From Dehalococcoidales bacterium (GTDB taxonomy: Bacteria; Chloroflexota; Dehalococcoidia; Dehalococcoidales; UBA2162): a DNA stretch of 32,666 nt. The stretch is taken from NCBI GenBank assembly GCA_030698765.1, contig JAUYMF010000043.1:1-32666 (forward strand). Reading direction: 5' to 3'. Position 1 is the stretch's first letter. Each line of letters starts with the position of its first letter. A model generated the notes under the pieces. It was not told the origin of the DNA. It made no database searches and saw nothing but the letters and a program-made list of their open reading frames with translations. This document shows, one piece after another, positions 1 to 32,666 of this stretch. A program made the translations under genes and the position numbers.

Positions 1-991
1 GAAAAATATACTAATTACCGGTGGTGGAGGATTTATCGGAGTGGCGATGGCAACCAGACTCTGTGAGGATAATCAGGTGGTTCTGTTTGACACCGATTTT
101 GAGCACAATGCTTTTGCCTTTTCGGAACTGAAGAATAACGTATATGTCCAAAAATTTCAGGGGGACATACTGGACAAGGAAAGTATTGACTGCGCGACCA
201 GAGAAGCTCAAATAGTGATACATATGGCCGCTAAAGTGGGCGTGCAGGAGGTCATCAGTGATTCCCTGAACACGCTGGAAGTTAACTATGGCGGCACATC
301 AAATCTATTGAAATCGCTGGCAAACAACCAGAACTGTGAACGAGTGCTGGTATTTTCAACCAGTGAAGTCTTTGGAGTGCGCGCCTTCGGCATTGCCGAG
401 AGCGGCGATTCCACCTTCGCTTCAGTTCAGGATATAAGGTGGTGCTACTGTGTTAGCAAGCTGGCAGCTGAGCAACTGGCATTCAGCTATTTCCGCCAGA
501 AGGGTCTGCCCGCGGTGGTGATTCGCCCTTTCAATATTTTTGGCCCTGACAGAGTAGGAGACCATGTTGTGCTTCGTTTCATAATGAAAGCGCTAAGAAA
601 CGAGGACCTGGAGGTATATGGCGATGGCACACAGATAAGAGCCTGGTGCTATATCGACGACTTTTGCGACGGGGTACTACGCGCTATGGAAGTTCCTGAG
701 GCTATCGGACAGGCATTCAACATTGGCAATCAGAACAACACTATCACCATCCAGGGGCTGGCAAGAGAAATCATTGAACTTTGCGGGAGCAAGTCCCGGA
801 TAGTTTTCAAAAGCCTGGACTTTACCGATATTGATCTGAGAGTGCCAAATACCTCTAAAGCCAGGAACATGCTCGGATTCGTCCCCAAGGTTGACCTGGG
901 AGAAGGCTTAACCAGGACCATAAACTGGGTAAGCGAAAACATGGACAAAATAGATTCCCGCGTTGTCACTAAGAGGAAATACGTAGTATGA
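1..991 (+). CDS. NAD-dependent epimerase/dehydratase, 5' end cut by window edge
   Basis: This is an extended short-chain dehydrogenase (SDR) of the sugar-nucleotide epimerase/dehydratase type, which interconverts NDP-sugars for surface polysaccharide. The reading frame is open from base 2 and starts with a glycine-rich Rossmann motif (LITGGGGFIG). The first base, g, is very likely the last base of the ATG, so probably only two bases are missing; the internal GTG at 41 would delete the NAD-binding loop and is rejected. The catalytic YxxxK is present as YCVSK (about Y150 and K154 counted from that ATG). The C-terminal half has the usual substrate-binding pattern (VIRPFNIFGP, then YGDGTQIRAW). 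The stop overlaps the next start by 4 nt (ATGA), so the two genes are translationally coupled. Family assignment is firm; the sugar substrate cannot be told. Confidence 0.9.
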   Translation, partial: KNILITGGGGFIGVAMATRLCEDNQVVLFDTDFEHNAFAFSELKNNVYVQKFQGDILDKESIDCATREAQIVIHMAAKVGVQEVISDSLNTLEVNYGGTSNLLKSLANNQNCERVLVFSTSEVFGVRAFGIAESGDSTFASVQDIRWCYCVSKLAAEQLAFSYFRQKGLPAVVIRPFNIFGPDRVGDHVVLRFIMKALRNEDLEVYGDGTQIRAWCYIDDFCDGVLRAMEVPEAIGQAFNIGNQNNTITIQGLAREIIELCGSKSRIVFKSLDFTDIDLRVPNTSKARNMLGFVPKVDLGEGLTRTINWVSENMDKIDSRVVTKRKYVV

Positions 992-1983
992 GTAAACCGT
1001 CAGATAACAGGTCAATTAACGGAGTCTCTTCCGACATCCTGAAGGCGATGTACGTAACCATGCTCAGGATACGATTATTCGAAGAAGGAATAATCCCCTT
1101 CCTGAATAACGAAATCAAATGTCCGGTACATCTCTATATCGGGCAGGAAGCAGTGGCCGCGGGTGTCTGTGCTAACCTGCAAAATAGTGACTATGTCTTT
1201 AGCACTCACCGGAGTCACGGCCATTATATTGCTAAGGGCGGAGACATAAATACGCTTATGGCTGAAATGTACGGCAAGGCGTCAGGATGCTCAAAGGGGA
1301 GAGGAGGATCGATGCATCTAGCTTCTCCAGAGATAGGGTTACCGGGGAGTCCCGCTATTGTTGCTGGCTCGATACCATTGGCCTGTGGCTCTGCCTTGAC
1401 ATCTGTGCTACGGAAGTCCGGTTCTATATCAGTTTGCTTCTTTGGTGACGGTGCTACCAATGAGGGTGTCTTTTATGAATCGCTCAATTTTGCCGCGCTT
1501 AAGAAGCTACCGGTAATATTCGTTTGTGAGAACAATCTCTACGCTACGCATATGCCTGTATCATCCTGCCTGTCTGACACCGCTATTTACAGGAAAGCGA
1601 AAGCCTTCAATATGCCCGGGCGCAGGATTGATGGGAACGACGTTATGGAGGTCTTTCTGGCAACTGAGGAGGCAATCGCTTCTGTCAGAAGTGGGGGGGG
1701 GCCTTTTCTGCTGGAGTGCATGACCTACCGGTGGCACGGGCATGTAGGGCCCGGTAATGATGTTGGTGAAAAACTCAGAAGCCAGGAGGAACTGAATTCC
1801 TGGATGAATAAGTGTCCTATCAAAACCTTTGAACAAATACTGTCTGAAAATCGTATCCTTTCTAGTTCCGAGATGTCTAGCATCAGGGCAGAGATCAAGC
1901 GTGAGGTGCAGGATGCTGTTACCTTTGCGGAGGAAGTCTGTTACCCTGATTCGGAAGAGCTACTTGAATGTCTGTTCAGATAA
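988..1983 (+). CDS. TPP-dependent dehydrogenase E1 component, alpha subunit
   Basis: This is the alpha subunit of a 2-oxoacid/acetoin dehydrogenase E1, which uses thiamine pyrophosphate to decarboxylate a 2-oxoacid or cleave acetoin. The 331-aa length is normal. The TPP/Mg motif begins with GDG at residues 153-155 and ends with NN at 182-183. An RWHGHVGPG segment corresponds to the active-site loop of pyruvate dehydrogenase alpha subunits. The ATG lies in the stop of the epimerase (ATGA). The beta subunit follows, but no lipoyl E2 or E3 gene lies in the window, and the surroundings are polysaccharide genes. It may therefore make or transfer a small carbon unit for a sugar or lipid rather than act in central metabolism (inference). 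A run of nine G at 1693-1701 lies inside the gene. Confidence 0.9.
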   Translation: MSKPSDNRSINGVSSDILKAMYVTMLRIRLFEEGIIPFLNNEIKCPVHLYIGQEAVAAGVCANLQNSDYVFSTHRSHGHYIAKGGDINTLMAEMYGKASGCSKGRGGSMHLASPEIGLPGSPAIVAGSIPLACGSALTSVLRKSGSISVCFFGDGATNEGVFYESLNFAALKKLPVIFVCENNLYATHMPVSSCLSDTAIYRKAKAFNMPGRRIDGNDVMEVFLATEEAIASVRSGGGPFLLECMTYRWHGHVGPGNDVGEKLRSQEELNSWMNKCPIKTFEQILSENRILSSSEMSSIRAEIKREVQDAVTFAEEVCYPDSEELLECLFR

Positions 1984-2002
1984 CGAAGTGGAGTTAACCA
2001 GC

Positions 2003-3052
2003 ATGAGACAGATATCCTATGTCCAGGCATTAAATGAGGCATTGCACCAGTTAATAGCCGGTGATGAGAATGTGTTTCTTATCGGACAGGGAGTTAATAG
2101 CCCCTGGTATGCCGGCAACAGCACCGTCGGTCTTGTTGAGCGTTTTGGAGAAGGCCGTGTTATAGACACGCCTATCTCCGAAAATTGTGTGGCTGGAACG
2201 GCAATAGGCGCAGCTCTTACCGGCATGCGTCCGATATTGTTCCATGCCAGAATGGACTTTATGTATCTCGCCATGGACCAACTGGCTAATAATGCCGCAA
2301 GCTGGCACTATATGTACGGAGGAAATTTGAATGTCCCTTTAACTATATGGGGCGTAATCAACCGGGGGGGAGAGCAGGGGGCACAGCATTCTCAGGCTAT
2401 ACATGCCATGCTTGCCCATATCCCCGGCTTGAAGGTGGTGATGCCGGCAACGCCATATGACGCGAAGGGACTGCTCATATCAAGCGTAGCGGACAGTAAT
2501 CCGGTAGTGTATGTTGATGAGCGCTGGCTTTATGCTCACCAGGGAGACGTACCTGAGGAAATGTATACAGTGCCTATTGGGAAAGGAGCGGTGCGTAGAG
2601 AAGGAAAGGACGTTACTGTAGTGGCCACATCATATATGGTTATTGAGGCGTTAAAAGCAGCGGAAATATTAGAGAAAGAAAGTATAGATGTTGAGGTGAT
2701 AGATTTACGCACACTGAAGCCGCTGGACGAATCTCTGGTGATCGGCTCTGTAAAGAAGACCAGGAGGCTGGTCGTGGCTGACAGCGGTTGGAAAAGCTTC
2801 GGCGCCGGGGCAGAGGTCATTACCAGAGTGATGGAACACGATGATTTCCGTTTTTCGCGTGCGGTACCGGTAGCCCGGGTTTCTCTACCTGACATCCCGG
2901 CTCCGGCGAGCCGCGCGTTGGAGAAACAATATTATCCTGATGCAATTTCTATCGCCACAGCAGTCAGGAAAGTGATTGGAGATAATTATTCTTCCAGCAA
3001 GTTAGAAATGCTCTTGCCCTGGCACATGGGATTTCCGGTAGAAGAAGGGTGA
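2003..3052 (+). CDS. TPP-dependent dehydrogenase E1 component, beta subunit
   Basis: This is the partner of the preceding alpha subunit, with a transketolase-type pyrimidine domain followed by a transketolase C-terminal domain. Visible family signatures are TPISENCVAGTAIGAA, where the Glu is the one that activates TPP, and the hydrophobic DQLANNAA segment. The C-terminal part, from about residue 210, carries the VIDLRTLKPLD strand typical of E1 beta. I place the start at ATG 2003 (MRQISYVQALNEAL), which matches the family N-terminus and gives 349 aa, slightly above the usual 325. The frame is open further upstream to 1829, but that would overlap the alpha gene by about 155 nt. A 19-nt gap separates the subunits. 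The product is expected to be a cytoplasmic alpha2-beta2 complex. Confidence 0.88.
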   Translation: MRQISYVQALNEALHQLIAGDENVFLIGQGVNSPWYAGNSTVGLVERFGEGRVIDTPISENCVAGTAIGAALTGMRPILFHARMDFMYLAMDQLANNAASWHYMYGGNLNVPLTIWGVINRGGEQGAQHSQAIHAMLAHIPGLKVVMPATPYDAKGLLISSVADSNPVVYVDERWLYAHQGDVPEEMYTVPIGKGAVRREGKDVTVVATSYMVIEALKAAEILEKESIDVEVIDLRTLKPLDESLVIGSVKKTRRLVVADSGWKSFGAGAEVITRVMEHDDFRFSRAVPVARVSLPDIPAPASRALEKQYYPDAISIATAVRKVIGDNYSSSKLEMLLPWHMGFPVEEG

Positions 3053-3106
3053 AACTGCTTAAGGGGAAATTTGTTTACCTTTACGAAATAGAGGTCATTC
3101 ACATTT

Positions 3107-4249
3107 ATGAATATACTGGTCTTTTTACCCAGTTATGCGCTGGCAATCCAGCGAGGCGATACCACGCATATTAAGGAGCTGGTCAGCAATTTATCAAAAC
3201 TCGCCGAGATTGATGTCATAAAGGCAAACGGTTCAGAAACATCCGAGAGAGTTCCTCTTATGGCAGCTATGCTGCGTGTAATGCAGGGTTTTGTTAGAGC
3301 TGCATTATTACTCAGGAAAAGAAGACCCGACCTGATATATACGAGAGACAGTCAAGCCCTTTTCACCTTTGTTCTGGCTAGACTTTTCCGGCTCCCATAC
3401 ATAGTAGAAATTAATGCGCTATTTATTAGCAGTTGGAAAGTGGAGACAAGGCCTTTGGGAATACGCAGGTGGGCGAGTTACATAAAGGGCTCGCTCAATG
3501 AAAAAACATTCAAATATGCTGACCATCTAATTGCAGTTCAGCCCAAAATCAAGAAAATACTGGAACTTGAATACAATATCAAACCAGAGAAGATATCTGC
3601 AATCGGGTGTGGAGCTAATACGGAATTATTCAGACCGATGAACACTCAGGAAGCAAGGAGAGCGCTCCAGCTAAACGAAAAACATAACTATATCTGCTTT
3701 GTCGGAGCGCTATATAAATGGCAGGGCATAGAATACCTGATAAAAGCAAGTCCAAATATACTGGAGCAATGTTCAAGCAGTGTGTTCTTGATTGTCGGGG
3801 ATGGATATAACCGCGAAACACTGGCTAACCTTGCCGACGGACTAGGCGTGTCAGACAGGTTTATTTTTACCGGAGTTATACCTTATGCGAGTGTTCCACT
3901 GTATATTAACGCCAGTGATTTGTGTGTAGCTCCATTTATAGAAGAAAGAAATGGCAGAACCGGACTTTCTCCGAACAAGGTATACGAGTATCTAGCCTGC
4001 GGGAAACCGGTTGTTGCCAGTGACATAGACGGGGTGAGAGAACTTCTGGAAGGGGCAAATGCCGGAATTTGCGTACCAGCCGAAGATCCTGATGAACTCG
4101 CCAACGCCGTTGTTAACTTGCTTCGCAGTACTGAAACCAGAGAAAGAATGGGGGAAAGCGGCCGAAGCTACGCTGTAGAAAACGGGAGCTGGGAAAGTGT
4201 GGCGGGAAGAGTTTTTAAGGTTTGCCAGAGGGTTGTTCAGGAGCATTGA
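3107..4249 (+). CDS. Glycosyltransferase family 4 (GT-B fold)
   Basis: This is a retaining GT-B glycosyltransferase that moves a sugar from an NDP-sugar onto a lipid-linked acceptor. The N-terminal acceptor domain begins MNILVFLPSY. The C-terminal donor-binding domain contains ICFVGALYKWQGIEYLI and VFLIVGDG, followed by the conserved nucleotide-sugar site around GRTGLSPNKVYEYLACGKPVV, with the EX7E-like glutamates (FIEER and VYEYL). The 380-aa length is normal. It lies 54 nt after the E1 beta gene, probably in the same transcript. It is the only clear glycosyltransferase in the window, so the rest of the assembly set is probably upstream. Sugar specificity is unknown. Confidence 0.92.
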   Translation: MNILVFLPSYALAIQRGDTTHIKELVSNLSKLAEIDVIKANGSETSERVPLMAAMLRVMQGFVRAALLLRKRRPDLIYTRDSQALFTFVLARLFRLPYIVEINALFISSWKVETRPLGIRRWASYIKGSLNEKTFKYADHLIAVQPKIKKILELEYNIKPEKISAIGCGANTELFRPMNTQEARRALQLNEKHNYICFVGALYKWQGIEYLIKASPNILEQCSSSVFLIVGDGYNRETLANLADGLGVSDRFIFTGVIPYASVPLYINASDLCVAPFIEERNGRTGLSPNKVYEYLACGKPVVASDIDGVRELLEGANAGICVPAEDPDELANAVVNLLRSTETRERMGESGRSYAVENGSWESVAGRVFKVCQRVVQEH

Positions 4250-4370
4250 GGGAAAAGCGTGATAGCTCGATACTGGCACACATTATCAGTATTCTTGATA
4301 AAAACATTGAGCTTCTGAGTAGCGCACGGTAAATGATTAGAAAGGAGTCAGCTACGGCTACTTACAACAG

Positions 4371-5372
4371 GTGGAGACTGCAACCAGAGCGGATAACCTA
4401 CTAGACAGAGGAGCTTTTGTTCTTTCCCTGGACTTTGAACTTGCCTGGGGTTCAGCACATTATGGTAGAGTTGCCGAGCGTGAGTCGTGGTTTCAGCTCA
4501 CGCGAGCATGCATAACCAGACTCCTGGAGCTTCTTGACAAATTTCAAATTAGTGCTACTTGGGCTACAGTGGGGCATCTCTTCCTGGATAAATGCCAACC
4601 CGTAAACGGGGTAATACACCCGGAAATTATCAGGCCCACATATAGCTGGTTATCAGACGACTGGTTTGCTGTGGACCCATGCAGCCACCTTGAAGATGCC
4701 CCTATCTGGTATGGAAGAGATATCCTACAGCAGATTATGAGTAGCAAGGTTAGCCAGGAGATTGGCTGTCATACCTTTTCTCATATCCAGGTGGGCGACC
4801 CGGAGTGTAGCCGGGACTGTTTTGCATCAGAGTTGCTTGCGTGTCGCCTTGCTGCTGAAGAGTTCGGGCTGGAGCTTAAGTCATTTGTATTCCCGCTTCA
4901 GATGGTGGGGCATCTGGATGTGCTGAAAGAGCACGGGTATATTGCCTACCGTGGCAATCTTCTTCAGGATCCAGTCCGCAAGCCGAGAATCATGAGATGG
5001 CTCGTTTACTGTTTAAGCGCAGGGCCAACCGTTCTGCCTGAGGAACACAATGGATTATGGGACTTACCGATGTGTTTATCCTACCCACCACCTCGTTATT
5101 GGACATCTACCCCGGCCGTTAGGCTTCAGGTGTGGAAATCGAAGAGGGCATTACGACGAGCGGCAGAGCAGCGGAGGCTCTTTCACCTGTGTTTCCATCC
5201 TTTCAACCTTGCCGCCAACCCCGGAAGACTTTTTAGGGGACTGGAGAATATATTTACCGAGTTTTGCCGCTATCGGGACTCGGGTCTATTGGACAACCTT
5301 AGCATGGGACAGTTGGCCCATGCTCTCCAGTTTACGAAAGAACAGCCGGCTTCAACCGATATATCCCTGTGA
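4371..5372 (+). CDS. Polysaccharide deacetylase (NodB-like)
   Basis: This is a carbohydrate esterase 4-type (NodB fold) enzyme, expected to remove N- or O-acetyl groups from a glycan. The first metal/catalytic motif is LSLDFELAWG (D21, E23) in place of the textbook TFDDG. The second motif is IGCHTFSH, with metal-binding H134 and H138. The C-terminal LCFHPFNLA supplies a further conserved His. There is no signal peptide, so it probably acts on cytoplasmic, lipid-linked or nucleotide-bound sugar. The GTG start at 4371 follows an in-frame stop at 4338; an AAAGGAG at 4341-4347 lies rather far upstream, so translation may be weak. A deacetylase next to glycosyltransferase, asparagine-synthase and acyltransferase genes is a recurring exopolysaccharide arrangement. 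Confidence 0.85.
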   Translation: METATRADNLLDRGAFVLSLDFELAWGSAHYGRVAERESWFQLTRACITRLLELLDKFQISATWATVGHLFLDKCQPVNGVIHPEIIRPTYSWLSDDWFAVDPCSHLEDAPIWYGRDILQQIMSSKVSQEIGCHTFSHIQVGDPECSRDCFASELLACRLAAEEFGLELKSFVFPLQMVGHLDVLKEHGYIAYRGNLLQDPVRKPRIMRWLVYCLSAGPTVLPEEHNGLWDLPMCLSYPPPRYWTSTPAVRLQVWKSKRALRRAAEQRRLFHLCFHPFNLAANPGRLFRGLENIFTEFCRYRDSGLLDNLSMGQLAHALQFTKEQPASTDISL

Positions 5373-5405
5373 TACTGACAGAGGAGCAGGATTAGAAGGG
5401 ATGAC

Positions 5406-6488
5406 ATGGAGGAAACAATAGTAAAAGAACTGGTTATAAGGGACGCCACCAAGGCTGACCTACCCTCAATTTTGGTGTTTAGAGAGCGCCTGGGTGAAAG
5501 CGGATTCTTTAACCGGACGAGCGCTTATTATGATTGGAAATACTTTCAAAATCCGATTGGGCCAACCCGCCTGAGCTTAGCCGAGCATAACGGTCAGATA
5601 ATCTCAACATTCGGATTGGCCACTGCGAGAATGAAAATCGGAGAGCAGGTCATTAAATGTTTTCAGGGAATGGACAGTTTTACTTTGCCTTCACATAGGG
5701 GTAAAGGCGTGCACAGTAAGATTCGTGGTAAGTTGCTGGCTGAGGCGGACAGGGACGGAGTCGATCTTATTTACAGCGTGCCGTCTGCTATGTTAGCTCC
5801 GGCGATGGCGAGATTCGGCGCAGTTGCGTTGTTTGGCATCAAGAGGTTTTACTATATCCTGAATATGGATAATTTCCTGAAGGGGACTGTAAAAAACGAG
5901 CTTGCTTTCTATTCAATCAGGTTTTTTGCCAGAGCCGGCGCCAGGATAGCCTTTAGAGATGTCAATCAACCTGTATTAGACGGGCTAGACATTACTGAGA
6001 TTTCACGTTTTGACGATGACGTGGTGGATTTATGGGAACGCGTTTCTAAAGACTATGACGCGATTATCCTGAGAGACAAAGAGTACCTTAATTGGAGATA
6101 TGTGGCAAGCCCCGTCAAGTTCACAATCTATGCTGCGCATAAGAAGGACCATCTGCTTGGATATATTGTTATTACGTTGGGAGAAGAAATTCGTGACAAT
6201 GTGCGCATGGGGTACATAGTCGACATGTTGACCGATCCCGAAGAAGAGGGAATTGACCGAACTCTGATGGCGTTTGCATTTGCATTTTTCAAGAAGCAAA
6301 AAGCAGATGTAATAGAGACCTACTCCATGCAAAATGAACCGGCGACAAAAGACAACTTTCCTCATCTTTTAAGAAGGTTAGGTTTCATCCCAAGCCGTAG
6401 CACCAGCTATATCAATATACGCACCAGATTAAACCTGCCCCCCAATTGCAGGTACTTTTTTAGATTTGGCGACCTCGACCACGTATGA
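5406..6488 (+). CDS. GNAT-family acyltransferase (two GNAT-like halves)
   Basis: This is a 360-aa protein with an N-terminal GNAT fold. IRDATKADLPSILVFRERL opens the fold, and the acetyl-CoA binding segment is SHRGKGVHSKIRGKLL (R/Q-x-x-G-x-G/A type) at about residues 98-113. A second GNAT-like half follows, with VRMGYIVDML then about 40 residues before the end of the fold. Such long GNAT proteins in polysaccharide loci are thought to acylate amino sugars or attach amino acids. A preceding deacetylase would expose an amino group for it (inference). The ATG at 5406 has a purine-rich AGAAGGG just upstream. The next gene starts very close, so they are probably co-transcribed. Acyl donor and acceptor are unknown. 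Confidence 0.82.
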   Translation: MEETIVKELVIRDATKADLPSILVFRERLGESGFFNRTSAYYDWKYFQNPIGPTRLSLAEHNGQIISTFGLATARMKIGEQVIKCFQGMDSFTLPSHRGKGVHSKIRGKLLAEADRDGVDLIYSVPSAMLAPAMARFGAVALFGIKRFYYILNMDNFLKGTVKNELAFYSIRFFARAGARIAFRDVNQPVLDGLDITEISRFDDDVVDLWERVSKDYDAIILRDKEYLNWRYVASPVKFTIYAAHKKDHLLGYIVITLGEEIRDNVRMGYIVDMLTDPEEEGIDRTLMAFAFAFFKKQKADVIETYSMQNEPATKDNFPHLLRRLGFIPSRSTSYINIRTRLNLPPNCRYFFRFGDLDHV

Positions 6489-6557
6489 TTGTTCCTGGAT
6501 GACGTTGTTATCAGGAAGAAAACAAAGCTCATCAATATCAGCCCGAGATATACTAAA

Positions 6558-8306
6558 ATGAATAACTTTAACATGCACCTCTCCGTAACAGTCAATAACT
6601 TAACATCAGAAGAAGGAAATACTGTCTATGTATCGGTTAATCCCCCTGTAACCTGCTGGCTTTTCGGATATTTCAGACATTGTTTCAGTACCATTCTCTT
6701 TGATAAGGAAGCCGCTGAGTATGCCATGCGCCTGTATCACCAGGGACGATTATTGAACGAAGCTGGCGATCTTAACGGTAGTTTCCTGCTCGTATTGGTT
6801 GATGAGCGGAATAAATGTGTTCATATTATCACAGACAGGTGGGGGTCTGTTCCTCTTTACTGGGGCCAGCATAACGGAGAGATGTTCGTAAGTGATGATT
6901 ACTGGCGGATTGTACGTGATATTGAGGCACAAGAGCTAAACAGGGTAGCAGTTGCGCAGCTATTGCAATTCTGTTATGTACTGGGAACACAAACGCTTAT
7001 CGAAGGAGTTTGGGAGTTTCCCCCCCACGCCGTTACCAGCATAGATTATACTCAAGAGCCACGAGTGTTTCATAACCAGTACTGGTCCTACAAGCTGACA
7101 GAGCACAGGCACGAGTCTGAAACAGAATTGCTCGACCTTCTGGCGCACCTGTTTAAGAACATATTTGAAATCTACGCAAATGCTATCCAAAAGAGAAAAT
7201 GGACTGCGGGCGTCCCGCTGTCCGGCGGCATGGACTCTCGATTTATCGCCTGGGGACTAAGCAGAAACAACGTGCCAGTAATCGCCTATTCATATGGCAC
7301 GCCCGGCTACGGGGATTTAGAACTGGCATCCCGGGTGGCAGATTTTCTATCCATACCAATCAAGAAGATAACCTGGGAAGACGAACAGGCTTTTACCGGT
7401 AAACGGCACGATGACCTGGTTAGTCTTATCGGTTCAACCACGAAATATTCACACGGGATAGGAGCTTATGCCGTAAACGGGGAATGCCAATCTACCTGTG
7501 ACGTTTTTCTTCCCGGGCATTCGGGTGATTTCATCGCCGGCAGTCACGTAGTCGACTATTACTTACACGCGTTCAATCATCAATTAACTCGCCTGGCGAT
7601 TGGGAAAGTGCATAAGAGCATGAGTGACCGGAGCTTAAAACAACTTTACCCCTGGAGTTCCGGACACTGGAATACCGTTCAGGACAGCTTCAGGGAAACG
7701 ATGAAAGTGAATGATGACCCGACGATATTAAGCCTGACCCAGCGTTGGACAACCGAGCAACGCATCAGACGATATACGCTACGTGAGTGTCACACATACA
7801 GGAGCTTCGGTTATCAGGTGATGATACCTTTCTGGGACTATGAAGTGGTTGATTTTTTCACCGGTTTACCCAGAAAGTATCTCTATCATCAGTATTTGTA
7901 CCGCAGACTGATGCAGGAATATATCTATACCGGGCTGGACGCACCCTTAAGTAAGATTGACACTCCCAAAGGGCCCATTCTGTCACCAAAGGCCAGAGCA
8001 TGTACGCCGACCCTGTTCGATTTAGCTACCAGAATATCCAGAGCTGGCTTGGGCAGGGTCTTGAGTCTAGCAGCGCCTTCAACCTCATCTCAGTCACCGG
8101 ATAAAAGATACTGGTATCTATGGTATCATTCCCCCGAGTTTCGGCATTATTTTATTCAACTTTTTCACCAATCCCCACAGTGCCATGAGATATTTGACAT
8201 GAATATACTGAACAGACTCGTAGAGCACGCAACACCAGACTTCATCATCGAGCCTCTTTACAACGTGGCAACTGTTGCTCACCCGGCATTCAACGATTAT
8301 CGTTAA
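6558..8306 (+). CDS. Asparagine synthase-like ATP-dependent amidotransferase
   Basis: This belongs to the class B asparagine synthetase family, whose synthetase domain adenylates a carboxylate and joins it to an amine. The synthetase P-loop is VPLSGGMDSRFIAWG (S222 to S227). The first 200 residues resemble the Ntn glutaminase domain (ITDRWGSVPLYWG, then FVSDDYWRIV), but no Cys stands at position 2, so glutamine hydrolysis is probably lost. The frame extends upstream to a TTG at 6489 that abuts the previous stop; I prefer ATG 6558 (582 aa), although neither has a clear ribosome-binding site. Homologues modify surface glycans in exopolysaccharide loci or act as lasso-peptide cyclases. With no lasso peptidase here, glycan amidation is the safer guess. 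Confidence 0.85.
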   Translation: MNNFNMHLSVTVNNLTSEEGNTVYVSVNPPVTCWLFGYFRHCFSTILFDKEAAEYAMRLYHQGRLLNEAGDLNGSFLLVLVDERNKCVHIITDRWGSVPLYWGQHNGEMFVSDDYWRIVRDIEAQELNRVAVAQLLQFCYVLGTQTLIEGVWEFPPHAVTSIDYTQEPRVFHNQYWSYKLTEHRHESETELLDLLAHLFKNIFEIYANAIQKRKWTAGVPLSGGMDSRFIAWGLSRNNVPVIAYSYGTPGYGDLELASRVADFLSIPIKKITWEDEQAFTGKRHDDLVSLIGSTTKYSHGIGAYAVNGECQSTCDVFLPGHSGDFIAGSHVVDYYLHAFNHQLTRLAIGKVHKSMSDRSLKQLYPWSSGHWNTVQDSFRETMKVNDDPTILSLTQRWTTEQRIRRYTLRECHTYRSFGYQVMIPFWDYEVVDFFTGLPRKYLYHQYLYRRLMQEYIYTGLDAPLSKIDTPKGPILSPKARACTPTLFDLATRISRAGLGRVLSLAAPSTSSQSPDKRYWYLWYHSPEFRHYFIQLFHQSPQCHEIFDMNILNRLVEHATPDFIIEPLYNVATVAHPAFNDYR

Positions 8307-8322
8307 CAGGACGTTATTACTC

Positions 8323-9837
8323 GTGATTAATGAAAATGCAAGTGAAGTCCAGACTTTCGTCCGGGGAACCGTAGACGAGGTCCGGAAGTTCACCCGCGAT
8401 ACGATATGGACTTTTTCAGGTCTGGGGTTTCAAAGTGTCGTAGGTCTGGTAACCGTAGCCTTTCTGACAAAGTCTTTCCCTGCCGAGCTTTATGGTGTGT
8501 GGGCGCAAATATCTGTAACCACGGCTTTGCTTGCCCCTATATTAACTCTGAAACTCGATAGTGCCTATATAAGATTCCTATCAGGTCAGCAGAACAGAGA
8601 AAAGATACGGCAGTCCCTGGGCATAGTAATCTGGCCGGTTTTCAGCATCGGGTTCCTGTTGCTGGTCATATCCTGGATTCTCAGGGAAAGCTTATCGGCA
8701 GCCATATTTGTGGATTCCCGATATATGCCCTTTGTTTCATTAACTTTCCTGTGGACTGCTGTTCGTGCCCTGTTCGGCCTATCCCTGTGCTATTACAAGG
8801 CTTTGCGCAGAATAAGAAGAGTGGCCGTTATGCAAATTGGCTGTTCCTTGTTGCAAACGGCTATTTTGGCGATACTTATAATTAACGGGTTTGATCTGAT
8901 ATGGGTCGTATTTTCCAACATTATCATTCAAGGCCTTTTCGTAATCCTGGTACTGGGCTTGATATTCCTTGAAACAGGCGTACCAACTCTCCACATCCGC
9001 GGCTTAAAGGAATACGTACTCTTCAGTATTCCAATTTTACCTTCAGCACTCCTTTTCTGGACCATGAACTCCAGTTCCAGGTATATCATTACCCACCTCC
9101 TCGGTTTATCCTATGCCGGTATTTACTCCGTTTCATGGTCACTGGTCAATCTCATCTCTTTCTTCATAACCCCGGTAGCGGCCAATGTTTTCTACACAGT
9201 ATCCGGCTTGTGGGAAAAGGGAGAGGTACAAAAGGTAAAAAGTTATCTGCAATATTCAACCAAGATCTTTCTCTGTCTGGCTATCCCGGCTATTGTTGGT
9301 CTGTCAATGTTGTCCCAACGTCTGTTGAGCGTCCTTACCACTTCCGAGTTTCTATCCGGTGAACTGTTGATTTTTTTTCTTGGCGTGGGAGTAATATTTT
9401 CAGGCGTGTATCAGATCAATGTGTACGTAGTTTACCTGGTTAAAGAGACCGGACGGTTGCCTTTGGTCATAGCTTTAGCCGCAATCATCAATGTGGGACT
9501 TAACCTGGTTCTAATTCCTCAGATTGGTATAATCGGCGCGGCAGTTTCCAGTATGGTGTCTCACTTCACTTTGGCGACGATCGTAACTGTATGGGCACAA
9601 AAAGCGATAGGAATCACTATTGACTCCAAATTATTGGTTAAGGTTGTTGCCGGGTCTGTTGTGATGGCTCTGGCCCTTTACTTCATAAGAGTTGATGGCA
9701 TTTTCGGCATCATTTTGGCAATAGTTACAGGAGCAACGATATTCGGCACAGCGCTATTTTTGATGAGAGCCTTCTCTGACCGGGAGAGGAGGCTTATGAA
9801 GGAAACAATCGCGGGACTGGTTCCTCGATTGAATTAA
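8323..9837 (+). CDS. Wzx-type oligosaccharide flippase (MATE/PST superfamily)
   Basis: This is an integral membrane protein with roughly 12-14 hydrophobic helices and few charged residues, in the pattern of polysaccharide transporters of the MOP superfamily. These flip undecaprenyl-linked repeat units across the membrane. The N-terminal FTRDTIWTFSGLGFQSVVGL and the GLSYAGIYSVSWSLVNLISF segment in the middle are characteristic. I place the start at GTG 8323, which keeps a short cytoplasmic N-terminus; the frame is open back to TTG 8275, but that overlaps the preceding gene. The length is about 504 aa. It would work with the glycosyltransferase, the Wzz-like co-polymerase and UppP of this locus. 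Confidence 0.88.
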   Translation: MINENASEVQTFVRGTVDEVRKFTRDTIWTFSGLGFQSVVGLVTVAFLTKSFPAELYGVWAQISVTTALLAPILTLKLDSAYIRFLSGQQNREKIRQSLGIVIWPVFSIGFLLLVISWILRESLSAAIFVDSRYMPFVSLTFLWTAVRALFGLSLCYYKALRRIRRVAVMQIGCSLLQTAILAILIINGFDLIWVVFSNIIIQGLFVILVLGLIFLETGVPTLHIRGLKEYVLFSIPILPSALLFWTMNSSSRYIITHLLGLSYAGIYSVSWSLVNLISFFITPVAANVFYTVSGLWEKGEVQKVKSYLQYSTKIFLCLAIPAIVGLSMLSQRLLSVLTTSEFLSGELLIFFLGVGVIFSGVYQINVYVVYLVKETGRLPLVIALAAIINVGLNLVLIPQIGIIGAAVSSMVSHFTLATIVTVWAQKAIGITIDSKLLVKVVAGSVVMALALYFIRVDGIFGIILAIVTGATIFGTALFLMRAFSDRERRLMKETIAGLVPRLN

Positions 9838-9952
9838 GGAAAGAGACAATATCTTTGAGGTGATACTTGTTTGGGGCTTTGAAATCTCCCAGTTTTGGCT
9901 GCCGTTGCGCTCTGACAGAGACGTTTCAAGCCGAACTCTTTATGAGTGAATT

Positions 9953-10906
9953 ATGCCTAGCTTGTTTCATAGCAAAATGAACATTCTGGTAACCGGGGCC
10001 ACCGGTTTCATCGGCTCTCATCTATGCCATGAATTGGTGCGGCGTGGATATGATGTCTGCGCGCTATCGTATTCGGGCAATGCTGAGAACGTGAGACCTT
10101 TATTGCAGCAGCCCAACTTTCATTTGATACGTGGAGATATACGGGAAAGAGAGGCAATCTGTCAATTGTTAAAAGATCATAATATCGGAGCTATCTTCCA
10201 CTTAGCGGCGCAACTTCCCCGTATAACTGATCATGATAATCCCTTCCTGAGTCTGGATATTAACGCCCGGGGCACTCTTAATCTATTGAGTGCTGCCGGT
10301 TCAAATAATATTGACAGGTTTATCTACAGTTCAAGTATTGACGTCTATTCCGAACCCCCTGAACGTCTGCCGGTGGATGAAAAGCATCCCACGCGACCCC
10401 GTACCCACTACGGAATAGGCAAGCTTGGAGGCGAAGTCTACGCACAGCTATATGCAAAGTTGGCCAAAGTGACTGTGCTACGCTACTCTATCGTTTATGG
10501 AAGGGGAGGCAAAAAAGGAGGAGCGGTGAACCGATTCATTCATCAGGCTCTGGACAATAACCCTTTGACAATACATGGTGATGGGAACCAATCAAACGAT
10601 TTCGTTTATATCAAGGATGTGATCAAAGCCAATCTGCTGGCTTTGGAACGGGATAAGCCGGGAATTTATAATATTGGTAGTGGCGAAGAAACCAGCATAA
10701 AGACTCTGGCCCGGACTATTCTTCAACTAACCGGGTCCAGTTCGAATGTTCGGTTTACCGCGGAAGAAAGTAACCGGCCTTTCAGGTTTGTTCTTGATAT
10801 AGGGCTCGCAAATAGAGTGTTAGGTTATCAGCCTTGCTCGCTACGCGAAGGGATCGATAGATACATTAATTCAACCATTCGCGATAGTGCCGTCATCTCC
10901 AATTAG
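9953..10906 (+). CDS. NAD-dependent epimerase/dehydratase
   Basis: This is an extended SDR sugar-nucleotide epimerase/dehydratase of 317 aa. The Rossmann motif is VTGATGFIGSHL, followed by IFHLAAQ. The catalytic pair is YGIGK (Y153, K157), and the substrate loop includes VLRYSIVYGRGG and IHGDGNQSNDFVYIKD. Two starts are possible. ATG 9953 has GAGTG a few bases upstream. ATG 9977 gives the usual family beginning MNILVTG but has no ribosome-binding site. The 115 nt before it hold no recognisable gene. It is paralogous to the epimerases at 1 and 24091. The nucleotide sugar is unknown. Confidence 0.9.
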   Translation: MPSLFHSKMNILVTGATGFIGSHLCHELVRRGYDVCALSYSGNAENVRPLLQQPNFHLIRGDIREREAICQLLKDHNIGAIFHLAAQLPRITDHDNPFLSLDINARGTLNLLSAAGSNNIDRFIYSSSIDVYSEPPERLPVDEKHPTRPRTHYGIGKLGGEVYAQLYAKLAKVTVLRYSIVYGRGGKKGGAVNRFIHQALDNNPLTIHGDGNQSNDFVYIKDVIKANLLALERDKPGIYNIGSGEETSIKTLARTILQLTGSSSNVRFTAEESNRPFRFVLDIGLANRVLGYQPCSLREGIDRYINSTIRDSAVISN

Positions 10907-10991
10907 CCTTCAATTACGGCTCTTCTGGCATAAACAGGTGACGATCTCAAGATATCCCTGTACGTCAAATACAATATTTATTTCCATCATT

Positions 10992-11531
10992 ATGGCTGGT
11001 TATTTTTCAATGAGAAAAGAAGGCGTTATCCTGATCGGGATGGCAGGTACGGGTAAATCTACCATAGGTTCAGGATTAGCCAGAGCTTTAGCATTCGATT
11101 TTACAGACCTGGATGAATACATATGCAGTACGGAGGGGCAGACAATTCAATGCATCATTAACGACAAGGGGGAAGACGCTCTTCTATTGCTGGAAAAACA
11201 GAGAATGCATGAATTGAATATGAAGCATAGGGTTATTGCACCGGGAGGCAGTATTGTTTATCTCCCCGACCTTATGAGATACCTTAAAGAGCATTCTTTT
11301 TTGGTTCACCTTGATGATACCTTCGAGAATATTCAAGGGAGGCTGGAAAACGCATCAAACAGGGGCATTATCGGGTTTAAGAGCAAATCATTACGAGAAA
11401 TCTATGATGAGAGACATCCTCTTTACTACAAATACGCTGATATTAATATTGACCAGGCGGGCAAATCAAAGGAGAAAATCATAAAGGAAATAATAGAGCA
11501 ACTACCCGGTCTTTTTCTCGTAAATATCTAG
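10992..11531 (+). CDS. Shikimate kinase-like P-loop kinase
   Basis: This is a small P-loop kinase of the shikimate kinase fold. The Walker A is GMAGTGKST (about residues 16-24). The DLDEYI motif matches the shikimate-binding DxD of AroK. APGGSIVY replaces the usual ATGGGSV. The C-terminal LREIYDERHPLYYKYADINID matches the adenine-side helix of the family, but the lid arginine-proline (RPLL) preceding it is replaced by GIIGF. The divergence and the setting suggest another hydroxylated substrate such as a sugar or cyclitol (inference); aromatic biosynthesis genes are absent. The frame extends upstream to 10887, overlapping the epimerase by 20 nt. I choose ATG 10992 because the domain begins soon after, and 11010 is equally possible. 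Confidence 0.7.
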   Translation: MAGYFSMRKEGVILIGMAGTGKSTIGSGLARALAFDFTDLDEYICSTEGQTIQCIINDKGEDALLLLEKQRMHELNMKHRVIAPGGSIVYLPDLMRYLKEHSFLVHLDDTFENIQGRLENASNRGIIGFKSKSLREIYDERHPLYYKYADINIDQAGKSKEKIIKEIIEQLPGLFLVNI

Positions 11532-11592
11532 AACAGCCATGTCACTTTTCAAGTGCCACCACAAAGGATGAAAATATCGCCGACCGAGTGAA

Positions 11593-11658
11593 CCATTCCG
11601 TGCTTGACACGGAATCCAGTTGAGTGAGATGACTGGATTCCGGCTTTCGCCGGAATGG
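11593..11658. repeat. Extragenic palindromic repeat (REP/MITE-like)
   Basis: This is a 66-bp element of two self-complementary arms. The left arm folds as ATTCCGTG-CTTGA-CACGGAAT and the right arm as ATTCCGGC-TTTC-GCCGGAAT (overlapping bases approximate). The two arms also pair with each other through CCATTCCG...CGGAATCCAGT and ACTGGATTCCG...CGGAATGG. The same kind of sequence, with a TTCCGNNTTTCGNCGGAA core next to CTGGATTCC, is a widely seen dispersed intergenic repeat in many bacteria (general knowledge, not searched here). It sits between the kinase-like gene and the nucleotidyltransferase gene and could act as a transcript-stabilising hairpin or a non-autonomous mobile element. Confidence 0.75.
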
Positions 11659-11729
11659 TATTTTCGGGAGCAACTTTTGTTGAACGAACGTTCGAAAGAA
11701 CGTGGCATCTTTTCCAGAGACGGATTGGC

Positions 11730-13079
11730 ATGATCGATTTCCAGACGCCCTTACAACCGGAATTAATTACACAGAGTAAGAATAAAAGAATGACAAACGT
11801 GAAAAATAAGACGGGACGAAACGACTGGACGATGACGGACGGTCTAAGCCGGGAAGACCAGGTTCTTCTTCATTGCGCCCGGATTAATGGGTCTCCTGAG
11901 CGGCATGAAGCCTTAAAAGTCCTGCTGTCCAGAGAACCTGACTGGGAATTGCTACTGGAAAAAGCAACCTTTCACCGGCTGTCATGCCTGCTCTCCCATC
12001 ATCTCAGAAGCGCAGAATTGACGGCATTTGTTCCACAGCCTGTGCTCAAAAAATTGCAGAGCATATACTACACGAGTTTAACCAGAAACGTGCTTCTTCA
12101 AGATGAACTTTCCAGATTGCTGGCTGCCCTTAACCGGGAGGGCATACCCGTCATCGTACTTAAAGGAGCAGCTCTACTGGGTATCGTTTACCAGGATATT
12201 AGCTTGAGACCGATGAGTGACCTCGATATCCTGGTTCCGGTTGAGCATCTTGACCGTGTCGAGGCAGTTGTTTCGCAGCACGGCTATGAGCATATATATA
12301 GTCGCCACTCTCAAGAGGTGGCCAGGGAAAAGATGCATCAATTACCGTGTATGATGAATCGCGAGAAGCACATTTTTCTGGAGATACATCAGCATATCGT
12401 TGATTCTGACTCCCCTTATCATTTCGACTTGCATCACTTCTGGAACAGAGCTCAGCGCATAACAATATTGGAAACCGATTCCCTGACTTTCGCACCCGAA
12501 GATTTGCTCATACACCTGGGTATCCATTTCATATTTGACCGTCATTACAGCAGCGTGTCCGCTATCGGGCAACTCTGCGACATTTCCGAGGTTATCCTGC
12601 ATTTTGGTGACTCACTGGATTGGGATATGGTAGAAGCCCTCGCTGAGGAATTCGGGGTCGGAGCAGCGTTGCATATCGTATTCTACGCCTGCGAGCATCT
12701 CTTGGGCACGGAAGTGCCGGAGAGCGTATTATCCCGTCTTCAGCCTTCATGGTTTAGTTCGGTTATTGCGGCACTATTCATTCAAAAGCGGGTATTGAGC
12801 ACCAGGGATTGGGTGCCTCTTTACTTTGTGGATCCAAGAGATCAGTATAGCCAACATGCAGCAATATTGGCTATTTTCAATAAGATATTTCATATTCCGG
12901 CGAGGATTTTTCAAGAGCGCGAACATCGAAAACACAGAATCTCTTACTATCTCCGATTAGTGAGGAATTTGTCTCCGGCAAAAGCCCAAAATTTAAAGCA
13001 GGACATGCTTCTGGACCGCTGGCTCCACGATATCTGTAATTCCACAAATAGAACGGCTCCTCATCATTCTAACCATTAA
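11730..13079 (+). CDS. PF14907-type nucleotidyltransferase family protein
   Basis: This is a member of the uncharacterised nucleotidyltransferase group (NTP_transf_5, Pol-beta fold). The signature is VIVLKGAALLG, followed about 20 residues later by LRPMSDLDILVP, with the paired metal-binding aspartates D-x-D at about residue 164. Downstream, HIFLEIHQHI supplies the third acidic position. The family is known from exopolysaccharide loci next to HprK-related kinases, and from some phosphorylated lasso-peptide clusters, where a homologue further decorates the phosphate. The frame opens at 11655 inside the palindromic repeat. ATG 11730, with AGAGACGG upstream, is preferred; ATG 11790 and 11832 are alternatives. 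It converges on the reversed DUF4838 gene. Confidence 0.8.
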   Translation: MIDFQTPLQPELITQSKNKRMTNVKNKTGRNDWTMTDGLSREDQVLLHCARINGSPERHEALKVLLSREPDWELLLEKATFHRLSCLLSHHLRSAELTAFVPQPVLKKLQSIYYTSLTRNVLLQDELSRLLAALNREGIPVIVLKGAALLGIVYQDISLRPMSDLDILVPVEHLDRVEAVVSQHGYEHIYSRHSQEVAREKMHQLPCMMNREKHIFLEIHQHIVDSDSPYHFDLHHFWNRAQRITILETDSLTFAPEDLLIHLGIHFIFDRHYSSVSAIGQLCDISEVILHFGDSLDWDMVEALAEEFGVGAALHIVFYACEHLLGTEVPESVLSRLQPSWFSSVIAALFIQKRVLSTRDWVPLYFVDPRDQYSQHAAILAIFNKIFHIPARIFQEREHRKHRISYYLRLVRNLSPAKAQNLKQDMLLDRWLHDICNSTNRTAPHHSNH

Positions 13080-13134
13080 CCATTGATGGTACAAGAATGT
13101 TATCCGGCGCCATATTGAAGGCAATGCTGCATGG

Positions 13135-16100
13135 TCAATCTTTGAATTTGCGGGAATCCAGTACTCTCTGAACAAAACTTAACATGGTTAACTTCGGTCG
13201 TTTGTAACGTTTGACTGACCGCCTGGCATATCGATAGCTTAGCACCCCGGCTAACGCTACTACTAATATTGTTGGAGGTACAGCAAAGATCACCGGGAGA
13301 TTACCCGATTTCCCTAAGCCTATGAAGGGTATAACGAAGGCCGGATTCTCTCCATTGCCAATTATAGTGACAACGGCCGGCTCTGAAGTCGCTTCGCCGT
13401 CACTGGCAGTGAAAGTAAAGCTATCCGAGCCCTGGAAATCACGGTTGGGAATGTATGTGACAAAGGGTAGACTGCCCGATAGTGTGCCATTGGATGGGCC
13501 GTTCGTGATGGCATAAGTCAGAGAATCACCGTCGGAGTCAAAAGCGTTCAGGATGATGTCTGTAGGAGTGTTCCCAGTAATGGTGACGTTCTGATCATTT
13601 GCAGAAGGTAGCCTGTTACTCCGGTTCACGGTGATAATAACCGTAGCCGTATTCGAGGTCGATTTGCCATCGCTGGCAGTGAAGGTGAACATGTCCGAGC
13701 CAGTGAAGGCAGGGTTAGGGTTGTAGGTGACAGACGGTAAAGCACCCGACAGGATGCCGAAAGACGGACTGTTAACGATGGCATATGTCAGAGCATCATC
13801 GTCCGGATCGGAAGCACTGACGACGATATAGAGCGTAGTATCAGAACCGGTAACCAGGTCATGGTTAAACGCAACAGGCAAACCATTAACCTGGCGTACC
13901 GTGATGCTGACATTAGCCGTATTCGAAGTCGACTTGCCGTCGCTTGCAGTGAACGTGAAGTTATCTGAACCGGTAAAAGCAGCATCAGGAGTGTAGGTAA
14001 CAAGGGAGAGAGTGGGTCCTGATAGGGTGCCGTGAGTGGGCATAGTAACCAGATTGTAGACCAGAGTATCCCCATCGGCGTCAGAAGCGCCGAGAACGAT
14101 GTCGACCGGCTTATTCAAATCCGTGACCGCGCTCTGGTTGATTGCGATGGGAGGTTTGTTTACGCTGTTTACGGTGATGGAAACGGTAGCCGTATTGGAA
14201 GTAGTTTGACCGTCACTGGTAATATAGGTAAAGTTATCGGAGCCAGTGAAGGCAGGGTCTGGTGTATAGGTGAGAACGGGTGGTGTGTCTGACAATGTAC
14301 CTTTAAATGGGCTAGAAACGATGGCATAGGTCAGAGTATCCCCGTTCGGGTCAGAGGCTGTTAGAGTAAAGCTCACCGGCGTATTCTCATCCGTTCCTAC
14401 TATCTGATCGTCAGCCACAGGCTTTGAGTTAAGCGGTACACCCCCCCCCCCCCCGCCACTTCCGCCTGATGATGGTGGTGTAGGTGGCACGGGAAGGGGA
14501 GGCGAACTATCTGCTGCCGGTACGAGTAAGTATTTTGAATCGTGCCAGACAAGAGGCGGAATGCCAACAAGCCAGAATTGTCCTGACCTGGAATTCATAT
14601 CTATTTCTACCTTCCAGATACCCGGAACAGGAGAAACAAAAGCTATTTCGTCTGAGTACCAGTCTTGTTTGTCAAAGTTGAACGGGTATGTAATTCCGTT
14701 CGGGTCAGTGAGCTGCCCGTGAGCGGGCCATTTTGAGAAAACGACACTGGCGCCAAAACGAAAATTTACAGTACCTGACGGTACGTAAAAATATTCCGCA
14801 GTGCTTCCCCAGTAAGAGGGGGCGTTCATCGGTGGGGTTTCTGCCGGCTGGAAAATATTTCTTGTGGGGTTTGCTATAATTGACGCCGGGCGGTCCGGGA
14901 CGTCCACGTATAAGGCGCTGCCAACTGGTCTCGAATATGTTGAATGGAGAATATAGGTGCCGGGGAGTGTAGCGTTAAACGTAACAGATGTCCAATCTTC
15001 CAGCTTATTCTCAAAACTTTCATAATCTATCAGCAGTCCTGTGGGGTCGTACCACTGTATTACACCTTTACCCTTTACCAGAATATCAATGTTTTCATTA
15101 CCTTCTGAGGGAACAAGAATGTCTTGAAACCATCCATGCATTACAGGGAGTCTAGGCTCAGCATCACCGAGAGTTTTAAGTTCAATCTCCCGAGGGTTTA
15201 TATAAGGGGTAAAAAATCCACTAAATGCCGCCAGGGCTTCATTCAGCCATCTCCTGGACTCCACCGCTGTGGGTGGGGTAAAGTCTTTCAGAGCTTCGAT
15301 TTCCGAAGATGTTAGTCCCCTGTTTTCAAGTTCTTTGCGCAGGTCATTCAGGACATAGTTGGAGGTAACTACATAAAGGTCTTTGATTTTGGTGATAAAG
15401 GTATAGAATTTTTTCAACTCATCAAGAGTCAGGTTCGTAATCCCTTTATTGTGCCATAGCCATAAGTAGCGAGTGTAATACTCAAGATAGCGGATACGTT
15501 CAATGATTTCGCTGTTGCCTGCCGCTAATGACTCTGCTTCGTCTAAATTTTTAAAAGAAGCTGCCAGGGCGGCATCATCCGTTTCACGGTTTTCAAAGTA
15601 GTGTTTCATTACTTGCTTCGCCGGACCAAAGGCCCTGGTATAGAAGTCGTCAAGCAAAAATTCTACGTCTGCATTGGAGTCCCAGAGGAGCTTGCTGATT
15701 AGGTAGTAGGTAAGACCGTTCCCGGCCCAACTATCTGACGCTTCGACTTTATACGCTTTGGCGCCGCTGGATGCGTACGTACTTATTTGCCTGACATGGT
15801 CAAAATTTATGTCCGGAGAGTCCTGTTCATATACCCAGACATCAAGATAATCATATATGCCAACCTCAGCACCCCGGGAACGCAACCCCTCAATCCGCTG
15901 GGTAAGGAGAAGATTAGAGTAGCTATAACCGGTTGTTACAAACGCCAGTAGATTTGGTTCAAGGTCATACGTGGGTACACCTGAATAGATGAAATAGTTA
16001 AGCAGTGATACGTATTTACCGGGGAACTCTGTTTTGATGGCTTTAGCTACTTCGTTAGCCAGGTAGAATACCCTGTCAGTGATCAGTTGCACGTTCGTCT

Positions 16101-16980
16101 GATCATATGGCGGGTTGAATCCCCCGCCGTCCCTTGGAGAGATACAGGCTGCACCCAGACCGAGCGGGTCAATGCTATAAGGTGTTTTCACTGGTGGTTG
16201 ACTTAGCTGGTCACGGGCATATTGGATGGCTCTGGCAATGACCTCAGGGTTCTCCGGATTCAGTTGCCAGGTGCCGCCGGGTGGGCTGCCAATGAACCAA
16301 TCTGGATGTTTGGGATATTCAGATATGTCTATTATAGACGAATAGGTGTGTCGACCGGGATATAACGAAGTTCCGGGCATGCGGTTCCTTAAGTTCCAAT
16401 TATTACTTGCGGTGTGGTTGTAGTTACCTGCTGGCACAATCAGTCTGTAGAAAAAGGAGGGATCCTGAATCTCGTTTAAGGTACCCGGGTCTTCCAGTGA
16501 TTCAGGTACTACTTCCCAGGCTGGATGTTTAAAGAACCAGCGGACGCCCAGTTTTTCCAATAGAATATAGGCACCATGGCGAGTAGCAGCAGAAGTTTTA
16601 CCAGTAATGCGGATACCTGCAGCATCCGAGATAATTTTCACGGCTTCATCGCTGCGGCTGGTAAAATCCGGTAGGTCCGGGTTGACATCCAGGCGAATAG
16701 CTGAATAACCCGGGTTGCCCTTAACTATCTTCCATACCTTGCCGGACATTTTCTCCAGATATGTCTGAAGCTCATTGGCGGCAGTATCCAGGAATGCGTC
16801 AGATGCAGGAAGTATGGATATAGTGTCCATATTATCCCAGCCAGACCACCCACTGGCCTTGGAAACGGGAGTTTTAGGGGGAAACATACTTGTGAAGAAG
16901 ACGCTCAGGACTATTAGAACGGACAAAATTAGTTTGACAGTAGACAGACTTCTACATTTGAACTTTCCTGATAGATGCAT
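13135..16980 (-). CDS. Membrane-anchored DUF4838 protein with four cadherin-like repeats
   Basis: This is a 1281-aa secreted, membrane-anchored protein. The N-terminus has a signal peptide (basic residues, then VKLILSVLIVLSVFF). A GH20/alpha-glucuronidase-like N-domain follows at about residues 50-170 (AANELQTYLEKMSGK; TSAATRHGAYILLEKLGVRWF). Next is a DUF4838 catalytic-like TIM-barrel region to about 620, whose relatives are putative glycoside hydrolases. A beta-rich region, a Pro/Ser/Gly linker and four repeats of about 91 aa come next, then one C-terminal helix with a basic tail. The start ATG has AAAGGA 6 nt upstream. It is the only minus-strand gene in the polysaccharide region and is divergent from the Wzz/kinase gene. 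A surface glycan hydrolase or binding protein is likely. The G14 tract in the linker coding sequence is unusual. Confidence 0.85.
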   Translation of the reverse strand: MHLSGKFKCRSLSTVKLILSVLIVLSVFFTSMFPPKTPVSKASGWSGWDNMDTISILPASDAFLDTAANELQTYLEKMSGKVWKIVKGNPGYSAIRLDVNPDLPDFTSRSDEAVKIISDAAGIRITGKTSAATRHGAYILLEKLGVRWFFKHPAWEVVPESLEDPGTLNEIQDPSFFYRLIVPAGNYNHTASNNWNLRNRMPGTSLYPGRHTYSSIIDISEYPKHPDWFIGSPPGGTWQLNPENPEVIARAIQYARDQLSQPPVKTPYSIDPLGLGAACISPRDGGGFNPPYDQTNVQLITDRVFYLANEVAKAIKTEFPGKYVSLLNYFIYSGVPTYDLEPNLLAFVTTGYSYSNLLLTQRIEGLRSRGAEVGIYDYLDVWVYEQDSPDINFDHVRQISTYASSGAKAYKVEASDSWAGNGLTYYLISKLLWDSNADVEFLLDDFYTRAFGPAKQVMKHYFENRETDDAALAASFKNLDEAESLAAGNSEIIERIRYLEYYTRYLWLWHNKGITNLTLDELKKFYTFITKIKDLYVVTSNYVLNDLRKELENRGLTSSEIEALKDFTPPTAVESRRWLNEALAAFSGFFTPYINPREIELKTLGDAEPRLPVMHGWFQDILVPSEGNENIDILVKGKGVIQWYDPTGLLIDYESFENKLEDWTSVTFNATLPGTYILHSTYSRPVGSALYVDVPDRPASIIANPTRNIFQPAETPPMNAPSYWGSTAEYFYVPSGTVNFRFGASVVFSKWPAHGQLTDPNGITYPFNFDKQDWYSDEIAFVSPVPGIWKVEIDMNSRSGQFWLVGIPPLVWHDSKYLLVPAADSSPPLPVPPTPPSSGGSGGGGGGVPLNSKPVADDQIVGTDENTPVSFTLTASDPNGDTLTYAIVSSPFKGTLSDTPPVLTYTPDPAFTGSDNFTYITSDGQTTSNTATVSITVNSVNKPPIAINQSAVTDLNKPVDIVLGASDADGDTLVYNLVTMPTHGTLSGPTLSLVTYTPDAAFTGSDNFTFTASDGKSTSNTANVSITVRQVNGLPVAFNHDLVTGSDTTLYIVVSASDPDDDALTYAIVNSPSFGILSGALPSVTYNPNPAFTGSDMFTFTASDGKSTSNTATVIITVNRSNRLPSANDQNVTITGNTPTDIILNAFDSDGDSLTYAITNGPSNGTLSGSLPFVTYIPNRDFQGSDSFTFTASDGEATSEPAVVTIIGNGENPAFVIPFIGLGKSGNLPVIFAVPPTILVVALAGVLSYRYARRSVKRYKRPKLTMLSFVQRVLDSRKFKD
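13357..14430 (-). repeat. Four tandem cadherin-like (tandem-95 type) coding repeats
   Basis: Four units of about 270 bp each encode a domain of about 91 residues. Each has an N-x-x-P-x-A opening, a (S/D)DxDGD(T/S)LTY calcium-binding-like loop, a G(T/I)LS turn, and FTGSD-x-FT(F/Y)-x-(A/T)SDG before the last strand. Units two and three are closest in the final 30 residues. Such repeats form calcium-stabilised rods that hold a catalytic head away from the membrane. The boundaries given are approximate. Confidence 0.8.
14441..14454. repeat. Homopolymer tract C14 inside a coding sequence
   Basis: Fourteen consecutive C on the + strand are read as G14 on the coding strand. They encode the glycine run between the DUF4838 region and the cadherin-like repeats. 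Tracts of this length are prone to polymerase slippage, and a one-base change would remove the repeats and the membrane anchor. They are also prone to assembly and sequencing error. Confidence 0.95.
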
Positions 16981-17269
16981 AAGAGTCCTTTCTTTTTTTG
17001 ACCAACTTGAACAGCCAGCAATACAGTAACAGTGACCGGCACATACTAGCCCGAAGATACTTGCTCCCTTGCTAAGTTACATAACAACAATCTTATATGA
17101 AAAGATACGGCGAACCAACAGCCAATCGGCTAATACTGGAGAATCAATTGGTTAGTTATATTAACTCTTGGTTTAAACGCTGAAACTGCCACATTGTTAC
17201 AGTATAGAAGATTAGTCGGAGATTTCAAAGCCAGGCCTTCCTCGCTACAAGGCAGGAGGTTCAAATATT
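16981..17269. promoter_or_regulatory. Divergent intergenic region between DUF4838 and Wzz/kinase genes
   Basis: This is 289 bp without a gene. It must hold the promoters of both divergent genes. AAAGGA precedes the minus-strand ATG, and AGGAGGT (17254-17260) precedes the plus-strand ATG with 9-nt spacing. An AT-rich stretch lies at 17150-17215. TATAGA near 17203 could be a -10 box, but I see no convincing -35. No regulator gene or riboswitch fold is recognised. Confidence 0.5.
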
Positions 17270-19597
17270 ATGGAACAGAAAGAGCTAAATTTAGCAGGCC
17301 AATTAAAAGGATTGTGGCGATATAAGTGGACCGTCACTGTTATGGTATTGGTGGCGATAGTGATAGCCGGAGTTTATGCCATGACCAAACCTCCATTGTA
17401 CGAGGCTACGGCGACGGTAATGGTAGAAAGTGAACAGCCAAGCTTGTCATTAACGGCAGGACTTGGAATATCTAACCAGCAGGACGTCGGCAATCAAATC
17501 GAACTGATGAGAAGTCGTACCGTGCTTGAACGTGCAATTAGCCAGCTTGATCCGGAGAAAGTGTCAGACTCTCAGTATTTAGTTTCGGAAATAAATAAGC
17601 TGAGCCATGCTCTTACAATTCAACAAGTAAAAGGCACCAGCCTGCTTGCGGTTACAGTCTCGTCCTCCGACCCTTTGCTGGCTGAGAAACAGGCCAACTC
17701 GGTGGCTGAAGCCTACGTGTATGAAGCTAACAGGGCCAAGCTAGCAGCTATTGAGCAAGGACTTGAGAGAACCACAAGGCAGATAAAGGATCTGAACGAG
17801 AGTAACCTGGATATTTCTCTCAGCACCTCATCGACCCGGTTAGTTGAGCAGACAGAAGCGGCTCTATCGGCTGTTGAAGCGGTGGCTGCGCAAGTGAAAC
17901 AAATGCTGGCGAGGAAACCCGTAATCTCCTCGAGGGTGAACACGCTTTTACCCGATCAGGTAGCTGCTGCGCTCTCTGAAGCGCAGCAGCTTTCCGTCCT
18001 TACTGAGAAACTTCATTTCGGACCTGCTGAGATAGCTGCTATTGAGGCTCGCGCTCGCGCGCTCTCCATAAAGCTTGAGACCATAAATACGCAATTAACC
18101 GAGGCGAGGCGACTTGAACAGGACCCACAAGTTTACAAAATATTAATCGATGTCGAGGAATGGGTTCATGTGGCCATATCTGCCGAGGAAGCAGTTCTGG
18201 CACAGATAACAGCTTTGTCAGCAGCGCAAGCCATGTCATCTGCCGGAACAGAAAAGAGCAATCTGGTTACAGGTCTTGAGTATCGATTGGTTCAGCATTC
18301 CCGCCTCGTCATCTCCAGTTTGGAGACTGCTCATACGAAACTCAGCGAGGCGACCAACTTGAGAACTCAACAACCTGTATTGCTGAGTGCGCTGAATGAG
18401 GAATTGGCGTCTGCCCAGGTGACATTAGAGACGCTTTCACAGAAGTTGGTGCCTTCTGCTTCTGACCGAAGTATTCTCCTGAGTCTGAGGGAGATTTCTG
18501 AGATTGAAATCGGAGTTCGGGCGACCGCTAAGAAGCTGAGTGCACTGCTTGCCCGAACGGATCAGGTGCGCGCTGACATCTTCGACCCGGAACTTAATGA
18601 AGAGATGCTCAAGATGAGAAGCTTACTAAGCGCGGCTAGCGATGCGGTTTGGGATTTGCCTGATGTTATAGCCAGCATCGGCGAAGGAGGGGGAGGCAGG
18701 CTTGGCTATGCTGCACTGGACAGGCTAAGACAGGACCTGCAACTGACTCTATTGACCAACGATAGCAGTGCGATCAGAGTAGTGGACAAGGCGGTTGTCC
18801 GGTATGTAGACGCAGGCATGTTTGCCCGTTACAGGAGCGTCGTCCTGGCCGCCATCGCTGCTCTGCTCCTGGGAGTCATGATTGCCCTGTTGCTGCAACG
18901 TCTTGACCGTAGAGTTCGGGATGAACCGGAAATGTCCGATTACCTGGGTCTCCCGCTACTTGGTCGCATCTCGGCGACGATTTCGAATCCTCATTCCCCC
19001 TCAGTGCTGGAAAGTAAAGACCCTTATTATCTGGAAACCTTCCGAACTCTGAGGACAAATCTCGATATGGATTCCTGGCATGGGCGTGTTCTCCTTGTCA
19101 CCAGCCCGGCGCAAGGAGAGGGTAAGACAACCGTGGCTTCCAACCTGGCAAGGGTAGTGGCTTTGCAGGGTCGCCGGGTGCTGCTCATAGATGGCAGTTT
19201 GCGGAAACCCGACCTTGCTGAAAGCATGGGCCTGGTGGAAACGGCCGGTTTACCGGAAGTCTTCCAGAGCGACGATGAACTGCTGGGCTTGGTAAGCCGG
19301 GTAGATGGCGTCGATGTCATTGCTTCCAAAACCTTATCAGCGGGGTCAGCTGAAATACTTTCATCTCCTCAGATGCGCGCGCTTTTTGAAAAGGCGAGGC
19401 AGACTTATGACGTCGTGATTGTGGACAGCGCCCCCGTAGATGAAACTGCTGATACCAGAATCCTGGCCAGGAATGCGGATGAAGCGCTGATGGTTCTCCA
19501 ACCGGATGTCTCAATGATAGACCGGGCTAAAGAGGCCACGGTAGCTTTGAAGAATGCGGGCGTAAGGATAAATGGCTTCATCTTCAATAGACGATAG
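17270..19597 (+). CDS. Wzz-type polysaccharide co-polymerase fused to BY-kinase domain
   Basis: This is a 775-aa bitopic membrane protein. A cytoplasmic N-terminus is followed by a first helix (VTVMVLVAIVIAGVYAM, about 22-38) and a Wzz domain (LYEATATVMVES). A very long external region of about 450 residues, rich in Ala/Glu/Leu heptads, is probably coiled coil. The second helix lies at about 524-545. The C-terminal kinase carries Walker A SPAQGEGKTT (K619), Walker A' LLIDGSLRKPD (D641) and Walker B VVIVDSAP (D719). The C-terminus ends FIFNRR, without the Tyr cluster that normally autophosphorylates. It probably sets chain length and synthesis of the locus polysaccharide. AGGAGGT precedes the ATG. 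Confidence 0.9.
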   Translation: MEQKELNLAGQLKGLWRYKWTVTVMVLVAIVIAGVYAMTKPPLYEATATVMVESEQPSLSLTAGLGISNQQDVGNQIELMRSRTVLERAISQLDPEKVSDSQYLVSEINKLSHALTIQQVKGTSLLAVTVSSSDPLLAEKQANSVAEAYVYEANRAKLAAIEQGLERTTRQIKDLNESNLDISLSTSSTRLVEQTEAALSAVEAVAAQVKQMLARKPVISSRVNTLLPDQVAAALSEAQQLSVLTEKLHFGPAEIAAIEARARALSIKLETINTQLTEARRLEQDPQVYKILIDVEEWVHVAISAEEAVLAQITALSAAQAMSSAGTEKSNLVTGLEYRLVQHSRLVISSLETAHTKLSEATNLRTQQPVLLSALNEELASAQVTLETLSQKLVPSASDRSILLSLREISEIEIGVRATAKKLSALLARTDQVRADIFDPELNEEMLKMRSLLSAASDAVWDLPDVIASIGEGGGGRLGYAALDRLRQDLQLTLLTNDSSAIRVVDKAVVRYVDAGMFARYRSVVLAAIAALLLGVMIALLLQRLDRRVRDEPEMSDYLGLPLLGRISATISNPHSPSVLESKDPYYLETFRTLRTNLDMDSWHGRVLLVTSPAQGEGKTTVASNLARVVALQGRRVLLIDGSLRKPDLAESMGLVETAGLPEVFQSDDELLGLVSRVDGVDVIASKTLSAGSAEILSSPQMRALFEKARQTYDVVIVDSAPVDETADTRILARNADEALMVLQPDVSMIDRAKEATVALKNAGVRINGFIFNRR

Positions 19598-19630
19598 CCA
19601 TGGGAAGTAACAGGTTACTCTGAGGAATGT

Positions 19631-20710
19631 ATGACAAAATCAAGCATAAAACGGATCAGCTTTGGCCAGTTCGGCGAGAACCTGCGCCGGGAGCACGGGG
19701 AACACCGGAAACCTGTGAAGGGTAGCCTGGAACTGACGCTACGCTGCAACCTGAACTGTGTCCACTGTTACGGCCGTCTTCCGTTACAGGATAGGCAGGT
19801 AATGAATTGCGAACTCTCCCTTAAGGAGATCTGCTCTTTGCTGGAAGAAGCTGCTGAAGCAGGGTGTATGTGGCTATTGATAACCGGAGGCGAACCGCTT
19901 ATCCGCCCCGACTTTTTGGAAATATACACATACGCGAAGCTGAAAGGTTTCCTTATTACCCTGTTTACTAATGCTACTCTCCTCACCGACGAACTGGCTG
20001 ATTACCTCCAGGAATACTCTCCTTACCGGGTAGAAATATCGTTATACGGGACAACCAGCGAGACTCACGATAAGGTGACCCGGGTTCCTGGCTCCTTCCG
20101 CCGTTCAGTTGAAGGGGTCCACCGGTTACTGGAACGCGGAATACCACTTAATCTTAAGACAATGGCGATGACCATCAACCGTCATGAAATCCGTAATCTT
20201 CAGGACTTCGCGCAAAGTCTCGGAGTAAAATTCAGGTATGATCCTATAGTAAATGCAGCCTTTAATGGTTCCCGGGAGCCGGTTAATTTCAGATTGACAC
20301 CAGAAGAAGTAGTGGCACTGGACCTTTCCGATGACAAGCGGGTAGGAGCTTTTCAGGAAGTCTGTCAGAAATTCGGAGGTATTCCCGAGGTAGATACTAT
20401 TTTTGGCTGTGGAGCCGGTCTCTACAACTTTCATGTCGATCCTTATGGTCAGATGTCCATTTGCATGACTGCCCGTTGGCCTAGCTACGACCTGAGACAC
20501 GGCTCCTTGCAGGAGGGCTTCTATTCCTTCTTCCCCGAGCTAAGGTCCCGTAAACCTGAATCAGACTATCCTTGCGGTCGTTGTGAGCTACACTCCCTGT
20601 GTGGTAACTGTCCGGGCTCTGCTTATGCCGAATGTGGTGACCTGGAGGCTGTGGTCAATTATTATTGCCAGATAGCTCATCAAAGAGCGAAGGCATTTGG
20701 ATTGAAATAA
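19631..20710 (+). CDS. Radical SAM/SPASM peptide-modifying enzyme
   Basis: This is a 359-aa radical S-adenosylmethionine enzyme. The cluster motif CNLNCVHC (C39, C43, C46) binds the catalytic [4Fe-4S], and TGGEPLIRPDF is the SAM-binding GGE segment. The C-terminal SPASM domain has C260, C278, C315, C318, C324, C327, C335 and C346, enough for auxiliary iron-sulfur clusters. Enzymes of this architecture (PqqE, anaerobic sulfatase-maturing enzymes, sactisynthases) modify side chains of peptides or proteins. No RRE/PqqD domain is seen at its N-terminus. A short peptide gene begins 65 nt downstream with a strong ribosome-binding site, making it the likely substrate (inference). It starts 33 nt after the Wzz/kinase stop. 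Confidence 0.93.
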   Translation: MTKSSIKRISFGQFGENLRREHGEHRKPVKGSLELTLRCNLNCVHCYGRLPLQDRQVMNCELSLKEICSLLEEAAEAGCMWLLITGGEPLIRPDFLEIYTYAKLKGFLITLFTNATLLTDELADYLQEYSPYRVEISLYGTTSETHDKVTRVPGSFRRSVEGVHRLLERGIPLNLKTMAMTINRHEIRNLQDFAQSLGVKFRYDPIVNAAFNGSREPVNFRLTPEEVVALDLSDDKRVGAFQEVCQKFGGIPEVDTIFGCGAGLYNFHVDPYGQMSICMTARWPSYDLRHGSLQEGFYSFFPELRSRKPESDYPCGRCELHSLCGNCPGSAYAECGDLEAVVNYYCQIAHQRAKAFGLK

Positions 20711-20775
20711 TCATATGCGGAGGCTATACTAAAATGAGGGTACAAAAGCGAACAAATAAAAATAGGAGGGATAAT

Positions 20776-20967
20776 ATGGAAAGGAACAGGAAGCATTATC
20801 AGAAACCGGAAGTGACGCAAGTAAGCCTGGTGCCGGAAGAGGCTGTCCTCGAAGTCTGTAAGAATCACGAGGTTGATACCAATGATCCCGCACAGGGCGA
20901 CCCCTATCGTTGCAGCTGGCCAGCCGGGGTTGGAGGCGGGGTCTGCCGAGGCGTTTCCGGCTCCTGA
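20776..20967 (+). CDS. Precursor-like short peptide of a radical SAM cassette (putative RiPP)
   Basis: This 63-aa peptide has a hydrophilic leader-like N-terminus (YQKPEVTQVSLVPEEAVLEV, residues 8-27), then Cys28, an acidic stretch, and a Cys/Gly-rich end. The cysteines are at 28, 46 and 57; the tail runs CSWPAGVGGGVCRGVSGS and ends in Ser. The KPE-x-x-x-V-x-L-x-PEEAVL pattern resembles short peptides encoded next to radical SAM/SPASM genes. AGGAGGG (20764-20770) lies 5 nt before ATG 20776 and decides the start; an in-frame ATG at 20734 with a GGAGG 10 nt upstream would add 14 basic residues. It lies between the radical SAM and HprK-like genes. No exporter or protease is visible. Function and cleavage site are unknown. 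Confidence 0.75.
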   Translation: MERNRKHYQKPEVTQVSLVPEEAVLEVCKNHEVDTNDPAQGDPYRCSWPAGVGGGVCRGVSGS

Positions 20968-21087
20968 ATACCGTAACTGAACTCCATATATCAGAACAGG
21001 TTGAAAGACAGATGACTGACGTTTGTTTAACCTGCAGGTCTGAATGTAGAGTAAGTTTTCGGGTTACCGAAAGGAGAGAAAACGGCA

Positions 21088-21969
21088 ATGCTAAGAACAA
21101 CGCCTCTTGCTACTCAACGGCTGAACCTGTCTTTAGGCGGTATCATCTTCTCATTAGTCAGCAATTGTAGTCCTGATCTGACTCTCAGTTATAACCACGA
21201 AGCATTCGTAGTTTCTGGAGGTGAGCCGGACGTACTCTTACAAGCTGAATACGGAAGTGTCCCTGACCTGGAGTTTGAGGATGCCCTCTTTCAGACTAAT
21301 GGCGTATGGAGACTTTTCAAAAGCGGAGGCAAGCTGGTTTATTATTTCCATGCCTGGGAACTTGATGACACTCCGTATAAGATAGCTGTCATGGAACCTG
21401 ACTTTCAGGCTGGCACGATATATAGTCGGGCAACAGAGTCGAAGAAGGATAAATGCTTCAGCCCGCTTAACTACCCGCTGGATGAACTGCTGATAGCAGG
21501 CAGACTATCCAGAGGTAACGGGATATTGGTACACGCCTGCGGGGTAGAGTGCCGTGGGCGAGGATTGTTATTTCTCGGCACCTCTGGAGCAGGGAAGACG
21601 ACTTTATCAAGGTTGTGGGATGGCGAATCTGGAATTACTATTTTCAGTGATGATCGTATCATCGTTAGAGACATGGGTGATAGCTATCAGATGTATGGGA
21701 CTCCCTGGCATGGAGATGCCGAAATTGCTTCGCCACTGAGTGTCCCGCTGGAAAGCATATTCTTTCTCGTTCATGACCAAAAAAACCGGTTGACTCCAGT
21801 TCAGCCGGTTGATGCTGCTTCTCGTATCCTGGTTCGCTCTTTCCCCACCTTCTGGGATGCCGGCGGGATGGATTATACTCTGGGGCTCTGTGAACGGCTC
21901 AGCTCCAAGGTGCCTTGCTTTGAGCTAGGTTTCCTGCCCGACAAGCGTGTCATAGATTTATTGAGGTGA
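21088..21969 (+). CDS. HprK-like (HPr kinase-related) serine kinase
   Basis: This is a 293-aa protein whose C-terminal half has the HPr kinase/phosphatase fold. The P-loop is GTSGAGKTT (G164 to K170), followed by the FSDDR acidic motif (D188, D189) and GTPWHGDAE. The N-terminal half is not the usual HprK N-domain. It is a beta-rich segment typical of HprK-related proteins in exopolysaccharide and peptide-modification loci. A homologous kinase in the paeninodin lasso cluster phosphorylates the C-terminal Ser of its precursor; the peptide encoded just upstream also ends in Ser. The ATG has AAGGAGAG upstream. The stop overlaps the next gene by 4 nt (GTGA). An HPr protein target is unlikely, since no PTS gene is near. 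Confidence 0.85.
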   Translation: MLRTTPLATQRLNLSLGGIIFSLVSNCSPDLTLSYNHEAFVVSGGEPDVLLQAEYGSVPDLEFEDALFQTNGVWRLFKSGGKLVYYFHAWELDDTPYKIAVMEPDFQAGTIYSRATESKKDKCFSPLNYPLDELLIAGRLSRGNGILVHACGVECRGRGLLFLGTSGAGKTTLSRLWDGESGITIFSDDRIIVRDMGDSYQMYGTPWHGDAEIASPLSVPLESIFFLVHDQKNRLTPVQPVDAASRILVRSFPTFWDAGGMDYTLGLCERLSSKVPCFELGFLPDKRVIDLLR

Positions 21970-22328
21970 AACGAAGCGCCATAGTACTTATCTTGTGGAC
22001 ACTGATCCTTCTGGGGCTGTTACTGGCCCCGTTTAGTGACGCCCGGATACCAGCCGTTAACGGATTCAGGTTTGACAAAATTGCTCATTTCGGGCTGTTC
22101 TTCATCACCGGGGTGGTTACTGTCTATGGTGCGGGGTTCTCTCGTTTCCGGGACCGGCTTAGGCTCGGACTCATATTCGGCCTGCTGCTGGCTATGGGCA
22201 CTGAGGTTGCGCAGTTTTTCATTCCTCTCCGTCATGCGGATTTCTATGACCTCCTTGCGGATATAGCTGGCTTGAGCCTGGGACTGATATTTTCAGCGCT
22301 GTTTCACCGCAGGGCTAACGTTCAATAG
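21966..22328 (+). CDS. VanZ family membrane protein
   Basis: This is a 120-aa membrane protein with about four helices and the VanZ signature: FDKIAHFGLFF near the start, then GTEVAQFFIPLRHADFYDLLAD followed by a Gly-rich last helix. The GTG start overlaps the stop of the HprK-like gene (GTGA), so translation is coupled. VanZ-like proteins occur in teicoplanin resistance, in exopolysaccharide loci and near exosortases. Their biochemical role is unsettled. Here it may help handle a lipid-linked or membrane-bound product of the cassette (inference). The following 141 nt hold only a short CCTCC-CA-GGAGG palindrome and no gene. Confidence 0.88.
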   Translation: MKRSAIVLILWTLILLGLLLAPFSDARIPAVNGFRFDKIAHFGLFFITGVVTVYGAGFSRFRDRLRLGLIFGLLLAMGTEVAQFFIPLRHADFYDLLADIAGLSLGLIFSALFHRRANVQ

Positions 22329-22469
22329 GCTTCGCGGCTTTATTCCTTTATTTAGTTATCTTAAATTGCCTCCCAGGAGGTAACGCTCCCCGGGGTTGTT
22401 TCCGGTATCCGGTCTTGCCGCCTATTTTGGGGACAATCATGATGTTGTCTTTCAGTTCATGGTAAAGGA

Positions 22470-23330
22470 ATGCTTGTGACCGTCATTCAAGCTGTCATAC
22501 TTGGTATTGTCCAGGGTGTCACAGAGTTTGTCCCCATCTCAAGTTCGGCGCATCTCATTATTGTGCCCTGGTTGTTTCATTGGAACGAACCGGGTATAGC
22601 TTTTGATGTGGCGCTGCATCTGGGAACACTGGTAGCATTGCTCTGGTTTTTTCAGGCAGATTGGAGGAAGCTGGTTAGAGCTGGGTTTGCCAGTATTAAT
22701 GAGCGAAAGATAGGCGCTGATCCAGAACGGCGGCTGGCATGGTTGTTGATTATCGGCACTATTCCCGGCATCATCGTCGGTATGCTGGCTGAAAGCACAA
22801 TTGAAGAGTTGTTTCATCAGCCAGGTACGCCGCACTCTTCTCAAGCCATAATAATTATGGCGATTGTGATCGCCCTGCTGGGCGTCGTGTTGTTCGTGGC
22901 AGAATGGAAGGCCCGTCATATCAGAAATCTTTTCTCAATTCGCCTAAAGGATTCTGTCCTGATAGGGCTTGCCCAGGCATTGGCTATTTTCCCTGGCGTA
23001 TCCCGCTCGGGAAGCACCATTACCGCCGGCCTGGCGTTAGGACTACAGCGGGAAGTTGCAGCCCGCTATTCCTTTCTCCTGGCGGCACCGATCGTGGTAG
23101 GCGCGGGTGTCAAAAGCCTTTTCAGTATTTATGGTGAACTGAAAGCAGGGCTGATGGTGCAGGCAGAACTGGTCATGTTTGCGGCTGGTTTTATTGCCGC
23201 CGCTATCAGTGGCTACCTGTGCATCAAATTCCTGCTGCGTTACCTCCAGAAGAATTCTACAAACGTATTCGTATATTATCGCTGGCTACTTGCCGTGCTA
23301 ATTATCATTGTCGTACTGGTTCGGGGTTAA
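22470..23330 (+). CDS. uppP: Undecaprenyl-diphosphate phosphatase UppP (BacA family)
   Basis: This is a polytopic membrane enzyme that dephosphorylates undecaprenyl diphosphate to recycle the lipid carrier for peptidoglycan and surface polysaccharide; overproduction gives bacitracin resistance in other bacteria. Both family signatures are intact: GVTEFVPISSSAH with E19, and PGVSRSGST at 175-183 with the catalytic Arg. The 286-aa length and roughly eight helices are normal. ATG 22470 has GTAAAGG upstream. Its place here fits the demand for carrier lipid made by the flippase/Wzz system. Confidence 0.95.
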   Translation: MLVTVIQAVILGIVQGVTEFVPISSSAHLIIVPWLFHWNEPGIAFDVALHLGTLVALLWFFQADWRKLVRAGFASINERKIGADPERRLAWLLIIGTIPGIIVGMLAESTIEELFHQPGTPHSSQAIIIMAIVIALLGVVLFVAEWKARHIRNLFSIRLKDSVLIGLAQALAIFPGVSRSGSTITAGLALGLQREVAARYSFLLAAPIVVGAGVKSLFSIYGELKAGLMVQAELVMFAAGFIAAAISGYLCIKFLLRYLQKNSTNVFVYYRWLLAVLIIIVVLVRG

Positions 23331-23474
23331 AATAACGGTCTTGTCTACTTTCAGTTATTGCAGGTGGCGTAGAATGCTGTACTACTAGCTTAAACAAGAG
23401 ACTGGCAGGGATAATCTTCGCCGGGCCGCTGACTACTACGGCTATCCGAGGCGGGCACGGGTACGGAGGTAAAA

Positions 23475-24029
23475 ATGAGACCGCTACTTGTCATATTGCT
23501 GCTGATGGTCACATTCAGGCTGGGTGAGGCCTGGTACGAGTACAAGCTGGAACCAGAAGTTGTGCAAGTTGTGAAGGTAGTTACCGTGAAGGTGGAGAAG
23601 CCGGTTATCGTTGAGCACAACCGGGAGATAGTAACGCCGGTCTACATTGACAAGCCTGTTCTCATTGAGGACGCGGTTAGCAAGGAAGCACCGATACCTC
23701 AGAGATTCCGTGAATTTGAAAGTGTTGAAGAACTGGAAGCATGGTTATATTTCGTTGACCTGATGCCGGTGAAGCTCATAGCCAGTGAGGGTATATTGTC
23801 AATAGACAGGCTGGACTGTGACGAGTGGGCGATAAGCTTGCAGTTGAACGCTCTGGAGCAAGGATTGCTGGTGTCAACGCAGCTTATTGAAAACGGGAAT
23901 ATCTTTGGGACTAATGTTGGTGACTTCACAGACCCCCACCTGGGTAACCTGACTATTATCGGGAATGAGATTTATTACATAGGATCTATTCCACCTTACG
24001 ATGTTGTCAAGGTGGCGGAGAGGGATTGA
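23475..24029 (+). CDS. Small secreted or anchored protein, possibly transglutaminase-like
   Basis: I do not recognise this 184-aa protein with certainty. It begins with a hydrophobic signal or anchor (MRPLLVILLLMVTFRLGEAW). A beta/charged segment with repeated valine-rich pairs follows (VVKVVTVKVEKPVIV). From about residue 110, DCDEWAISLQLNALEQG and, about 35 residues later, DPHLGNLTIIGNEIYYI resemble the Cys and His regions of small transglutaminase-like or papain-like proteins (weak, by eye). CGGAGG a few nt before the ATG is a strong ribosome-binding site. The preceding 144 nt contain an open stretch encoding about 24 residues without a start codon, ending just before this ATG, possibly a remnant. 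Confidence 0.6.
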   Translation: MRPLLVILLLMVTFRLGEAWYEYKLEPEVVQVVKVVTVKVEKPVIVEHNREIVTPVYIDKPVLIEDAVSKEAPIPQRFREFESVEELEAWLYFVDLMPVKLIASEGILSIDRLDCDEWAISLQLNALEQGLLVSTQLIENGNIFGTNVGDFTDPHLGNLTIIGNEIYYIGSIPPYDVVKVAERD

Positions 24030-24090
24030 GGATAAGCGGTATCCTTAACACGGCCGGGTTACCAAAAACTTGAGGAGTCTGCAAAAAAGA

Positions 24091-25020
24091 ATGAATAATA
24101 AAAACGTGGTTGTCACCGGTGGCGCCGGATTTATCGGCTCGCACCTTGCCGAGACTTTGGCAAGACAGGATTATGAAGTCATTGTTCTTGATGACCTGTC
24201 TACAGGCAAGCTCAATAACCTGGAGCAATGTCACCATGAAGTCGAGTTTGTTGAAGGCAGCATTACTGATGCTGTTCTTCTCTCGAAACTATTCCAGGGT
24301 GTTGACTATGTTCTCCATCTGGCGGCTATCCCCAGCGTACCGCGAAGCATAGATACCCCCAGAGCCAGCCATGACGTCAACGTAACCGGAACACTGAATG
24401 TACTCCTGGCCGCCACACAAAATAAGGTCAAGAAAGTAGTATACGCATCCTCATCGTCTGTTTACGGTGATACTCCCACACTGCCCAAGAACGAAGAGAT
24501 GACACCCCGTCCCTTGTCTCCGTATGCGGCAGGTAAGCTTGCCGCCGAGAGCTACTGCCGGGTCTTCAGAGAGGTTTACCAGTTGCCTACTATTTGTCTC
24601 AGGTACTTTAATGTCTATGGTCCGCGCCAGGACCCGAACTCGCAATACGCTGCGGCAATCCCCAAGTTCATCAGTATGGCCCGGGAAGGGAAGCCTCCTG
24701 TCATTTTCGGAGATGGTGAACAGACCAGAGATTTCACTTTTGTCAGGGATGTTGTCAATGCCAATATTATGGCGATGCGAAGCGACGTTTGTGGAGTATT
24801 CAATGTCAGCCGGGGAGAGAGCATAACCATAAACCGGTTGGTGGAACTTATCATGGAGCAAATGGGCGAAAAGACATCACCCGTTCATCAGGAGCCAAGG
24901 AAGGGGGACATCAAACACAGCCTGGCGGATATTTCTAAAGCCAGAGCTTTTGGCTATGAACCAAAACATGATTTGCAGGATGGATTAGCGGAAACGCTAA
25001 AATGGTTTAATGGCAGATAG
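24091..25020 (+). CDS. UDP-glucose 4-epimerase-like NAD-dependent epimerase
   Basis: This is a 309-aa extended SDR. VVVTGGAGFIGSHL binds NAD, and LDDLSTG is the usual ribose-binding segment. YAAGK (Y145, K149) is the catalytic pair. RYFNVYGPRQDP and IFGDGEQTRDFTFV are typical of UDP-GlcNAc or UDP-glucose 4-epimerases. ATG 24091 is preferred to the TTG at 24070; GAGGAG at 24072-24077 is a little far from it. It is the last gene of the polysaccharide region and is followed by a strong terminator. It is clearly distinct from the two other epimerases of the window, so at least three nucleotide-sugar steps are encoded. Exact substrate unknown. Confidence 0.92.
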   Translation: MNNKNVVVTGGAGFIGSHLAETLARQDYEVIVLDDLSTGKLNNLEQCHHEVEFVEGSITDAVLLSKLFQGVDYVLHLAAIPSVPRSIDTPRASHDVNVTGTLNVLLAATQNKVKKVVYASSSSVYGDTPTLPKNEEMTPRPLSPYAAGKLAAESYCRVFREVYQLPTICLRYFNVYGPRQDPNSQYAAAIPKFISMAREGKPPVIFGDGEQTRDFTFVRDVVNANIMAMRSDVCGVFNVSRGESITINRLVELIMEQMGEKTSPVHQEPRKGDIKHSLADISKARAFGYEPKHDLQDGLAETLKWFNGR

Positions 25021-25037
25021 ATCATACCGTACAAAGT

Positions 25038-25066
25038 TGTTATCCGGGTATGGCGCCAGGATAACA
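25038..25066. repeat. Inverted repeat TGTTATCC...GGATAACA
   Basis: Eight-base perfect arms (25038-25045 and 25059-25066) flank a 13-nt spacer containing GGTATGGCGCC. It lies in the 3' region of the last epimerase gene, upstream of the terminator. A related word, GTACAAGAATGTTATCCGGCGCCAT, partly shared with this site, occurs at 13089-13113, also in a gap just after a gene. Confidence 0.5.
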
Positions 25067-25130
25067 TAGTCTCTGCTGCGGTAAAGCTCTGTCGCCCTGA
25101 TTATTGAAACAAAAAGTAACCGTGCTCTTG

Positions 25131-25167
25131 ACCGCCTACCTTTTGCGAGGTAGGCGGTCTTTTTTTG
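25131..25167 (+). terminator. Rho-independent terminator
   Basis: A perfect 10-bp stem, ACCGCCTACC (25131-25140) with GGTAGGCGGT (25149-25158), has an 8-nt loop and is followed at once by C and a run of seven T. It ends the + strand polysaccharide transcript. The minus strand has no T run next to the stem, so it should not stop the converging hydrolase transcript efficiently. Confidence 0.92.
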
Positions 25168-25225
25168 TGAAGTCCTGATTTCCTTCCATCTCATTCCCGG
25201 CCTTTCACCACAGAGCCAGTCTTGC

Positions 25226-26107
25226 CTACCGGTCTTTGAGATGCTTCTGCAAGAATGACAGAGTAACCTGCCAGGCATCTGCGGCGGATTCAGGGTGATA
25301 CCGTGTGCCGGTATCATTGAAAAAGGCATGGGCGGCGCCCGGGTAAATCTTATACTCAAACGACTTATTGAACTGGTTCATGGCGTCCACAAGGGCCGGT
25401 ACGTTCATCGAGATTCTGGTGTCCTCCTCACCGTAGATGCCAAGCACCGGCGCTGCGATATCGGCTACATCATCTATACTGGCGGGATTAGGCCCGTAGT
25501 AGACCACCGCCGCGCCGAGACCGCTATTGCGCGTGGCAAAAAGCAGCGAGTTGCCACCTCCCCAGCAATAACCGATGACCCCGATATTGTCCTGCTGCAC
25601 ATCAGGGCGTGACCGAAGATAGTTAAAGGCGGAGTTAAGGTCTGTCATCACGCCTTCACTTGAGAGCGTGCCTATTGCTGCCACGGCCTGGTCGGTAGTG
25701 GAAAACTGCGCTGTCCCGCCAACCCTGGAGAGGAGGTCGGGAGCCAGAGCTACATACCCCTGGCTGGCAAAACGCCGGGCAACATCCTGAATATGCGGGG
25801 TAAGTCCTCGATTTTCGTGAATAATTATCAAACCGGGAAAGCTTCCGGCGGACCCGGGTTTAGAAAGATAAGCCTTGACATCAAACGCTTCGCTGCTGAA
25901 GGCGACTTCAGAGCTTTCTACAGCATCAGGATTAACGTAGCCCGGAGGAGCAGTCGTTGTAAGGGTGGGAGCTGGAGTAGAAGCTGGAGGCGGTGTTGTT
26001 GCGGGTGTTGGGGCCGGGCCAGGTGCAGCAGTACAGGACATCAGAGCTACCATCGCTGCCGCCATGATCAAGTCATACATTCGCACAGCAGAATCTAACT
26101 TCCTCAT
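25226..26107 (-). CDS. Dienelactone hydrolase family lipoprotein
   Basis: This is a 293-aa alpha/beta hydrolase of the dienelactone hydrolase type. The N-terminus has a lipoprotein signal (IMAAAMVALMSC, lipidated Cys25), then a Pro/Thr/Ala-rich tether to about residue 56. The catalytic triad is visible: nucleophile Cys181 in GYCWGG, Asp229 in GEEDTR and His260 in GAAHAFF. Because it is secreted and tethered, it acts outside the cytoplasmic membrane, on an unknown lactone or ester. GGGAAGG lies upstream of the ATG. It is divergent from the oxidase/cytochrome genes, and a perfect inverted repeat stands 44 bp upstream of its start. Confidence 0.9.
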   Translation of the reverse strand: MRKLDSAVRMYDLIMAAAMVALMSCTAAPGPAPTPATTPPPASTPAPTLTTTAPPGYVNPDAVESSEVAFSSEAFDVKAYLSKPGSAGSFPGLIIIHENRGLTPHIQDVARRFASQGYVALAPDLLSRVGGTAQFSTTDQAVAAIGTLSSEGVMTDLNSAFNYLRSRPDVQQDNIGVIGYCWGGGNSLLFATRNSGLGAAVVYYGPNPASIDDVADIAAPVLGIYGEEDTRISMNVPALVDAMNQFNKSFEYKIYPGAAHAFFNDTGTRYHPESAADAWQVTLSFLQKHLKDR

Positions 26108-26468
26108 TTCAGACCTTCCCTTTCTTCTCAGACTACTGGAAATAATGAACAGAAGAAATACGTATGCGCACGTATTTCTTCTTTACAAATCCACGTAATT
26201 CCACCGGTTGCTCTGGAACCAACAGAACACACCTCTTAATTTATCCCCGCAGTTTCAACAGTACCTGACACCTGACCGAACCCCTCCGGCGTACGGGTAT
26301 TCAGACAGGAAATCCCATAAAATTATGTGGAACCTTCCAACGGAATACGTATAATTACGGATATATTTTTAAAGGAGAGAGAAGAGATACTTAAGTATAA
26401 GTACAATCATATGAACTCTGGTTACGCTGAATAATTGTTTCGTTTAGTACAGGCTAAGGAGGGAACCT
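26108..26468. promoter_or_regulatory. Regulatory intergenic region between hydrolase and oxidase genes
   Basis: These 361 bp hold no gene and must contain promoters for both divergent units. Visible elements are the 13-bp inverted repeat at 26151-26182, an AT-rich stretch with TATAATTACGGATATATTTTT-like sequence near 26349-26370, a TACTTAAGTA palindrome at 26388-26397, and a strong ribosome-binding site AAGGAGGG directly before ATG 26469. I cannot assign exact -35/-10 boxes. Confidence 0.55.
26151..26182. promoter_or_regulatory. Perfect 13-bp inverted repeat, putative operator
   Basis: AGAAGAAATACGT (26151-26163) and its exact reverse complement ACGTATTTCTTCT (26170-26182) are separated by ATGCGC. 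It lies between the divergent hydrolase and oxidase genes, 44 bp from the hydrolase start. Arms of this length and no T-run favour a dimeric regulator site over a terminator, but no regulator gene is in the window. Confidence 0.6.
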
Positions 26469-27977
26469 ATGGCAAATCTAAGCAGGCGGGATTTTCTAAA
26501 GTATTCAATCGGGGGCATGGCCGTGCTGGTCATCGGTAGCAGACTATCCTGGCTGGCAAATAATCCGGCCTACGCGGCAACACAGACCGTAAGCCTGCGC
26601 ATCGGCGATGCCATCAAGCAGATGCACACGCATAATGCCCTGAACAATGCCGAGTGCTATTTCTGGATGTACAAAAGCGTCGAGCCGGACTTACCGCATG
26701 ATTGCCCCGGCCCGGTTATTATCGCAACCAAGGGAGATACCATAAACATCTCGGTCGAAAATAGCCTGGATGAACCTCATGCCTTCGCCATACCGGACAT
26801 CGGTTTTACGAGCGGTGCAATCCAGCCAGGCGACACTTTCAGCGGTGTCATCGACCTTGCTGCCGCACCGGCGGGGGCCTACCTGTATTACGATAACCTG
26901 AACGAGCCGGTTAACCGGATAATGGGTCTGCATGGCGCCCTTATCGTCATGCCCGCGGCGCCCTCAGGAGCCCGCTGGACTCCGTACGATACCGTTACCC
27001 CGGCCGTCCAGCAGTTGTTCGACGATTTCGGCTCCACTGACCATTTCCCCGGACTGGCCTGGGAGGAGGGGGACAGTACATCCTGGGCGCTAAATGACGC
27101 CTTTCCTGAGCATGGCGTGTTGAACCAACCCAACTGTCCTCCCTTCCGCCAGTACGTCTGGTTAGCTCACCAGGCCAGCCCGAAGCTGTTCATGGAGGTT
27201 GGGAACTCTGCTCCCGGAGACCCTATCCGCAATCCGACAAACTTCATGAATGCTTTTCTGAGGGACCCGTTTACACCGCATGCCTTCCATGCCGATAATC
27301 CCGGCGGCAACCGCATTGCCCAGTACTTTACCTTCAGCGGGCAGTCGGGGTTCTTTGCCCACGATAGTCCGGTCATTACCCCGATGGGCCGCGTGGGCGA
27401 ACCATGCGTCGTGCATATTCTGAACGCCGGGCTGTGGACCCACTCCATGCACCTCCACGCCAACCATTTTTATGTGACCAGTGTCAACGGTGTGGTCAGG
27501 GATAATGTTTTTTCCCTGGATACCTTCGAGGTGGGGCCGATGGACAGGGTTGACTATGTTCTGCCTTTCAACAGACCGCCGGATGTACCCAATGTCCGGG
27601 GCATCGGCCGGCCGGACGAGCCGCTGGTCAGCCCGAGCAGCGGACAGCCGGTATGGCCGCCCATTGAAGAGATGAACGCTTTTCTGCCGGCGGCGGGAAC
27701 AACGGCTCCCGGCAGCGGTGTGGAGCTTGGGCAGCGGCTGTCACCCCTGTGTTTCCCCATGCACGATCATTCCGAACCTTCCCAGACTTCCCAGGGGGGC
27801 AATTACAATACCGGCTTGATCTCAGGCATGTATTTCACCGGCGACCGGAATACGCCCGGCCATTTCGACTTCGAGATGGAAGAGGACTTCCACATGATGT
27901 TCAAGAATGTCCGTGGCGTCACGGTCATCCCTCCAGCCACCCTGCCGGCAGCGCCGCCGCATAATGAGCTTCCCTGA
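26469..27977 (+). CDS. Tat-exported multicopper oxidase-like protein (subunit A)
   Basis: This is a 502-aa protein with a twin-arginine signal (SRRDFLK, then a hydrophobic stretch and AYA cleavage site near residue 36). Two cupredoxin domains are recognisable. The first (about 40-165) has the fold pattern (GDTINISVENSLDEPHAF; PAGAYLYYD; MGLHGALIV) but lacks the paired HxH copper ligands. The second (about 290-470) has HSMHLHANHF (H325, H328, H330: the HxxHxH motif) and CFPMHDH (C428, H432, H434), with a possible axial Met454. It therefore carries only half of the trinuclear-site ligands. The next gene, 31 nt on, carries the other half. AAGGAGGG precedes the ATG. Substrate unknown. Confidence 0.88.
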   Translation: MANLSRRDFLKYSIGGMAVLVIGSRLSWLANNPAYAATQTVSLRIGDAIKQMHTHNALNNAECYFWMYKSVEPDLPHDCPGPVIIATKGDTINISVENSLDEPHAFAIPDIGFTSGAIQPGDTFSGVIDLAAAPAGAYLYYDNLNEPVNRIMGLHGALIVMPAAPSGARWTPYDTVTPAVQQLFDDFGSTDHFPGLAWEEGDSTSWALNDAFPEHGVLNQPNCPPFRQYVWLAHQASPKLFMEVGNSAPGDPIRNPTNFMNAFLRDPFTPHAFHADNPGGNRIAQYFTFSGQSGFFAHDSPVITPMGRVGEPCVVHILNAGLWTHSMHLHANHFYVTSVNGVVRDNVFSLDTFEVGPMDRVDYVLPFNRPPDVPNVRGIGRPDEPLVSPSSGQPVWPPIEEMNAFLPAAGTTAPGSGVELGQRLSPLCFPMHDHSEPSQTSQGGNYNTGLISGMYFTGDRNTPGHFDFEMEEDFHMMFKNVRGVTVIPPATLPAAPPHNELP

Positions 27978-28008
27978 TTGCCCTTAAAGGTTAGAAAGGA
28001 GAGATAAG

Positions 28009-29700
28009 ATGTCATTTACAGATCGGGTTTTTGATGATATTCCCCGCCAGTCAGTCGCTGGCATGGAAGGCATGTTCACCAAAATGTTCGACCCGCCTGC
28101 GGAGAGCCCACCTACGCCGGACCTGCTGGCGCCGACTAATCCCGTACCGGAGGTCATGGCCGCTGCCCCACCCTCGATAGGAGGACCTTTTCAGAATCCG
28201 CCGACCACGCCCCACACCGTGGAGCGGCGCTTGAGGCATAGTGATGACATCACTGTCTGGGACGGACAGAGACTCCGTTTCTTCATGTTCAGCGACCCCG
28301 ACAATGATGCCACCAATGGCGGCACCTATCCGGCGGCCACCATCCGGGTGCCCCGGGGGGTTATCTTTCACGGGCATACTCAAGCCACCGGGGGACCGCA
28401 CACCATCCACTGGCACGGCATGGAGCCGACCCCGATAAATGACGGGGTGGGTCACTGCTCCATGGAGCTGGGTGATTATACCTACCAGTGGCAGCCCAAC
28501 CACATCGGCACCTATTTCTACCACTGCCATCGCAACACGGTGCAGCACTTCGAGTTCGGGCTATGGGGGGCGCTCCTCATCGTGCCTCCGGATGCCTATT
28601 TTGCCACGCAACGGAATCCGGCCATTCCCATCGGCGCGGGACGGGATGGGAAATTCCGCACTGAGGCTAACCTCACCAATTTCCCGCAGTTTCCCGGCTT
28701 CAACTCTAATCCCCTTGATACCCCTGACCCTGACCCGGACACTGCCGACCCGTGGCCGTTTACTGTCGACCCGCACGCCATGACTGTCCCTTACGATGTG
28801 GAGGTCCTGTGGGCATTCGACGACCGCGACTCCGTTTGGGCAGCTCTCGCCACTGACCACAGGCAGACCTATCCCGTACAGGGACCCAATCCGGGAGTGG
28901 ACGATAATTTCCACACGCACGGCGTTGCCGGCACCAGCGCCGCACCGGGTGATTTCTTCGCCTTTAACGACTTCAATTCGGATTACTGGTTCGTCACCGG
29001 CGTCTCGGTGCCCGGCCTCAAAGGAGGCACCGGGACAATTGCTCCCGGCATAGTTATCCCTCCGGCGCTTAATAGCGGTGTCACCGGGACACAGGTCTCC
29101 ATCAATGCCCAGGTGGGACAGACCATACTCATCCGGGCCATTAATGGTGCCTATGATGTCTCTCAAATAAGATTACCGATGGATGTCCTGGTTATCGGAG
29201 CGGACGGGAGGGCGCTGGGCGTGCCGCCTTTCACGCACTATAGCCAGCCGTTTGTGCTTCCGGCCAACACTCCCATTCGTTTGAGCGTCGCCCGCCGTGC
29301 CGACGCCATTTTCCGGCCCCTGTTCCCGTTTAGCGGCTTCGCTGAGGTGGAGTTCTTCAACCCCCGCAGCGAAGCACCAACTTCAGAGGCGAACAGGCGA
29401 TTCACCGCCCGTATCCCGATCAATATTGCTCCGACGGCCGGGGTTCGCGTCATATCCGGCTCTATAATTGATAGCCAGAACGGACAACCTATTTCCGGCG
29501 CACAGGTGAACCTGACCGGACCGACAAGCCAGATGGTGTTCACTGATGCCTCGGGCAACTACAGCTTTACCGGTCTGCCTGACGGCGTCTATACGGTTAT
29601 TCCTTCAGGCGCTGGTTTCAGCTTTTCGCCGCGGGAAAGGCAGATAGTCGTAAGCGGCGAAAATATTAGCAGCCAGTTCTTCAGAGGGAGAAGAATGTAA
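28009..29700 (+). CDS. Multicopper oxidase-like protein with carboxypeptidase-regulatory-like tail (subunit B)
   Basis: This 563-aa protein lacks any signal peptide (N-terminus MSFTDRVFDDIPRQSVAGME). The first cupredoxin domain (about 75-195) has HTIHWHG (H131, H134, H136) and YHCHRNTVQH (H172, C173, H174, H180), that is, a type-1 site plus two HxH pairs. A second cupredoxin-like domain (about 340-460) has none. The last 85 residues are a carboxypeptidase-regulatory-like beta domain (ISGSIIDSQNGQPISGAQVN; DASGNYSFTGLPDGVYTV). It follows subunit A by 31 nt with GAAAGGAGAG before the ATG. With no export signal and complementary ligands, it may travel through Tat bound to subunit A (inference). 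Alternatively it is a separate cytoplasmic oxidase. Confidence 0.88.
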   Translation: MSFTDRVFDDIPRQSVAGMEGMFTKMFDPPAESPPTPDLLAPTNPVPEVMAAAPPSIGGPFQNPPTTPHTVERRLRHSDDITVWDGQRLRFFMFSDPDNDATNGGTYPAATIRVPRGVIFHGHTQATGGPHTIHWHGMEPTPINDGVGHCSMELGDYTYQWQPNHIGTYFYHCHRNTVQHFEFGLWGALLIVPPDAYFATQRNPAIPIGAGRDGKFRTEANLTNFPQFPGFNSNPLDTPDPDPDTADPWPFTVDPHAMTVPYDVEVLWAFDDRDSVWAALATDHRQTYPVQGPNPGVDDNFHTHGVAGTSAAPGDFFAFNDFNSDYWFVTGVSVPGLKGGTGTIAPGIVIPPALNSGVTGTQVSINAQVGQTILIRAINGAYDVSQIRLPMDVLVIGADGRALGVPPFTHYSQPFVLPANTPIRLSVARRADAIFRPLFPFSGFAEVEFFNPRSEAPTSEANRRFTARIPINIAPTAGVRVISGSIIDSQNGQPISGAQVNLTGPTSQMVFTDASGNYSFTGLPDGVYTVIPSGAGFSFSPRERQIVVSGENISSQFFRGRRM

Positions 29701-29749
29701 TGCCGGGCGGTTTTCAGCTTCATCTTCAGCAAAGAAGGGGGTAAACACC

Positions 29750-32266
29750 ATGGACTTAAAAAAGAGGCTATTGTGTATCATCGCACTCTCCCTGACAGTG
29801 GCGTTGATACTTCCGGCCGCCGTCCTGGCGGTGCCGAAGGTCAGTCAGCCACAGTTGGTCACTGGCCATCAGGTTACCGCCGGGGAACTCGTCTACCAGG
29901 CTAACTGCGCTAGTTGCCACGGCGCCAGCGCTGAAGGAGACTTCGGCCCGCCTATAGCCGGCCAGAGCGCGGCGGAGATAACCGCAGCGCTGGGCAGCGT
30001 TGCAGCTATGTCTGGCCTTGATCTCACGGCGCAGGAGATAAACGCGGTGGCTAACTTTCTCCAGGCCACGGCAGCACCGCGGATAATCCTGACACAGCCT
30101 GCCTCCGGACAGTTCAATGCCGGGGCGGCAAACAACATCGGTATTTCCGTCTCCTCTCCGGCTTCGCCGGTTAACTCGGCCGAGTTCCAGGCCTTCTTCG
30201 ATGACCCCGAGGGCACATTTGCCGCCAGGGAAATCACCGCCCAGGCATCTATCTCCGTACCGGCGCCGAGGGCGGGAGCTGGCGCCGTCGCTACCACTAT
30301 CAGTCTTCCTGCCGGGCTTCCGTCGGCTTCAGTGGTCTCAGTTACTATCTCCGGGACAGTTACCGCCGTGAACGCCGACACCGGTGAGTGGCAAATCGGC
30401 ACGCCGCCAGTCCTCGTCTACGAAAGCGACAGCACCGCTTTCCTGGGCATTCCCGTCCCCCAGGCAGGTGATGCGGTGAGAATCGAGGCGCTCCGGACGC
30501 TGGCGACCGGACCACTCGTGGCCAAAGAGATCACCCGCCTGGCAGTAGGGGCTCTTCCCGCTTCAGCCGTCTTAATGCAGCTATCCATCCTCTTCAATGG
30601 CACTGTTCGGTCTATCCAGCCACCTACTCAGTCTGCCGGTATCAAACTCGGGGGAGAAACCTGGACCATCTCCGGTGTACCCTTCCGCACCGATGACGTT
30701 AACTCTCCGGCCGTTATCGGGCCTGACCTGGGACAGGACTCCCTGGTGACGGTGAAGTTCCGGACATTGCCTGTCGGGAGTACCTCCAATATTGCGCTAC
30801 AAATCGCGAGCCAGGTGTCAGACGTGATACCGGAACCCCTGCACACGAACCCACAGCATAACACGGAGATCCCCCCGCCGAATCTTCCTGCCGGAACAAT
30901 ACGGTTGTTTGTTATCGAGGGAGTGGTCTCCGAGAAGAACGCCGGCGGGGAATGGATAATAGGCAATCAGCCAATCACAGTTTATGAAAGTGCCGGTACC
31001 GTCATCAGCGCTGCGGTGCCGGTGGAGGGTGATGAAGTTCTGGTGATAGCCAGGCGGACCGTGGAAGCTGGACCACTTGTTGCCGATAGTATCAACCGCC
31101 AGACAGCCGGTCCGCTGACAGTTGGTCCGGCTGTTGTTGAAAGGACACTTATTTTTAATGGTACGGTTGAGACGACCGCTAGCGATGCCTGGACAATCGG
31201 CGGCGCTAGTTTCGTGATCAACGATTCAGTATCGCCGACCGCTATCGGTACGGGCTTATCTGCGGGCAGCGCTGTAACCGTCGAATTCAAAACTAATCTG
31301 CCAGCCACGCCGGATGAAGACCTCTGGGCTCCTTTTGACTTTAATCCCGCTATCAGCACGGGAAGCGCCACCTTGACTCCGCCGTCAGTTACTGTCAGCA
31401 GACCTGGCTTTGTCTTCCTGCGCGCCGAGAACGACGATCAGCAAGTTACGACTATAGCCGTTCCTGCCACTTTGCTGACGGCGGCACCCCCACCCCCTCC
31501 ACCCGCTACTGATGGGGGCGGGGGCGGGGGCGGAGGAGGAGGGCCTGTGACCCTGACTTTCAGCCTGAGCGGACTTAGCGGTACGCTGACAGTCAACTCT
31601 GCCGGTACGGTACAGAGCACGGCCAAACTGACCGGCACCGATGGTAAAGTGATATTCGATATCCCGGCAGGCACCACTTTGAAGACCGCCTCAGGTAATC
31701 CAATCACCTCCATAACTATGGCGGTGCCGGATACCATCCCTGCCGCGCCGTCAGGTAAAACCATAGTCTTCGCCAGGAATTTCGGTCCTGATGGCGCCAC
31801 CTTTGACCCACCGATTACCCTGTCTCTTACGTATGAAGAATCGACGTTGCCGGCCGGAGTGCAGGAGAATGATCTGGTTATTGCTTTCTGGGATGGTGCG
31901 GAGTGGGTGATACTGGAGAGCACCGTGAACGCTGAGGCTGATACGGTATCAGCACAGGTAAGCCACTTCACCATGTTCGGCATCCTGGCGCAACTACCCG
32001 CATCAACCCCGACGCCTACGCCGACAACACCTGCGACTCCAACTACGCCAACTACGCCGACAACACCACCCGTAACGCCGGAACCGCCGATAACAACGCC
32101 TACTCCGGTAACACCATCTCCTTCTGTGCCGTCATCCGAGCCAGCGCCTACTCCCGAGGCGTCACCCGCCGGGCCTAACTGGGGGCTGATTATCGGGATA
32201 ACTGCTGCTATAGTGGTTGTTGCCGGGCTGGGGGTGTTTATGGTGAGAAGGAGGGTAAGCAAGTAG
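29750..32266 (+). CDS. Membrane-anchored monohaem cytochrome c with long extracytoplasmic region
   Basis: This is an 838-aa protein. A signal peptide (CIIALSLTVALILPAAVLA) is followed by a class I cytochrome c domain at about 38-105, with CASCH (C53, C56, H57) and likely distal Met87. Next come two copies of a DUF5666-like beta module of about 170 residues (GEWQIGTPPVLVYES and GEWIIGNQPITVYES mark equivalent strands). A Pro/Gly-rich linker, a ZU5/PASTA-like beta domain (about 600-750), a Thr/Pro stalk and one C-terminal helix with RRRVSK complete it. It lies 49 nt after subunit B. The haem probably takes electrons to or from the oxidase at the cell surface (inference). Confidence 0.88.
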   Translation: MDLKKRLLCIIALSLTVALILPAAVLAVPKVSQPQLVTGHQVTAGELVYQANCASCHGASAEGDFGPPIAGQSAAEITAALGSVAAMSGLDLTAQEINAVANFLQATAAPRIILTQPASGQFNAGAANNIGISVSSPASPVNSAEFQAFFDDPEGTFAAREITAQASISVPAPRAGAGAVATTISLPAGLPSASVVSVTISGTVTAVNADTGEWQIGTPPVLVYESDSTAFLGIPVPQAGDAVRIEALRTLATGPLVAKEITRLAVGALPASAVLMQLSILFNGTVRSIQPPTQSAGIKLGGETWTISGVPFRTDDVNSPAVIGPDLGQDSLVTVKFRTLPVGSTSNIALQIASQVSDVIPEPLHTNPQHNTEIPPPNLPAGTIRLFVIEGVVSEKNAGGEWIIGNQPITVYESAGTVISAAVPVEGDEVLVIARRTVEAGPLVADSINRQTAGPLTVGPAVVERTLIFNGTVETTASDAWTIGGASFVINDSVSPTAIGTGLSAGSAVTVEFKTNLPATPDEDLWAPFDFNPAISTGSATLTPPSVTVSRPGFVFLRAENDDQQVTTIAVPATLLTAAPPPPPPATDGGGGGGGGGGPVTLTFSLSGLSGTLTVNSAGTVQSTAKLTGTDGKVIFDIPAGTTLKTASGNPITSITMAVPDTIPAAPSGKTIVFARNFGPDGATFDPPITLSLTYEESTLPAGVQENDLVIAFWDGAEWVILESTVNAEADTVSAQVSHFTMFGILAQLPASTPTPTPTTPATPTTPTTPTTPPVTPEPPITTPTPVTPSPSVPSSEPAPTPEASPAGPNWGLIIGITAAIVVVAGLGVFMVRRRVSK
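31498..31545. repeat. Pro/Gly-coding low-complexity tract in the cytochrome gene
   Basis: C-rich sequence coding for a proline run passes directly into GGGGGCGGGGGCGGGGGC-type sequence coding for about ten glycines. It separates the DUF5666-like part from the C-terminal beta domain. It resembles the linker of the DUF4838 protein at 14441, but is interrupted by C and A bases, so it should slip less. Confidence 0.85.
32007..32160 (+). repeat. Thr/Pro-coding short repeats forming the surface stalk
   Basis: Degenerate ACGCCN/ACACCN/ACTCCN triplet pairs encode repeated Thr-Pro (TPTPTTPATPTTP) that change to Pro/Ser/Glu before the C-terminal helix. This is the wall-spanning stalk of the cytochrome protein and a likely site of copy-number variation. 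Confidence 0.8.
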
Positions 32267-32287
32267 CAGAGGAACGATATGTTCAGT

Positions 32288-32315
32288 AGAGGGGGGAACT
32301 TAAGTTCCCCCCTCT
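32288..32315. terminator. 28-bp perfect palindrome after the cytochrome gene
   Basis: The sequence AGAGGGGGGAACTT is followed at once by its exact reverse complement, AAGTTCCCCCCTCT. Folded, it gives a GC-rich stem of about 12 bp with a TTAA loop, 22 nt after the cytochrome stop. No T-run follows on either side, so it could be a transcript-end stabiliser, a bidirectional barrier, or a protein-binding site instead of a classic intrinsic terminator. Confidence 0.55.
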
Positions 32316-32451
32316 CAATAATTCAGGTGTTCCCCCCATATGACGCCGACCTTTTATCGCAAACCTTGACCATTTAAGCGACTGATAGTCGGAAAATATC
32401 CGGCGCATTAACTCGAGGAAAATCGGGGGGGTTGTGGTAAGGAAGTGAAGC

Positions 32452-32527
32452 TGGCGTCCCTGGAGCGATTCGAACGCTCGACCCGCTGCTTAGAAGGCAG
32501 CCGCTCTATCCACTGAGCTACAGGGAC
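32452..32527 (-). tRNA. tRNA-Arg (anticodon UCU)
   Basis: On the minus strand the 76-nt gene begins GTCCCTGTAGCTCAGTGG and folds as a full cloverleaf. The acceptor stem is GTCCCTG/CAGGGAC with discriminator G and an encoded CCA. The D-arm is GCTC/GAGC, the anticodon stem GCTGC/GCAGC encloses the loop CTTCTAA (anticodon TCT), and the T-arm contains GTTCGAATC. It reads AGA codons (and AGG by wobble). tRNA-Arg genes are frequent integration sites, but no integrase or duplicated 3' end is seen here. Confidence 0.97.
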
Positions 32528-32666
32528 AGCCTGTCAACCATTAAAATTTCGCATGAAGCCGGTACGTGGTCAAGGTGGTCTTCCGTTATGGTTAGCTTTC
32601 TGTTTTATTGACTTTGCTCCTTGAATTACCGCATTGTCTTGACAATAACTCACTGACATTGTTAGT

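Follow-up and report, generated by a model that had tools for sequence, protein, structure and literature searches.

Two-domain multicopper oxidases are trimers in which the residues of the copper cluster are contributed by two protomers, and they are homotrimeric where tested; three- and six-domain oxidases are monomers (PMC3192119, PMC13151041). In the type-C two-domain oxidases (3g5w from Nitrosomonas europaea and 2zwn from a metagenome), each subunit consists of two cupredoxin domains with type-1 copper in domain 1 (D1) and HxH pairs in D1 and domain 2 (D2), the cluster lies between domains of neighbouring subunits, and each chain of the homotrimer carries both half-sites (PMC3192119, PMC13151041). 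MnxG (9bxa) and ceruloplasmin are rings of cupredoxin domains built from one six-domain chain. The adjacent genes described here, A and B, share with the type-C oxidases the two-domain organization, the type-1 copper in domain 1, the HxH pairs in D1 and D2 and, as proposed below, a cluster between neighbouring subunits, but only one half-site is present per chain. A and B very likely make up one heteromeric multicopper oxidase in which both subunits are indispensable and the trinuclear site is shared. No heterodimeric, heteromeric or split multicopper oxidase was found in the literature searched.

The window, i.e. the whole stretch of DNA analysed (32,666 nucleotides), corresponds to contig C43 in an assembly of 1.94 Mb; Table 1 gives the positions of the relevant features. 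The two genes are separated by 31 nt on the same strand, and a Shine-Dalgarno-like AAGGAG is located ahead of each. D1 of A is ligand-free and its D2 carries half of the ligands of the trinuclear site (two HxH pairs), and D1 of B contains the type-1 copper site and the remaining trinuclear half-site, followed by a ligand-free D2; on sequence inspection no copper-ligand motif was detected in A D1 or B D2. The H131-H136 motif of B aligns with HTIHWHG of 3g5w and 2zwn, and the C-terminal CarboxypepD_reg domain of B is missing in a short type of A-B pair. A preliminary description of the locus had reported these two open reading frames with A H325/H328/H330 and C428/H432/H434 and B H131/H134/H136 and H172/C173/H174/H180, and had considered the N-terminal cupredoxin of A and the second domain of B blank; both statements held.

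Table 1. Positions of genes, domains and copper-ligand motifs in the window
Feature	Position	Strand	Description
Gene A	26469..27977	+	502 aa; predicted Tat-exported two-domain cupredoxin protein; Pfam PF07732 (D1), PF07731 (D2)
Tat (twin-arginine) signal region of A, SRRDFLK ... AYAA	26469..26579	+	Pfam TAT_signal E 0.007, below cutoff
A H328-x-H330	27450..27458	+	HxH pair of trinuclear cluster (half-site); 79/79 aligned homologues; corresponds to D2 HxH in type-C oxidases
A H432-x-H434 (MHDH)	27762..27770	+	Second trinuclear-cluster HxH pair; 80/80 homologues
Gene B	28009..29700	+	563 aa; two-domain cupredoxin protein without signal peptide; Pfam PF07732
B H131-TI-H134-W-H136	28399..28416	+	H131 presumed type-1 ligand; H134/H136 trinuclear pair; 80/80 homologues
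B H172-C173-H174 ... H180	28522..28548	+	H172/H174 trinuclear pair; C173/H180 type-1 copper; 80/80 homologues
B C-terminal CarboxypepD_reg domain (Ig-like)	29452..29664	+	PF13620 E 1e-13; PF13715 residues 482-552
Gene C	29750..32266	+	One CxxCH cytochrome c domain, DUF5666, C-terminal hydrophobic segment

Across 80 A-B pairs, H131, H134, H136, H172, C173, H174 and H180 of B were invariant, and in A H328 and H330 were kept in 79/79 aligned sequences and H432 and H434 in 80/80. A H325 was His in just 61 of the 80 (Asp in 10) and A C428 was Cys in just 49, and because both vary in this way neither is an essential ligand. The claim of the preliminary description that two HxH pairs each from A and B complete one trinuclear site is thus supported after H325 and C428 are dropped as unconserved, leaving A H328/H330/H432/H434 and B H134/H136/H172/H174 as the conserved cluster ligands. 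The residue five positions after H180, B L185, likely occupies the axial position; 73 pairs have Leu there and the other 7 have Met. Leu at this position accompanies high-potential type-1 copper in other oxidases. The near-invariant positions of A and B include all conserved ligands together with many neighbouring residues. Since the partition of ligands is maintained across families differing at approximately 54% of positions on average, it far exceeds chance expectation.

The criterion for the multicopper oxidase superfamily (four HxH pairs and a type-1 Cys-His site) is satisfied by A and B jointly and by neither singly. Regarding the type-C criteria, type-1 copper in domain 1 only is satisfied (C173/H180 in B D1; HDH without type-1 Cys in A D2), but both half-sites per protomer is not, HxH ligands being absent from A D1 and B D2. 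The criterion for three-domain laccase/CueO/CotA (type-1 Cys in the HCH of the last domain, three domains per chain) fails at the HDH of A D2, and that for ceruloplasmin/MnxG (six cupredoxin domains per chain) fails with two chains of two domains each.

The host genome contains three A-B pairs, on C43, on C161 (61% and 58% identical to the C43 pair) and, as a short type, on C187, all in the order A then B, and additional pairs are present in other genomes of the host's order. Searching 84,980 species genomes with a B profile gave 78 loci, and from these and loci found earlier 80 pairs were assembled, covering approximately 11 phyla, one of them archaeal. In every pair the two genes share a strand and A immediately precedes B, most intergenic gaps measuring tens of nt. 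Among the hosts are Chloroflexota, Geobacter relatives and other Desulfobacterota, Nitrospirota, Planctomycetota including Brocadia, Bacillota, Myxococcota, Armatimonadota, Poribacteria, Skermanella, Thermoleophilia and the archaeon Methanoperedens. Thirteen records of a plasmid collection also matched, mostly partially.

Orphan A or B genes, named in the preliminary description as refuting evidence, were essentially absent. B without A was found at contig ends (L096, L140) or as a fragment (L173), and in 24 genomes full-length A and B loci corresponded one to one, the few unmatched loci being partial or on short contigs. A sample of 141 genomes from the order of the Geobacter relatives yielded 15 A loci, all with B (12 with B at the search threshold and three adjoining a divergent B). 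One of these 15 loci is a single-gene homologue fusing both halves, which the preliminary description had suggested searching for: an 854-aa gene with A followed by B in frame (L189:4046-6610). The distance matrices of A and B correlated with r = 0.907 over 70 pairs, a value reached in 0 of 2000 permutations and partly reflecting shared host phylogeny; within the long type the correlation was 0.83.

For structure prediction the C43 pair was modelled with AlphaFold2 as one chain of 955 aa consisting of A, a short linker and B (translation continued past the stop of A and across a single four-base step between the genes), using 73 homologues in an alignment whose A and B rows were confirmed to lie on the matching protein, and a pLDDT of 88 and a pTM of 0.92 were obtained. 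For L146, a diverged pair of the short type in a Nitrospirota genome (742 aa, stops read through), pLDDT was 90 and pTM 0.91. Linkage in a single chain biases towards contact between A and B; pTM nevertheless reports confidence in their relative placement. In Foldseek searches against the PDB, MnxG was the top match and ceruloplasmin ranked high for both linked models, although each of these is one six-domain chain and the four domains of the pair are divided between two proteins. The short pair gave TMq of 0.54-0.55 on ceruloplasmin/MnxG versus 0.33 for the best lone two-domain oxidase, and the A and B halves therefore superpose simultaneously. Because the same model matched the four-domain factor VIII heavy chain with a TMt of 0.57, A and B are probably arranged as consecutive domain pairs with A D2 contacting B D1, a placement predicted by superposition of the models and without ligand distances. 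Ring oxidases carry the trinuclear cluster at the equivalent kind of interface. The convergence of the HxH pairs at one interface, which the preliminary description had proposed as a check, is consequently answered only in part: the models are confident and superposition sets A D2 against B D1, without a measure of convergence within 5 A. The closest solved two-domain structures, by sequence and by fold, were 3g5w and 2zwn.

In the proposed mechanism, B would provide the type-1 copper site (H131, C173, H180 and probably L185 as axial residue) and four cluster histidines, A would provide the remaining four, and the trinuclear cluster would assemble where B D1 meets A D2, in the manner of adjacent subunits of a homotrimeric type-C oxidase. 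The type-1 copper would accept single electrons from a donor and pass them to the cluster, at which O2 would be reduced to water. That A and B form one enzyme, as the preliminary description had inferred, is supported as the best reading by what the analysis showed directly (ligand partition, pairing, co-evolution, a natural fusion and confident joint models) and is not biochemically shown; metal content, O2 chemistry, export route and electron donor are all inferred. O2 as acceptor is an assumption, since many hosts are anaerobes. The host genome encodes a haem-copper oxidase, so that use of O2 is plausible; cytochrome bd was not found in the host genome. The haem-copper oxidase subunit I gene is located at G000:C90:5054-6349 in an assembly with 4.9% estimated contamination, and the order is otherwise known for small anaerobes.

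A Tat-like motif was present in 70 of 73 A proteins; of 73 B proteins, only one had a hydrophobic N-terminus. Because only A carries an export signal, B is likely exported with A, and on sequence evidence alone we infer that it probably leaves the cell as part of a folded Tat cargo, most likely crossing the membrane bound to A.

As to origin, the pair would descend from a duplicated type-C two-domain oxidase, the ligands of the first domain having then been lost in A and those of the second in B. Profile comparison aligned A with B across both domains (E 1e-7), with HCHRN of B opposite YDNLN of A, and a relic of the lost site is seen in A D1, where YYDNLNEPVNRIMG of A faces YHCHRNTVQHFEFG of B. 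In a maximum-likelihood tree, A and B each formed a strongly supported clade on a long branch.

Several other readings of the pair were weighed. B alone might carry electrons on its type-1 copper, with A binding copper or assisting assembly and without any trinuclear cluster; the type-1 site of B is complete, and the four histidines of A D2 are potential copper ligands. The eight cluster histidines are, however, as invariant as the type-1 ligands, the joint models put the half-sites on facing domains (by superposition), and the pairing is strict and includes a natural fusion, so that this reading is very improbable. The partner of each half-site might instead be a different protein encoded elsewhere, the adjacency of A and B being incidental; with three pairs in the host genome, cross-pairing is conceivable. 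Against this stand the correlation of the distance matrices, an adjacency that is invariant even in genomes with a single pair, and the A-B fusion, and the idea is highly improbable. A larger assembly, in which three two-domain units (A2B, AB2, or A and B with a third blank unit) close a six-domain ring with a single active site, is a variant of the shared-site explanation and not an alternative to it. An AB heterodimer, with four domains, would leave a gap in such a ring, type-C oxidases are trimeric and ceruloplasmin/MnxG six-domain, the models fit four consecutive domains of these, and a ligand-free two-domain unit occurs in the third gene of a separate split family (L069, L070, L071). The third gene beside A-B in the window, however, encodes a cytochrome/DUF5666 protein without a cupredoxin match, and on balance we lean slightly against the ring.

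Other identities were rejected. A frameshift-broken gene is not compatible with a split kept in 80 pairs, whose halves are complete two-domain units each with its own ribosome-binding site, nor is a four-domain protein cut in two compatible with the homology of A to B over both domains. Copper nitrite reductase, of which NirK structures appeared in the match lists, was dismissed on account of the four HxH pairs for a trinuclear site, and CopA/CueO and ascorbate oxidase because the NCBIfam models copper_res_A, CueO and ascorbase all scored far below cutoff. Geobacter OmpB/OmpC, also considered, were linked to A-B by no title or abstract in the literature searched, a literature check without sequence comparison.

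Besides the obligate heteromer proposed for A and B, further divided oxidases were found. At L035 (genome G321), of two adjacent open reading frames (379 and 380 aa) one retains the D1 ligands and the other the D2 ligands, with one leftover HEH in the B-like copy as the sole exception to the division of HxH ligands. Since this pair nests among complete two-domain oxidases of its family (tree support 100/98), it is likely a young and independent split of a type-C two-domain oxidase. A four-domain single chain in Chloroflexota genome G185 (L073:572-2866) has ligands in its N- and C-terminal domains and blank middle domains; as in A-B, one half (here N-terminal) retains the D1 ligands and the other (C-terminal) the D2 ligands, but it differs in being one chain, in its B-A order and in an extra C-terminal cupredoxin. 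The tree places its two halves together (99/91), for which reason the chain looks like an independent duplication. Four further Chloroflexota loci (L069-L072) divide the HxH ligands over two adjacent genes as A and B do, but in reverse order, B-like then A-like, with a signal on each gene and in two separate tree clades. In three of the four (L069, L070 and L071), a third gene opens with a two-domain unit without any ligands, which hints at a three-part ring. Because the deep branching among the split groups is weakly supported, the number of independent splits besides A/B is kept at two at least and probably three.

A bolder reading, to which we incline only narrowly, is that homotrimeric two-domain oxidases repeatedly became obligate heteromers through duplication and complementary loss of half-sites. 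Its cases would be the ancient A/B family of many phyla, the young L035, the four-domain fusion L073 and the reverse-order L069-L071, in which a fully blank third subunit would complete a heterotrimeric ring that holds a single cluster.

In the neighbourhood of the pair, gene C is by inference a candidate electron partner, and a DUF5666-type neighbour recurs at Chloroflexota A-B loci. Di-haem CCP/MauG-like proteins lie near A-B pairs in 21 loci, some of them duplicates of each other (e.g. L113, L119, L133, L163), and may act as electron partner or maturation factor. A large oxidase-like protein adjoins A-B in four loci (L106:9839-14914, L124:9829-14274, L128:9668-15091 and L142), the hosts being Methanoperedens, Bacillota and an uncultured bacterium. 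Elsewhere in the window, positions 17270-25020 contain an exopolysaccharide-type cluster (genes for a tyrosine autokinase, a radical SAM protein, a VanZ-like protein, UppP and a sugar epimerase). As for function, we favour, only tentatively, an exported enzyme with high-potential copper that oxidizes metals, phenols or a c-type cytochrome.

A widespread family whose cluster requires two different gene products is new relative to the literature searched. What is annotated as a multicopper oxidase may in many cases be a half-enzyme, which would seem inactive if expressed singly. Through this family, many lineages of known anaerobes (including Geobacter relatives, Methanoperedens, Brocadia and Dehalococcoides relatives) are credited with a candidate high-potential copper oxidase. 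The family also offers a natural system for the transition from homomer to obligate heteromer, with independent replicates and a natural fusion. If the bolder reading is true, the repeated splitting would show, in nature and with replicates, how complexity ratchets at a metal site.
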